Below are positions 1 through 45,533 of a DNA stretch of 45,533 bases, piece by piece. The translations under genes and the position numbers were made by a program. Location of the stretch: IMG/VR virus record IMGVR_UViG_3300042863_000526, positions 1 through 45,533 of that record. The stretch is one strand, 5' to 3'. Below the pieces are notes generated by a model. It searched no databases, had not been told where the DNA came from, and worked only from the letters and a program-made list of their open reading frames with translations. Numbering within the stretch: the first letter of the stretch is position 1; every line of letters starts with the position of its first letter. This stretch comes from a virus.

Positions 1-2
1 TC

Positions 3-461
3 TATTATTTCTTATGGGAGGAAGGGTCATGGGATGATCGTACTGCACCACGTAAATTAACAGAAGAAGCACAGTATTTCCCAGGCACTGTTAAATGGGT
101 TGAAGATATGATTGCAAATAATATCTTTGAACACATAGGTCGTGTTATATTCTTTCACTGTGAAGCAGACGGGATACCCTTTGAGCATAGAGATTTAGAT
201 GCTAAGAACGGAATTAATAATCATGGTCCGCATCGTAACGAATTCATACATATACGTCCTAATACTAAAAAAGCCTTTTACATATGGGATCCTGAACTTA
301 AGAACAAAATCTATTTAAATACAAGAGCCGCATGGTGGAATGACAACGACTGGCACGGTGGAGAAAAGATAATGGAACAGAGTTATAGCTTACGCATTGA
401 TGGTAAGTTTACTGATGATTTCAGAAAGAAACTAGGAATTGATCATTTGGAGACTTATTAA
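3..461 (+). CDS. Fe(II)/2OG oxygenase-like protein, 5' end outside the window
   Basis: The reading frame is open from base 3, so the N-terminus lies upstream of the window. The visible part looks like the C-terminal half of a double-stranded beta-helix oxygenase: an H-x-D motif (EHRDLD), then WHGG and an arginine in YSLRIDG, which match the usual distal metal histidine and the 2-oxoglutarate-binding arginine. It is followed by two more oxygenase-like genes; its stop overlaps the next start by one base (TAATG), so the three are probably co-translated. The substrate is unknown. The oxygenase call is inferred from the spacing of the H-x-D, H and R residues. Confidence 0.6.
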   Translation, partial: YYFLWEEGSWDDRTAPRKLTEEAQYFPGTVKWVEDMIANNIFEHIGRVIFFHCEADGIPFEHRDLDAKNGINNHGPHRNEFIHIRPNTKKAFYIWDPELKNKIYLNTRAAWWNDNDWHGGEKIMEQSYSLRIDGKFTDDFRKKLGIDHLETY

Positions 462-961
462 TGATTTACATAGGAAACTATTCACATTGGATAAAAGATG
501 AATGGATAGAATATCTATGCAATAACAACGGGACTCTTAGACCAAAAACTGCTAACGAGAACCCAGATAGTCAAGAGTTTAGAATAGCTACTGCTGCCGG
601 GTATGATTTATCTAAAACATATTGGCATCATTATACTAACACTAATAATACTTTTCCTTTGCAGTTAGAACTTCCCTTTGCCAATAATCATTCTCATATA
701 TGGTGGTTTATTAAAATGACTCCTGGACAGTTCATGCCCATGCATAAAGATCCGCACGCCGTTGAAGAACAAGATGTTAAACGATATTGGATGGCCCTAC
801 AAGATTATGAAGAAGGTCATATACATATTAACAATAGACATTTTTTATCTGATTATAAAAAGGGAGATTTATGGATGTATGATGACCCTATGTCTATACA
901 CGGTGCTTGTAATATCGGATATTCTCCTAGACTAGTTTTCAACTTTAGTACATACAAATAG
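461..961 (+). CDS. Fe(II)/2OG-dependent oxygenase-like protein
   Basis: A 166-aa protein with a full facial-triad pattern: H95-x-D97 in MPMHKDPH, distal H147 in SIHGACNIG and R157 in YSPR ten residues later, the usual 2OG-binding position. This fits the prolyl-hydroxylase or aspartyl/asparaginyl-hydroxylase type of jelly-roll oxygenase, which hydroxylates a substrate using O2 and 2-oxoglutarate. The next gene is a paralogue: both begin with an IGNY motif, and the metal-binding residues have the same spacing. Translation is probably coupled to the upstream gene through TAATG. The substrate cannot be read from the sequence. Confidence 0.75.
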   Translation: MIYIGNYSHWIKDEWIEYLCNNNGTLRPKTANENPDSQEFRIATAAGYDLSKTYWHHYTNTNNTFPLQLELPFANNHSHIWWFIKMTPGQFMPMHKDPHAVEEQDVKRYWMALQDYEEGHIHINNRHFLSDYKKGDLWMYDDPMSIHGACNIGYSPRLVFNFSTYK

Positions 962-963
962 CT

Positions 964-1488
964 ATGAAATATATAGGAAACTACAAGTCTTGGATTGAAG
1001 AACAAGAGATTATGAAACACCTTACTAATTGTCAAGGTGATCGTACTCCGGTATGGCAACCTGATCGTTGGAGCGGGAATCCAACATTAGAAAAATTTAA
1101 AGAAATGGCTCGTTCAGGCTACTCAAACAACAATTTTTTCTTTCACCAAATGAATCCAAAATCTGAAGAAATGCAGAATTTTAAATTTACATTACCAAAA
1201 ACTCCTGATAATCGTAGTAAAGTAAATTGGTGGTTTGTAATGTTATATCCGGGCGAGTTTCAAGCTATGCACATAGATCCGCAATTGACTGAAGTTAAAA
1301 ATTTTGTACGTTATACAATGTTTTTACAAAATTGGGAACCAGGGCATATATTTGTATGGGATGACAAATACATATCTAATTATAAAGCCGGAGACATGTA
1401 CGAATGGAATGATCCTATGACTGTACACGGCCCTGCTAATATAGGATATAATACACGGTATACCTTACAGATTACAATGTACGATTGA
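964..1488 (+). CDS. Fe(II)/2OG-dependent oxygenase-like protein, paralogue of the preceding gene
   Basis: A 174-aa paralogue of the preceding protein. H103-x-D105 (AMHIDP), H155 (TVHGPANIG) and R165 (NTR) align one to one with H95, D97, H147 and R157 of its neighbour. The start lies two bases after the previous stop. The last 17 bases overlap the 3' end of the convergent radical-SAM gene on the other strand, so no terminator fits between the two operons. Tandem duplication followed by divergence is the simplest origin. The substrate is unknown. Confidence 0.75.
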   Translation: MKYIGNYKSWIEEQEIMKHLTNCQGDRTPVWQPDRWSGNPTLEKFKEMARSGYSNNNFFFHQMNPKSEEMQNFKFTLPKTPDNRSKVNWWFVMLYPGEFQAMHIDPQLTEVKNFVRYTMFLQNWEPGHIFVWDDKYISNYKAGDMYEWNDPMTVHGPANIGYNTRYTLQITMYD

Positions 1489-2563
1489 GTTGCTCGCTGA
1501 TTTTAATAAACGGACCGTTATTGCCGCAAAGTATTTTACAAGTTGATGATGAGTTATCATCCCATTTATGGCGGATTAATTTTTGCCAAACATCAGTTCT
1601 CATAATATTTTTAATAGAATGTTTTTTTGAGTCTAATGCATCCAGTCCGCCAAGTTCTTGAATAATAGAAAAAACTTCTAGTTGAACTTCTCTAGCAATA
1701 CTAGTAATACTAGTTTCATCTATAATACCGTACTTACGATACAGTTCAACATCGTAATTAGCATACAAAAAAGACCCTATTAAACAGCACGGCATTAGAT
1801 AACCGTTAGCATCTATATAAAGTTCTTTAGAGTCAACCGCAAAACAACTGATATCAGTTTTCCATTCTTTATAATTTTTTAAATCTAAGAACTCTACTGG
1901 TTTAATATCACTGTTGATAGGAGGTTCTATATAGTAATTGATAGCCCCTTTTCTATCAAGTACTGGAAATTTTTTACCAAATCTTTTACTATCTTTTGTA
2001 GAAAATTTTGAAAATCCTAGTTTAGATGATATGTTTCTTGCCTCATCCACTTGATGCTCATTATGTTTAAACCTTATAAAAATCCATTCTGCATTGCCGC
2101 CGCCGTCTATAAAGGCTTTAGCATTTTTTATGATGGTATTATAGTTAGTTCCAATTCGATAAAGACTATGAGTATCCACTAGTCCGTCTAAAGCAAATAC
2201 TACTCTATGGTTCTTTGGTAATGCAACAGCTAAAGATTTCCACCATTGCGTAGTTTGTGCCGAACCATTCGTATTAATCACAATTTCTAAACTAGATTTT
2301 TTTGCACTGATATATCGGCACATTTCTAATAAATCAGAGTTGATAATAGGATCACCGTAATCGCCACAGAAATTAATGCAAGATACTTGATTTAAAACTT
2401 CGTCAGTAAACGTATTCTGAAACCTCTCTAGTGTCCAATCTGTTAAAACTAAGTTAGGGTTATCAATTCCGCTGTGTATGTTTCTAAGACACATGGGACA
2501 ACTAGCTTGACACCGATTAGTGATTTCAATTTGTACAGTATGCAGTAGTTCAAAGGAAAACAT
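1472..2563 (-). CDS. Radical SAM protein with SPASM-like C-terminal cysteines
   Basis: A 363-aa protein with the radical-SAM cluster motif CX3CX2C at C18, C22 and C25 (CQASCPMC). FCGDYGDP near residue 65 stands in place of the usual GGEP, and VINTNG follows near residue 95. C-terminal cysteines at 240, 259, 260, 343 and 347 could hold an auxiliary FeS cluster as in SPASM/twitch enzymes, which modify peptides, proteins or sugars by 5'-deoxyadenosyl radical chemistry. It is a close paralogue of the gene at 13439-14422, with the same cysteine positions and a shared IGT(N/D)..IIKN segment. It is the last gene of the minus-strand operon that starts at 5949; its ATG directly follows the upstream stop. 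Confidence 0.85.
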   Translation of the reverse strand: MFSFELLHTVQIEITNRCQASCPMCLRNIHSGIDNPNLVLTDWTLERFQNTFTDEVLNQVSCINFCGDYGDPIINSDLLEMCRYISAKKSSLEIVINTNGSAQTTQWWKSLAVALPKNHRVVFALDGLVDTHSLYRIGTNYNTIIKNAKAFIDGGGNAEWIFIRFKHNEHQVDEARNISSKLGFSKFSTKDSKRFGKKFPVLDRKGAINYYIEPPINSDIKPVEFLDLKNYKEWKTDISCFAVDSKELYIDANGYLMPCCLIGSFLYANYDVELYRKYGIIDETSITSIAREVQLEVFSIIQELGGLDALDSKKHSIKNIMRTDVWQKLIRHKWDDNSSSTCKILCGNNGPFIKISEQLNRTL

Positions 2564-3055
2564 TTAATATCCTATAACATGAAACATATACTTGTTTGTT
2601 AGGCCACCATTGATTCCATTATGCCAGTCTTTGTGATTACCCCATTTAAGTATTGTGCCCTGAGGTTTATTGTAGAAATATTCTTTACCTAGTATAAACA
2701 AATGTCCAACCGTTGGTTCACTAATAAAAATAGAATAGCGTTTTAATAATCCATGTTTTAAATATTCTTGCTCGTTATCATCTATATCATAATGATAACC
2801 AGTCATGTAGCCAGGTTCTACACAACTAATCCAACTACGCAACACAATAACACCTACTTGCTTAGATATTTCTTTTTCAAGATCCGCAGTCTCATAATAG
2901 TTTGTCCACCTAACACCATCAGTGTTAAAGTTATTATCCTTCCATAACTTTAACATTTCTGCATATTCTGGATTGTTTATGTTCCAACGTGCAGAATCAA
3001 CAGTAACAACCTTACCGTTTACCAAGTTACTGATAACTGTATTCCAATTAATCAT
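2564..3055 (-). CDS. Fe(II)/2OG oxygenase-like protein
   Basis: From the ATG at 3055 the protein has 163 aa. It shows H88-x-D90 (GYHYDID) and a distal H145 (DWHNGINGG). The position usually held by the 2OG-binding arginine is a lysine (NKYMFHV), which makes activity less certain. An in-frame ATG at 3082 is also possible, but the internal start overlaps the upstream stop by only eight bases, matching the compact style of this operon, and GAAGAAG lies upstream as a ribosome-binding site. It sits between a radical-SAM gene and a kinase-like gene. Confidence 0.65.
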   Translation of the reverse strand: MINWNTVISNLVNGKVVTVDSARWNINNPEYAEMLKLWKDNNFNTDGVRWTNYYETADLEKEISKQVGVIVLRSWISCVEPGYMTGYHYDIDDNEQEYLKHGLLKRYSIFISEPTVGHLFILGKEYFYNKPQGTILKWGNHKDWHNGINGGLTNKYMFHVIGY

Positions 3056-3743
3056 TATAGACTTCTTCGAATATGTCAGCAAACACAGTATTACCCCAAC
3101 CTTTTCCTTGTAGATGTTTTGTTACAGTAATTTCAAAAAACTTTTTAAAATCAATAAAACCTTTTTCATCAGTTGATTGATCAAAACGATAGGAACCGTC
3201 CTTGCCTATAATACCTTCAATTATTTTTCTTTCTATAAATCTTTCTTCATAGGGAATAACAGCATAGTGGTCTATAGTTTTTAGTTGACCGTCTTTTGAA
3301 ATAAAGAAACAATTTGGGTACAGTGATGTTTTCCAGAAGTTATTTGCCTTTGTGGAAATAAAAAAGTCTTTCATCTGTTTCTTCCAAGTCGGAACTTCTG
3401 TGTCTAAGTCTCTACCCGGAGTATACAACACTTGCGATAATGTTTCTTTGTTCCATTCCATAAAGATTTTTCTATGGTTATAGTCTACATCATAAAGTAT
3501 CGGAGTAGTTGTGAGATGCGATAATTGTTTTAAAAATTTAGCATCTCTGTTAAAAAACCATTCTATTAAATCTTCTGCTACTATTACTGTTTCTTCAGGT
3601 CTGTAATCTGCGTCAATACAATAGTGAGCACACATTATTGTTTGCTCTGGATTAATTCTAGGAGTGTATAATAAATTTGACGGATATCTATCTCCGTTGG
3701 GATTTAGCTTATGATAATATCCCCAACTGCTTATATCTGTCAT
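3048..3743 (-). CDS. Kinase-like phosphotransferase-fold protein (divergent)
   Basis: A 231-aa protein without an obvious family. One stretch, LYPNCFFISKDGQLKTIDH, looks like the catalytic and metal-binding segment of aminoglycoside-phosphotransferase or kinase-like proteins (HPxN, DG, then hD). An upstream IFMEWNKETLSQVL resembles a kinase hinge. The catalytic aspartate before the PxN is not evident, so it may be inactive or act on an unusual substrate. The ATG overlaps the stop of the upstream cobalamin-type radical-SAM gene by four bases (ATGA). Treat the kinase call as a lead only. Confidence 0.45.
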   Translation of the reverse strand: MTDISSWGYYHKLNPNGDRYPSNLLYTPRINPEQTIMCAHYCIDADYRPEETVIVAEDLIEWFFNRDAKFLKQLSHLTTTPILYDVDYNHRKIFMEWNKETLSQVLYTPGRDLDTEVPTWKKQMKDFFISTKANNFWKTSLYPNCFFISKDGQLKTIDHYAVIPYEERFIERKIIEGIIGKDGSYRFDQSTDEKGFIDFKKFFEITVTKHLQGKGWGNTVFADIFEEVYND

Positions 3744-5287
3744 AGTTTACTCCAACTTAGTTTTTTATTAATATAACTTTGCACCTGATCTTTAAACTTT
3801 TGATCTGCTGAGTTTATATCTGATACTTTGTAGTCGTAAATATGTTCGTATACATTGGTTTCATAATATGCAAACAGTCTATCCGATAAGAATGGATTAC
3901 AACCTTTACGTCCAATAAAACCACCGGTCCTAGAATAAAATTCCTGCACTAAAGATTCTGCTTGGTACCAATCCATAGTATGATGTTTCCAAATAACAAT
4001 GTCATTTCTAGTACTTCCAACGCCACCGCCTCGGGGTGTCGTAGATTTAAATACTACGTGACCGCTACTATCTTTAAAAACTTCGTAGCCTGGATTTTGT
4101 CTAGCTTCTAATTTAATTAATCCGTTACTTACTAGTTCTTTAGTAAACTTACTTTGATTAGTTAGTGATTCATCGTAATCAGGAACTTCAAGTATATGTG
4201 CGCTAGCACTTTGTCTAACCCATTTGGTGTTCAACCATTCTAATGAATTGTTCCAAGACTCTACGCTTTCGCCGGGTATTCCACAAATCATCTGTATATT
4301 TGCTCTATAACGTCTATGTGCATGAATATCCGTATATGCTTGGAAGTCTAATAAGCCTTCTCGCAACTTATCAGGATCCATACCCTTGCGTACAAGTTTA
4401 CCAGCTTCATGATTAAACGTTTCAATGCCCATGCTGTGTCCAAGGAAGCCTAATCTAATGTAAGTATCCCAATATGCCTTGTGTTTAACAACCAAGTCTC
4501 CGCGGGCAAATCCGCATATCCAGGGGTTGTAATTTAGTTCGTCTACCGCGTCAGCATACTTTTGTAATTTTTCAGGACGGTCGTTAAATGTCTCGTCCAT
4601 AACACGCCAATTTTTAATGCCCCACTTTTCAAACCCAGTTTGCATTTGAAGTTTAAATTGTTCTTTACTAACACTAACGTCCTTAGCTTGTCCTATGATA
4701 GGAAAGTTACAGTAAGAGCAACTGAACATACAACCACGTGCTGTTTCAATCTGAGGACATTCGTATGGCATCATAAAGTCACGTGCTTCATAGTCCACTA
4801 GGTAGCTGTCTAAGGGTGCCGACGGATAGTGATATAGTCCTCTAATAACTTTCTTACTACCAAAGTATGCTGGATCGGTTAATAAAGGTGCACCTAATGT
4901 TCCGATAAGATGCTGACACAAGGCTAATATAGCATTCTCACCATAGCTATCTACCCAATAGTCTACCCCTTCTGCCGGAGTTACTAATGCGTTATTGCCA
5001 CCGACCACTACGGGTATAGTAGGATATGTTAGTTTAAGCCATGCAATGAATTCGTTTAAGTATGGACTCCATGGATTTAAAAATGCTGTGCCAAAACAAA
5101 ACATAACTGTTTTGTTTGATGTGCGTGAACGTACTAATTCTTGTAGTTCTTCTAATTGCCAGAAAGCCGTAAAGTCTATAACTTCTGCATCCCAATCGTG
5201 CATTCTTAGAAACGTAGCTATTCGATGCGACCAGAGTGTGCGCTCCCAACGTTTTCCTGTTAGTGAAAAGAATAATACATGGTTCAT
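3740..5287 (-). CDS. Cobalamin-type (B12-binding-like) radical SAM protein
   Basis: A 515-aa protein in the size range of B12-dependent radical-SAM enzymes. About 170 N-terminal residues form a Rossmann-like region with VVVGG near residue 93. The cluster motif C186-x3-C190-x2-C193 (CMFSCSYCNFP) follows, then a DETF motif. The usual cobalamin-ligand motif DxHxxG is not visible, so B12 would be bound without a protein histidine, if at all. Members of this class often methylate unactivated carbons. It is a paralogue of 21092-22609, with cysteines at exactly the same positions and a shared SHRIATFLR. Its start overlaps the upstream oxygenase gene by four bases. Confidence 0.85.
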   Translation of the reverse strand: MNHVLFFSLTGKRWERTLWSHRIATFLRMHDWDAEVIDFTAFWQLEELQELVRSRTSNKTVMFCFGTAFLNPWSPYLNEFIAWLKLTYPTIPVVVGGNNALVTPAEGVDYWVDSYGENAILALCQHLIGTLGAPLLTDPAYFGSKKVIRGLYHYPSAPLDSYLVDYEARDFMMPYECPQIETARGCMFSCSYCNFPIIGQAKDVSVSKEQFKLQMQTGFEKWGIKNWRVMDETFNDRPEKLQKYADAVDELNYNPWICGFARGDLVVKHKAYWDTYIRLGFLGHSMGIETFNHEAGKLVRKGMDPDKLREGLLDFQAYTDIHAHRRYRANIQMICGIPGESVESWNNSLEWLNTKWVRQSASAHILEVPDYDESLTNQSKFTKELVSNGLIKLEARQNPGYEVFKDSSGHVVFKSTTPRGGGVGSTRNDIVIWKHHTMDWYQAESLVQEFYSRTGGFIGRKGCNPFLSDRLFAYYETNVYEHIYDYKVSDINSADQKFKDQVQSYINKKLSWSKL

Positions 5288-5949
5288 ATGATCTTAAATT
5301 CGTTTGGTAACATACGTTTGAATGAATCTATTTTATCTTGTTCAATATTAAATTTTATTGAAATAGGAGAATGATCAAAATTGTTTATAAAACCTAACTT
5401 GTTAGCTTCATTGAACCAGGGGCTTAATGTGTTGTCAAATATAAATCTAGCATCATCAGTATTTTCTATTGTGGTAGACAACGATACTTTTATTGGATTT
5501 TTTAATTTGTTATTTTTTAATAATTTTCTAACTACTAACTGTACTCTAGGACGTCTACCAAAATTAGTAGCGGTGTGTAAAAGGCCTGCATCCATGTCGT
5601 ACCAAATACCGTCTTGTTCTAACCGGAACATTTGTTCTCTAACTAAATCCATAAGATAGCATGCCTCACCTAGTATGTTAAGATGATATCGATCATCAAT
5701 ATCTGCATGGGTTTGATAACAATGGGCCGGATCTAGAATAATAATTCTAGCCTCACCTTTGCTTATAGGTAATGAGTCATATAATTTTTCCCAAACAGTA
5801 CCTTTATATTCGTCTTTTAAAAGCCAAGGATCATAGAAAAAATTACCAGTAGGTTGATTAATAATAGTTTTCATTTTACCTACAGGCAATTGGCTACGTG
5901 CCTCTTGAAACAATGATGTATTGACTGTATAGTTAGTTGGGGATAACAT
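5284..5949 (-). CDS. Aspartyl/asparaginyl-hydroxylase-like 2OG oxygenase
   Basis: A 221-aa protein with H81-x-D83 (THADIDDRYHLN), H125 in HTATNFG and R135 in RPR. The HxD...H...NFG...R pattern is close to aspartyl/asparaginyl beta-hydroxylase-like enzymes. It is the first gene of the minus-strand operon 5949-1472. The start ATG at 5949 lies five bases after a perfect TATAAATA box on the minus strand (5955-5962), so the transcript is predicted to begin at or next to the start codon, leaderless. The substrate is unknown; the next gene downstream is a cobalamin-type radical-SAM enzyme. Confidence 0.7.
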   Translation of the reverse strand: MLSPTNYTVNTSLFQEARSQLPVGKMKTIINQPTGNFFYDPWLLKDEYKGTVWEKLYDSLPISKGEARIIILDPAHCYQTHADIDDRYHLNILGEACYLMDLVREQMFRLEQDGIWYDMDAGLLHTATNFGRRPRVQLVVRKLLKNNKLKNPIKVSLSTTIENTDDARFIFDNTLSPWFNEANKLGFINNFDHSPISIKFNIEQDKIDSFKRMLPNEFKII

Positions 5950-5954
5950 AAGAA

Positions 5955-5962
5955 TATTTATA
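5955..5962 (-). promoter_or_regulatory. T4-late-like promoter box TATAAATA
   Basis: A perfect match to the T4 late -10 element, five bases before the ATG at 5949. With T4 geometry (box at about -13 to -6) the start codon falls at +1. Confidence 0.6.
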
Positions 5963-5976
5963 TGCTACTATTATTC

Positions 5977-5984
5977 ACTAAATA
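5977..5984 (+). promoter_or_regulatory. T4-late-like promoter box (ACTAAATA)
   Basis: An imperfect box four bases before the ATG at 5989, diverging from the minus-strand box at 5955-5962. Together they form a divergent late promoter. Confidence 0.4.
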
Positions 5985-5988
5985 TTTC

Positions 5989-6690
5989 ATGCGGATACCA
6001 TTTGATCATAATTGGAAAAATATTGCAATTAGTGTAAGCGGCGGTGCTGATTCAGCGTTGCTAACCTATTTAGTATGCTGTCAAGTAACGTCTCAAACCA
6101 TACATATTATTTCACATAAACGCATGTGGAAGACACGGCCATGGCAAAGCCATGATAGTTTAGCTGTCTATACATGGCTATTAAAAAAATTTCCAAATAT
6201 TAAATTCCATCGACATACTAATTTTATTGCTCCTGATATAGAGTACGGTAACATAGGTGCTAGTATACCCGACGAATATAATAAATTTGTCAGTGGGGAT
6301 AATATACAACAAAGAGCCTATGCAGAATATATTTGTTTTGAGTATAGCGTAGATGCATTTTACAACGGGGTGACACGTAATCCTAGATCAGCAGATTTCA
6401 GTGGTATGTGTGAGCGAGATATCGAACCAACAGAAGAAAATAAACATTTATTAGAGATGACACATATGGGCCGAAAGGTGTTTCATCCTTTCAGATTTAC
6501 TGAAAAATCTGTTATTGTTAAAAAATATAAAGAATTAGAGTTGATGGATCTATTTAACATAACACGTAGTTGCGAAGGAGAGTTCGATGGATTAGACTAT
6601 ACGACATACACTCCTGGACAGTATGTGCCAATGTGTGGTGAATGTTTCTGGTGCAAAGAAAGAGAGTGGGCCCTTGAACAATCAAAGTAA
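5989..6690 (+). CDS. QueC-like PP-loop ATPase
   Basis: From the ATG at 5989 the protein has 233 aa. It carries a PP-loop SGGADS at residues 17-22 and, near the C-terminus, a zinc-type cluster: SCEG, then CGECFWCKERE. Both features are typical of QueC/ExsB 7-cyano-7-deazaguanine synthase, which turns carboxy-deazaguanine into preQ0 with ATP and ammonia. An in-frame ATG at 5962 exists, but the internal one lies four bases after a late-type box, as for other genes here. No QueD, QueE or QueF is visible, so it may work on another carboxylate. It starts the plus-strand operon with two radical-SAM genes. Confidence 0.7.
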   Translation: MRIPFDHNWKNIAISVSGGADSALLTYLVCCQVTSQTIHIISHKRMWKTRPWQSHDSLAVYTWLLKKFPNIKFHRHTNFIAPDIEYGNIGASIPDEYNKFVSGDNIQQRAYAEYICFEYSVDAFYNGVTRNPRSADFSGMCERDIEPTEENKHLLEMTHMGRKVFHPFRFTEKSVIVKKYKELELMDLFNITRSCEGEFDGLDYTTYTPGQYVPMCGECFWCKEREWALEQSK

Positions 6691-7927
6691 AACATTTTGT
6701 ATGCACCCTTTTACAGGGCTAGCAACTAGAGAAGATGGTGCTGTTAAAGTCTGCTGTCGTAGTGCGCCTATTGGATTCATACAAAAAAATACATTAGAAG
6801 AAATATGGAACAACGATACCATGCGTCTTGTTCGCAAACAGGTGTTATGTGGAGAACGTCCTGAAGTTTGTAAACCTTGCTTTGACTTGGAAGACCAAGG
6901 TGTTGAAAGTTTACGTCAGCGCCATATCAATGGAGTTATTCCAGAAGCACGTATTAACTTGTATCCTGATACTCCACTACAAGAAATTATGCCGTTTGAG
7001 TTTCCTACAATGGAAATTAAACTTAACAACTTGTGTAATCTAAAATGCCGTATGTGTAATCCGCTTGATAGCACTAACTGGACTGACTGGGATAAAGTAA
7101 CACCTTTTTATAAGAAAGAAAATAACTTCCTAGTACACACTATTACAGAACTTGTGGACAAACCGGGAAAGTACATTGGTGAGTTTGATGACTCTGATAA
7201 CTGGTGGGCTAGTTTTGAAAAATTGCTACCGCACTTTAGACGGGTAGAGTTTGCTGGTGGTGAACCCTTAATGGATCCACAACATTATAAAATTTTAGAT
7301 ATGCTTAAACCTTATAGTAAGAACATTGAAATTAAATATGCTACTAACGGTACGACACTCGGAATCAGTAAAGGAAGAACTATCCATGACTACTGGCCTC
7401 ATTTTAGAAGTGTTGCTGTTAATGTCAGCATTGATGGCATTCACGATGTTTACAATTACATACGTGGTAACAGTGATTTTAATCAAGTTGAAGAAAACAT
7501 TAAAGAAATAAAAAAGATTCCAAATGTAAGTCGTGTAGTTGGGGCATTCACAGCACAAGCCGGAAACATACTACAAGCCGCAGAGTGTATTGATTATTTT
7601 ATTAATACTATGGGTATTGTATTTTACAGTCACCGTGTCAGCTATCCTAACTGTTTGTCGGCACAAGTACTACCACAAGAGTTAAAAGATATAGCAATTG
7701 CACGTTTAGAAGAAGTTAAGTTGCGGGTAGACAGTTGGAATATTGTTAAAAAAAATCCGTTGTTGGGTAAAGTAACTCATCAACAAATACAAGACAACAT
7801 TAATTACATGCAATTCAAAAATCAATTTAATCTATGGCAAGACTTTTTAGATTTCAATTTTGCGTTGGATTCTACCCGTAATCAAAATTTACTGACCGTC
7901 ATACCGGAGTTTAAAGATTATGTTTGA
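6623..7927 (+). CDS. Radical SAM protein with N-terminal twitch-like cysteines
   Basis: Counted from the first ATG, the protein has 434 aa. An N-terminal cysteine set (C26 in TFCMHPF, C44-C45 in KVCC, CKPC near 83) resembles the twitch/SPASM auxiliary cluster, but placed before the catalytic domain. The radical-SAM motif follows at C138, C142 and C145 (CNLKCRMC), with AGGEP at 211-215. The start is uncertain: the ATG at 6623 overlaps the previous gene by 68 bases, while a TTG at 6674 preceded by AAAGAGAG gives a protein that still contains every cysteine. It is a paralogue of 11440-12846. Target unknown. Confidence 0.85.
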   Translation: MCQCVVNVSGAKKESGPLNNQSKTFCMHPFTGLATREDGAVKVCCRSAPIGFIQKNTLEEIWNNDTMRLVRKQVLCGERPEVCKPCFDLEDQGVESLRQRHINGVIPEARINLYPDTPLQEIMPFEFPTMEIKLNNLCNLKCRMCNPLDSTNWTDWDKVTPFYKKENNFLVHTITELVDKPGKYIGEFDDSDNWWASFEKLLPHFRRVEFAGGEPLMDPQHYKILDMLKPYSKNIEIKYATNGTTLGISKGRTIHDYWPHFRSVAVNVSIDGIHDVYNYIRGNSDFNQVEENIKEIKKIPNVSRVVGAFTAQAGNILQAAECIDYFINTMGIVFYSHRVSYPNCLSAQVLPQELKDIAIARLEEVKLRVDSWNIVKKNPLLGKVTHQQIQDNINYMQFKNQFNLWQDFLDFNFALDSTRNQNLLTVIPEFKDYV

Positions 7928-8726
7928 GTTAACCTTAACAAATGGTGTTGACAATTTAGTATTGAATTTTAAATTAAGAGATACTGAGATTGCAAATAAA
8001 TGGTTTGCTGAATTATCTAAAAATTATGAATTATGTGAAACTGACCGATTTAGTAACTGGGGCAACCATAATTTCATCAATCAGTTAAATAATCAAATTG
8101 ATATTATAAATGCATACGATAATATAATAGATAAAAAAGTGTCAGTCTTTACTAACCAAGAAGATTTAAATTATCTACATAAATTTTTTGAAGATTTGCG
8201 GGGTGAAGCAATTGTTAGCACTGAATGGTTTACTAATGCACCCGAGGAAGTAAAAACAGCTTTAGAAAAATTTAATATATTAATACATCAATTAGAATCT
8301 GCGATTAGAACAAAAAATAAACACCCAACAGTAGTAGTAACCTTTAAGGGTGAAACTAGATTAGAATTGTCACAAGATGACATGCAGAATTTTACTTACA
8401 AGTGGGAATCCGGAACTGCATATATAAATTACTGTCATGTAGGAAAAACTGTATTAGATGCGTTTAGAGACAGAGACAACATTACAGAAGCAATTAGACC
8501 ACAGACACATTATTGTGCAGATTTTATAGTTAAATTTGGTCCATCGACTAATCCTATTGTATATTTTTTAAAATCTATTATTATCAATATTTGGTTAAAA
8601 TTTAAAAATTTTAAATTAAAGAATCTAAACATAGGATTGATTCCTGTAGCTGATATTATTACAGAAATAGATAAAGAGACATTACTAAAATTTAATAAGG
8701 TTAAAACAGTCAAATGTTTAAAGTAA
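7920..8726 (+). CDS. Hypothetical protein between two radical SAM genes
   Basis: A 268-aa protein of no recognised family. It begins with a beta-rich stretch (MFELTLTNGVDNLVLNF), has a helical middle with many Asn, Ile and Lys residues, then a second beta-rich part (TVVVTFKGETRLELS). It overlaps the radical-SAM gene on each side (by 8 and 13 bases), so it is probably made with them and could be a partner or substrate-recognition protein. That role is inferred from position only. No signal peptide or membrane segment is evident. Confidence 0.7.
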   Translation: MFELTLTNGVDNLVLNFKLRDTEIANKWFAELSKNYELCETDRFSNWGNHNFINQLNNQIDIINAYDNIIDKKVSVFTNQEDLNYLHKFFEDLRGEAIVSTEWFTNAPEEVKTALEKFNILIHQLESAIRTKNKHPTVVVTFKGETRLELSQDDMQNFTYKWESGTAYINYCHVGKTVLDAFRDRDNITEAIRPQTHYCADFIVKFGPSTNPIVYFLKSIIINIWLKFKNFKLKNLNIGLIPVADIITEIDKETLLKFNKVKTVKCLK

Positions 8727-9625
8727 CTAGTCGCTGGCCACATCAAGATTCAGTTAAAATTGAATGGAATCTTGGCAAACGATGTAACTATGACTGCACC
8801 TATTGTCCTAAAGAAATACATGACAATAGTAGCCCACATACTGATATAAGTATATTGAAAGCAGCGGTTGATAAGTTAATCACATTAAAGAAGCCATTGC
8901 GTATAAGTTTCACTGGTGGCGAACCCTCTGTACATCCCAAATTTGATGAGTTGTTACATCATTGTACCCCATCTGTATCATGGGTTAGTGTTACTACTAA
9001 TGGAACTAGAACTCCGGAATGGTACTCAAAACAACCTATTAGTAGTTATGTGTTCAGTCTGCATTTTGAATATGACTATAAACGTGTAGTAGACACAATA
9101 CTAAGAGTATTTGAATTAGGTTGGAAACGTGATAGAATGATGGTAAACATTATGGCTCATCACAAGTACATGAAGGAAGTAAAGGATGCAGTTAACTCAT
9201 TGAAATATTATGCTATCCCTTATGTTATCCGTAGAGTGCGTTGGACAGACGGTGACCATGATATATTTGATGACTTAAGATATGACCAATTAGATTTAGA
9301 TTGGATCTTAGAACATCAAGCTACAGTACAACCAAACACATTAATTGATGAAGATATGTACCATGCAAACGATGTAATCAAATTGCATCTGAATCAGTTT
9401 AAGGGTTGGAGTTGCAATGCTGGCATTGAAAGTCTAATGATCAATTGGGACGGAGAAGTACATAGAGCAACTTGTCGTGTTGGGGGTAGTTTAGGTAATA
9501 TATATACAGGTACGTTTGAAGTACCAACTGAACCAATCATCTGCGATAGAAATTTCTGCACGTGTGCGGCAGATATCCCGTTAACTAAACATGCAAATAC
9601 AAAATCTAACCATACAGAAGTATAA
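8714..9625 (+). CDS. Radical SAM protein with SPASM-like domain
   Basis: A 303-aa protein. The cluster motif is C24, C28, C31 (CNYDCTYC), with GGEPS at 68-72 and TTNGTRT near 94. The C-terminal part has C234 in GWSCNAG, C254, C277, C282 and C284 (CDRNFCTC), enough to bind an auxiliary FeS cluster. The same layout, including GW(S/M)CN, recurs in the genes at 10469 and 15177, so these three form one subfamily. It overlaps the preceding hypothetical gene by 13 bases and the following SGNH-like gene by 35 bases. The reaction and substrate are unknown. Confidence 0.85.
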   Translation: MFKVTSRWPHQDSVKIEWNLGKRCNYDCTYCPKEIHDNSSPHTDISILKAAVDKLITLKKPLRISFTGGEPSVHPKFDELLHHCTPSVSWVSVTTNGTRTPEWYSKQPISSYVFSLHFEYDYKRVVDTILRVFELGWKRDRMMVNIMAHHKYMKEVKDAVNSLKYYAIPYVIRRVRWTDGDHDIFDDLRYDQLDLDWILEHQATVQPNTLIDEDMYHANDVIKLHLNQFKGWSCNAGIESLMINWDGEVHRATCRVGGSLGNIYTGTFEVPTEPIICDRNFCTCAADIPLTKHANTKSNHTEV

Positions 9626-10433
9626 ACGCTTTTTTGCATTTGGATGCAGTTTCACTTATTACCAGTGGCCAACATGGGCCGATATTATAGGACACACTAT
9701 ACCACATTACGAAAATTGGGGTAAAGGTGGTGCCGGAAATCAATTCATTTTTAATTCTATAATAGAATGTAATCGCAGAAACAAATTTAATGAAGATGAT
9801 CTTGTTATTGTTATGTGGACTAGTTGTTCACGTGAAGATAGATATGTAGACAATAACTGGCTAGTTGCCGCTACTGAAAATAGAAAAGACATATACGGTA
9901 AGGACTGGGTTAACAAATTTGCTAATCAAGGTAAGGGCCTTATGATTAGAGACTTTGCTACTATCGATGCCACACAGCAATTACTAGATAATTTTAAATG
10001 CGACTGGGCCAATTTAAATGGGCTGCCGTTAATTAGGTTCGATGTTGATCAAGCTGAAAAGGATATTATACGTGGCAAGATTACTTTGGATGATGTTGAA
10101 CAACGATGGACCGTGCAACAATCTATGTTAAGCCAAAATAAAGATCATTGGGACGAATACTTAGCAGACAGAGAAGTTGTAGAACTTTATAAAAGTATGT
10201 TCTCTAATATTAAAGAGCCGTTACTTAATCGTATATTAAAAAATAACCAAAGGCCAAACTTTGGCGATAAACATCCAAAACCAAGTGAATCACTTGATTA
10301 TATTAACGATGTTCTACCAAACAATTTACAAGTAACTGAATTTGTAAATTATTGGGAATTACAAGTCGATAATATCAAAACAAAAGACAGAATGCCAAGT
10401 GAATTTGTTAGAAATTCTATTCAACGATTTTAA
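9591..10433 (+). CDS. SGNH/GDSL-like hydrolase
   Basis: A 280-aa protein. FAFGCSFT near residues 16-22 fits block I of SGNH/GDSL esterases, with the serine of GCS as nucleophile. KGGAGNQ gives the glycine and asparagine blocks, and DKHP in the last third looks like the catalytic Asp-x-His-Pro. Such enzymes add or remove acyl groups on sugars or lipids. It ends the plus-strand operon that starts at 5989, convergent with the minus-strand radical-SAM operon; the 35-base gap to that gene shows no clear terminator. There is no signal peptide, so it probably acts in the cytoplasm. Confidence 0.7.
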   Translation: MQIQNLTIQKYKRFFAFGCSFTYYQWPTWADIIGHTIPHYENWGKGGAGNQFIFNSIIECNRRNKFNEDDLVIVMWTSCSREDRYVDNNWLVAATENRKDIYGKDWVNKFANQGKGLMIRDFATIDATQQLLDNFKCDWANLNGLPLIRFDVDQAEKDIIRGKITLDDVEQRWTVQQSMLSQNKDHWDEYLADREVVELYKSMFSNIKEPLLNRILKNNQRPNFGDKHPKPSESLDYINDVLPNNLQVTEFVNYWELQVDNIKTKDRMPSEFVRNSIQRF

Positions 10434-10468
10434 AATAAATTTTACAAACGCGGCAAATATTACGTTGA

Positions 10469-11443
10469 CTAAAGTTTCCACTTAGTCATCAACATTTCAG
10501 GTTGACACCAACACTTACTTTTTTCACAAATTGTAGGCACTAACTGGGGATTGAATTTTTCTGTAAATTTAGGATCATATAGGTTATAAAAAATATTTTC
10601 ATTGAATAACCTATTCTCACACGTTCCGGTTAATTTACCGTCTGCTTTTATATTGAGATTTTCAACACCAACATTGCACATCCATCCTTCAAAGTTATTT
10701 AAATCATTAATAGAAAAATAATTTCGTTCAACTTTTTTCTTTGAACCATCATCAAAGATTACTTTTGTTTTTCCCTTTAGTATATTTTCATATTCATTTT
10801 TAATGAGTCTAAAAATAGGTGGCATACGTTTAATATGTTTCTTAAATATTTCTCGTTGTTCTTGTGTATATTGCGGAGGATGAACTTCCATAGCACTTAT
10901 AAACCAAGAATTACGACTTGTAGTTTTCATTGCTTCTATCGCTAAAATTATTTCATCCCAATAATTAGGATCCATAAGTACAAGTGCATTTAATGCAATA
11001 CCTTTATCGTATACTATATCTAATACTTTTATAAAGTGATCAAGCGTTGCCTCAGCATGGTGATAACTGAATAAAATTTTATCAAATGCATCAGCATTTT
11101 CTTCCCACCACCGAAGTGTTCTGCTACCATTACTAGTCATAGTTATTTTTGCATTGTATTCCAATTTCATAATCCTTGCAAATTTTACAATGTCCGGCCA
11201 TAGACTAGGTTCCCCTCCAAGTATGTTTATTTCAAACTTGTCTCTTCCATTGTGTACATAAAAATCTAACAGGTGCCTAAAATGTTTAACTAGCATATCA
11301 AAATCTTTTGGCCAACGTACATCACCGCCGTTTGCCCATGGACCACAATATGAACATTTATAATTACAAAAGTTTCCGGCCATATATTCAATTCGGAGCC
11401 TCTTCTTATGCTCTATTGTTTCTATTCTAATCATTTTTTTCAT
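10469..11443 (-). CDS. Radical SAM protein with SPASM-like domain
   Basis: A 324-aa protein with C26, C30, C33 (CNYKCSYC) and GGEPS at 76-80. The C-terminal cysteines GWMCNVG, GTCEN and CEKSKCWC match the auxiliary-cluster layout of 8714-9625 and 15177-16181. The ATG overlaps the previous stop by four bases (ATGA), which supports this start over the ATG three codons later. It is the last gene of a seven-gene minus-strand operon that opens at 17745. The substrate is unknown. Confidence 0.87.
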   Translation of the reverse strand: MKKMIRIETIEHKKRLRIEYMAGNFCNYKCSYCGPWANGGDVRWPKDFDMLVKHFRHLLDFYVHNGRDKFEINILGGEPSLWPDIVKFARIMKLEYNAKITMTSNGSRTLRWWEENADAFDKILFSYHHAEATLDHFIKVLDIVYDKGIALNALVLMDPNYWDEIILAIEAMKTTSRNSWFISAMEVHPPQYTQEQREIFKKHIKRMPPIFRLIKNEYENILKGKTKVIFDDGSKKKVERNYFSINDLNNFEGWMCNVGVENLNIKADGKLTGTCENRLFNENIFYNLYDPKFTEKFNPQLVPTICEKSKCWCQPEMLMTKWKL

Positions 11444-12846
11444 AGCAAGTGTCCTAATTCTGGAAAGGTAGTTTTAAAATTTGTATTACGAGTTTTGTCC
11501 ATAGTAGTAATATATTCTTGGAAAGCTGGTAGAAGGTGATAGTGATCTTCTCCATCCATGAAATCTAAAATTGCTTGCCAACGTTTCCAACCGTACGGAT
11601 TTAATTTCCAAAAATCTTCATCTTGCCTGTAGTTTTCGTATAACCAATTAGAAAATTCTTCAAATATTTTTCTTACTTCTGCTTTGTCTTTTTCGGGCAA
11701 GACCCGTATACTTAAAAATGTTGGAATGTATAATAGATGCATATTAACAATTCCGCCGCCCGCTTCTACACCATCTACTACATTTTCAAAATTTACTTTC
11801 TTAAAGTTCTGCTGAATCTTCCATTTGGCAAGTTCAGGCAAATGTTTAATGTTGAGTATCTGTATAGCAGTAGCAATACTAACTTGGATATTGCCGGGAG
11901 TGTTGTCTAGCTTGTGAAGATTACTTTCGATAGTAGCCCACTCAGTGGGATAGCGTATATAGTAATTACGGTCGTCAACTGCATCGATGCTAAAACCAAC
12001 TTTAACTTTTTTGAATTTTTCCCACAGTTCAATAATTTCGTCATTTATCAATAGACCATTTGTGTTATAGCGTACAAGGATCTTGTCTGCATATCCTTGT
12101 CTAATAATTTCTTTAAGGAACAATTTATGTTCTTTAATAAGTAAAGGTTCACCGCCTGCAAAATACACTTGCTTTAGATTAGGAATTTGTGCGTACATCT
12201 CTTTCCAGAAATCTGGATTTTCATGCCACTTGTTGTTAAACGCATCTTTGTCCCATGCCATTTGTTCTTTAAGTTCTTTGGCTTGGAATATAGGATATAC
12301 TTTCTTGTGATCTGCTACCCACATACTGCTATCGTGTGGGCTACACATGATGCATTTTAGGTTACAGGTATGGCCTAAACGCAAGTCTAGATAAACTAGT
12401 GATTCGGGAACAGTGCCATCTTCTTTGGTTTGTTCTACTAATTCTTCAATATCAATACCATCTTGAATCCAGCCGCCTGTTTCCCACATACGTTTAGATA
12501 CTACACTTCGAGATTCTTCATCAAAACATTTTTTACAACTAGCAGGAATTTTTCCTTCTAACATAGTAGTTCTAACACTTTGCATATAATCATTGTTCCA
12601 CGCACTCATTGGAGTTTCTTTACCAAAATTAGCTGGACGACCGGTTTCATTTTTAACTAAACCAATTTCATGATCTGTACCTGCGCCACTGCTATTACTA
12701 TTACAACATAGTCGCATATCTCCATTAGGACGAGTAGCAAAGTGAATCCAAGGTAATACACAAAAAGTATTACTACCCGATAACTTCTGTATTTTGTGTT
12801 GCCAGGATCCTAATTTAGTGTCCTCTGATTTCATCCAATAAGTCAT
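11440..12846 (-). CDS. Radical SAM protein with N-terminal twitch-like cysteines
   Basis: From the ATG at 12846 the protein has 468 aa. N-terminal cysteines are C29 (TFCVLPW), C47-C48 (RLCC) and C104/C107 (CKKC). The radical-SAM motif is C161, C165, C168 (CNLKCIMC), with AGGEP at 230-234. The order, cysteines before the catalytic domain, is shared with 6623-7927, its paralogue. An upstream in-frame ATG at 12870 would overlap the neighbouring methyltransferase gene by 28 bases; the chosen start gives a clean ATGA overlap. It lies between a methyltransferase-like and a second radical-SAM gene, perhaps acting in sequence. Confidence 0.87.
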   Translation of the reverse strand: MTYWMKSEDTKLGSWQHKIQKLSGSNTFCVLPWIHFATRPNGDMRLCCNSNSSGAGTDHEIGLVKNETGRPANFGKETPMSAWNNDYMQSVRTTMLEGKIPASCKKCFDEESRSVVSKRMWETGGWIQDGIDIEELVEQTKEDGTVPESLVYLDLRLGHTCNLKCIMCSPHDSSMWVADHKKVYPIFQAKELKEQMAWDKDAFNNKWHENPDFWKEMYAQIPNLKQVYFAGGEPLLIKEHKLFLKEIIRQGYADKILVRYNTNGLLINDEIIELWEKFKKVKVGFSIDAVDDRNYYIRYPTEWATIESNLHKLDNTPGNIQVSIATAIQILNIKHLPELAKWKIQQNFKKVNFENVVDGVEAGGGIVNMHLLYIPTFLSIRVLPEKDKAEVRKIFEEFSNWLYENYRQDEDFWKLNPYGWKRWQAILDFMDGEDHYHLLPAFQEYITTMDKTRNTNFKTTFPELGHLL

Positions 12847-13442
12847 TGATTCTTTCCTATAACCATCCAACGTTTATATAATGGTAATTCTAATTCTCCG
12901 GCCCAAAACACATTAATATTGCATTGTGTTTTGAATTCTTCTAAACTATCTGCCGTCCTTATATGTTCACCGATATTGTAATTATTGCTCTGTAACACAA
13001 TTAAACTATATTTTGGCACATTAGTTAACCATTTATCATACTGTTCTTGTGTTATATGCTCACAGCTAGTATTGATAACAATATCACTGTGAATAGGAAC
13101 ATTGCACATATCGCTGGTAATTGCTTTAAATCTACCGTCTTGTTCTTCCATCTTGTTCATCATGGTAGCAACATGCTCACATAATGGATCAATGTCTACA
13201 CTACGGATATATCTATAACTAGGACCAATGTCTGATTGAAACATCAGACTCGCTAGCGTCCCCACCCAACCTCCATGAATGTCCACAGATACAAAATCAT
13301 CAACATATGGAGTTAAATTTCTAACAAGCCATTCTTTGCTTTTAAGTTGTCCACTCCAAAATGCGTCTAGTGTACGCATTGGGTTATTACTTTCTCTAAT
13401 AGCACACATCCAATAGTGCAAGTGTTTGGTATCTATATTCAT
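12843..13442 (-). CDS. Class I SAM-dependent methyltransferase-like protein
   Basis: A 199-aa protein with a Rossmann methyltransferase pattern: VDIHGGWVGTLASL near residues 53-66 stands for the SAM-binding glycine loop, SVDIDPLCEHVA is the acidic motif II, and SDIVINTSCEHI is the motif IV region. It is flanked by two radical-SAM genes and overlaps both by four bases (ATGA at each end). The glycine motif is not canonical GxGxG, so the family call is moderate. The methyl acceptor cannot be predicted. Confidence 0.65.
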   Translation of the reverse strand: MNIDTKHLHYWMCAIRESNNPMRTLDAFWSGQLKSKEWLVRNLTPYVDDFVSVDIHGGWVGTLASLMFQSDIGPSYRYIRSVDIDPLCEHVATMMNKMEEQDGRFKAITSDMCNVPIHSDIVINTSCEHITQEQYDKWLTNVPKYSLIVLQSNNYNIGEHIRTADSLEEFKTQCNINVFWAGELELPLYKRWMVIGKNQ

Positions 13443-14422
13443 TTATACTGCTCATTAAGTTTGTCAAACTTGCCGCATTGCCTTGCACATTCTTGCAAAG
13501 GTTTAACTGCCCAAGTATCTTCAATTTTCTGAAAATGATTTGATTCAAATATTTCAGCAATTGACTCCTTATTTAGATTAGGAAATACTCCTACAACATC
13601 CATGTAGTTTATTCTAAAATCTTGTCGAGGTAATATCCATTTAAAATCTAGCCAACAACATGGATTAATATTACCATCAGCCGAGATATAAATGCTACTA
13701 GCATTTTTTGCCTTACAGGTTATTGTAGGATTAATAGCTTGAATAGCATCTTTGTTTTTTGCTATCATATTTAAACTACGTTCAGTAGGTTCTAGTAGAT
13801 GTGTAGTTTTACCGTCATCGTCAATAACATTAAACTTTATATCTGTAAAACGTGAAGTATGTTTAGTGCTAAAACTGTTAAAGCCCAGGGTATCGGACAA
13901 CTGTTTACATTCGTTAATTTGATGTTCATTATGCTTGAACACTAGCATGTGCCATTCTGCTCGACCACCTGCATTAATAAATGCTTCACAATTCTTAATA
14001 ATCTTGTGCCAGTCTGTGCCAATGCGATATAAATGATGTGTATCACTCATACCATCAATTCCAAACACAATCCTAATGTTTAGTTTTGCTAATTCTTTCC
14101 ACCATTCAATTGTTCTAGCACTACCATTAGTATGCATAGACAACTGTATGTTAGGATTTACTTCACGTATATATTGAAATATTTCTAATGTATCTTGTGC
14201 AATTATAGGATCTCCTAAATTGCCGCACATAAAAAAAGTCTTTAATTGCTTTATGAAATCTAAAGGAAACCATCGCTTAAATGTAAGTAAGTCAACTTCC
14301 GATAACGTAATTAACGGATTAAGAATGCCTCCGCTGATTCTGCGTGGACACATAGGGCACCGTGCTTGGCACTTGCTAGTGACCTCTAGGTGAACATCTG
14401 TTATTTGATCTAATTTATACAT
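13439..14422 (-). CDS. Radical SAM protein, paralogue of the gene at 1472-2563
   Basis: A 327-aa protein with the cluster motif at C18, C22, C25 (CQARCPMC), the same positions as in 1472-2563. MCGNLGDP replaces GGEP, as FCGDYGDP does in the paralogue; both have VFALDG or VFGIDG and the FKHNEHQ(I/V) segment. C-terminal cysteines include NPCCW and ECARQCG. The family therefore shares an unusual CG-x2-GDP version of the SAM-binding motif. The gene overlaps the methyltransferase gene downstream and follows the SGNH-like gene upstream by three bases. Substrate unknown. Confidence 0.87.
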   Translation of the reverse strand: MYKLDQITDVHLEVTSKCQARCPMCPRRISGGILNPLITLSEVDLLTFKRWFPLDFIKQLKTFFMCGNLGDPIIAQDTLEIFQYIREVNPNIQLSMHTNGSARTIEWWKELAKLNIRIVFGIDGMSDTHHLYRIGTDWHKIIKNCEAFINAGGRAEWHMLVFKHNEHQINECKQLSDTLGFNSFSTKHTSRFTDIKFNVIDDDGKTTHLLEPTERSLNMIAKNKDAIQAINPTITCKAKNASSIYISADGNINPCCWLDFKWILPRQDFRINYMDVVGVFPNLNKESIAEIFESNHFQKIEDTWAVKPLQECARQCGKFDKLNEQYK

Positions 14423-14425
14423 TTC

Positions 14426-15220
14426 TCATAATTTTAATTTATTAGCTATACTCTCTGCAATATACTTAGCAGATTTAAATCCAGAATGCATCATATCTCT
14501 TGCATAATCTTGATATATCATCTGTATTAAATCACACTCTATTATTTTTTTTGTATCAGGATCCCATGTAGCTTCATAATAAGGGCATCTATCTTGCCAA
14601 ATTAATCTACTTGTTTTACTTATAAACATCGTATTAGCAATAGCATTGTTATTATTGGCAACCCATAAATCTGATAAACTATTTGGTTCTGTATTCCATG
14701 GGCCGTAAAATTGAGTTTGATATTTATGGTATTCTACGATTCTATTGTACCCCGTCCAAAACATTATAACTGCTTTAGGTGTTGGATAGCCATCACGTAA
14801 TAACATTGAATTATGCAAGCTGAACATCATTGAAGAACCTCCGACGCCCATGTTAATTACTGGGATGTTTAATATTTCTTCTAACTGACTAGAAATAGTA
14901 TGTTCATCATCTAAGCCTGTACCAAATACATATGAGCAACCAAATATTACTATTGAATTAGCCCAATCAATATCTTTAAACTCATGTGTTCTATAACCAT
15001 TTGAGTTAAGAGTATAAGTTATTGGATTATTTCTATAATACCAATCATCGGGTTGAGTCAATAAGTTTTTTTGATAAAGTTTTTTTGTGTCTGACCCTGA
15101 CCAATGTTTACTAACGTCGGTGTCAATTGGTAAAAAATCGTTCTCACGTATTCTTCTTTGTATAGTATCAAATATATTAAATCTTAACGTTAGGAGATTG
15201 TAACTTGGTTTGTAACTCAT
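14426..15220 (-). CDS. SGNH/GDSL-like hydrolase
   Basis: From the ATG at 15220 the protein has 264 aa. IVIFGCSYVFGTGL carries the block I nucleophile serine (GCS), NMGVGGSS is the glycine block, and ARDMMHSG near the C-terminus fits the D-x2-H dyad of this fold. An in-frame ATG at 15250 would deepen the overlap with the upstream radical-SAM gene from 44 to 74 bases; AAAGAAAA precedes the chosen start. With 9591-10433 it is one of two such genes embedded in radical-SAM operons, so ester removal or transfer may be part of the pathway. Confidence 0.65.
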   Translation of the reverse strand: MSYKPSYNLLTLRFNIFDTIQRRIRENDFLPIDTDVSKHWSGSDTKKLYQKNLLTQPDDWYYRNNPITYTLNSNGYRTHEFKDIDWANSIVIFGCSYVFGTGLDDEHTISSQLEEILNIPVINMGVGGSSMMFSLHNSMLLRDGYPTPKAVIMFWTGYNRIVEYHKYQTQFYGPWNTEPNSLSDLWVANNNNAIANTMFISKTSRLIWQDRCPYYEATWDPDTKKIIECDLIQMIYQDYARDMMHSGFKSAKYIAESIANKLKL

Positions 15221-16181
15221 TTTTTTCTTTGGGTATCTTACTATCTGCACTACTTACACAACTGGGAGTAATACAAATTGTGGGTTTATCAAATAATTTA
15301 AACCCATCTGTTAATGTTCCTAGTATTGGGTCATGGCAACTATAACTACGCTTGATTTCGTTCTCACGTATGACAATGCCCTGATACCCACTGTTACACA
15401 TCCAGCCTTTAAATTTGTTAAACCCAAAACTATTAAATCGTTCTGCTTGGTCTAAGTACCATACAGTGTTACTATTATCTATCAATTTTATTTGTAGTAG
15501 TTCTTTTTCTTGTATATGTTGTGGGAATCCAGTACGCATCAATTGTATCATATCTTCACTATACCCGTCAACTATTTTACTAGCAGTTGGATCACTTTGT
15601 GGCTTTAATGTTACATTAATTCCCCGATCAGCCAAACGTTTACATCTATCATAGAGTTGTTGAAACTGTTCTGGAACCATAACTTGATTCACTGTAACAA
15701 ATACATTGTTTTTGTTTAAGAACAATATCTTGTCACCAAACTCTTTTTCATTTGCAAACTCATGGTGAAAGCTAGCAGTAATGCTACGGCGTCTACTAAG
15801 TTCAGTAGCCTTTAGCCATCGTTCCCACCATTGAATGCCTGGGCTTAGATTAGTAGTCATGTGTATACTGTCATTTAATACTTTTTCTGCTAATACTAGA
15901 AAGTGTTTATATGCTGTAGGTTCACCACCACTGAAACTCCAATGAAATTTTGTATAGCTATTGTTACTAGCTTGCATCCTGATGTTGTCCATAGTTTTAA
16001 TATAGACTTCTAGTTCTTGGTGATCAGGGGTTTGAGTGTTAGCATAGGGCCAACAATAGCTACATTTGTAATTACAAAATCTGCCGAGTATCCAGCTTAT
16101 GCTGAATATACCCTCGTCCATCATTGTTTGCTGACCAAACTTAACTATATTGTCAAAAGGTATCTCAGTGAAATTTGTCAT
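15177..16181 (-). CDS. Radical SAM protein with SPASM-like domain
   Basis: A 334-aa protein with the cluster motif C36, C40, C43 (CNYKCSYC), SGGEPTA near 84-90 and MTTNLSPG after it. GWMCNSG and later cysteines (SCHDP, CITPSC) match the auxiliary-cluster region of 8714-9625 and 10469-11443. CNYKCSYC is identical to that in 10469-11443. It overlaps the tandem glycosyltransferase-like gene upstream by 17 bases and the SGNH-like gene downstream. Reaction unknown. Confidence 0.87.
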   Translation of the reverse strand: MTNFTEIPFDNIVKFGQQTMMDEGIFSISWILGRFCNYKCSYCWPYANTQTPDHQELEVYIKTMDNIRMQASNNSYTKFHWSFSGGEPTAYKHFLVLAEKVLNDSIHMTTNLSPGIQWWERWLKATELSRRRSITASFHHEFANEKEFGDKILFLNKNNVFVTVNQVMVPEQFQQLYDRCKRLADRGINVTLKPQSDPTASKIVDGYSEDMIQLMRTGFPQHIQEKELLQIKLIDNSNTVWYLDQAERFNSFGFNKFKGWMCNSGYQGIVIRENEIKRSYSCHDPILGTLTDGFKLFDKPTICITPSCVSSADSKIPKEKNELQTKLQSPNVKI

Positions 16182-17745
16182 ATTGCTCTCTTAGCCATAC
16201 ATAATCATTTATTTTGCTAAGTGCTTCTATGTCACCTTTATTTTTTAATCCGTATTCTTTGCCAGCTAATGCTCCTGCATAACAGTAATAGCCATATCTA
16301 GCATTGTCATTTAATGTACACCAAGTATCTAATCTACCTTGTGTATCGTTATCGTTTTGTCTATCAATTATCTTGCTACTTAGTTTTACACATTCACGAA
16401 ATGCACTACGCCATGCACTAAAAGGATCTATGTTAAATTCAGTAATATTGCTAATTTTAAATATAGGTTCGTAATGTGTGCTAATACTAGTAGTCATGTC
16501 AGGTTTGTTTTTTAACATTCTTAGAGTAGACATTCTAGGTAATAGTTTCACTCCACCGTTGCCGTATACCAAACCATTGACTGGGTTTTTACTACGCCAA
16601 ACTCGCACTGTATCTACACTATAAAAATCAATCTCATATTCAAATATGAAATCGTCCATGATGATGCTATCTGCATCTACTACCCAGAAGTAATCAGTAT
16701 CGCATAACTTGGCTGCTTCAATGTGAGCGTTGTGTATCCCCACAATCCCGTCAATTCTTTTTGCTTTTGGACATTTCTCTTTAAGTAAGTTGTAATTTTT
16801 TTCTGCATTTGGTTCATTAAAACTAATAAACACTACATCATATGGCGGATAGTATTTGTATTTTATGAATTTTTCTGGACTGCGTACTATGGGTTTGATA
16901 TTAGTTCTAAACTCTTGGCTATCTGAGATTGACAAAACATTTGTTAGTTTTTGGTCATTTGTTTTAACTCGTATAAGATTTCCTATCCTATTACACTCAG
17001 ACTCTAGGTTGTCTTTGTAAGTATCATAAAACCCGTTAAACATTTCAGTCGTATGATTATTGTCACGCAATTTGCTGGTGTCATATCCGTTAAGTGCTAG
17101 GAAACATCCCATTCTAGCCCCATAGATAGCCCATAGACCGTTGGTAACATCACTACCTACATGCATCCATCTCCATAGTCTATCATAGTTACGCCAGTTC
17201 ATAGTACTGTACTCAGCCCATAGAGTTAGTTTATAGCCCTCACGAAAGCCACTTCTCCATGCTTGTAACGGGCTTTCATTAATGACAGTATCACTCCCTG
17301 CACGATTTAGTTCTAAGTAGTTGGTTATGTTAAAGTCTATGCTATTTGGATTATCGCTGTTCTCATGTGTACGCATTGATTGTAACATATGAATAGGCCA
17401 TACTTTGATGCCACCGTTACCGTATTGATTCCCGTTGACATTGTTCCTAGCACTGAAACTAACTACATTATTGTTTATGTCTACATCATCTACAAAATTA
17501 TAGGAAGCATTGATGAAATCATCACGTATCTCATTGTCTCCGTCTACAATGATAACATGTGTAGCAGTAGGATCCTGTTCTAATGCTACCCTAGCAACTT
17601 CCTTATGTGCTGTGTCACTACCAAAAATCCCATGCACATGCAGGGTGCTTGGGTATAGGGCTTGCAATTTAATAAAATTTCGTGTATAATTAGGCTCATC
17701 GTAGCTTAACAAGACTACGGGGTAATTTTTGGTGTTGAAGTTCAT
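16165..17745 (-). CDS. Tandem glycosyltransferase-like protein (two GT-A-like units)
   Basis: From the ATG at 17745 the protein has 526 aa, built of two related units, about 5-260 and 302-526. Each has a start strand (VVLLSYDEPN, VVFISFNEPN), an acidic motif (VDGDNE, VDADSI) that fits the DxD metal site of GT-A glycosyltransferases, a YGNGG(I/V)K motif and an AWRS(G/A)FRE motif. This looks like an internal duplication. An upstream extension to 17883 would run through a promoter and is rejected; the chosen ATG lies five bases after an AATAAATA box. It opens the minus-strand operon. Donor and acceptor are unknown. Confidence 0.75.
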   Translation of the reverse strand: MNFNTKNYPVVLLSYDEPNYTRNFIKLQALYPSTLHVHGIFGSDTAHKEVARVALEQDPTATHVIIVDGDNEIRDDFINASYNFVDDVDINNNVVSFSARNNVNGNQYGNGGIKVWPIHMLQSMRTHENSDNPNSIDFNITNYLELNRAGSDTVINESPLQAWRSGFREGYKLTLWAEYSTMNWRNYDRLWRWMHVGSDVTNGLWAIYGARMGCFLALNGYDTSKLRDNNHTTEMFNGFYDTYKDNLESECNRIGNLIRVKTNDQKLTNVLSISDSQEFRTNIKPIVRSPEKFIKYKYYPPYDVVFISFNEPNAEKNYNLLKEKCPKAKRIDGIVGIHNAHIEAAKLCDTDYFWVVDADSIIMDDFIFEYEIDFYSVDTVRVWRSKNPVNGLVYGNGGVKLLPRMSTLRMLKNKPDMTTSISTHYEPIFKISNITEFNIDPFSAWRSAFRECVKLSSKIIDRQNDNDTQGRLDTWCTLNDNARYGYYCYAGALAGKEYGLKNKGDIEALSKINDYVWLREQYDKFH

Positions 17746-17750
17746 ACTAA

Positions 17751-17758
17751 TATTTATT
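17751..17758 (-). promoter_or_regulatory. T4-late-like promoter box AATAAATA
   Basis: Five bases before the ATG at 17745 on the minus strand; one mismatch to TATAAATA. Confidence 0.5.
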
Positions 17759-17799
17759 GCAAACAAAAGTGTTAAGTGATAAATAAACGGTAAAAGATG

Positions 17800-17828
17800 T
17801 TGACAATAATTCAAATGCCGTGTATACT
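17800..17828 (+). promoter_or_regulatory. Sigma-70-type promoter TTGACA-17-TATACT
   Basis: The -35 TTGACA is at 17800-17805 and the -10 TATACT at 17823-17828 with 17 bases between. It reads into the RNA-rich region before the first tRNA. The -35 is followed by ATAATTC, part of a wider family of promoters in this window. Confidence 0.75.
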
Positions 17829-17937
17829 TCACACATGAATTGAGAAAACACATCGGGAACAATGTGTTGTAAATGGGTAACAAGAAGGTTGACGTATAAG
17901 CAGAAGGCTGCTATACTTCATACATGAATTGAGAAAA
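17823..17937 (+). repeat. Direct repeat covering two -10 boxes and transcript starts
   Basis: The 26-base units at 17823-17848 and 17912-17937 differ only at one position (C or T in TTCAYACATG). Both include GAATTGAGAAAA just after the predicted start. A similar GAGTTGAGAAA occurs after the promoter at 25870-25898, so this may be a shared 5' leader element. Confidence 0.7.
17889..17917 (+). promoter_or_regulatory. Sigma-70-type promoter TTGACG-17-TATACT
   Basis: A second promoter in tandem, 89 bases after the first. The 26 bases from the -10 onward (17912-17937) repeat those at 17823-17848 with a single difference, so the initial transcripts start almost identically. Confidence 0.7.
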
Positions 17938-17994
17938 GGCGCAAAAAAGCGACTTAAAAAAAGAAATTTGATAACCAGGACTAAATAAAAGACT

Positions 17995-18159
17995 ATGAAA
18001 AATATTAACTGCCAATCGCTGAGAAAACATACAGGCTTATGGTCAATAGCACCAACACAGCCCGTGATGTCAGCCTTTGCGTTTAATACACCAAGTATTC
18101 GCACATCATATAATGATGAGGGGCTACCGGGGAGTTTCAGAGAAGGATGGGATGGCTAA
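17995..18159 (+). CDS. Possible small protein of 54 aa
   Basis: An open frame of 54 codons from ATG, starting MKNINCQSLRKHTG and ending SFREGWDG. It lies downstream of two promoters in a region otherwise filled with RNA hairpins. No family is recognised and there is no membrane segment. A weak AGGA lies about 15 bases upstream, too far for a good ribosome-binding site. It may be chance in a non-coding RNA region. Confidence 0.3.
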   Translation: MKNINCQSLRKHTGLWSIAPTQPVMSAFAFNTPSIRTSYNDEGLPGSFREGWDG

Positions 18160-18184
18160 GTAGCAGTCTCATTAAAGAATCTAA

Positions 18185-18220
18185 GAAACCCCTGGGAAAC
18201 TAAAAAGTCTCAGGGGTTTC
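18185..18220 (+). ncRNA. 13-bp hairpin, GAAACCCCTG/CAGGGGTTTC
   Basis: A 10-bp perfect stem (18185-18194 with 18211-18220) extended by three inner pairs, one of them G-U. No T-run follows, so it is not a standard terminator; it looks like part of a structured RNA or a processing site before the tRNA array. Confidence 0.5.
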
Positions 18221-18327
18221 CAATTAGTGGTAAGAGAAACGAGGTCTCACTACACACTTTAAACAGTAGTAAACGGGCGGACAGTATACATGAAAGCATG
18301 GCGATAACATGTTAGTAAGACTACTGG

Positions 18328-18366
18328 TTAGGGTATCGACCCTAACATAGCATCGAAAGATGCTAT
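18328..18366 (+). ncRNA. Two adjacent tetraloop hairpins before RNA family B copy 1
   Basis: Hairpin one is TTAGGGT-ATCG-ACCCTAA (18328-18345). Hairpin two is ATAGCATC-GAAA-GATGCTAT (18347-18366), a perfect 8-bp stem with a GNRA loop. The 3' half of hairpin two (18360-18366) is also the outer 5' strand of the 23-bp stem at 18360-18443, so the two structures exclude each other. Confidence 0.55.
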
Positions 18367-18443
18367 TCTAAAACATAGTTAACTAAATTCGGGTTCATCC
18401 GTGATAGCATTGCTACTATATTAACTGTGTTTTAGAATAGCAT
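18360..18443 (+). ncRNA. RNA family B copy 1: conserved core in a 23-bp stem
   Basis: Bases 18360-18382 pair with 18421-18443 over 23 bp with one G-U. The 38-base core (18383-18420) contains CTAAA, TCGGGTTCATCCG and GATAGCATTGCTAC and is nearly identical to the core at 27223-27261. In the inner stem TTAA/TTAA here is TTGA/TCAA in the other copy, a compensatory change that supports an RNA structure. Function unknown; a tRNA-gene-array RNA, possibly a Y-RNA-like ligand. Confidence 0.65.
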
Positions 18444-18491
18444 AGTGCGAGGAAAAACAGACCCTTCGAAGGTCGAAAGTACGCACTGCTA
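18438..18491 (+). ncRNA. 10-bp stem RNA before tRNA-Gln
   Basis: TAGC..AGTGCG (18438-18449) pairs with CGCACT..GCTA (18482-18491), enclosing GACC-CTTCGAA-GGTC. Its 5' strand (18438-18443) is shared with the family B stem just upstream, so again two stems compete. Confidence 0.45.
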
Positions 18492-18502
18492 GAATAATAT
18501 GT

Positions 18503-18576
18503 TGGGGGTTAGTGTAGCGGTAACACCACAGACTTTGACTCTGTTATCACTGGTTCGAACCCAGTACCCTCTGCCA
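18503..18576 (+). tRNA. tRNA-Gln(UUG)
   Basis: Full cloverleaf with acceptor TGGGGGT/ACCCTCT, anticodon loop CTTTGAC and encoded CCA. Reads CAA. First tRNA of the array. Confidence 0.93.
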
Positions 18577-18583
18577 AATTTAT

Positions 18584-18659
18584 ATCCTGCTAGTTTATCG
18601 GTTAAGAACAGTGGCCTTTCAAGTCGCAGAGACGGGTTCGATTCCCGTGCAGGATACCA
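18584..18659 (+). tRNA. tRNA-Glu(UUC), copy 1
   Basis: Acceptor ATCCTGC/GCAGGAT, loop CTTTCAA, encoded CCA. A second tRNA-Glu(UUC) lies at 26324. Confidence 0.95.
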
Positions 18660-18665
18660 ATATAT

Positions 18666-18742
18666 GCGACCGTAACTCAGTTGGATAGAGTACTAGGCTA
18701 CGAACTTAGGAGTCGGGAGTTCGAATCTCTCCGGTCGCACCA
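18666..18742 (+). tRNA. tRNA-Arg(ACG)
   Basis: Acceptor GCGACCG/CGGTCGC, loop CTACGAA, encoded CCA. A34 would need editing to inosine to read all CGU/CGC/CGA codons. Confidence 0.95.
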
Positions 18743-18746
18743 ACAT

Positions 18747-18821
18747 GCTGATGTAACACAGTGGTAGTGTACTTTCTTGGTAAGAAAGAGGTCGTGGGTT
18801 CAAATCCCGCCATCAGCACCA
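18747..18821 (+). tRNA. tRNA-Thr(GGU)
   Basis: Acceptor GCTGATG/CATCAGC, anticodon stem CTTTC/GAAAG with loop TTGGTAA, encoded CCA. Confidence 0.95.
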
Positions 18822-18851
18822 AATTGTTATTTTTTCTAGATATATAGAACC

Positions 18852-18859
18852 TATAAATA
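18852..18859 (+). promoter_or_regulatory. T4-late-like promoter box TATAAATA
   Basis: Perfect box, six bases before the ATG at 18866. No ribosome-binding site fits between them. Confidence 0.55.
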
Positions 18860-18865
18860 TTATCG

Positions 18866-19804
18866 ATGGAATATAACTTAACCAAACCAAATATATTTTT
18901 GTATGGCGCCTGCGACCTACATGATATAGTTAATAATGATTTATTGCATAGAGACTTCAAAGTTGTCAATTCTGTGATTGATAACAGAGATCCAACATCT
19001 ATGGAGTTCGACAAGATGAGTTTTCCTGTTAACGGTACTAGTATTATTTCTCTATACACGAAACCCGGGCCCATAGCCCAGCGTGTGCAAGAGACATTGC
19101 TTGCTGGAAAGAACAGGGATGTAATTACAAATTTGCCTGCATACAAAGAAATAGTAAAATTTCCATATTTAGAATTTTATAAAAAGTATGCGGGTCCAAA
19201 AGATTACTTAGTGATAAGTTTTAGTTCAGAATTATATACTAAATTTGTATCTGGTAATGAGTGTTTTAGTTGTCTTCCGGTTATGAAAAACATATTTGAA
19301 GAAACTAATGTACTGAATTGGTTATACAAAGAGTTTATATCTAAAGAAGAATTTTTACTGCCCTTTGACACCAAAGAATCACTAGAATGGTCTTTTGACT
19401 TAATGGTAGATTTTGCTAAAGATATCTATGATATTTTTCAGGATAGAGTAATCTTAGTAAAAACACATTTTTCAAATTTTGCTATAGCAACAGATTTAAA
19501 AGTTAAAAAGGTGCATGTTTCTCCAAAAGAATTGATATTCTATAGACAAACCAAAGTGGTTACTGACCCCACAGATTACAAATATGCAGATAGGCTATCA
19601 ACAATCATTATGCATAAATTTATGCATCATTACAAAACTGATTTGCCGGTAGTAAAACTTGATGAACCGGTATTTTTAGATTCTAATCATAAATGGGGCC
19701 TAAGCCAATTTCATGTTGATAAGAACAGTAGACATAAGATCGCAAAACGGATCCATGACTCTATAATAGAACATAGTAACAAATACGTATGGACAACCAA
19801 ATAG
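18866..19804 (+). CDS. DUF6270-like (SGNH-fold) protein
   Basis: A 312-aa protein. NIFLYGACDLHD at residues 9-20 has the shape of the first block of DUF6270/SGNH-like proteins (strand, G-x-C/S, then D), and HKWGLSQFHVD near the C-terminus resembles their second conserved block. These proteins often sit in glycan-modification loci. The start lies just after a perfect TATAAATA box, so the mRNA is predicted to be nearly leaderless. It overlaps the next gene by 16 bases. The family call rests on two short motifs. Confidence 0.5.
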   Translation: MEYNLTKPNIFLYGACDLHDIVNNDLLHRDFKVVNSVIDNRDPTSMEFDKMSFPVNGTSIISLYTKPGPIAQRVQETLLAGKNRDVITNLPAYKEIVKFPYLEFYKKYAGPKDYLVISFSSELYTKFVSGNECFSCLPVMKNIFEETNVLNWLYKEFISKEEFLLPFDTKESLEWSFDLMVDFAKDIYDIFQDRVILVKTHFSNFAIATDLKVKKVHVSPKELIFYRQTKVVTDPTDYKYADRLSTIIMHKFMHHYKTDLPVVKLDEPVFLDSNHKWGLSQFHVDKNSRHKIAKRIHDSIIEHSNKYVWTTK

Positions 19805-20484
19805 TCATAAGAGATGGTATAGAATTAGTAGGTATATCCAATATTGTTGTTAGTGAAATTGATGGGAAAATCTTTATCAATAACACTAATCAAATTGAAA
19901 GTGGAATTAAAGGTTCATTAGGTGTTTATACACAAGATGGGCAAGAATTGGGAAGCACCGGGTTACAATGTGTTTGGAATGAAACATCAAACACATTAGA
20001 AGTGTATTCCCTAAAGGCAGAACAACTTGCATTAGGGTACCTAAAGGTTTCTGATTTAATAGACACCAGATACATAAAGGTGTCTGATTTTGTAGAATCC
20101 CGTTTTGTAAAAGTATCAGAGTTTATAGAGACACCAAAGTTGAGTGTTGATAATTGGTTTGGATTTAAATCTAAAGTACAAGAGAATCAACACCCTTTCA
20201 AAATTAAAATTAGAGTCAACCCGGACACAAATACTGAAACATTATGTTTTATTACTAATGAATACAGCAATACTACGTCAAAAATAGCATTTGCGTTAGA
20301 TGATGAAAGAGTCTGCATAAATAATTATCTGAATCTAAAACCGAAGACCGTGACTACCTCAGAGGGATGTGTCGGAGATGCGTCAGGTGATGTTGCGGTA
20401 GATGAAAACTATTTTTACTATTGTATCAAAAATTTTGATGGAACATCTAAAATTTGGCGTAGATGTGAAATGAAAGAATGGTAA
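19789..20484 (+). CDS. Putative virion or tail-fibre-associated protein
   Basis: A 231-aa beta-rich protein. The middle has three near repeats (KVSDLIDTRYI, KVSDFVESRFV, KVSEFIETPKL), as in fibre stalks. The C-terminal 43 residues (EGCVGDASGDVAVDENYFYY and following, ending in a tryptophan-basic stretch) match a module seen at the ends of structural proteins of marine T4-like phages, with GD.AG, a DxxYFYYC-like strand and W.R. It may form a fibre or whisker. It is the clearest structural-protein signal in the window. Confidence is limited because the match is from memory of the motif. Confidence 0.55.
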   Translation: MDNQIVIRDGIELVGISNIVVSEIDGKIFINNTNQIESGIKGSLGVYTQDGQELGSTGLQCVWNETSNTLEVYSLKAEQLALGYLKVSDLIDTRYIKVSDFVESRFVKVSEFIETPKLSVDNWFGFKSKVQENQHPFKIKIRVNPDTNTETLCFITNEYSNTTSKIAFALDDERVCINNYLNLKPKTVTTSEGCVGDASGDVAVDENYFYYCIKNFDGTSKIWRRCEMKEW

Positions 20485-21095
20485 ATATGTATTATAAAAA
20501 ACACGATGAGATTCCTCCGTTACCCGATGCTTTAAAAAAAGCATGTGTCAATCACGGCACGTTGTTGATGAGAGATAATCAGCCCATGATTGTAAAATAC
20601 GGTCAATACGAAACAAAAAATACTAATAGTATTGCATACATGACTCCGGGTACGGAATATGACAAAACACGTAGTCCGACTGGCAAAGTGGGATTTTATG
20701 GTTTGCCTCCTGAGTTAAGTCAACAAATTGTTGATTTTTATAAAAATGTAAATAATCCCTTAATACAAAGTACTATCTATTTTTTACAAGTAGTTGCGGG
20801 CGGCACTTATGTAGCACCTCACATAGATGATTCTAGTAAAAGAACTCAAGGACTACTGTATTTGCTTAAAGCAGGCGGACCTGATGTAAGAACTAGATGG
20901 TATACTATCAAAGAAGAATTTAAACATTTAAGTTTAAAAAATGCTGAATATTCTGCTATCCCATACGACAGGCTTGATATAGCAGAAGATCAACGTCTTG
21001 AAGAAGATACTTGGCATTGGATGGACTTCAATCAAATACATAGCGTAGAAAATCAAATGTCAACAAGATTTGCACTATACGGATTTGTCGCATGA
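20478..21095 (+). CDS. Fe(II)/2OG oxygenase-like protein
   Basis: A 205-aa protein with H115-x-D117 (APHIDDSS), distal H188 (NQIHSVEN) and R197, nine residues later. This matches prolyl-4-hydroxylase-like oxygenases. An alternative ATG lies at 20487. The stop overlaps the start of the next, cobalamin-type radical-SAM gene (ATGA). The 2OG oxygenase plus B12-type radical-SAM pair repeats the arrangement 5284-5949 with 3740-5287, which suggests the two enzymes act on the same substrate. Confidence 0.65.
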   Translation: MVNMYYKKHDEIPPLPDALKKACVNHGTLLMRDNQPMIVKYGQYETKNTNSIAYMTPGTEYDKTRSPTGKVGFYGLPPELSQQIVDFYKNVNNPLIQSTIYFLQVVAGGTYVAPHIDDSSKRTQGLLYLLKAGGPDVRTRWYTIKEEFKHLSLKNAEYSAIPYDRLDIAEDQRLEEDTWHWMDFNQIHSVENQMSTRFALYGFVA

Positions 21096-22609
21096 ATTAT
21101 CATGGGTTTATTTTTTCAGCAAGAGCATACCCCACTGAAAGAAGTAGTGGATCTCATCGTATAGCTACCTTTCTAAGAACCTATGGTATGGATGTAGAAG
21201 TTGTAGACTTTGCATCTCATTGGCACTTGAATCAGCTTACGGTGTTTGTACAACAAAATATAAAACCTACAACTATCTTTTTTGCATTCAGTACCTTTTT
21301 TAATCATTGGAATCAAACACTACAGAAATTAGTGAATTGGATGAAGAGGGAATATCCTCATATAAAAGTAGTACTGGGTGGCCAACAAGTGATAGCAACT
21401 CATGCAAAAAATATAGATATTTGGGTTGACAGTTACGGTGAACTTGCTATGTTAGAAATTGCAAAAAGTCTAGCCGGCAATACTACTGCAGGTCTTAAAT
21501 TTGATTTTGAAACATTTGGAACTACTAAAGTAATAAAATCATTACAGGCGTATCCTGCTTATAATTTGGGTGATTACTCTATTATAATGCAAGACAGAGA
21601 TTTCTTACAGCCCTACGAGTGGCTTACTATTGAATTTTCTAGAGGTTGCAAATTTTCTTGCACATTTTGTAATTTTCCTGTTTTAGGTGTAAAAGAAGAC
21701 ACCTCCAGAACACAGGAAAGTTTTGAAAGAGAAATGAAATACAACTACGATAATTATGGTATTACTAATTATTATGTTGCTGATGAAACATTCAATGATA
21801 GAGTAGAAAAGATTACAAAGTTTGCCGATGTAGTAGAGCAGTTAAATTTTACGCCTTTCTATAGCGGTTTTGTTAGAGCAGACTTGTTTCCGGCTAACAT
21901 GGATATGGTACCAGAAATGGCTAGGATGAATTTTGGAGGTCAGTACTACGGTATAGAAACCTTTAATCATCAGAGTGGAAAAGTCATTGGTAAAGGTATG
22001 GATCCAGAAAGAGTCAAAGAGACCCTTATCACTGTTAAAGATTTTATGTTAAAAAATGCAATAGCATACAGGGGTAATATAAGTTTAATTGTCGGGTTAC
22101 CGTATGATACTAGGGCCCAATGGGACCTCAATATTGAATGGTTAAAGAATCATTGGAATACAGAATCGATTGTTATATTCCCATTAGATGTTGAAGATTT
22201 AGAAACCAATGCAGCCAGTAATTATACTAATGTAAGTAAATTTTCAAAAAATTTACAAAAGTATGGTTTGCGAAAAATGGGTACAGAAAAAGACAATAAA
22301 GCAGAACATTTCAGAAGATTCAAAACTGGGTTCGAATGGAGACATGGCCATTTTGTAGACCACAAATTTTTATGGGAACATGATACCATGAATATATTTG
22401 AAGCTAGAGAAATTGCGTATGAAGCACAGGATCTGCTAAATGATAGAAGAACAGACACTTGGCAATTACACAATGCAGAATTTAATTTGGGCAGAAAAGA
22501 ACCAAATTTGCAACCTTTGTTTAGTAGAAGAAAGTCAGAGAGTGAACCTACTATTGATGCAATAGCTAGACACCTTGACAATTATATAACTAAAAAATTA
22601 AACAAATAA
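21092..22609 (+). CDS. Cobalamin-type (B12-binding-like) radical SAM protein
   Basis: A 505-aa paralogue of the gene at 3740-5287. The cluster motif C186, C190, C193 (CKFSCTFCNFP) is at exactly the same positions, the N-terminal SHRIATFLR is identical, and VVLGGQQ and ADETFNDR are shared in form. No DxHxxG cobalamin ligand is visible. Proteins of this class use SAM and often methylcobalamin for methyl transfer or ring chemistry. It is the last gene before the tRNA array resumes. Confidence 0.85.
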   Translation: MNYHGFIFSARAYPTERSSGSHRIATFLRTYGMDVEVVDFASHWHLNQLTVFVQQNIKPTTIFFAFSTFFNHWNQTLQKLVNWMKREYPHIKVVLGGQQVIATHAKNIDIWVDSYGELAMLEIAKSLAGNTTAGLKFDFETFGTTKVIKSLQAYPAYNLGDYSIIMQDRDFLQPYEWLTIEFSRGCKFSCTFCNFPVLGVKEDTSRTQESFEREMKYNYDNYGITNYYVADETFNDRVEKITKFADVVEQLNFTPFYSGFVRADLFPANMDMVPEMARMNFGGQYYGIETFNHQSGKVIGKGMDPERVKETLITVKDFMLKNAIAYRGNISLIVGLPYDTRAQWDLNIEWLKNHWNTESIVIFPLDVEDLETNAASNYTNVSKFSKNLQKYGLRKMGTEKDNKAEHFRRFKTGFEWRHGHFVDHKFLWEHDTMNIFEAREIAYEAQDLLNDRRTDTWQLHNAEFNLGRKEPNLQPLFSRRKSESEPTIDAIARHLDNYITKKLNK

Positions 22610-22617
22610 CATTTTAC

Positions 22618-22693
22618 GGTTGAGTAGCATAGCGGCTAATGCACCACCTTCATACGGTGTTTATCGTCGGTTCGAGTCCGACCTCAACTACCA
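22618..22693 (+). tRNA. tRNA-Met(CAU) or tRNA-Ile2(CAU), copy 1
   Basis: Acceptor GGTTGAG/CTCAACT, loop TTCATAC, encoded CCA. A CAU tRNA may be an elongator Met or an Ile tRNA modified by TilS; the sequence alone does not decide. Confidence 0.9.
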
Positions 22694-22701
22694 AACAATT
22701 T

Positions 22702-22776
22702 AGCCGTGTAGCTCAGAGGAAGAGCAATCGCTTGATAAGCGATAGGTCGACATTTCAAAACTGTCCATGGCTACCA
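22702..22776 (+). tRNA. tRNA-Ile(GAU)
   Basis: Acceptor AGCCGTG/CATGGCT, anticodon stem ATCGC/GCGAT with loop TTGATAA, encoded CCA. The T-arm is odd: GACAT/CTGTC has a mismatch and the loop is TTCAAAA. Confidence 0.88.
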
Positions 22777-22779
22777 AAA

Positions 22780-22930
22780 TTCTGAGATAGACGATGGGTT
22801 TGAGTCCCTGCCAATCTAGACACAGTGGGGTTACTGTGTTGACACTATAGTATGATTGAAGCCGGTGTTAAACTTACCTATACGAGACAATCATGTGAGT
22901 CCTCCCAGGAGGATAGTGTGGCTCTCAGAA
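22780..22930 (+). ncRNA. Stem-enclosed RNA with a T-arm-like hairpin
   Basis: TTCTGAGA (22780-22787) pairs perfectly with TCTCAGAA (22923-22930). Inside are a small hairpin GGG-TTTGAGT-CCC that copies a tRNA T-arm, a 7-bp hairpin ACACAGT/ACTGTGT, and CACTAT/ATAGTG enclosing CCTCC/GGAGG. It lies between tRNA-Ile and tRNA-Ala. No open reading frame of note. A tRNA-mimicking non-coding RNA is likely; function unknown. Confidence 0.5.
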
Positions 22931-22940
22931 ACTTATTCAT

Positions 22941-23015
22941 GGGCTGTTAGTGATAATGGGAGCACACCGGGCTTGCAACTCGGAAGTAAGAGTTCGATCC
23001 TCTTACGGTCCACCA
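22941..23015 (+). tRNA. tRNA-Ala(UGC), copy 1
   Basis: Acceptor GGGCTGT/ACGGTCC, anticodon stem CCGGG/CTCGG with loop CTTGCAA, encoded CCA. Second copy at 33322. Confidence 0.92.
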
Positions 23016-23021
23016 AACAAT

Positions 23022-23113
23022 GGAAGATAATGCAGGTGGGATGGTCCGCCGACTGGCCTTGAAAACCAGGTTCTCTTAACAGGGATGGGGTTCGACTCCT
23101 CTGTCTTCCGCCA
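23022..23113 (+). tRNA. tRNA-Ser(UGA), copy 1
   Basis: Acceptor GGAAGAT/GTCTTCC, loop CTTGAAA, long variable arm, discriminator G, encoded CCA. Second copy at 33400. Confidence 0.93.
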
Positions 23114-23120
23114 AAATTAA

Positions 23121-23198
23121 CTGGGTATATTGTCAACTTGGTAGACGGCCGGGCTTGGAACTCGGAGGCTGGAGGTTCAAATCCTCCTACCCAGACCA
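23121..23198 (+). tRNA. tRNA-Pro(UGG), copy 1
   Basis: Acceptor CTGGGTA/TACCCAG, loop CTTGGAA, encoded CCA. Second copy at 31820. Confidence 0.93.
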
Positions 23199-23203
23199 CT
23201 TTT

Positions 23204-23258
23204 AGGATGCGTTCAGCAAATAAAAAAATTCAACTTGTAATTGAAAAATAAGCATCCT
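23204..23258 (+). ncRNA. RNA family A copy 1 (55 nt)
   Basis: AGGATGC (23204-23210) pairs with GCATCCT (23252-23258). The 5' strand is followed by GTTCAGCAA, the family signature, and by an A-rich centre with a weak TTCAA/TTGAA hairpin. It is exactly 55 nt, like the copies at 27905 and 34049, and preceded by TTTT and followed by GTT. Confidence 0.7.
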
Positions 23259-23270
23259 GTTCTTTTCTAT

Positions 23271-23346
23271 GGAGTCACTAGTGTAGAGGTTCGCACCCTA
23301 GTCTGTGAAACTGGTAGTACGGGATCGTTCCCCGTGTGACTCCCCA
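23271..23346 (+). tRNA. tRNA-His(GUG)
   Basis: Acceptor GAGTCAC/GTGACTC with the extra G(-1) opposite discriminator C, the tRNA-His hallmark; loop CTGTGAA, encoded CCA. Confidence 0.95.
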
Positions 23347-23355
23347 AATTATTAT

Positions 23356-23431
23356 GGCACAATAGCTCCAATGGTAGAGCAGTGGATTGAAAATTCATGT
23401 GTTGCTGGTTCGAGTCCAGCTTGTGCTACCA
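23356..23431 (+). tRNA. tRNA-Phe(GAA)
   Basis: Acceptor GGCACAA/TTGTGCT, loop TTGAAAA, encoded CCA. The anticodon stem GTGGA/TTCAT has two G-U pairs. Confidence 0.93.
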
Positions 23432-23438
23432 AACCAAT

Positions 23439-23525
23439 ACCCTTATAGACAAATTGGTAAAGTCACTCTCCTCAAAAGGGAGCATCTTAAAAGATATCTG
23501 AGTTCGAATCTCAGTGGGGGTACCA
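23439..23525 (+). tRNA. tRNA-Leu(CAA)
   Basis: Acceptor ACCCTTA/TGGGGGT, anticodon stem CTCTC/GGGAG with loop CTCAAAA, long variable arm, encoded CCA. Confidence 0.92.
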
Positions 23526-23528
23526 GTG

Positions 23529-23557
23529 TTGACAGTAATTCAATTATCTGTTATAGT
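23529..23557 (+). promoter_or_regulatory. Sigma-70-type promoter TTGACA-17-TATAGT
   Basis: It starts four bases after tRNA-Leu and reads into tRNA-Arg(UCG). The predicted transcript start is at or next to the tRNA 5' end (23566). Confidence 0.75.
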
Positions 23558-23565
23558 ATATACAT

Positions 23566-23640
23566 GGGTCATTAACTCAGTGGAAGAGTTCTGGTCTTCG
23601 AAACCAGCAGTCAGAGGTTCGAATCCTCTATGACCCTCCA
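23566..23640 (+). tRNA. tRNA-Arg(UCG)
   Basis: Acceptor GGGTCAT/ATGACCC, anticodon stem CTGGT/ACCAG with loop CTTCGAA, encoded CCA. Confidence 0.95.
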
Positions 23641-23686
23641 AACTAGTTAAATAGTTATAGTGACAATAGCAACAAAGGAGTAGAAA

Positions 23687-24247
23687 ATGGCTGTTCTAGC
23701 ACTAGATATCTCAGGAGTTCCCCGACAGTGGATCTCATACGATGACGCAATTACCTACCATGCAAAGAATGCAATTGCATGGGCATTAGGGGAAGTTGTA
23801 GCTAAGTATCGTGGTGGTCTTCAAAACGACGGTGAAATGAGTTACCTAGAAACTACTAGCATTATTGCTATTAAAGGTCATGGTTTCAATCCACATAAGC
23901 ATGCCAATGTTGCACTAAGCAACCGTACATTATTCGGTCGTGACCGATATGTGTGTGCATACTGCGGTGGACATTTCCCCAACTATAACAATCTAAGTCG
24001 TGACCACATTTTGCCTAAGAGCCGAGGTGGAGAAAACGTCTGGAGTAACGTAGTTACTGCATGTAAGGATTGTAATGCAAAGAAGGGTCACAAACTGTTA
24101 AAAGAATGTGGTCTAGAATTGTTGTATGTTCCATACGCACCAAATCATTATGAAAACATGATTCTACAGAACCGCACTATACTTGCGGATCAAATGGATT
24201 ACTTGCTTGCAGGTGTTCCAAAGCATAGTAGAATTTTGTTATCCTAG
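23687..24247 (+). CDS. HNH endonuclease (McrA-like)
   Basis: A 186-aa protein with a zinc-HNH module in the second half: RYVCAYCGGHF, then LSRDHILPKSRGG, NVVTACKDCNAKKG. The two CxxC pairs hold a structural zinc, and the DH...N...N residues form the beta-beta-alpha metal nuclease site. AAAGGAG lies seven bases before the ATG. It sits alone between tRNA genes. It could be a homing-type nuclease that spreads the tRNA array, or cut host DNA; the sequence does not tell which. Confidence 0.88.
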   Translation: MAVLALDISGVPRQWISYDDAITYHAKNAIAWALGEVVAKYRGGLQNDGEMSYLETTSIIAIKGHGFNPHKHANVALSNRTLFGRDRYVCAYCGGHFPNYNNLSRDHILPKSRGGENVWSNVVTACKDCNAKKGHKLLKECGLELLYVPYAPNHYENMILQNRTILADQMDYLLAGVPKHSRILLS

Positions 24248-24262
24248 ATATCACGGGGAGGC

Positions 24263-24291
24263 TTGACAAAAAAGTTTCCCTGTGATATAAT
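24263..24291 (+). promoter_or_regulatory. Sigma-70-type promoter TTGACA-17-TATAAT inside an inverted repeat
   Basis: Perfect -35 and -10 boxes. TATCACGGGGA just upstream pairs with TCCCTGTGATA, which covers the end of the spacer and the -10, with one mismatch. The -35 lies in the loop. This could be a terminator for the HNH gene or an operator. Confidence 0.75.
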
Positions 24292-24310
24292 TCATGTAAA
24301 TAGAATGAAA

Positions 24311-24385
24311 GCCCGATTAGCGTAGTGGTAGCGCAATCGCCTTGTAAGCGATAGGTCGTCTGTTCGAGTCAGACATTGGGCACCA
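24311..24385 (+). tRNA. tRNA-Thr(UGU)
   Basis: Acceptor GCCCGAT/ATTGGGC, anticodon stem ATCGC/GCGAT with loop CTTGTAA, encoded CCA. Confidence 0.95.
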
Positions 24386-24392
24386 AATTTAT

Positions 24393-24468
24393 TCCCCAGT
24401 AGCACAGCGGTAGTTGCAGTTGACTGTTAATCAACGTGTCGGTGGTTCGATCCCATCCTGGGGAGCCA
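24393..24468 (+). tRNA. tRNA-Asn(GUU)
   Basis: Acceptor TCCCCAG/CTGGGGA, anticodon stem GTTGA/TCAAC with loop CTGTTAA, discriminator G, encoded CCA. Confidence 0.95.
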
Positions 24469-24473
24469 ATTTT

Positions 24474-25079
24474 ATGTATTCAATAGTAATCCCTTATCTA
24501 AGCACCAGCAAGTATATTGACCGTTGTAAACATTTTTTAGAAATCAACAAATCTCTACCCTATGAGTTGGTAGAGATTGTAGATGAAACAGATGTTTACT
24601 ATGCGTTTAATTACGGTGTATACAAAGCAAAGTACGATAAGGTCATATTATTGAATGATGATATGATTGTCAGTAGAGGTTGGGATTATCCATTATTAAA
24701 ACACAACAACATGGAAACAATCACAACTGGTTATGTCATTGAACCTAATCCAGGTACTAATCATAGACCTAATGGAGAAACTATATCAAATATCAAACTT
24801 GATTGTGGACAATCAATTGATGTTTTTGATTATGGTAAGTTTCAGCAATTTGTTGATAGTAGTCAAGAACCAGATGTAGTGCAAAATAGCAAAGGTTGGT
24901 ACATGCCAATTTGCTTTGATAAAAAAAGTTTTGTCAGCTATCCTAATCGTGTAAAGTTCCCTTATGAACAAAACGATGTGTTATTGATTGACTATGTTTT
25001 ACCCAATCTTGGGTATAAATTTGCAAAAGTAAAAAGTTTTGTGTATCATTTTCAAAGTAAAAGTTTGAAGGAAGACTGA
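24474..25079 (+). CDS. Glycosyltransferase-like protein (GT-A-like)
   Basis: From the ATG at 24474 the protein has 201 aa. It starts with a hydrophobic strand (MYSIVIPYLST), as GT-A glycosyltransferases do, and has LLNDDMIVSRGWDYPLL about a third of the way in, an acidic motif that could hold the metal and sugar nucleotide. The upstream extension to 24414 runs through tRNA-Asn and is rejected. The start lies six bases after the tRNA CCA, so RNase processing of the tRNA probably frees this mRNA. Donor and acceptor unknown. Confidence 0.65.
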   Translation: MYSIVIPYLSTSKYIDRCKHFLEINKSLPYELVEIVDETDVYYAFNYGVYKAKYDKVILLNDDMIVSRGWDYPLLKHNNMETITTGYVIEPNPGTNHRPNGETISNIKLDCGQSIDVFDYGKFQQFVDSSQEPDVVQNSKGWYMPICFDKKSFVSYPNRVKFPYEQNDVLLIDYVLPNLGYKFAKVKSFVYHFQSKSLKED

Positions 25080-25091
25080 ATCTAACACTTT

Positions 25092-25166
25092 CTGGCGTTC
25101 GTTCAACGGATAGGACACGATTCTTCTAAAGTCGTTATAGGGGTTCGATTCCCTTACGCCGGACCA
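25092..25166 (+). tRNA. tRNA-Arg(UCU)
   Basis: Acceptor CTGGCGT/ACGCCGG, loop CTTCTAA, encoded CCA. Confidence 0.93.
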
Positions 25167-25168
25167 AA

Positions 25169-25747
25169 TTATTTGGGTACTAACACTAATACACCCTCAC
25201 TAACGCATTTAGTTAGTGTATAGAAGTTGTGTGTATCCTCTAACACATCGGTTAATTCTTTGATAGTGTGATTCACTTTGAACATGTCCCAGATGTGTCC
25301 TAAATGGTAAGGATTGCCTTCTGGTAACAATATTCTGATATCATCACACATAATTACATCATTTTGATAATTATGTTTGAGCGATTTGATCAATTTTAAT
25401 TCCTCAATCAATGGGAATTTAGTGGTTTCATTTTCTGGTAATCCATAGAATGCTGGAAAATGTGCATCAAGCCAAAAGAAAGTTTTTTCAGTTAATGTCG
25501 GAAGAATTTCTTTAAAAAAAGAAATACTTTCTAAATTAGTAATTTTTGAATTAGGGATTAGTTCCTGACATTTGATGACACAGTTGTTATCAATGTCACA
25601 ACTGTAAAGTTTATCAAATCCACTATCTTTTGCAAACATGAGGCTATCTCCTTGATAGCATCCAGTTTCTACAAATGATGTTAATTGATGTTTGTGTTTT
25701 AGATCGGATATACCCAATCCAGCGTTTAAAGATGATATGTTGCTCAT
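25169..25747 (-). CDS. Class I SAM-dependent methyltransferase-like protein
   Basis: From the ATG at 25747 the protein has 192 aa. VETGCYQGDS near residues 25-34 fits the SAM-binding glycine motif, followed by LYSCDIDN, the acidic motif II, and FFWLDAHFP. DDIRILLPEG is in the last half. The upstream ATG at 25804 overlaps a plus-strand promoter and is rejected; the chosen ATG lies five bases after a TATAAATA box on the minus strand. It is the only minus-strand gene between 22.6 and 27.6 kb. Substrate unknown. Confidence 0.7.
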   Translation of the reverse strand: MSNISSLNAGLGISDLKHKHQLTSFVETGCYQGDSLMFAKDSGFDKLYSCDIDNNCVIKCQELIPNSKITNLESISFFKEILPTLTEKTFFWLDAHFPAFYGLPENETTKFPLIEELKLIKSLKHNYQNDVIMCDDIRILLPEGNPYHLGHIWDMFKVNHTIKELTDVLEDTHNFYTLTKCVSEGVLVLVPK

Positions 25748-25752
25748 TGTAA

Positions 25753-25760
25753 TATTTATA
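25753..25760 (-). promoter_or_regulatory. T4-late-like promoter box TATAAATA
   Basis: Perfect box on the minus strand, five bases before the ATG at 25747. Confidence 0.6.
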
Positions 25761-25788
25761 TGTTGTAAAAATACAACATACCTTTTTG

Positions 25789-25817
25789 TTGACAATAAAT
25801 CCATTCGGTGCTATACT
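25789..25817 (+). promoter_or_regulatory. Sigma-70-type promoter TTGACA-17-TATACT
   Basis: The -35 is extended as TTGACAATAAATC. It reads into the structured-RNA region before tRNA-Glu copy 2. Confidence 0.75.
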
Positions 25818-25869
25818 CTAGTTATAGATTGATTGACAAAGAAATTTTTCAATAACAACGAAAAAAGAT

Positions 25870-25898
25870 TTGACAATAAATCCAATTAGATGTATAAT
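25870..25898 (+). promoter_or_regulatory. Sigma-70-type promoter TTGACA-17-TATAAT
   Basis: Perfect boxes, again TTGACAATAAATC. In tandem with the promoter at 25789; followed by GAGTTGAGAAA, similar to the leader after the promoters at 17.8 kb. Confidence 0.8.
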
Positions 25899-25904
25899 AC
25901 ATTT

Positions 25905-26190
25905 AATGAGTTGAGAAATCAACAATGTTCTTTAAAAAGTTAATTGTCATATAGTCCCTGTTAAGTTCAGGGTACTATATGTAAACGCATTAGGTTACCA
26001 ACCCTAGTAGGTACCTGAGAGAGAATAATCTGTGGCCGCACAGACTCTCGCAGTAGTACAAGAAGCCTCCCGAGGGTGCTGGAATAAGTTGGCATGTAAT
26101 GTGGTTAGAATCTTATCGGTAGACGGTACCGTGAGAAACCAGATGAAGTTCTGGAATGGTTCTAAACACCCTAATGCTTTTTCATATAGT
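25905..26190 (+). ncRNA. Structured RNA of about 290 nt with several hairpins
   Basis: This stretch has no convincing gene. It holds a hairpin CATATAGTCCCTG/CAGGG(T)ACTATATG (25948-25981), a hairpin CTGTG-GCCG-CACAG inside GAGAG/CTCTC (about 26023-26049), and a larger domain closed by AGGGTG/CACCCT (26073-26172) that includes TTAGAA/TTCTAA and CCAGA-TGAAGT-TCTGG. The density of pairing and two upstream promoters argue for a non-coding RNA. I cannot match it to a known class. Confidence 0.55.
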
Positions 26191-26193
26191 ATG

Positions 26194-26317
26194 TTATTAG
26201 TTTTGCTGATGTAAGCCCTTGGGTAAACGTCAACCCTAAGTAACTATGACGATAAACGGTAATGTAGCTACCAACTCCGTTGAGACATAGCAAATAGTGC
26301 GTCAGCAAAACTAATAA
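26194..26317 (+). ncRNA. RNA closed by a 16-bp perfect stem, next to tRNA-Glu
   Basis: Bases 26194-26209 (TTATTAGTTTTGCTGA) pair perfectly with 26302-26317. The 92-base interior carries GCCC/GGGT and other short helices. The tRNA-Glu starts six bases after the stem, so the stem may guide tRNA 5' processing or be a stand-alone RNA released by it. Confidence 0.6.
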
Positions 26318-26323
26318 TATAAT

Positions 26324-26398
26324 GCTCGGTTCGTCTATCGGTTAGGACGGTGGCCTTTCACGCCGCAAAGAGGGGTTCGATTCCCCTACCGAGTACCA
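26324..26398 (+). tRNA. tRNA-Glu(UUC), copy 2
   Basis: Acceptor GCTCGGT/ACCGAGT, anticodon stem GTGGC/GCCGC with loop CTTTCAC, encoded CCA. Differs from copy 1 over most of its length, so not a recent duplication. Confidence 0.94.
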
Positions 26399-26402
26399 AG
26401 TT

Positions 26403-26470
26403 TTTAAGGGCATATCGCCTGAGCACTTCTCCCAGCAGTGGGACACTAGGCTCTGCAATCTTGTCCTTAC
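26403..26470 (+). ncRNA. Short structured spacer RNA
   Basis: TTAAGG near 26403 can pair with CCTTA near 26465, around GCCT/AGGC and a TCCCA-GCAG-TGGGA hairpin. It fills the gap between tRNA-Glu and tRNA-Asp. Weaker evidence than the other stem-closed elements. Confidence 0.3.
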
Positions 26471-26478
26471 TCTTTTTT

Positions 26479-26553
26479 GGTCTCAAAGTGTTCATGGACG
26501 CATACATGCCTGTCACGCATGAGGAGCGGGATCGTTACCCGCTGGGACCGCCA
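26479..26553 (+). tRNA. tRNA-Asp(GUC)
   Basis: Acceptor GGTCTCA/TGGGACC, anticodon stem CATGC/GCATG with loop CTGTCAC, discriminator G, encoded CCA. The D-stem is weak. Confidence 0.9.
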
Positions 26554-26559
26554 ACATTA

Positions 26560-26651
26560 GGAAGGTTGGATGAGTGGCTTAAATCAGCAGTTTGCTAAAC
26601 TGCGGGGTGCCGTAAGGTGCCCCGAGGGTTCGAATCCCTCACCTTCCACCA
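26560..26651 (+). tRNA. tRNA-Ser(GCU)
   Basis: Acceptor GGAAGGT/ACCTTCC, anticodon stem GCAGT/ACTGC with loop TTGCTAA, long variable arm, encoded CCA. Confidence 0.95.
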
Positions 26652-26662
26652 GAGCATTAAAC

Positions 26663-26740
26663 GCCTAGATGGCAGAGTGGTCCAATGCACGGGATTGCAA
26701 ATCCTGAAAACCGTCAGTTCAAATCTGACTCTAGGTTCCA
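26663..26740 (+). tRNA. tRNA-Cys(GCA)
   Basis: Acceptor GCCTAGA/TCTAGGT, loop TTGCAAA, discriminator U as usual for Cys, encoded CCA. Confidence 0.93.
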
Positions 26741-26759
26741 AATTTTAAAGGAGAATATT

Positions 26760-26885
26760 GTGGCACATAAGCAACAAGGTATTCTAACACGTAGTCCTCA
26801 ATGGTGGAAACACCTTAGAGATTGGAAGCGAGTGTTCTGGAAATCAGAACGTCAAGCACAAAAGAAAGTAATCAAAGGAGAATGA
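26760..26885 (+). CDS. Small basic protein of 41 aa (GTG start)
   Basis: GTG at 26760 preceded by AAAGGAG eight bases upstream. The protein is basic and Trp-rich (QWWKHLRDWKRVFWKSERQ), which suggests nucleic-acid binding or a membrane-surface helix. A longer frame from 26685 runs through tRNA-Cys and is rejected. It sits between tRNA-Cys and tRNA-Lys. No family recognised. Confidence 0.55.
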   Translation: MAHKQQGILTRSPQWWKHLRDWKRVFWKSERQAQKKVIKGE

Positions 26886-26934
26886 TATGAAACGAGGTAA
26901 ACTCTAGTGTCACTCTAAACTTCCGTATGGTTTA

Positions 26935-26970
26935 GGGTTGGCACGTAAAATCAAATAATACGTACAACCC
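26935..26970 (+). ncRNA. Hairpin whose 3' arm enters tRNA-Lys(CUU)
   Basis: GGGTTG pairs with CAACCC and, inside, ACGT with ACGT. The last three bases of the 3' arm are the first three of tRNA-Lys(CUU), so this hairpin competes with the tRNA acceptor stem. A second hairpin (CTAAAC/GTTTAG) lies just before it. Confidence 0.4.
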
Positions 26971-27042
26971 TTCGTTGCGTAATGGTAGCGTACCGGACTC
27001 TTAATCCGAGAGGTCACAGTTCAAATCTGTGCGAAGGGACCA
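26968..27042 (+). tRNA. tRNA-Lys(CUU)
   Basis: Acceptor CCCTTCG/CGAAGGG, loop CTCTTAA, encoded CCA. The first anticodon-stem pair is C-A. Confidence 0.92.
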
Positions 27043-27045
27043 TAT

Positions 27046-27119
27046 GGAGGTATAACTTAACGGTAAAGTAGTAGGCTTTTAACCTATTAATCAGAGTTCG
27101 ATTCTCTGTGCCTCTACCA
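27046..27119 (+). tRNA. tRNA-Lys(UUU)
   Basis: Acceptor GGAGGTA/TGCCTCT, anticodon stem GTAGG/CCTAT with loop CTTTTAA, encoded CCA. Confidence 0.95.
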
Positions 27120-27199
27120 TATAAAAACACATTAGAAGCCTTCGTGACTGTAGGCAAGTAGGTCTCTGAGTCGTTTCCGACTAGTGTGTTTCTATATGG
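27117..27199 (+). ncRNA. Long-stem RNA starting at the CCA of tRNA-Lys
   Basis: CCATATA-A-AAACACATTAG (27117-27135) pairs with CTAGTGTGTTT-C-TATATGG (27181-27199), about 18 bp with one A-C mismatch. The interior has GCCT/AGGC and AGTCG-TTTC-CGACT. The first three bases are the CCA of tRNA-Lys(UUU), so folding and tRNA maturation are linked. The outer stem resembles that of family B copy 2 directly downstream, but the core differs. Confidence 0.6.
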
Positions 27200-27203
27200 T
27201 AGT

Positions 27204-27280
27204 TATATAAAAACATATTTGACTAAACTCGGGTTCATCCGTGATAGCAGTTGCTACTATATCAAGTATGTTTCTATATA
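27204..27280 (+). ncRNA. RNA family B copy 2
   Basis: TATATA-A-AAACATA-T-TTGA (27204-27222) pairs with TCAA-G-TATGTTT-C-TATATA (27262-27280). The 39-base core (27223-27261) matches the core of copy 1 (18383-18420) except for one substitution and one inserted base. TTGA/TCAA replaces TTAA/TTAA of copy 1. Same array, 8.8 kb apart. Confidence 0.65.
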
Positions 27281-27293
27281 GTAAAAAGAATTT

Positions 27294-27381
27294 GGGTGTT
27301 GCCCCCGTCGGCGGTCTGTAAAACCGTTACCTTAAGAGATGGGAAGTCGGGTTCGTGGAGCGTTACCATCAACACCCACCA
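27294..27381 (+). tRNA. Aberrant tRNA-Tyr(GUA)-like gene
   Basis: Acceptor GGGTGTT/AACACCC, discriminator A, encoded CCA and anticodon arm GCGGT-CTGTAAA-ACCGT are sound. Only 10 bases (27301-27310) lie where a D-arm of about 18 should be. The T-stem GATGG/CCATC holds a 23-base loop instead of the usual 7-base loop. It is the only Tyr candidate. It may be a tRNA with an insertion, a decoy, or a tRNA-like RNA. Confidence 0.6.
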
Positions 27382-27383
27382 AG

Positions 27384-27540
27384 TTTTGTAAGTGTTAGCA
27401 AGTGAAATCACGCTATCCAGTATTCTTCGAAGGTGCTGTATAGTAGAAGGTTGCGGGTTCGATGCCCGGCTGGTCGCTTGAGTGGGACCGGTATACATGA
27501 CGGCGTATCAGCTGGATGAATCCCAAGTGACGTACCAAAT
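27384..27540 (+). ncRNA. Complex RNA with a T-arm-like hairpin
   Basis: There is no convincing gene here. GTCGCTTG pairs with CAAGTGAC (ending near 27532), and ATCCAG near 27414 can pair with CTGGAT near 27512. CGGG-TTCGATG-CCCG near 27454 is a perfect copy of a tRNA T-arm but has no matching acceptor. The end, ACGTACCA, resembles a tRNA 3' tail. It may be a tRNA-mimicking RNA or a scrambled tRNA. Confidence 0.45.
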
Positions 27541-27610
27541 TCCCGGCCGGCTTTAGCATAGGGTGAATGGTTGCTATAATACAGGGAGCAACTACTTACA
27601 AATTTAATAT

Positions 27611-27684
27611 GTCTCCTTGGTGTAATGGCAGCATGACGGTCTCCAAAACCGTTCGTGGGGGTTCGAGTCCCTCAGGGGACGCCA
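27611..27684 (+). tRNA. tRNA-Trp(CCA)
   Basis: Acceptor GTCTCCT/AGGGGAC, anticodon stem ACGGT/ACCGT with loop CTCCAAA, discriminator G, encoded CCA. A TATAAT lies about 30 bases upstream with a poor -35. Confidence 0.95.
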
Positions 27685-27685
27685 A

Positions 27686-27886
27686 TCATTTAAAAGTGTT
27701 GAATTCAGGACCAGCAGGTGTAAAAGGTTTTTCTTTTACTTCAACAGATTGTCCGTCAACAACTATTTTTTGTATTAGAATTTCATCTATTGCAAATTCA
27801 TTAGGTAAACAATGACTACTATGTTCCACAAAAGGTTCATTGGATAGTAGTTTGTACAGTAACCGATAATTGTTCTTATTGGACAT
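27686..27886 (-). CDS. Small hypothetical protein of 66 aa
   Basis: A 66-aa protein ending KEKPFTPAGPEFNTFK, no family recognised, no membrane segment. It is on the opposite strand to the tRNAs. The main support for a real gene is a perfect TATAAATA box (27891-27898) four bases before its ATG, the same arrangement as at other genes here. Confidence 0.5.
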   Translation of the reverse strand: MSNKNNYRLLYKLLSNEPFVEHSSHCLPNEFAIDEILIQKIVVDGQSVEVKEKPFTPAGPEFNTFK

Positions 27887-27890
27887 ACTG

Positions 27891-27898
27891 TATTTATA
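27891..27898 (-). promoter_or_regulatory. T4-late-like promoter box TATAAATA
   Basis: Perfect box on the minus strand, four bases before the ATG at 27886. Confidence 0.55.
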
Positions 27899-27904
27899 GA
27901 TTTT

Positions 27905-27959
27905 AGGATCGGTTCAGCAACCAAAAAACTTTTTATGTCTAAAAAAGAAAAACGATCCT
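27905..27959 (+). ncRNA. RNA family A copy 2 (55 nt)
   Basis: AGGATCG (27905-27911) pairs with CGATCCT (27953-27959); the signature GTTCAGCAA follows the 5' strand; A-rich centre. Compared with copy 1 the GC pair order in the stem is swapped on both strands (compensatory change). It ends five bases before the next tRNA. Confidence 0.7.
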
Positions 27960-27964
27960 GTTAT

Positions 27965-28056
27965 GCCCCTGTAGTTTAACGGTAAAACGGCGGATTTATA
28001 TCCCGTAAGCAACAGATAATTGGTTCATCTGGGTTCGACTCCCGGCAGGGGTACCA
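27965..28056 (+). tRNA. tRNA-Ile(UAU)-like with long variable arm
   Basis: Acceptor GCCCCTG/CAGGGGT, D-stem GTTT/AAAC, T-arm CTGGG-TTCGACT-CCCGG and encoded CCA are good. The anticodon loop reads TTTATAT, giving UAU, but the last stem pair is A-C and the variable arm is 22 bases, unusual for Ile. A frame shift of the loop by one would give AUA (Tyr), which would fit the long arm. Identity uncertain. Confidence 0.7.
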
Positions 28057-28062
28057 GAATAT

Positions 28063-28091
28063 TTGACAAGTATCAACAGATGCTATATAAT
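28063..28091 (+). promoter_or_regulatory. Sigma-70-type promoter TTGACA-17-TATAAT
   Basis: Perfect boxes seven bases after the previous tRNA; reads into tRNA-Met copy 2. Confidence 0.8.
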
Positions 28092-28102
28092 AGAGACATG
28101 TT

Positions 28103-28178
28103 GCGCTTGTAGCTTAACGGTTAAAGCAGGGGACTCATAATCCCTTGAGTGGGGGTTCGATTCCCTCCGAGCGCACCA
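28103..28178 (+). tRNA. tRNA-Met(CAU) or tRNA-Ile2(CAU), copy 2
   Basis: Acceptor GCGCTTG/CGAGCGC, anticodon stem GGGGA/TCCCT with loop CTCATAA, encoded CCA. Confidence 0.93.
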
Positions 28179-28181
28179 AAA

Positions 28182-28922
28182 TTACATAAATCCCATTATA
28201 GACTTATGTAAGACTCTTTCGGCCATATTTTTGAATGGCCATCTTTTATGTATGCTACTTGTTTGGTTTGACAAGATTACATCTCCGTCATGCCATGCAT
28301 GGTGATAACAATATTTTTCATTTGTGATATGGGCACCGATATTCTCTATTAGAGAATGATCTTCATTTTCAAGTTTATCTATTTGCCTAAAAGGGAAAAA
28401 GAAACCGTATTCGTTAACAACTAGTATAACGTCTCCCCCGGCTGTTATACATTTTAACTTTAATATTTTTTCTTTTTCTTCCATTTCTTGAAATGCTAAA
28501 CTACTGTTATTAAACGTTGTCAATGATCCGATAGATCCTTTGACTGAATACAGGTAGGATATTGTTTTATTTTTGTGTAAACTTGGATTGTCTGTGTGCC
28601 AATCTAAGCCTTCTGAGTTTCCAAATATACCACTTTCAGTTACTTTGAGTAAGTACCCTTCAGACTGTTCTACTAGAAAATTATAATTTTCAGCAACAAA
28701 TGTGTCACCATGCGTTGGTGACAAAGGCCATTGCCAGGTAGGGAATTTTTTTATAATGGATACTTCTTCTTTGATAGAAAGTTGTTGATTACGGGCGATA
28801 ATTAAGGGATACGTTCTTAGTAAGTGTGAGATAAGAGATAATTCTTTATCTGAAACTTCAGCAAGATTAATGTCTTGTAAAAATATAGTCCAACCGTTGT
28901 CGTGTAAATGTAAGTTTAGCAT
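28182..28922 (-). CDS. TauD/TfdA-like 2OG dioxygenase
   Basis: A 246-aa protein with H109-x-D111 (DWHTDNPS), distal H225 (SSIHKRWPF) and R236 (AERVLH), the TauD/TfdA spacing. LIIARNQ near residue 40 fits the N-terminal part of that family. These enzymes hydroxylate small molecules such as taurine or amino acids. It lies on the minus strand inside the tRNA array, opposite to the flanking tRNA genes, with no co-transcribed partner. Substrate unknown. Confidence 0.75.
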   Translation of the reverse strand: MLNLHLHDNGWTIFLQDINLAEVSDKELSLISHLLRTYPLIIARNQQLSIKEEVSIIKKFPTWQWPLSPTHGDTFVAENYNFLVEQSEGYLLKVTESGIFGNSEGLDWHTDNPSLHKNKTISYLYSVKGSIGSLTTFNNSSLAFQEMEEKEKILKLKCITAGGDVILVVNEYGFFFPFRQIDKLENEDHSLIENIGAHITNEKYCYHHAWHDGDVILSNQTSSIHKRWPFKNMAERVLHKSIMGFM

Positions 28923-28992
28923 GTAAAAAGTTTAATAATTTTTTTATCCAATAATTATAGAGTAAATATTGTTTACATAAAAAAGTATTTAT

Positions 28993-29066
28993 GCGGGGTT
29001 CGTATAGTGGTAATACCTTAGCCTTCCAAGCTAAAGCGAGGAGTTCGATTCTCCTACCCCGCTCCA
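28993..29066 (+). tRNA. tRNA-Gly(UCC)
   Basis: Acceptor GCGGGGT/ACCCCGC, anticodon stem TTAGC/GCTAA with loop CTTCCAA, discriminator U, encoded CCA. Confidence 0.95.
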
Positions 29067-29085
29067 GAATGTATAAAGGGTTTAT

Positions 29086-29679
29086 ATGGATCAGTATTGT
29101 TTAGATTTAAAATTTGATTTACCTCCGTTTAAGCTAGGTACTGATTTTTCACCGTATACGAAAAGTCAACATTCTAATATTGATGAATCACATCTTAATA
29201 AAGAATTCCTTGATTTCTTTCTTTCAATAAATCAAGATATGGGTATAGGTGCATTTGAAGTTTTTTACTTGCCACCAAACGTTCAATCATTAATTCATGT
29301 TGATCAACTTAGTCTTACTGAAGTTGTATTGAGTGACTTCACTAAAATTAATTGGGTATACTACGGTGAAGGAAGTACCATGAATTGGTATACGCCTAAA
29401 GAGCATGATGCATTGCGTAGTAAAACAGTAGCAAGTGGATTAATTAGTACTGATAAGAGTTTGTCAAATCTTTATGTAAGTTTTGATAGAAATGAAGTAG
29501 ATTTGATTCACTCACAGCCAGTTAAATTTCCTAGTATGGTCCAAGCAGGTGTCCCGCATAATATTCATACTGGCAATGAACATAGAATATGTGTTAGTTT
29601 GACATTTGGTTCTATAAAAGAATATCGTAGATATAATTGGGACGAATCTTTAAGTGTTCTAAAAAACTTTATAAGTTAA
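29086..29679 (+). CDS. Fe(II)/2OG oxygenase-like protein
   Basis: A 197-aa protein with H71-x-D73 (LIHVDQLS), a distal histidine (H158 or H161 in GVPHNIHTGNEHR) and R167, followed by the strand ICVSLTFG. This fits a small jelly-roll oxygenase. It begins 20 bases after tRNA-Gly, so it is probably on the same transcript. AAAGGG lies about eight bases before the ATG. Substrate unknown. Confidence 0.6.
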   Translation: MDQYCLDLKFDLPPFKLGTDFSPYTKSQHSNIDESHLNKEFLDFFLSINQDMGIGAFEVFYLPPNVQSLIHVDQLSLTEVVLSDFTKINWVYYGEGSTMNWYTPKEHDALRSKTVASGLISTDKSLSNLYVSFDRNEVDLIHSQPVKFPSMVQAGVPHNIHTGNEHRICVSLTFGSIKEYRRYNWDESLSVLKNFIS

Positions 29680-29705
29680 ATCTGATTATGTGGATATAAA
29701 AGTTG

Positions 29706-29734
29706 TTGACGTTTATATAGAATAACTATATAAT
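29706..29734 (+). promoter_or_regulatory. Sigma-70-type promoter TTGACG-17-TATAAT
   Basis: Reads into tRNA-Leu(UAG), 19 bases downstream of the -10. Confidence 0.75.
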
Positions 29735-29752
29735 ATGTCTTTGATAGTTAAT

Positions 29753-29829
29753 GCCCTGGTGACGGAATTGGTATACGTGTTGGTCTTAGAAGCCAAATTT
29801 TGGGAGTTCGAGTCTCCCCTGGGGCACCA
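29753..29829 (+). tRNA. tRNA-Leu(UAG)
   Basis: Acceptor GCCCTGG/CTGGGGC, anticodon stem TTGGT/GCCAA with loop CTTAGAA, encoded CCA. The variable arm is much shorter (about 5 bases) than expected for Leu. Confidence 0.9.
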
Positions 29830-29832
29830 AAT

Positions 29833-29922
29833 GCGAGTGTGGTGAAATAGGTAGACACAAGAGACTTAAAATCTCTCGCTTCCGAAAGGGGCGTGCCGGT
29901 TCGATTCCGGCCACTCGCACCA
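29833..29922 (+). tRNA. tRNA-Leu(UAA)
   Basis: Acceptor GCGAGTG/CACTCGC, anticodon stem AGAGA/TCTCT with loop CTTAAAA, long variable arm, encoded CCA. Confidence 0.95.
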
Positions 29923-29938
29923 TTTATAAGGACTATGT

Positions 29939-30676
29939 ATGGAACAAAGTGCAGAAGAATTTTTAAAAGAATTAAAAATAAATCTCAATTTATATATTGA
30001 TTCTTTTAAAAAGAAAACTCAAGAATTTAAATCAGTACCAATAGATGACATTGATGATTTTTTTGACAAATACTTAAGTAAGTTATTTGATAATAAAGCA
30101 GATCAACATATTTTTGATTCTATTAAGACATTAAGGTTCCTTGAACCACAACATGTTAGTAACTGCACTGCTGTTTTAGACCGATTAACATTGTTATCAA
30201 TGTTTCCAAAAAATGCAATTGTTGCAGAATTAGGTGTAGACCGCGGCAGGTTTGCTGAACAGATATATGACATTACCAAACCTAAAAAGTTGCATCTAAT
30301 AGATAACTTTGTACATGATTATCAACTGCCTGCAGTAACTGAAAGATTTGGTAATTTAGATAATGTAGAAATTCATAAAACAGATTCTGTAGAAAGTTCA
30401 AAGTTGTTTCAGGATGAATATTTTGATTTTATATATATTGATACTGACCATTCATATGAAGTAACTAAAGCGGAACTTAATGCATTTTCTAAAAAAATAA
30501 AATCCGGGGGGTTTATTTCTGGACACGACTATTTTCAAGTAGGAGTATCAAATGTTTTTTCTTATGGTGTTATGAGTGCAGTTCACGAATTTGTTGTTAT
30601 TAATGACTGGAAATTACGTGCAGTGACATTAGAGCCTTTAGAGAATCAAAGTTTTTTAATACAAAAACCTTACTAG
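29939..30676 (+). CDS. Class I SAM-dependent methyltransferase (Methyltransf_24-like)
   Basis: A 245-aa protein. The first 70 residues are helical. AELGVDRGRFAEQIY near 98-112 is the SAM-binding motif I, LHLIDNF is motif II, and FIYIDTDHSYE is the D-T-D-H-S-Y motif typical of this family, whose members methylate sugars or small molecules. SGHDY follows. AAGGA lies six bases before the ATG, just after tRNA-Leu. The acceptor is unknown. Confidence 0.8.
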   Translation: MEQSAEEFLKELKINLNLYIDSFKKKTQEFKSVPIDDIDDFFDKYLSKLFDNKADQHIFDSIKTLRFLEPQHVSNCTAVLDRLTLLSMFPKNAIVAELGVDRGRFAEQIYDITKPKKLHLIDNFVHDYQLPAVTERFGNLDNVEIHKTDSVESSKLFQDEYFDFIYIDTDHSYEVTKAELNAFSKKIKSGGFISGHDYFQVGVSNVFSYGVMSAVHEFVVINDWKLRAVTLEPLENQSFLIQKPY

Positions 30677-30703
30677 ATATCGGTATCGGGCACCAAAATT
30701 TTT

Positions 30704-30711
30704 GATAAATA
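30704..30711 (+). promoter_or_regulatory. T4-late-like promoter box (GATAAATA)
   Basis: One mismatch to TATAAATA; eight bases before the ATG at 30720. Confidence 0.4.
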
Positions 30712-30719
30712 ATGTTACT

Positions 30720-30905
30720 ATGGCAACACAAGCAAAACAACTTAAAATTTTTATAAACGATAAACTTTATAAAACGGTAACATTAGATTCTGACAAGTAC
30801 GAACCAACATGGTATTGGCCTCAAATAAATGCTGATAAAGAAGCCGGACTTCTTAACACATTTAATGTAGCTGACGGCATGAAGGTAGAGTTCCGTAAAG
30901 TTTAA
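30720..30905 (+). CDS. Small hypothetical protein of 61 aa
   Basis: From the ATG at 30720, MATQAKQLKIFINDKLYKTV and a tryptophan-rich centre (EPTWYWPQ). Mixed charge, no membrane segment, no family recognised. A late-type box lies upstream; the earlier TTG start at 30702 lies before that box and is less likely. Stand-alone gene between two methyltransferase genes. Confidence 0.6.
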   Translation: MATQAKQLKIFINDKLYKTVTLDSDKYEPTWYWPQINADKEAGLLNTFNVADGMKVEFRKV

Positions 30906-30977
30906 TAGTTAGTACATCGTGGGCTTCACCCCGTAGGCTTATTACCTTCAACAAAAATATTGGCATCAGCTTTAGTC

Positions 30978-30985
30978 ATTAAATA
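30978..30985 (+). promoter_or_regulatory. T4-late-like promoter box (ATTAAATA)
   Basis: Five bases before the ATG at 30991; two mismatches to TATAAATA. Confidence 0.4.
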
Positions 30986-30990
30986 TTGTA

Positions 30991-31638
30991 ATGAAATTAC
31001 AAACAATATTTGAACAACATAACGACAAGTTTACAGGTAAGTGGAAACATTATTTTGATGTTTATGAACGATATCTAGGAAAATTTGTAGGACAAGAATT
31101 CACTCTTTTAGAAATAGGAATCAGCAATGGTGGTTCACTACAAGTATGGAAAAAGTACTTTGGTGATAAAGTTAGAATAGTAGGAGTAGACATTGATCCT
31201 CGTTCTTTGTATGAAGAACCTCAGATTGAAACATATTGTGGGAATCAAAGTGATGGTAACTTTTGGATGAATGTTCTTAACAGAATAGGTCAACCTGATG
31301 TTATCATCGATGATGGCAGTCACGCTCAAATGGACGTACTAAACAGTTTTAGTATTTTATTTCCGCAGTTAAAGAATAATGGTGTATATGTAATTGAAGA
31401 TACGCATACTGCATATAATAAAGAATACTCAGGTGGTATCACAAGTCCATTAAATTTTATATCAATAGCTGGAAGATTTGTACATGATGTGAATCTAACA
31501 TGGATGAATGAACCTTATACTCCAGTGGTAAATGATTTGAAAAGTATTAGTTTTTATGACAGTATGGTAGTTATGGAAAAAGAAACTACATACAAGAAAG
31601 AACCTGCATATGCAGGAGTAAACAAGATAGATGCTTGA
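30991..31638 (+). CDS. Class I SAM-dependent methyltransferase (DDGSH type)
   Basis: A 215-aa protein. LLEIGISNGGSLQVW near 38-52 is motif I, IVGVDIDPR motif II, and DVIIDDGSHAQMD the DDGSH motif of the macrocin O-methyltransferase/cephalosporin-hydroxylase-like family. YVIEDTHT follows, as in those enzymes. The last six bases overlap the 5' end of tRNA-Val(GAC), so tRNA maturation would cut off the mRNA stop codon region. The acceptor is unknown. Confidence 0.8.
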   Translation: MKLQTIFEQHNDKFTGKWKHYFDVYERYLGKFVGQEFTLLEIGISNGGSLQVWKKYFGDKVRIVGVDIDPRSLYEEPQIETYCGNQSDGNFWMNVLNRIGQPDVIIDDGSHAQMDVLNSFSILFPQLKNNGVYVIEDTHTAYNKEYSGGITSPLNFISIAGRFVHDVNLTWMNEPYTPVVNDLKSISFYDSMVVMEKETTYKKEPAYAGVNKIDA

Positions 31639-31707
31639 TTAGTTCAGCGGTAGAATGCTACTGTGACATAGTAGAGGTCAAAAGTTCAAATCTTTTATCA
31701 GGCACCA
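31633..31707 (+). tRNA. tRNA-Val(GAC)
   Basis: Acceptor GCTTGAT/ATCAGGC, anticodon stem CTACT/AGTAG with loop GTGACAT, encoded CCA. Its 5' end overlaps the stop codon of the methyltransferase gene. Confidence 0.93.
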
Positions 31708-31728
31708 ATTAGTGACAAATAAATATAT

Positions 31729-31804
31729 CGCGGGTTACGTCAGTGGTCAGACCGCTAGGCTCATAACCTAGAAGTCGGAGGTTCGAATCCTTCACCCGCA
31801 ACCA
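31729..31804 (+). tRNA. Initiator-like tRNA-fMet(CAU)
   Basis: Acceptor CGCGGGT/ACCCGCA with the C1-A72 mismatch that marks bacterial initiator tRNAs. Loop CTCATAA, encoded CCA. The anticodon stem CTAGG/CCTAG lacks the usual three G-C pairs. Confidence 0.85.
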
Positions 31805-31819
31805 ATTAAGTAACAGTAT

Positions 31820-31895
31820 CTCCGATTGATGTAGCCTGGTAGCATCTATGGTTTGGGACCATATCGCGGGAGTTCAAATCTCTCATCGGAGACCA
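31820..31895 (+). tRNA. tRNA-Pro(UGG), copy 2
   Basis: Acceptor CTCCGAT/ATCGGAG, anticodon stem TATGG/CCATA with loop TTTGGGA, encoded CCA. Quite different from copy 1. Confidence 0.93.
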
Positions 31896-31914
31896 AGAAT
31901 TTTAAAGGAAGAAA

Positions 31915-32187
31915 ATGCAAGTAAGAGCAAAACATATTCTAGTTGAATCATTAAGTGACGCAATGGATCTATACATCAAAGTTAAAAACAATGGTGAAGA
32001 TTTCAGCGTACTAGCAAAACAATTCAGCAAGTGTCCAAGTGGTCAAAATGGCGGCGATCTAGGTCTATTCGGCCGTGGTCAAATGGTCAAACCATTTGAA
32101 GATGCTACATTTGGATTGGACGTTGGCGGGTTAAGTCAACCTGTACAAACACAATTCGGTTATCACTTAATTCAAAGGACACAATAA
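31915..32187 (+). CDS. Parvulin-type peptidyl-prolyl isomerase (PpiC-like)
   Basis: A 90-aa protein with the complete small-parvulin pattern: RAKHILVES at the N-terminus, EDFSVLAKQFSKCPSGQNGG, DLGLFGRGQMVKPFEDATF, then QFGYHLIQ at the C-terminus. Length and motifs match E. coli PpiC (about 93 aa), a cytoplasmic foldase. AAAGGAAG lies before the ATG. It is followed by a small basic protein through a TAATG overlap. Parvulins are uncommon in phages; it may help fold a virion protein. Confidence 0.92.
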   Translation: MQVRAKHILVESLSDAMDLYIKVKNNGEDFSVLAKQFSKCPSGQNGGDLGLFGRGQMVKPFEDATFGLDVGGLSQPVQTQFGYHLIQRTQ

Positions 32188-32321
32188 TGGCTAAATTAGC
32201 AGGCGTAAAAGATCGCAAAACAGTAGTTAAACGCACCTGTCAAGGTGGTCGTGCAAAAACTAGTTCAATGAACAAAACTCTTAGACGCACTTTCAAAAAG
32301 TATCGTGGTCAAGGAAAGTAA
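32187..32321 (+). CDS. Small basic protein of 44 aa
   Basis: MAKLAGVKDRKTVVKRTC to the end, 44 aa, very rich in Lys and Arg (KTLRRTFKKYRGQGK). It overlaps the parvulin stop by one base, and the next ATG directly follows its own stop, so three genes are coupled. It looks like a small nucleic-acid-binding protein; no family recognised. Confidence 0.7.
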   Translation: MAKLAGVKDRKTVVKRTCQGGRAKTSSMNKTLRRTFKKYRGQGK

Positions 32322-32927
32322 ATGCCGTATATCAAAGAAGTTTTTGATGTAACTACTTTTGAACATGCAAAGGATGTAGTATTAACTCCTGATCCGGACA
32401 ACCCTAAGAAGTTTGAGAATGAAACAAACTTTTTGGTCGATACAATTGCTAAACAAAAAATCATTAGTTCTGAATCAATTGTATTAGACTTTGGGTGTGG
32501 CATGGGTCGTGTTAGTAAAAAACTCATTGAGACCTTTGATTGCAATGTAATTGGCACAGATATAAGCAATGGTATGCTTACATTTGCTACTCTTTATGTG
32601 GCTAAACCTAAAAAATTCAAATCAATGAATTCATATAACATGCCGAATACTGTTGATGTTTGTATTAGTACATTCGTATTGCAACATGTACAAGACCCAA
32701 AGACGGAAATTGATATCATTTACAACAATTTAAAGGTTGGGGGATATCTTGTTCTGGTAAATGAACCTGTTCGTTTTGTCCCGAGTGACGTAGATATGAA
32801 TCGTTATGTTGTTTGGCAAGATGATGGCTTTGATATTTTTGGTGAAATAAATAGTAGACTTAAAAGAGTAAATAGTGTACAATACATGAAAACAAAAACT
32901 AATGTTGAGTTTTATAGAAAAGAATAA
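32322..32927 (+). CDS. Class I SAM-dependent methyltransferase
   Basis: A 201-aa protein with a textbook motif I, VLDFGCGMGRVSKKL near residues 54-68, motif II VIGTDIS, and VDVCISTFVLQHV as motif IV, then GGYLVLVNEP. This is the Methyltransf_11/25 type that methylates small molecules. Its stop lies one base before tRNA-Val(UAC). The acceptor is unknown. Confidence 0.85.
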   Translation: MPYIKEVFDVTTFEHAKDVVLTPDPDNPKKFENETNFLVDTIAKQKIISSESIVLDFGCGMGRVSKKLIETFDCNVIGTDISNGMLTFATLYVAKPKKFKSMNSYNMPNTVDVCISTFVLQHVQDPKTEIDIIYNNLKVGGYLVLVNEPVRFVPSDVDMNRYVVWQDDGFDIFGEINSRLKRVNSVQYMKTKTNVEFYRKE

Positions 32928-32928
32928 T

Positions 32929-33004
32929 GCATCCTTAACTCAGTTGGTAGAGTGTCGCCTTTACACGGCGAATGTCGGCGGTTCGAGCCCGTCAGGATGT
33001 ACCA
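32929..33004 (+). tRNA. tRNA-Val(UAC)
   Basis: Acceptor GCATCCT/AGGATGT, anticodon stem TCGCC/GGCGA with loop TTTACAC, encoded CCA. Confidence 0.95.
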
Positions 33005-33012
33005 GAGATAAT

Positions 33013-33087
33013 GCGGGATTAATTCAGTGGTAGAATGTTTCGTTGCCAACGAAAATGTCATCGGTTCGAATCCGATATCCCGCTCCA
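33013..33087 (+). tRNA. tRNA-Gly(GCC)
   Basis: Acceptor GCGGGAT/ATCCCGC, anticodon stem TTTCG/CGAAA with loop TTGCCAA, discriminator U, encoded CCA. Confidence 0.95.
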
Positions 33088-33105
33088 AATTAAAGAAAGA
33101 AAAAT

Positions 33106-33318
33106 ATGCCACGTATCAGTAGTGAAAAAGCCGTACAGGCAGTTGGTAATCGGTATGACTTAATTCTTATTGCAAGTCAACGGGTGCGTGAATTAAAAAG
33201 TGGGCATCGTGCTAAACTTAATGTCAAAGCTGGTCCCACAGTGACCGCATTGACTGAGATTGAAGAAGGTTTAATAGGACGTGAGTATCTTAAACGTCTT
33301 AAAAAAATCGAAAGATAA
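33106..33318 (+). CDS. rpoZ: RNA polymerase omega subunit homologue
   Basis: A 70-aa protein that follows bacterial omega closely: MPRISSEKAVQAVGNRYDLI at the start (omega: AVEKIGNRFDLVL), IASQRVREL, and TVTALTEIEEGLI (omega: TVIALREIEEGLI). The C-terminal tail of host omega is missing, as in short omegas. Omega binds the beta' subunit and helps assemble RNA polymerase. AAAGAAAG lies before the ATG. A phage copy could replace host omega and change promoter choice or the response to ppGpp. Placed between tRNA-Gly and tRNA-Ala. Confidence 0.9.
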   Translation: MPRISSEKAVQAVGNRYDLILIASQRVRELKSGHRAKLNVKAGPTVTALTEIEEGLIGREYLKRLKKIER

Positions 33319-33321
33319 ATT

Positions 33322-33395
33322 GGGGGATTGATGTAATGGGAGCCTGGGACCTTTGCAAGGTCTTCGTAACAGTTCGATTCTGTTATCCTCCACCA
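33322..33395 (+). tRNA. tRNA-Ala(UGC), copy 2
   Basis: Acceptor GGGGGAT/ATCCTCC, anticodon stem GGACC/GGTCT with loop TTTGCAA, encoded CCA. It begins three bases after the omega stop. Confidence 0.93.
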
Positions 33396-33399
33396 ATAA

Positions 33400-33489
33400 G
33401 GAAGTGTGTCCGAGCGGTTTAAGGAACTGGTCTTGAAAACCAGCGAATGCTAACGTGTTCCGTGAGTTCGAATCTCACCACTTCCACCA
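33400..33489 (+). tRNA. tRNA-Ser(UGA), copy 2
   Basis: Acceptor GGAAGTG/CACTTCC, anticodon stem CTGGT/ACCAG with loop CTTGAAA, long variable arm, encoded CCA. Last tRNA of the array. Confidence 0.95.
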
Positions 33490-33509
33490 AAGAGTTTGCC
33501 CAAAAGTCA

Positions 33510-33538
33510 TTGACGGCAAATTGAAAACAGTATATAAT
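33510..33538 (+). promoter_or_regulatory. Sigma-70-type promoter TTGACG-17-TATAAT
   Basis: Reads into RNA family A copies 3 and 4; predicted start near 33545. Confidence 0.75.
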
Positions 33539-33570
33539 ACACACATGTTAAGAAATTAACAAACAGTTTT

Positions 33571-33734
33571 AGGATCGGTACAGCAATTCATATATACTAT
33601 GGAAAACTAGACACCGTGGTAGTTGTTGGAGCAGAGTGCGTAAAACCACCGAGCGTTGAAGGGAACTATTTAAGCAGGACTAGTAAGCACAGAGTGATGG
33701 CCTGTGTAAAATAAAAGCAGTCAACAACGATCCT
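33571..33734 (+). ncRNA. RNA family A copy 3 (164 nt, expanded)
   Basis: AGGATCG (33571-33577) pairs with CGATCCT (33728-33734). The signature reads GTACAGCAA. The interior is enlarged and holds its own helices, for example CCGTGGT with ACCACCG. It lies downstream of its own promoter at 33510. No gene is visible here. Confidence 0.65.
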
Positions 33735-33749
33735 GCTTTCATTCATTAT

Positions 33750-33995
33750 GGGATGTGTTCAGCAAGTTAAACATTAACGAAACTCATTAATGCAGTAGAA
33801 GATGGCCCCTGAGAAGGCTTTACTAGGGAAACCTAGCATTGATAGAACTGCCGACTTATGGAAAGACATATATGATGCTAGTGCAGACGCAAGACTAGAT
33901 AGTCAATGAGAATCATTGATAGGGTCTATGGGACTGAACCGATATACCGGGGACTTGGTAGACCAGAAAATAAACTTTACTGTCCCGAACATCCC
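33750..33995 (+). ncRNA. RNA family A copy 4 (246 nt, expanded)
   Basis: GGGATGT (33750-33756) pairs with ACATCCC (33989-33995), keeping pairing although the sequence differs from the other copies at both strands. GTTCAGCAA follows the 5' strand. The interior has CCCCTGAGAAGG, TAGTCAATGAGAATCATTGA and other pairings. Directly downstream of copy 3 and upstream of the Ro-like gene. Confidence 0.65.
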
Positions 33996-34011
33996 GTTTA
34001 CCCAAAACAGA

Positions 34012-34040
34012 TTTACATTATATCAATATTCTGATATAAT
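34012..34040 (+). promoter_or_regulatory. Sigma-70-type promoter TTTACA-17-TATAAT of the Ro-like gene
   Basis: Predicted transcript start near 34047, which places RNA family A copy 5 at the very 5' end of the transcript of the Ro-like gene. Confidence 0.7.
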
Positions 34041-34048
34041 ACTTTTTT

Positions 34049-34103
34049 AGGATGCATTCAGCAACTTTAAATTTCACCTATAAATGAAACCAAAGCGCAT
34101 CCT
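34049..34103 (+). ncRNA. RNA family A copy 5 (55 nt) in the 5' leader of the Ro-like gene
   Basis: AGGATGC (34049-34055) pairs with GCATCCT (34097-34103); ATTCAGCAA follows the 5' strand. Same length as copies 1 and 2. It ends 30 bases before the start codon at 34134, so it could be a separate RNA, or a leader that controls the gene. Confidence 0.7.
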
Positions 34104-34133
34104 GTTGCATAACACACACGGAAGGAGTACAAT

Positions 34134-35561
34134 ATGTCAACATTTGTAGAAGCAGTAGCTAACCAAGAAGCCCGTACCACTAACGGTATGAAGGCACGTA
34201 AGTCAACCGCAAATGCTTGCGTTGACTTGTTCTATAACATCGGTGCAAGCCGTGGTAAGAACATCATACCCGCATTCACTGCGGCTTATGTTGAAAACTC
34301 TGACCTAGCATTACGTATTGTCCAATGGGCACGTGATGCACGTGGTGGATCCGGCGAACGTGAATTGTTCCGTCAAGTACTAGTTCACTTGGAACTAACC
34401 AACCCAGAAGATGCCAGCCGTCTATTGGTTAAGGTTCCTGAATTAGGTCGTTACGATGACTTGCTAGTGTTTAAGACTAAGACTCTTAAGGCACAAGCAT
34501 ACTCTATGTTAGGTGATGCATTACGTAACCGTAATGGATTGGCTGCAAAGTGGACTCCACGTAAGGGCGATGTTGCACGTGAAATTCGTGAATTCTTTGG
34601 AATGACTCCAAAGCAATATCGTAAGAGCCTTGTTGCATTAACCAATGTTGTTGAAACACAAATGTGTTCTAACGATTGGGACAACATCAACTATAGTCAT
34701 GTTCCTTCAGTGGCACATGCACGTTACAAGAAGGCATTTGGTCGTCATGGTACAACCTATGCTGAATATGTAACTAAGTTAGTTAAGGGTGAAGCCGGTG
34801 TTAAAATTAACGCAGGTGCAGTATTCCCCTACGATGTATTGAAGGGTGCTATCAACAAGTACAGCCGTAGTTCTATGACTAAGACTGAATTGGATGCATT
34901 GCAAGCCCAATGGGATGCATTGCCAAACTTCATCGGGGACAGTAACGTGTTGCCAATGGTTGACAGTTCTGGTTCTATGACTTGTCTTGCCGGTGGTCAT
35001 GGTAGCAAGAGTACTTTGTCTTGTTTGGATGTTGCAATCTCATTGGGATTGTACTTTGCAGACAAGAACACTGGTAAGTTCAAGGACACGTTCCTAACTT
35101 TCAGTCGTACTCCAAAGCTGGTTACTCTACAGGGTAACATCAATCAAAAGATTGATCAAATGAACACTGGTGAAGTCGCTAACACCGACTTGAACAAGGC
35201 ATTTGATTTGGTGCTTAAGACAGCAGTTGATAACAATGTTCCTCAAGCAGAAATGCCAGGGACAATCGTTATCTTCTCTGACATGCAATTTGATGCCGGA
35301 GTATCTCACGATGACTCCGCTATTGAAATGATTGCACGTAAGTATCAAGCCGCAGGCTACGAACTTCCAAAGGTCGTATTCTGGAACTTGAACGCCGCAT
35401 ACGGTAACGCACCAGTTAAGTTTAACAAGAGTGGTGTTGCGCTAGTCTCAGGATTTAGCCCAGCAGTTGCACAAGGTATTCTTTCTGGTAACATGGATGA
35501 CTTCTCACCAGAAGCAATCATGTTGAAGACCGTTATGAAGGATCGCTACGACCTAGCTTAA
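34134..35561 (+). CDS. DUF2828-like protein with C-terminal vWA domain (Ro60/TROVE-like architecture)
   Basis: A 475-aa protein. The N-terminal two thirds are helical, with ARDARGGSGERELF near residues 66-79, a DUF2828/TROVE-type signature, and LGRYDDLL near 105. The last third is a von Willebrand A domain: MVDSSGSM near 275 is the MIDAS motif (DxSxS), then FSRTP, NTDLNKAFD and IVIFSDMQFD. Ro60 has the same order, a helical ring that binds misfolded RNA and Y RNA, then vWA. GGAAGGAG precedes the ATG. Codon use is richer in GTA/ACG-type codons than in the flanking genes. RNA binding here is inferred, supported by the RNAs on both sides. Confidence 0.8.
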   Translation: MSTFVEAVANQEARTTNGMKARKSTANACVDLFYNIGASRGKNIIPAFTAAYVENSDLALRIVQWARDARGGSGERELFRQVLVHLELTNPEDASRLLVKVPELGRYDDLLVFKTKTLKAQAYSMLGDALRNRNGLAAKWTPRKGDVAREIREFFGMTPKQYRKSLVALTNVVETQMCSNDWDNINYSHVPSVAHARYKKAFGRHGTTYAEYVTKLVKGEAGVKINAGAVFPYDVLKGAINKYSRSSMTKTELDALQAQWDALPNFIGDSNVLPMVDSSGSMTCLAGGHGSKSTLSCLDVAISLGLYFADKNTGKFKDTFLTFSRTPKLVTLQGNINQKIDQMNTGEVANTDLNKAFDLVLKTAVDNNVPQAEMPGTIVIFSDMQFDAGVSHDDSAIEMIARKYQAAGYELPKVVFWNLNAAYGNAPVKFNKSGVALVSGFSPAVAQGILSGNMDDFSPEAIMLKTVMKDRYDLA

Positions 35562-35593
35562 GCTAAATAGTAGTAGACAGACACCTAGTGTCT

Positions 35594-35674
35594 GTTTTTA
35601 TAAGTGTTCTATATCACACCCAGCCGATAAGACTGGCTCTGTAAGTGAAAAAGATATAGAATCTTTATAAAAAC
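35594..35674 (+). ncRNA. Long-stem RNA downstream of the Ro-like gene
   Basis: GTTTTTATAA (35594-35603) pairs with TTATAAAAAC (35665-35674) and TTCTATATC (35607-35615) with GATATAGAA (35653-35661), about 20 bp with a small internal loop. The 37-base loop carries CCAGCC and GACTGGCTC. It begins 32 bases after the Ro-like stop. No T-run, so not a plain terminator. A candidate ligand of the Ro-like protein. Confidence 0.6.
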
Positions 35675-35761
35675 ACCCTAGCAAAACACCGCATATTATT
35701 GAGTTTACACACTCCTCGTTCTTTATTTAATATTAATACTTTTTAGCGCATCTAGGGTGTT
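35672..35761 (+). ncRNA. Second stem-closed RNA downstream of the Ro-like gene
   Basis: AACACCCTAG (35672-35681) pairs perfectly with CTAGGGTGTT (35752-35761). The first three bases are shared with the preceding stem, so the two cannot both be complete. AGCGCA near 35745 can also pair with TGCGCT near 35765. No gene in the interior. Confidence 0.5.
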
Positions 35762-35770
35762 CTTTTGCGC

Positions 35771-35799
35771 TTGACAATAATTCCCAAATAGTTTATAAT
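35771..35799 (+). promoter_or_regulatory. Sigma-70-type promoter TTGACA-17-TATAAT
   Basis: Perfect boxes; drives the small gene at 35822 and probably the phosphatase-kinase group after it. Confidence 0.85.
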
Positions 35800-35821
35800 A
35801 CTTCTATTAAAAGGAGTCATT

Positions 35822-36019
35822 ATGAGTGTGTACGCAAAATTTCAAGACAAAATCGTTGAAGTCGTCCGCGTCACCGAGACCGTTGGCTTCAGTAAAGATA
35901 AAGGTTGGGTATGCATTACTACTGATGTAGGTGTACCTGAGCGTAAGAAGATGACCTTCAAGTGGGTGCCTGCAAGTACTCAGTTTGAATGGGTCAGAGA
36001 ATTTAATTTCGGAGAATAA
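35822..36019 (+). CDS. Small hypothetical protein of 65 aa
   Basis: Begins MSVYAKFQDKIVEVVRVTET; beta-rich, acidic and basic residues alternate, no membrane segment, no family recognised. AAAGGAG six bases before the ATG is a strong ribosome-binding site. First gene after a perfect promoter, followed two bases later by the phosphatase gene. Confidence 0.75.
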   Translation: MSVYAKFQDKIVEVVRVTETVGFSKDKGWVCITTDVGVPERKKMTFKWVPASTQFEWVREFNFGE

Positions 36020-36020
36020 T

Positions 36021-36515
36021 ATGCCGTGGATTCAAAATGTAGCACTTAGCGATATCATAAAAGGAAGACACTACGATCCAGGCCCCAACAACCTGTTGAT
36101 TCAAATTGTTGACACTGGCATGGAGTTCCCCGAACCAAAATTCAAGTTCAATAATGTTCATCAATTTCAGTTCTTGGACTTGGAAGAAAAAGATACATGC
36201 ATTGAACCAGAAATGAAAATCAACGATGACCAAGCAAAGAGTTTGGTTGTACTACTAAAGCAAGCATTGCTTAATCGCAGTAATGTGATTGTGCATTGTG
36301 TTGCTGGTGTATGTCGTAGTGGTGCAGTAGTAGAGGTTGGTATAATGATGGGCTTTGATGATACCGAAGATTATCGTAGTCCTAACTTGTTGGTCAAACA
36401 CAAAATGATGAGTGTGTTAGGATTGACGTATGATGAAAATGAAGCCCACACAATCAATGGGATAGTTTTAGATAGTGGGTTAATTGTACCCAAAAACTAT
36501 AAAGGTGATATTTAA
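36021..36515 (+). CDS. Dual-specificity/tyrosine-phosphatase-like protein (CX5R)
   Basis: From the ATG at 36021 the protein has 164 aa. VHCVAGVCRSGAV near residue 92 is the phosphatase loop HC-X5-R-S/T-G with catalytic Cys and Arg. It matches cysteine phosphatases that act on tyrosine, serine, RNA 5' ends or phosphoinositides. An upstream ATG at 35985 lies inside the previous gene and is rejected. The stop overlaps the next start by one base, coupling it to the kinase gene. Confidence 0.8.
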   Translation: MPWIQNVALSDIIKGRHYDPGPNNLLIQIVDTGMEFPEPKFKFNNVHQFQFLDLEEKDTCIEPEMKINDDQAKSLVVLLKQALLNRSNVIVHCVAGVCRSGAVVEVGIMMGFDDTEDYRSPNLLVKHKMMSVLGLTYDENEAHTINGIVLDSGLIVPKNYKGDI

Positions 36516-36982
36516 TGAACAAGTGTTATCAATTAGTTGGTGTACCGTGTGCAGGTAAAAGTACTTGGATCAAGAATCAAATCTGGGCTTTGGGCTTGAC
36601 TGTTGTTGGCACTGATATGTATGTTGAAATGGAAGCACATCGTCAAGGTAAAACATACACCGAGGTGTTTGAAGATTACATGCCTATCGCAGTTCGTTTG
36701 ATGGCTAATCATGCGTTGACTTGTCAAGCTAACCGTTTAGATTTTATCTGGGACCAAACTAGCACTACTGTAAAAAGCCGTGCTAGAAAGTTCAACACAT
36801 TGTTGCCATCACAATATGAACATATTGCGGTTGTTTTCAAAGTGCCCGAAATGGATGAATTGAAAAGTAGATTAGCTAATCGCCCGGGCAAAGAAGTTCC
36901 TTGGGAAGTAGTACAAGGTATGATTGATAATTGGGAAGAGCCTACCCTTGGAGAAGGCTTTAAAGAAATTTGGAGAGTATAA
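36515..36982 (+). CDS. P-loop kinase, polynucleotide-kinase-like
   Basis: A 155-aa protein with Walker A GVPCAGKST at residues 9-17, a central FIWDQTST motif and RPGKEVPW near the C-terminus, which fits the lid arginine. This arrangement resembles the kinase part of T4-type and bacterial polynucleotide kinases, which phosphorylate 5'-OH RNA or DNA ends. The metallophosphoesterase gene follows with a one-base overlap (TAATG). Small-molecule kinases share the same motifs, so the substrate is inferred. Confidence 0.7.
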   Translation: MNKCYQLVGVPCAGKSTWIKNQIWALGLTVVGTDMYVEMEAHRQGKTYTEVFEDYMPIAVRLMANHALTCQANRLDFIWDQTSTTVKSRARKFNTLLPSQYEHIAVVFKVPEMDELKSRLANRPGKEVPWEVVQGMIDNWEEPTLGEGFKEIWRV

Positions 36983-37584
36983 TGCCAGCAGTGTTTTTAG
37001 TGTCGGACACTCACTTCGGTCATACCGGTGTATGCCGATTCACAGAATCAGACGGAGTGACAAAGATACGCCCATGGACTGATCCAGCTGAAATGGATGA
37101 GGAAATGGTCAAGCGTTGGAACGAAACGGTTCGTCCAAATGATAAGGTATATCACTTGGGTGATGTAGTTATCAACCGCAAGGCTTTGAGCATCATGCAT
37201 CGTTTGAACGGTGACAAGGTCTTGATTCGTGGTAACCATGATATTTTCCGTGACACGGAATATCGTGAACACTTCCGTGAATTGAGGGCTTATCATGTTA
37301 TGAACGGTATGATATTAAGTCACATCCCAGTACATGAAGAAAGTTTGGGTCGTTTTGGTGTCAACATTCATGGTCATTTGCACACTAACCGTGTTAAAAA
37401 GCCTTGTGGATATGATGTTAAAACTGGTACTATCTTGTACAGCGATGAAATTGATACAAGATATCATTGCGTATGTGTAGAACAAACAGACTTTAGACCT
37501 ATCTTATTAGAAGATGTATACAAGCGAATCAAAGACGAGGGCGGCGAAGTAGGATTTAAATCTGGCAACGGACCTACTATGTAG
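36982..37584 (+). CDS. Calcineurin-like metallophosphoesterase
   Basis: From the ATG at 36982 the protein has 200 aa. The full motif set is present: SDTHFGH near the N-terminus, LGDVVINR, IRGNHD, LSHIPVH and NIHGHLH. Such enzymes split phosphomonoesters or diesters using two metal ions. Directly after a polynucleotide-kinase-like gene it recalls bacterial Pnkp, which joins kinase and metallophosphoesterase domains in one protein for RNA repair; here they are separate genes. A strong terminator follows. Confidence 0.85.
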   Translation: MPAVFLVSDTHFGHTGVCRFTESDGVTKIRPWTDPAEMDEEMVKRWNETVRPNDKVYHLGDVVINRKALSIMHRLNGDKVLIRGNHDIFRDTEYREHFRELRAYHVMNGMILSHIPVHEESLGRFGVNIHGHLHTNRVKKPCGYDVKTGTILYSDEIDTRYHCVCVEQTDFRPILLEDVYKRIKDEGGEVGFKSGNGPTM

Positions 37585-38713
37585 AACTTATAGGGGCTTC
37601 GGCCCCTATTTTTTTGGCTATATGATTTTGAACAGTCATTAGTTGTTCATCATATCCATCTACTTGTGTTTGTCTAATTAATGTTAATGATGGGTACCAA
37701 GGACTATCATTGCGATTTAATAACCATCTCCAGCATGTTTTATATCTATCTAATAGTAACAAGCATGGCTTATTTAAAGCACCAACTAAATGTGCTAACC
37801 CTGTGTCAATCGTAATCACAAAATCTAAATTACTAATCAATCCGGCAGTGTCATGCCAATTAGTAATGTTGCTAAAATAATCTTTTACCCCTATGCTTTG
37901 CAGTTGATTGATTTCATCAACCGTACACAGTGCTTGTAAGTTGACCCATTCATAATTACTATTCTCTCGCATCAATTTAAAAAGATATTCAAATGGATAG
38001 TTCTTAGTTCTTCCCCTCCAACTTACACCTACTCGTATCTTACCATTGTCCATTCTTTTCTTCCACTCATTAATTGATTTCTTGTTTGGTTTGAGATATG
38101 GGGTTTTTGATATTAGGTTGCCATAAGTTACATTTAGAATCCTAGGTAAACTCAGTATGGGTACCCAGTAATCAAAATACGGGATAGGTTCAGTATTGTC
38201 TATTACTAGATGGTTAAATGATTCTTTAAAAAGTTTTTTAAGTTGAGGCTCAGTTTGAATTATTATTGTCCCTCTAAGTTGATTGACAAATCTAATAAAC
38301 TGTATGTTATCTCCATCACCTTCTTCACAGGTCACTAACAATATTTTATCTGTAAGATCCTGACCTTCCCATCTAGGTTGAGTAGTCCAATTTAATGTAT
38401 GCTCATGGTTTTTAAAACGCCACCTAGTTTCAAACTGCTCCCAACCTTTTGTAAGATCACCTGCAATTAGATATGCTATTGCTAAATTGAATGGTGCTAT
38501 CCTATCTTCATCACTGATATCAATAGCAGTTTGCAAGAATCTATATGCACGTTCAGGGTATCCCATCTCACGCATGATATTGCCGTAATTATTATATGCT
38601 AGTCCTAAATTAGGGTACTCAGTAAATGCCTGTGCATAGCACATCATTGCCTCTTGTAATTCTAATCTACTGTAGTGGTACTTAGCCTTTTGGTCAAGTT
38701 CAAGTAATGTCAT
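37577..38713 (-). CDS. TPR-containing glycosyltransferase-like protein
   Basis: From the ATG at 38713 the protein has 378 aa. The N-terminal 110 residues form tetratricopeptide repeats (AYNNYGNIMREMG, APFNLAIAYLIAGD, then GWEQFETRWRF). The rest resembles the nucleotide-sugar domain of TPR glycosyltransferases: VGVSWRGR, VITIDTGLAHLVGAL and PWYPS. It probably transfers a sugar to a protein or glycan. The ATG at 38719 overlaps an AATAAATA box; the one at 38713 lies five bases after it. The 3' end reads through the terminator of the facing operon. Confidence 0.8.
   Translation of the reverse strand: MTLLELDQKAKYHYSRLELQEAMMCYAQAFTEYPNLGLAYNNYGNIMREMGYPERAYRFLQTAIDISDEDRIAPFNLAIAYLIAGDLTKGWEQFETRWRFKNHEHTLNWTTQPRWEGQDLTDKILLVTCEEGDGDNIQFIRFVNQLRGTIIIQTEPQLKKLFKESFNHLVIDNTEPIPYFDYWVPILSLPRILNVTYGNLISKTPYLKPNKKSINEWKKRMDNGKIRVGVSWRGRTKNYPFEYLFKLMRENSNYEWVNLQALCTVDEINQLQSIGVKDYFSNITNWHDTAGLISNLDFVITIDTGLAHLVGALNKPCLLLLDRYKTCWRWLLNRNDSPWYPSLTLIRQTQVDGYDEQLMTVQNHIAKKIGAEAPISST
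37590..37616 (+). terminator. Rho-independent terminator with UUCG loop
   Basis: TAGGGGC-TTCG-GCCCCTA (37591-37608) followed by a run of seven T. It ends the 35.8-37.6 kb group. It lies inside the last codons of the convergent minus-strand gene, whose C-terminal residues it encodes. Confidence 0.92.
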
Positions 38714-38718
38714 TTCCA

Positions 38719-38726
38719 TATTTATT
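38719..38726 (-). promoter_or_regulatory. T4-late-like promoter box AATAAATA
   Basis: Minus strand, five bases before the ATG at 38713; decides for that start over the one at 38719. Confidence 0.5.
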
Positions 38727-38765
38727 GTGTCCTATTGTATTGCTATTTTAATGTATTTTTTATAT

Positions 38766-38773
38766 AATAAATA
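38766..38773 (+). promoter_or_regulatory. T4-late-like promoter box AATAAATA
   Basis: Four bases before the ATG at 38778; divergent from the box at 38719. Confidence 0.5.
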
Positions 38774-38777
38774 TTCT

Positions 38778-39569
38778 ATGCTTAAGATAATTGTAATATT
38801 ACTATTTTTCCCATTGATTGGCTTAGCCCAACCTAATACGGTGTTGTATAATATAACCAGTGACACAGTGTTAAATGGGTCCTTAGATTGTGAGGAAGTC
38901 AGCATTGCTAGTATAAGCAAATTGATGACTGTCTATACAGTACTAAAATCAAAACAAAATCTAACAGAAAAACTAACAGTCCGTAGCAACAAAACACCTA
39001 ATACTAAACTCAGTAAAGGTATGATTCTTACTAGATTGGAATTGATTAATTTATCACTGATTAGTAGTGATAATATAGCCGCAATCACTTTATCAGAAAA
39101 CTACCCCAATGGTAGAGTAGGATTTGTCACCAAGATGAATGAATACGCAAAAGAGTTGAGCATGATGCATTCTGGATTCGTTGAACCAACCGGGTTAAGT
39201 CCCATGAACTATAGCACTATTGGGGATATAATAACATTAACCAAAGCGGTAAGCGAATTTGACATAGTACAATCAGCGGCACAATCTCAACGCACCTTTG
39301 CTCCTATAGAAACTAAAAAACGAAAAAAGCCAATCAAAGAACCAAAGCGCAAACCGCAAGTAGTAGCCAATAACCCTACTAGTAGCTATTTTGGTCGTGA
39401 AGGGATAATCACAATCAAGACCGGGTTCACTAGCGCAGCCGGATTCTGTATTACATTATTAGTTAAGTCTAACAACCAGTTGTATAACATAACAATATTA
39501 GGTGCTAAAAGCAAACAAGAAAGACAGCGACTGGTTGAGAAATCATTGGCTAAGATTTATAGTGCATAA
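38778..39569 (+). CDS. D-alanyl-D-alanine carboxypeptidase-like serine enzyme (S11 family)
   Basis: From the ATG at 38778 the protein has 263 aa. A signal peptide is clear: MLKIIVILLFFPLIGLAQ, with a cleavage site after GLA. The three active-site motifs of penicillin-binding proteins are in order: SISK (SxxK), SSDN (SxN) and KTGFT (KTG). These enzymes trim the last D-alanine of peptidoglycan stems in the periplasm. A basic linker (KKRKKPIKEPKRKP) sits before the KTG part, which is unusual. The start follows a late-type box. It may alter the cell wall late in infection. Confidence 0.88.
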   Translation: MLKIIVILLFFPLIGLAQPNTVLYNITSDTVLNGSLDCEEVSIASISKLMTVYTVLKSKQNLTEKLTVRSNKTPNTKLSKGMILTRLELINLSLISSDNIAAITLSENYPNGRVGFVTKMNEYAKELSMMHSGFVEPTGLSPMNYSTIGDIITLTKAVSEFDIVQSAAQSQRTFAPIETKKRKKPIKEPKRKPQVVANNPTSSYFGREGIITIKTGFTSAAGFCITLLVKSNNQLYNITILGAKSKQERQRLVEKSLAKIYSA

Positions 39570-39591
39570 TATATGTATTTTATACACATCG

Positions 39592-39599
39592 TATAAATA
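39592..39599 (+). promoter_or_regulatory. T4-late-like promoter box TATAAATA
   Basis: Perfect box, eight bases before the ATG at 39608. Confidence 0.55.
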
Positions 39600-39607
39600 C
39601 ACATATT

Positions 39608-40072
39608 ATGTTGCACTTCATCAAAGACCTCACAGACAAACTACTAGAATTCATAAAAGATGACCCGGTACGCCCTGAGATACCGACAGATTTTAGAGTA
39701 AGTAATGGAAGAATGGTAGCAGCCTTGGTTAATGAAGAAAAACCAGATGCAATGGTTTGTGTTAGCTTCCATGATTTTGTTCCAGAAAACACCAATGATC
39801 TAAAGACTACCGCAATTGTACCCACAACCGCAGTATTCTATACTATTTGGAGTTACAAGAATGGTAAAGGTCAACAGTTGTTAGTTGAAGCAGTAAAGGG
39901 TATCCAACGTGATTACCCTAGCGTCACTAGATTTGTAACATTAAGTCCTAAGACAGAAGTGGCAAGACGCTTTCATTTGCGTAATGGAGCAATTGTGTTC
40001 CGTGAAAACTTAGACACTATAAATTACGAATATACTAGGCCACAGCAAGAGACTATTGAACTTATTAAATAA
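39608..40072 (+). CDS. GNAT-like protein
   Basis: A 154-aa protein. The segment NGKGQQLLVEAVKGIQRDYP followed by FVTLSPKTEVARRFHLRNGA resembles the acetyl-CoA-binding core of GNAT acetyltransferases (basic glycine loop, helix, strand, then F-H-x-x-x-G). The classical R/Q-x-x-G-x-G/A is not exact, so activity is uncertain. A perfect TATAAATA box lies upstream with no ribosome-binding site. Followed four bases later by the metalloprotease-like gene. Confidence 0.6.
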   Translation: MLHFIKDLTDKLLEFIKDDPVRPEIPTDFRVSNGRMVAALVNEEKPDAMVCVSFHDFVPENTNDLKTTAIVPTTAVFYTIWSYKNGKGQQLLVEAVKGIQRDYPSVTRFVTLSPKTEVARRFHLRNGAIVFRENLDTINYEYTRPQQETIELIK

Positions 40073-40075
40073 ATT

Positions 40076-40522
40076 GTGGTCATTAGATATTTCTATCAAA
40101 ACAATCAACATAGCTACAAACACGAATCTATCATAGATGCGTTTGCTAAGGCCATAGCCACTATCATTGAGTTACCTGAACTACTAGAAGTCTGCTTGTA
40201 TGACTTAGGAGAGAATGTATATGGAGGCATTGACATGTATCGCATCAATCGTATAGGGATAAATTACGATCTACCTTTCGACACAATACCAAAAATACTA
40301 GCACATGAATTGATTCATGTACATCAAAAACACAAAGGTACATTGAAGATTACAAGAGACGGAAAATGCTATTGGCATGGCATCTTCATCACAAACAAAT
40401 TGCCGGATGACATGACCTATGAAGAATACACTAACCTGCCGTGGGAACATGATGCATACACTAGACAAACAGGGATACTGAGCGAAGCATTATCCTACAT
40501 GGATCATAAATCTAAACATTAA
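40076..40522 (+). CDS. HExxH zinc metalloprotease-like protein (SprT-like)
   Basis: A 148-aa protein with AHELIHVHQKHKG near the middle, the HExxH zinc-protease motif followed by a second histidine, and WEHDAYTRQ in the C-terminal part that may give a third ligand. This fits small SprT/WLM-type metalloproteases; the cysteines of the SprT zinc ribbon are missing. The start is GTG, with no clear ribosome-binding site. A terminator follows 20 bases after the stop. Confidence 0.7.
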   Translation: MVIRYFYQNNQHSYKHESIIDAFAKAIATIIELPELLEVCLYDLGENVYGGIDMYRINRIGINYDLPFDTIPKILAHELIHVHQKHKGTLKITRDGKCYWHGIFITNKLPDDMTYEEYTNLPWEHDAYTRQTGILSEALSYMDHKSKH

Positions 40523-40542
40523 GTAAACAATGTGTTAGAAAA

Positions 40543-40567
40543 GTAATACTCCAGTATTACCTTTTTT
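40543..40567 (+). terminator. Rho-independent terminator
   Basis: GTAATAC-TCCA-GTATTAC (40543-40560) then C and six T. Ends the 38.8-40.5 kb group. The following 115 bases up to the promoter at 40686 show a weak GTTAGTACTAAC palindrome and nothing else. Confidence 0.85.
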
Positions 40568-40685
40568 GAAAACTATAGTATTCATTTTTCGTATAGGTTC
40601 GTTAGGACCAATTCTTTTTTCGGCCACGCACTCTGACACATGACTATCGAAATTATCCCTAGTTAGTACTAACTAACTTAGTCGC

Positions 40686-40714
40686 TTGACAATAAATCAT
40701 TTTGGCTATAGAAT
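40686..40714 (+). promoter_or_regulatory. Sigma-70-type promoter TTGACA-17-TAGAAT
   Basis: The -35 continues as TTGACAATAAATC; it drives the gene at 40738. Confidence 0.75.
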
Positions 40715-40737
40715 AGGCTTTCTATAGAGAGGTGACT

Positions 40738-41022
40738 ATGAACAAAGTGCAAGCGTATAGAATTAAGTACACACCTGTGACAGGTGAGATGAAAGCAAAC
40801 AGACGCAAAATCAATAGTACTTTAAAATGGGTAGAATATAGTTTTGATATTTACGACATGAGCAAAATGCTTATGAGTACTAAAAATTTAAACGAAAAGT
40901 ATTCACTTATGGACCTACTTGATATTGCTGAGAGAAAGAAAAAATGGCACTATAGACAAGAGAACTTTAATCTTACCAAGGCAAGCGAATTGCTTCAAGC
41001 AATGATAAAAATTCATTGTTGA
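40738..41022 (+). CDS. Hypothetical protein of 94 aa
   Basis: From the ATG at 40738, preceded by AGAGAGG. Basic and helical, with two methionine-rich helices (YDMSKMLMSTKNL and YSLMDLLDIAERKKK). No family recognised. A GTG two codons upstream is less likely as a start. Single gene under its own promoter. Confidence 0.7.
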   Translation: MNKVQAYRIKYTPVTGEMKANRRKINSTLKWVEYSFDIYDMSKMLMSTKNLNEKYSLMDLLDIAERKKKWHYRQENFNLTKASELLQAMIKIHC

Positions 41023-41047
41023 CAGTAAATCAAATTGGGTATACAAT
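41019..41047 (+). promoter_or_regulatory. Sigma-70-type promoter TTGACA-17-TACAAT
   Basis: The -35 overlaps the stop codon of the preceding gene; drives the gene at 41077. Confidence 0.75.
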
Positions 41048-41076
41048 AGCATCTTATTCACTTGAAAGGGCCAATT

Positions 41077-41295
41077 ATGTCTTACAATATCGATATGTTT
41101 GTGAACACTAACAAAGCGTACATCACTTTTGAGGACCAGTCTGATGAAGATCAATCTCAATCTCAATTTGAGAAACTTGTTACTTTTGATAAAGTTAATA
41201 CAGAAGCATACCCTGTGCTTGTCTATGAAATGAATACTAAAGCAGTCGCTTGGTATGACACAGAAATGTTCATGGGATTTGCAAAAGTAGACTAA
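41077..41295 (+). CDS. Hypothetical protein of 72 aa
   Basis: From the ATG at 41077, with GAAAGGG upstream. Acidic (FEDQSDEDQSQSQFEKL), no membrane segment, no family recognised. It has its own promoter. Confidence 0.7.
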   Translation: MSYNIDMFVNTNKAYITFEDQSDEDQSQSQFEKLVTFDKVNTEAYPVLVYEMNTKAVAWYDTEMFMGFAKVD

Positions 41296-41315
41296 AAGTA
41301 TTATATACTCAAAAC

Positions 41316-41344
41316 TTGACAATAAATCAAATTGGGTATATAAT
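41316..41344 (+). promoter_or_regulatory. Sigma-70-type promoter TTGACA-17-TATAAT
   Basis: Perfect boxes; the ATG at 41351 lies six bases after the -10, so the mRNA is predicted to be leaderless. Confidence 0.85.
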
Positions 41345-41350
41345 ACATTT

Positions 41351-41689
41351 ATGAACTCAAAAATCAACCGCAAACGCAGAACAGACCGTAATCAAGTGAT
41401 TTACTACATTCAAGATGTTGTAACACTTGAGTACTACATCGGTCTGACTGCGGTGTCATTCAAGGGCAATGTATTTCGTACATTACGCCGTCGTATGCAA
41501 AAGCATATGCAACGTGCCTTGACTGAGAACAAAGATTGGGGTTTGTCACGTGCCTTGCGTGAACAAGGTGCCGACAGTTTCGTATTTGGTGTCGTTGAGA
41601 TTGTACGTGGCAAGCGCCCTGCTCATGCCCGCGAGACTGAATTGATTAACACATTGCGTCCAGCACTGAATACATTTGGAGTAAAGTAA
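41351..41689 (+). CDS. GIY-YIG endonuclease-like protein
   Basis: A 112-aa protein that is only a GIY-YIG domain: VIYYIQD and YYIGLT give the two tyrosine motifs, RTLRRRMQKHM carries the catalytic arginine, and ARETELI the metal-binding glutamate. Phages use such proteins as homing nucleases (Seg type), but no DNA-binding domain is fused here. It opens a long string of overlapping small genes. The start codon lies at the predicted transcription start. Confidence 0.85.
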   Translation: MNSKINRKRRTDRNQVIYYIQDVVTLEYYIGLTAVSFKGNVFRTLRRRMQKHMQRALTENKDWGLSRALREQGADSFVFGVVEIVRGKRPAHARETELINTLRPALNTFGVK

Positions 41690-41892
41690 TGAACGAACGA
41701 ATTAAAGACCTTGCTGAACAGGCTGGGTATGAAAAAGATATGTTTGGTATTGGACACTGGGAGATGCCAGAATGTAAAAAGTTCGCCGATTTGATTGTGC
41801 AGGAATGTGCTAACCAAGTTGATTGGATTCTTGCTGAAGGTGGTAAGACACAGGGTGATTTGATTAAACAACATTTCGGAGTTGAAGAATGA
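41689..41892 (+). CDS. Hypothetical protein of 67 aa
   Basis: MNERIKDLAEQAGYEKDMFG at the start; two helices with cysteines (PECKKFADLIVQECANQ). The pattern is seen in many small T4-like phage proteins of unknown role. One-base overlap with the GIY-YIG gene (TAATG) and four-base overlap with the next. Confidence 0.75.
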   Translation: MNERIKDLAEQAGYEKDMFGIGHWEMPECKKFADLIVQECANQVDWILAEGGKTQGDLIKQHFGVEE

Positions 41893-42263
41893 CCAACGAA
41901 ATCACAACAGAAATGCTGGACCACAAGATTGCATGGTGTGAGCAAAAGCTAGCGGCCGCCAAGGCAGCGGCCATACCGCGTATGCAGGATTTTTACTTTG
42001 AAAAGACTCGCACCAGTGTAACTGAGGATTGGTCTGACGCATTCACATTGCAGGAACTAGCTGACACTTTGGGTGTGGAACAAGTTCGGTATAGGATCTA
42101 CTACAGCCGAGATAATCTTACTCTACGGCTGTTTGTGTTCCGTCCTCATTGTACCTATTCCGAAGAGCAAAAGATGTTGAATTTGGGATTTGTATATGCA
42201 CAAGACGGCGACACTGAAAATATTCCTGACAAACCAATAGCAATAGAGGAAATTGAAGAATAA
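41889..42263 (+). CDS. Hypothetical protein of 124 aa
   Basis: The N-terminus is a helix (MLDHKIAWCEQKLAAAKAAA), then a beta-rich part (VRYRIYYSRDNLTLRLFVF). Acidic tail. No family recognised. ATGA overlap with the gene before, TAATG with the micro-gene after it. Confidence 0.75.
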   Translation: MTNEITTEMLDHKIAWCEQKLAAAKAAAIPRMQDFYFEKTRTSVTEDWSDAFTLQELADTLGVEQVRYRIYYSRDNLTLRLFVFRPHCTYSEEQKMLNLGFVYAQDGDTENIPDKPIAIEEIEE

Positions 42264-42337
42264 TGTATTTTACCGAAAGCACTATCTTTATACTAGTAGT
42301 ATGTGTTATAATAATTTTTAAATATTTTTATGATTGA
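42263..42337 (+). CDS. 24-aa membrane micropeptide
   Basis: MYFTESTIFILVVCVIIIFK then YFYD, a single membrane helix with charged ends. It overlaps the previous stop by one base (TAATG) and the next start by eight bases. The position in a chain of coupled genes and the clear membrane helix argue for a real gene, although it is very short. Confidence 0.5.
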   Translation: MYFTESTIFILVVCVIIIFKYFYD

Positions 42338-42602
42338 CCTTAGATTTAATATTTCACATCCATTTGACGTAGAGTTTAAAAACCTTTGGTCTAAAACTTG
42401 GTCTACTGTATTTAAAAATAAGTTTATTGAACTAGAGGTCTATAAAGACGCAACTATAGTGTCCTTTATGTTTAATTGGACTGTTAGACAAAGCCATGCA
42501 GGCTTATATATTGGGTTAGGTATATTTGGCTACAATATACACTTTAATTTTTATGACAGTCGGCACTGGGACTACGAAAATAACAAAATGGAGGACGAAT
42601 GA
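42330..42602 (+). CDS. Hypothetical protein of 90 aa
   Basis: Aromatic-rich (FNISHPFDVEFKNLWSKTW, HFNFYDSRHWDYE). Looks like a small beta-sandwich with many Trp, Phe and Tyr. No family recognised. Overlaps its neighbours on both sides. Confidence 0.75.
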   Translation: MIDLRFNISHPFDVEFKNLWSKTWSTVFKNKFIELEVYKDATIVSFMFNWTVRQSHAGLYIGLGIFGYNIHFNFYDSRHWDYENNKMEDE

Positions 42603-42898
42603 GCGTTAATGTAAAATCCACTGTAAGTACACCAACCCCATTGTTAGATTACACCTTACGCCACAAGCATGAACTTGAATTGCGTAAAGAAATATTCAAC
42701 AAACATTATGACAGGGTAGATGAATATTATGATTGGAAAAGAATCAAGTATACTGAACAAAAGAGATTGGAAGAGGAACGTGAACTCCGTAAAAATTTAG
42801 AAGAAATGCACCAATATGAAAATTTAAAAAATCGCACAGACTACAACAATTATAGATATCAATTTTATATTGGTACATTAGTAGATTGCTATATATGA
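42599..42898 (+). CDS. Hypothetical coiled-coil protein of 99 aa
   Basis: Highly charged helix (HKHELELRKEIF, EQKRLEEERELRKNLEEM) likely to form a coiled coil. No family recognised. ATGA overlaps at both ends. Confidence 0.75.
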   Translation: MSVNVKSTVSTPTPLLDYTLRHKHELELRKEIFNKHYDRVDEYYDWKRIKYTEQKRLEEERELRKNLEEMHQYENLKNRTDYNNYRYQFYIGTLVDCYI

Positions 42899-43122
42899 AC
42901 AGATTTCCTAGTCCAAATAGATTGGCTGATTTGATACATCCTATATTTTTAATAATGTGCATAATTTTTGCCTTTATGTTGGTGTATGGGTTTTTTATGC
43001 ATCAGGAATATGATGATTCGGATGAAATAACAGTTACTTTTAATTGTACACAAGTGTTAGGAGCACAAAATCAATACCCTGATTTTGTAATTAATGAATG
43101 TAGAAAAATAAGGCAAAGATGA
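42895..43122 (+). CDS. Small membrane protein of 75 aa
   Basis: From the ATG at 42895, one membrane helix (PIFLIMCIIFAFMLVYGFF) near residues 15-34, then a soluble tail with two cysteines (FNCTQVL, NECRK), which could be periplasmic and disulphide-linked. The longer start at 42886 lies inside the previous gene. Confidence 0.75.
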   Translation: MNRFPSPNRLADLIHPIFLIMCIIFAFMLVYGFFMHQEYDDSDEITVTFNCTQVLGAQNQYPDFVINECRKIRQR

Positions 43123-43322
43123 AATCAAAAGAAGAAATTATCACCGATATGTGTTACACATACCGACATGATTATGGGTTACGGAAAGAACTTGCTGAAC
43201 CAAATTGGACAGCAGGCATGACTGAGCAGGATGCCAAAATGCTTTACAAAACAATGGAACAGATATATAATAACACAATTGAACCTTATATGGAGTTGAA
43301 ACATGAATCTAAGTCAGATTAA
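43119..43322 (+). CDS. Hypothetical protein of 67 aa
   Basis: MKSKEEIITDMCYTYRHDYG; helical, acidic, no family recognised. Overlaps the genes on both sides. Confidence 0.75.
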   Translation: MKSKEEIITDMCYTYRHDYGLRKELAEPNWTAGMTEQDAKMLYKTMEQIYNNTIEPYMELKHESKSD

Positions 43323-43848
43323 CGAAATTACCGATCACCGAATTACTGGTGGTAGCGAGTATCAATGGCAATGCTATCCTGATGCACGATACCTAGATTA
43401 TGAAAGTGATTATGCTCACCTATCGGTAGTGTATAGTACTGTTAACCAAATAGTCTATTCTGCGGAAGTCTCAATTAACTCTGAGGCATGGACGGAAGAT
43501 AAAAGTCCATATCGTTGGATGAATTCAGACTATAGTGATGCTTACATTGCCGAATCAAAACAACGCAATGTAGATCCTAATCAAGCATGGGATGATGTTA
43601 AGTGGATTGATTTGGAAGTAGAAGAAGATTTCCTTGAAAAGGCACTGGCTATGTTTAATGGCGAAAAGTTTGATAAGCGTGTGCAAGTCCCGTTAGAATT
43701 GGATGATCATTTGATGATGCAATTGTTTATGGAAGCGCACAAGCGTGATATTACTCTCAATCAAATGGTTGAAGAAGTATTGCGTAAAGTGATTGCAAAA
43801 CAGGAAGAAGATACGATCATGGAAGATTATTCTCAGGATTTTGGATGA
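43303..43848 (+). CDS. Hypothetical protein with a ribbon-helix-helix-like C-terminus
   Basis: A 181-aa protein. The first 120 residues are acidic with several Trp residues (YQWQCYP, YRWMNSDYSD). The C-terminal part VPLELDDHLMMQLFMEAHKR then DITLNQMVEEVLRKVI fits a ribbon-helix-helix fold of the CopG/Arc kind (strand, helix, turn T-L-N-Q, helix), which binds DNA as a dimer. It may be a regulator. Overlaps the previous gene by 20 bases. Confidence 0.65.
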   Translation: MNLSQINEITDHRITGGSEYQWQCYPDARYLDYESDYAHLSVVYSTVNQIVYSAEVSINSEAWTEDKSPYRWMNSDYSDAYIAESKQRNVDPNQAWDDVKWIDLEVEEDFLEKALAMFNGEKFDKRVQVPLELDDHLMMQLFMEAHKRDITLNQMVEEVLRKVIAKQEEDTIMEDYSQDFG

Positions 43849-44132
43849 ACGATATAGTAATCGGTATCTTTTCCTGGATCAAAGATGATTTTAAGTCTAA
43901 CCGAGTTCGCTTTTTTATTGAGTTGCTTGCTTGGGCTATTAGTATTGGATGCAGTCTTACTATGGCATTCACAGTCCCTAATCCCCCGCTATTGGCTCTT
44001 TATCCTGTTTGGATTACTGGCTGTGCCTTGTATGCTTGGGCTTCTTGGTCTAGGAAATCTTTTGGCATGCTTGCTAACTATATACTGCTAACAACGATTG
44101 ACACAATTGGATTAATAAGGATGGTAATATGA
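43845..44132 (+). CDS. Membrane protein of 95 aa
   Basis: Three likely membrane segments (FFIELLAWAISIGCSLTMAF; LALYPVWITGCALYAWASW; a short ILLTTIDTIGLI). No family recognised. ATGA overlaps on both sides. Confidence 0.75.
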   Translation: MNDIVIGIFSWIKDDFKSNRVRFFIELLAWAISIGCSLTMAFTVPNPPLLALYPVWITGCALYAWASWSRKSFGMLANYILLTTIDTIGLIRMVI

Positions 44133-44596
44133 ACAAATCTTGGACACTAGAAGTTAAAGAAGATAATGAAACAGGTGATGCTATACTTGAATTTCCCGAT
44201 GACCTTATGCAAGAGGCAGGATGGAAAGAGGGCGATACACTTGAATGGATCGATAACAAAGACGGATCATGGACTATGAAAAAGAAAGAACCAACACAAT
44301 GGGTACTTGTTGAATGTGTCAGCACATTCCGTGAACGCTATATGGTAGAAGTACCTGTTGGTGTAGACAAGTACGGTAAAGATAAAACTCTATGGGCATT
44401 GGATACTGTTTCAATGAACGAAGCTAAAGAATTTAGCCAAGAACATATCGGGGAACAAATTGTGTCTCATCGTGTTGTTACTAAGGAAGAAGCATTGGCT
44501 TTGTGTGATAAAGACAATGATTATGGTAGTTCTTGGGATGAAGAATTGAAGATACAGAACTTTTTCACAACTTGGAAAGAACAGGAAAAGGGATGA
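44129..44596 (+). CDS. Protein with an AbrB/SpoVT-like N-terminal domain
   Basis: A 155-aa protein. Residues 1-50 (AILEFPDDLMQEAGWKEGDT, LEWIDNKDGSWTMKK) match a swapped-hairpin AbrB-like domain in the form often seen in phages. The rest (about 100 residues) is acidic and unassigned. AbrB-type domains bind DNA; this version may do so as a regulator. ATGA overlap with the gene after it. Confidence 0.7.
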   Translation: MNKSWTLEVKEDNETGDAILEFPDDLMQEAGWKEGDTLEWIDNKDGSWTMKKKEPTQWVLVECVSTFRERYMVEVPVGVDKYGKDKTLWALDTVSMNEAKEFSQEHIGEQIVSHRVVTKEEALALCDKDNDYGSSWDEELKIQNFFTTWKEQEKG

Positions 44597-44910
44597 ATAT
44601 CACTGCCCATTGGACAGATACTGAGTGGAATTCTTTTGCATCATGGTTGACTGGTGTATTGCACATTAATCCTGTTACAGTAACCTTTACTAAAAAAGAT
44701 GGTACTGAGCGTGTAATGAAATGCACATTGCAACCTGAACTACTGCCACCAGTAGAGGTTAAACCTGTAGTTGAAGGTAAAGCACCTAGGAAAGAAAGCA
44801 CCACATCAATGCGAGTGTTTGATTTGGAAAAGAAAGAATGGCGTAGTTTTACTATCCGTAGTGTCAAACACATTTCAACTGTGTTAGGAGAGGACGATGA
44901 TAAGGTATGA
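44593..44910 (+). CDS. DUF2693-like SH3-type protein
   Basis: From the ATG at 44593 the protein has 105 aa. VTFTKKDGTERVMKCTL and VFDLEKKEWRSFTIRSVKHI are the two halves of the DUF2693-type SH3 barrel found in T4-like phage proteins. A Pro-rich linker joins them. The longer start at 44572 lies within the previous gene. Function unknown. Confidence 0.7.
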   Translation: MNITAHWTDTEWNSFASWLTGVLHINPVTVTFTKKDGTERVMKCTLQPELLPPVEVKPVVEGKAPRKESTTSMRVFDLEKKEWRSFTIRSVKHISTVLGEDDDKV

Positions 44911-45133
44911 TGATAAAACAAAGGTCACTTGTGTAGACAATGGACAAACAGTAGATGCTGAGGTTCTTGAATTCAAACCTCAAAGTCTGCTTAGTATCAG
45001 TTTAGACAGAAAAATCAAATTGGTATTAAAATATGTAGCCAAGAGTGACGAATACCAAGGTGAATTGTATGGTAGAACTTTTGTTTCAAAAGGCCCAAAG
45101 GGTACACATTATAGCACTGGCCGAGGCGGTTGA
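44897..45133 (+). CDS. Hypothetical protein of 78 aa
   Basis: Small beta-rich protein with LSISLDRKIKLVLKYVAK and ending THYSTGRGG. Looks like a DNA- or protein-binding beta barrel; no family recognised. It overlaps the preceding gene by 14 bases. Confidence 0.75.
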   Translation: MIRYDDKTKVTCVDNGQTVDAEVLEFKPQSLLSISLDRKIKLVLKYVAKSDEYQGELYGRTFVSKGPKGTHYSTGRGG

Positions 45134-45158
45134 CAATAAATACGGATTCTGCTATACT
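45130..45158 (+). promoter_or_regulatory. Sigma-70-type promoter TTGACA-17-TATACT
   Basis: The -35 overlaps the previous stop. The ATG at 45166 is seven bases after the -10, so this mRNA too is predicted leaderless. Confidence 0.8.
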
Positions 45159-45165
45159 ATGGGTT

Positions 45166-45324
45166 ATGAAAAAGCAAATCCTATCTTTCACTATTGAACA
45201 GCCCAAACATAGGGCTCACCGTGTGCTTTTCCAAGAAAACACGCCGTTCAAACCTAAGGTTGTGCAAAGTAAGATTGCCTACAATCGTAAACCCAAACAC
45301 AAAAATCGTGGCTTTGAGGCTTGA
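45166..45324 (+). CDS. Small basic protein of 52 aa
   Basis: From the ATG at 45166, MKKQILSFTIEQPKHRAHRV with a basic tail (NRKPKHKNRG). Probably nucleic-acid binding. The longer start at 45130 overlaps the promoter. No family recognised. Confidence 0.6.
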   Translation: MKKQILSFTIEQPKHRAHRVLFQENTPFKPKVVQSKIAYNRKPKHKNRGFEA

Positions 45325-45349
45325 CAATAAATCAGTTTGGGTTTATAAT
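45321..45349 (+). promoter_or_regulatory. Sigma-70-type promoter TTGACA-17-TATAAT
   Basis: Perfect boxes; -35 in the TTGACAATAAATC form; drives the last, partial gene. Confidence 0.85.
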
Positions 45350-45378
45350 ACACATATTAACTTAAAAGGGAAACTAAA

Positions 45379-45533
45379 ATGTCGTTGAAACAAAAAGCAT
45401 TACTTCAAACTATTGGTATCTTTGCATTGATTCTCGGATCGACTGCGTTGCTTCAGTTAGCACTTACTAACATGGATCTACAAACTATCCAATATATCTT
45501 GGGCGCAGGAGTACTTGGATTTTTTGGATATGT
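45379..45533 (+). CDS. Small membrane protein, 3' end outside the window
   Basis: MSLKQKALLQTIGIFALILG then STALLQLALTNMD; a second hydrophobic part begins at ILGAGVLGFFGY. Two membrane helices are likely. AAAAGGG precedes the ATG. The reading frame is open to the end of the window. Confidence 0.75.
   Translation, partial: MSLKQKALLQTIGIFALILGSTALLQLALTNMDLQTIQYILGAGVLGFFGY

Follow-up and report, generated by a model that had tools for sequence, protein, structure and literature searches.

A putative viral tRNA-Tyr gene without a D-arm, with a pseudoknot and relocated elbow bases

In a viral IMG/VR fragment of 45,533 bases, analysed over its whole length and called the window below, an 88-nt element on the + strand (27294-27381) very likely constitutes a functional tRNA-Tyr gene of new architecture within a viral tRNA array. 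ARAGORN called 34 tRNAs in the 45.5-kb window, covering all amino acids but Tyr, and the element completes the window's 20-amino-acid set. The only other Tyr candidate, a doubtful one at 27965-28056, carries the anticodon TAT and is therefore not a second tRNA-Tyr. The Rfam tRNA model (RF00005) gave no match at 27294-27381, at the gathering score or with E up to 10. Two features of the canonical cloverleaf are absent, the D-arm and the combination of G18-G19 with a T-Psi-C loop of the form TTCRANY; the element has instead the T-loop AGCGTTA and a relocated AAG, and nonetheless retains the match between positions 19 and 56. A covariance model of the family, of which the window sequence is itself part, scored 79.4 bits here (E 7e-22). 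The parts of the element are as follows, with the basis of each assignment in parentheses.

27294-27381, +, whole putative non-canonical tRNA-Tyr gene with encoded CCA (homologue comparison and covariance-model score)
27294-27301, +, acceptor 5' strand, 8 nt, GGGTGTTG (position 8 pairs with 65)
27302-27303, +, linker CC, unpaired (alignment position)
27304-27309, +, P2 5' strand CCCGTC, the D-region strand, positions 11-16, whose partner is the variable-arm loop (covariation)
27311-27327, +, anticodon arm GCGGT-CTGTAAA-ACCGT, anticodon GTA at 27318-27320 (covarying 5-bp stem)
27329-27331, +, P3 5' strand ACC, variable-arm stem (pairing compared with shuffles)
27338-27343, +, P2 3' strand GATGGG, within the variable-arm loop (covariation)
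27344-27346, +, AAG, relocated elbow bases 17-18-19 with A18 and G19 (covariation with T-loop 55-56)
27350-27352, +, P3 3' strand GGT (pairing compared with shuffles; 34-row alignment)
27355-27369, +, T-arm GTGG-AGCGTTA-CCAT, 4 bp, loop A54 G55 C56 G57 U58 U59 A60 (homologue comparison)
27370-27377, +, acceptor 3' strand CAACACCC, positions 65-72 (homologue comparison)
27378-27381, +, discriminator A73 and encoded CCA (A73 in 81/81 relatives)

Relatives were collected by sequence scans. An exact 34-nt scan of IMG/VR recovered the element in two more contigs, both of other metagenomes; in one of these the surrounding sequence has clearly diverged. A relaxed scan keyed on the anticodon loop and GAGCGTTACC returned many more matches. 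In 84,980 genomes of bacteria and archaea, a scan yielded 27 stretches, mostly from Verrucomicrobia metagenome-assembled genomes (MAGs). When an acceptor stem and CCA were required, 81 distinct sequences of one layout remained, which we call type A; these at least 81 sequences come from viral contigs and from tRNA arrays of Verrucomicrobia MAGs. Because CTGTAAA, GGAGCGTTACC and CCA served as search keys, their conservation is no evidence. The anticodon loop starts at an identical offset in 81/81 sequences, and the gap between acceptor and anticodon stem is 10 nt in all 81, with no D-arm, which confirms the 10 bases first read in its place in the window. A strict fold scan produced 65 matches on real sequence (64 with GTA, 1 with TCT); reversed sequence gave 0. 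Few Verrucomicrobia carry type A (4 of 289 genomes above threshold, counting the centre genome and one weak match), and searches of isolated phages and plasmids at BLAST sensitivity returned no homologues.

The acceptor branch departs from the usual 7/5 arrangement. As initially described, the acceptor strands GGGTGTT/AACACCC, the discriminator A, the CCA and the anticodon arm are all present; the acceptor stem is indeed intact, with an eighth pair, G8-C65, to be added. Among the 81 type A sequences pair 8-65 is G-C in 79, T-A in 1 and A-C in 1. The conserved T-arm is a 4-bp stem closing the 7-nt loop AGCGTTA, and not the 23-base T-loop first proposed. The T-stem GATGG/CCATC assumed for that larger loop is fully paired in just 9/81 homologues, and its GATGG belongs to the 3' strand of P2. 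Comparison of the sequences thus shows acceptor and T-stem forming a predicted 8/4 helix.

Where a D-stem would lie, the D-region strand and the variable-arm loop form a predicted helix, P2. P2 occurs in 42 distinct strand combinations among the 81 sequences, with 96% standard pairs; when the 3' strands were redealt, pairing fell to 67.2 +/- 2.2%, with a maximum of 77.4% in 5000 trials. At position 13 alone, GC is found 15 times, CG 11, TA 9 and AT 5. This covariation lies far above both shuffled and slid controls, and the 81 sequences were gathered without any P2 criterion. The short helix P3 (27329-27331/27350-27352) crosses P2, which makes the arrangement a pseudoknot; at least 3 bp are reachable in 46/46 combinations, compared with 56% in shuffles. 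Covariation therefore shows a predicted pseudoknot standing in for the D-stem.

We also evaluated a 34-row alignment, extended by family members whose T-loops differ. Its rows come from a scan demanding at least 5/6 P2 pairs, so P2 itself is best judged on the 81 sequences. Because a MAFFT alignment had slipped by one in the variable arm, pair counts were taken from segments and from an N-padded fixed-length alignment. Overall 96.7% of cells pair, compared with 70.1% after shuffling; the covariation score is 0.737, against 0.194 shuffled and at most 0.135 slid, and both partners vary in 25 of 27 pairs. The 8-bp acceptor helix is 100% paired and every one of its pairs changes on both sides, whereas P3 is the weakest helix (82% paired). 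RNAfold on its own predicts the 8-bp acceptor and P2, though the total energy of the window element is unremarkable and its thermodynamic z-score, taken singly, is weak (-0.75). Two other readings of the sequence were discarded: a 4-bp CCCG/CGGG contact from the D-region to the enlarged T-loop was dropped, as homologues show P2, and the acceptor 3' strand, already in place at 27371, led us to reject a tRNA intron.

The bases that follow the P2 3' strand were compared with the elbow of ordinary tRNAs. We parsed 2,913 ARAGORN tRNAs from the fetched loci, mostly viral. Where position 55 is U, the D-loop has GG in 2375/2395 tRNAs with U54/A58 and in 118/119 with A54/U58; where it is G, the D-loop has AG in 119/153 and 67/72. 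Position 56 follows position 19 (TTT with GA, TTA with GT, TTG with GC) in nearly all of the cases listed. Contacts 18-55, 19-56 and 54-58 thus vary and covary in the surveyed tRNAs. Loci chosen for AAAAG inflate the AGC class in this survey; among D-armed AGCGTTA tRNAs from loci not picked for AAAAG, GG is present in the parsed D-loop in only 6/44.

The same code was found in type A. In a scan of the loci for the type A fold that left the T-loop and the post-P2 motif unconstrained, T-loop positions 55-56 matched motif positions 18-19 in 82/82 family members (GC/AG in 76, TC/GG in 3, TA/GT in 2 and TT/GA in 1), and the motif follows the same code as the D-armed tRNAs from the same loci. In the 34-row alignment only the position-19 column pairs with position 56 in every row. 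As the post-P2 trinucleotide obeys the elbow code, it corresponds to a relocated 17-18-19. Covariation with T-loop 55-56 thus shows the bases after the P2 3' strand, AAG in the window, as predicted replacements for D-loop bases 17-19. The split between G55 and U55 may be one event; the three U55 classes add independent changes.

Covariation at contacts 18-55, 19-56 and 54-58 spans many tRNA species across loci L001-L411, where ATCGTTA loops occur in Asp and His tRNAs, TTTGANT in Arg-ACG and AGCGTTA in Ile-GAT. About 20 D-armed Tyr tRNAs (type B) carry the T-loop AGCGTTA (L086, L108, L127, L240 and others), and Met-type tRNAs in L086, L108, L127, L240 and others have D-arms with loops shrunk to AAG or AAGT. 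A Verrucomicrobia array (L514, 2740-2827) contains a second type A-like tRNA with the anticodon loop TTCTAAG (CTA, amber), the T-loop TGCAACT and the motif TAG, which also obeys the elbow code. A 191-kb viral contig (L099) carries a type A fold with the anticodon TCT, the canonical T-loop TTCGATT and the motif TGG; the fold is therefore not restricted to Tyr.

Identity elements and genomic distribution were compared with those of canonical tRNA-Tyr. A73 is present in 81/81 type A sequences and G1-C72 in 73/81, neither having been a search key; GUA and CCA, both search keys, are present in the window element. A convincing canonical tRNA-Tyr accompanies type A in only 1 of 32 viral records, some of which may be fragments. 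Among tRNA-rich relatives traced by means of the DUF2828 protein encoded downstream, a canonical tRNA-Tyr is found at 15 loci and type A at 2; no locus has both, and 7 have neither. In several relatives the canonical gene lies directly before the same conserved downstream RNA as type A does in the window, and since the two occupy the same place they presumably do the same job. The bacterial MAGs with type A, mostly Verrucomicrobia, contain a canonical tRNA-Tyr too in 15/16 cases, nearly always on another contig, so that in these genomes the array appears to be accessory.

We take type A to be, most probably, a working tRNA-Tyr, and infer its charging, processing and decoding from these comparisons. 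With its 8/4 helix, pseudoknot and relocated elbow bases, the molecule would fold into an L. It would be charged by a bacterial-type TyrRS through G1-C72, A73, GUA and the long variable region, would decode UAU and UAC during infection, and would stand in for the canonical tRNA-Tyr found at this locus in related phages. Its T-loop is predicted to be free of m5U54 and Psi55.

The surroundings contain further structured RNAs. Directly after the tRNA-Tyr, 27383 to about 27605 holds a conserved structured noncoding RNA of about 220 nt with complementary ends (TTTTGTAAG..CTTACAAA) and an internal T-arm-like GGGTTCGA motif; it occurs in about 17 contigs beside tRNA arrays and has no Rfam match. Upstream, 27114-27202 and 27204-27280 have long AU-rich closing stems of 19-22 nt that are about 90% complementary, and in L002 the insert within the first of these stems is quite different and contains a T-arm-like GTGGGTTCGAATCCC. 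These two elements are possible Y-RNA-like RNAs for the DUF2828 protein. Genes for a DUF2828/DUF7788 protein (34134-35561; PHROG 850, 'RNA-binding protein'), a DSP-type phosphatase, a kinase-like ATPase and a calcineurin-like phosphoesterase stand in a row at 34134-37584, possibly an RNA-repair set. A PDB sequence search with the DUF2828 protein gave no match, so its kinship to Ro60 rests on domain names and the PHROG annotation. TROVE and RlaP genes follow one bacterial array (L514) and RtcB lies by another (L515); the surroundings of type A arrays fit an RNA-damage theme. The tRNA at 27965-28056, with a UAU anticodon, a long variable arm and an A31-C39 mismatch, recalls allo-tRNA-UAU; L514 (2100-2189) and L356 contain long UAU tRNAs like it.

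The sequence-only reading had offered a working unusual tRNA, a decoy for a tRNA-cleaving enzyme and a Y-RNA-type mimic. Taken together, the covarying fold, the Tyr identity bases, the near-exclusion of canonical tRNA-Tyr and its replacement at the same locus argue well for the working tRNA. A decoy would be tRNA-like and charged or bound, but would serve to soak up some host factor, such as a nuclease that targets tRNAs, and not to translate. The RNA-repair genes near such arrays, and in the window the DUF2828/DUF7788 protein and the kinase and phosphoesterase reading frames downstream, suit this idea; however, type A excludes canonical tRNA-Tyr rather than accompanying it, a decoy need not replace the only tRNA-Tyr, and A73-CCA and G1-C72 are kept. 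We consider a decoy improbable and less economical than a working tRNA. Binding as a Y-RNA-type mimic by the Ro60-like protein whose gene lies 7 kb downstream is more improbable still: although that protein is annotated as RNA-binding, the element lacks a long Ro-binding stem and any Rfam Y-RNA or YrlA match, it has a complete acceptor with A73-CCA and a GUA anticodon arm, and the AU-rich stem elements just upstream are better candidates. We know of no YrlA or Y RNA with a complete aminoacylatable acceptor and anticodon arm.

A decaying tRNA-Tyr pseudogene or an assembly artefact might go unrecognised by ARAGORN and Rfam, as the element does, but every stem shows compensatory changes among the 81 distinct sequences, which come from many metagenomes; this refutes the explanation, to which we assign next to no probability. 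A normal tRNA-Tyr at this locus in related phages had been proposed as the sign of a local assembly error. Related phages do carry one; the odd form is nevertheless a conserved alternative and no such error, since the element recurs in contigs of other metagenomes and more than 80 distinct homologues keep the fold. At the level of comparative sequence evidence, the covarying base changes in dozens of viral and bacterial relatives show a real, selected tRNA design.

Type A shares with canonical bacterial class II tRNA-Tyr the CTGTAAA loop with GUA, A73, G1-C72, a long variable region and encoded CCA, and with the canonical tRNA-Tyr of related phages the locus and gene order. It differs from class II tRNA-Tyr in the missing D-arm, 8/4 instead of 7/5 stems, the pseudoknot, the T-loop AGCGTTA and the relocated elbow bases. 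The 8/4 allo-tRNAs, the D-armless mitochondrial tRNAs and tRNA-Pyl, which has no GG, are treated in a 2020 review of non-canonical tRNAs, and its passages on these describe neither a pseudoknot between D-strand and variable loop nor relocated elbow bases (PMC7609411). Allo-tRNAs (8/4 and 9/3; Mukai 2017, via PMC7609411) likewise split a 12-bp acceptor branch 8/4 and occur in bacteria and metagenomes; by the review's description they are set apart as Ser-like with a D-arm, whereas type A has GUA and A73 and no D-arm. The element accordingly shares their 8/4 acceptor/T-stem and neither their D-arm nor their serine-type identity. Irregular tRNA polycistrons from soil, cited there from Mukai 2017 as not charged by E. 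coli synthetases (PMC7609411), may include type A relatives. In the same account type III mt-tRNA-Ser is also D-armless, with a connector that contacts the variable region and T-loop, but it is mitochondrial, short and not a tyrosine tRNA, and no covarying 6-bp pseudoknot is described for it. The tRNA-Pyl, as presented there, likewise lacks G18G19 and the T-Psi-C sequence and has an unusual D/T-loop contact, but possesses a D-arm and a different synthetase and anticodon (PMC7609411). YrlA and other bacterial Y RNAs with Rsr are similar in being tRNA-like RNAs near Ro60-family genes (PMC7790460). Our literature search, with preprints and most subscription journals outside it, found no description of a D-armless pseudoknotted tRNA-Tyr, and within that scope the architecture of type A appears new.

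The tRNAs of phages are believed to make good the loss of those that host defence cleaves, and published examples evade nucleases through changes in the anticodon loop (PMC10264068, PMC7824862). Some nucleases touch the T-arm, Cas12a3 for example (PMC12851939). That the elbow was rewired to escape host factors reading it is plausible but a guess, and drift in a genome carrying its own tRNA set is an alternative explanation. With low confidence, we suggest that the rewired elbow might shield the phage tRNA from host factors that read a normal D-loop/T-loop elbow. More broadly and tentatively, viral tRNAs could form a set with recodable elbows, in which the contacts 18-55, 19-56 and 54-58 change together in matched sets and type A is also rebuilt topologically, its variable arm supplying the D-loop bases; phage tRNAs might thereby become invisible to host nucleases and to modification enzymes (TrmA, TruB) that read the normal elbow. 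We hold this possibility to be somewhat less probable than its opposite.

Annotation tools miss type A genes, so that counts of phage tRNAs are biased, above all for Tyr. To our knowledge, the D-arm, G18-Psi55 and G19-C56 have been regarded as near-universal features of non-mitochondrial tRNA. The type A family, large and natural, appears to do without a D-arm in its elbow, and the elbow contacts of viral tRNAs show natural covariation. Type A would allow enzymes that need the sequence of the elbow to be told from those that need only its shape, and would let one test whether phages alter the elbow against tRNA-targeting defence.
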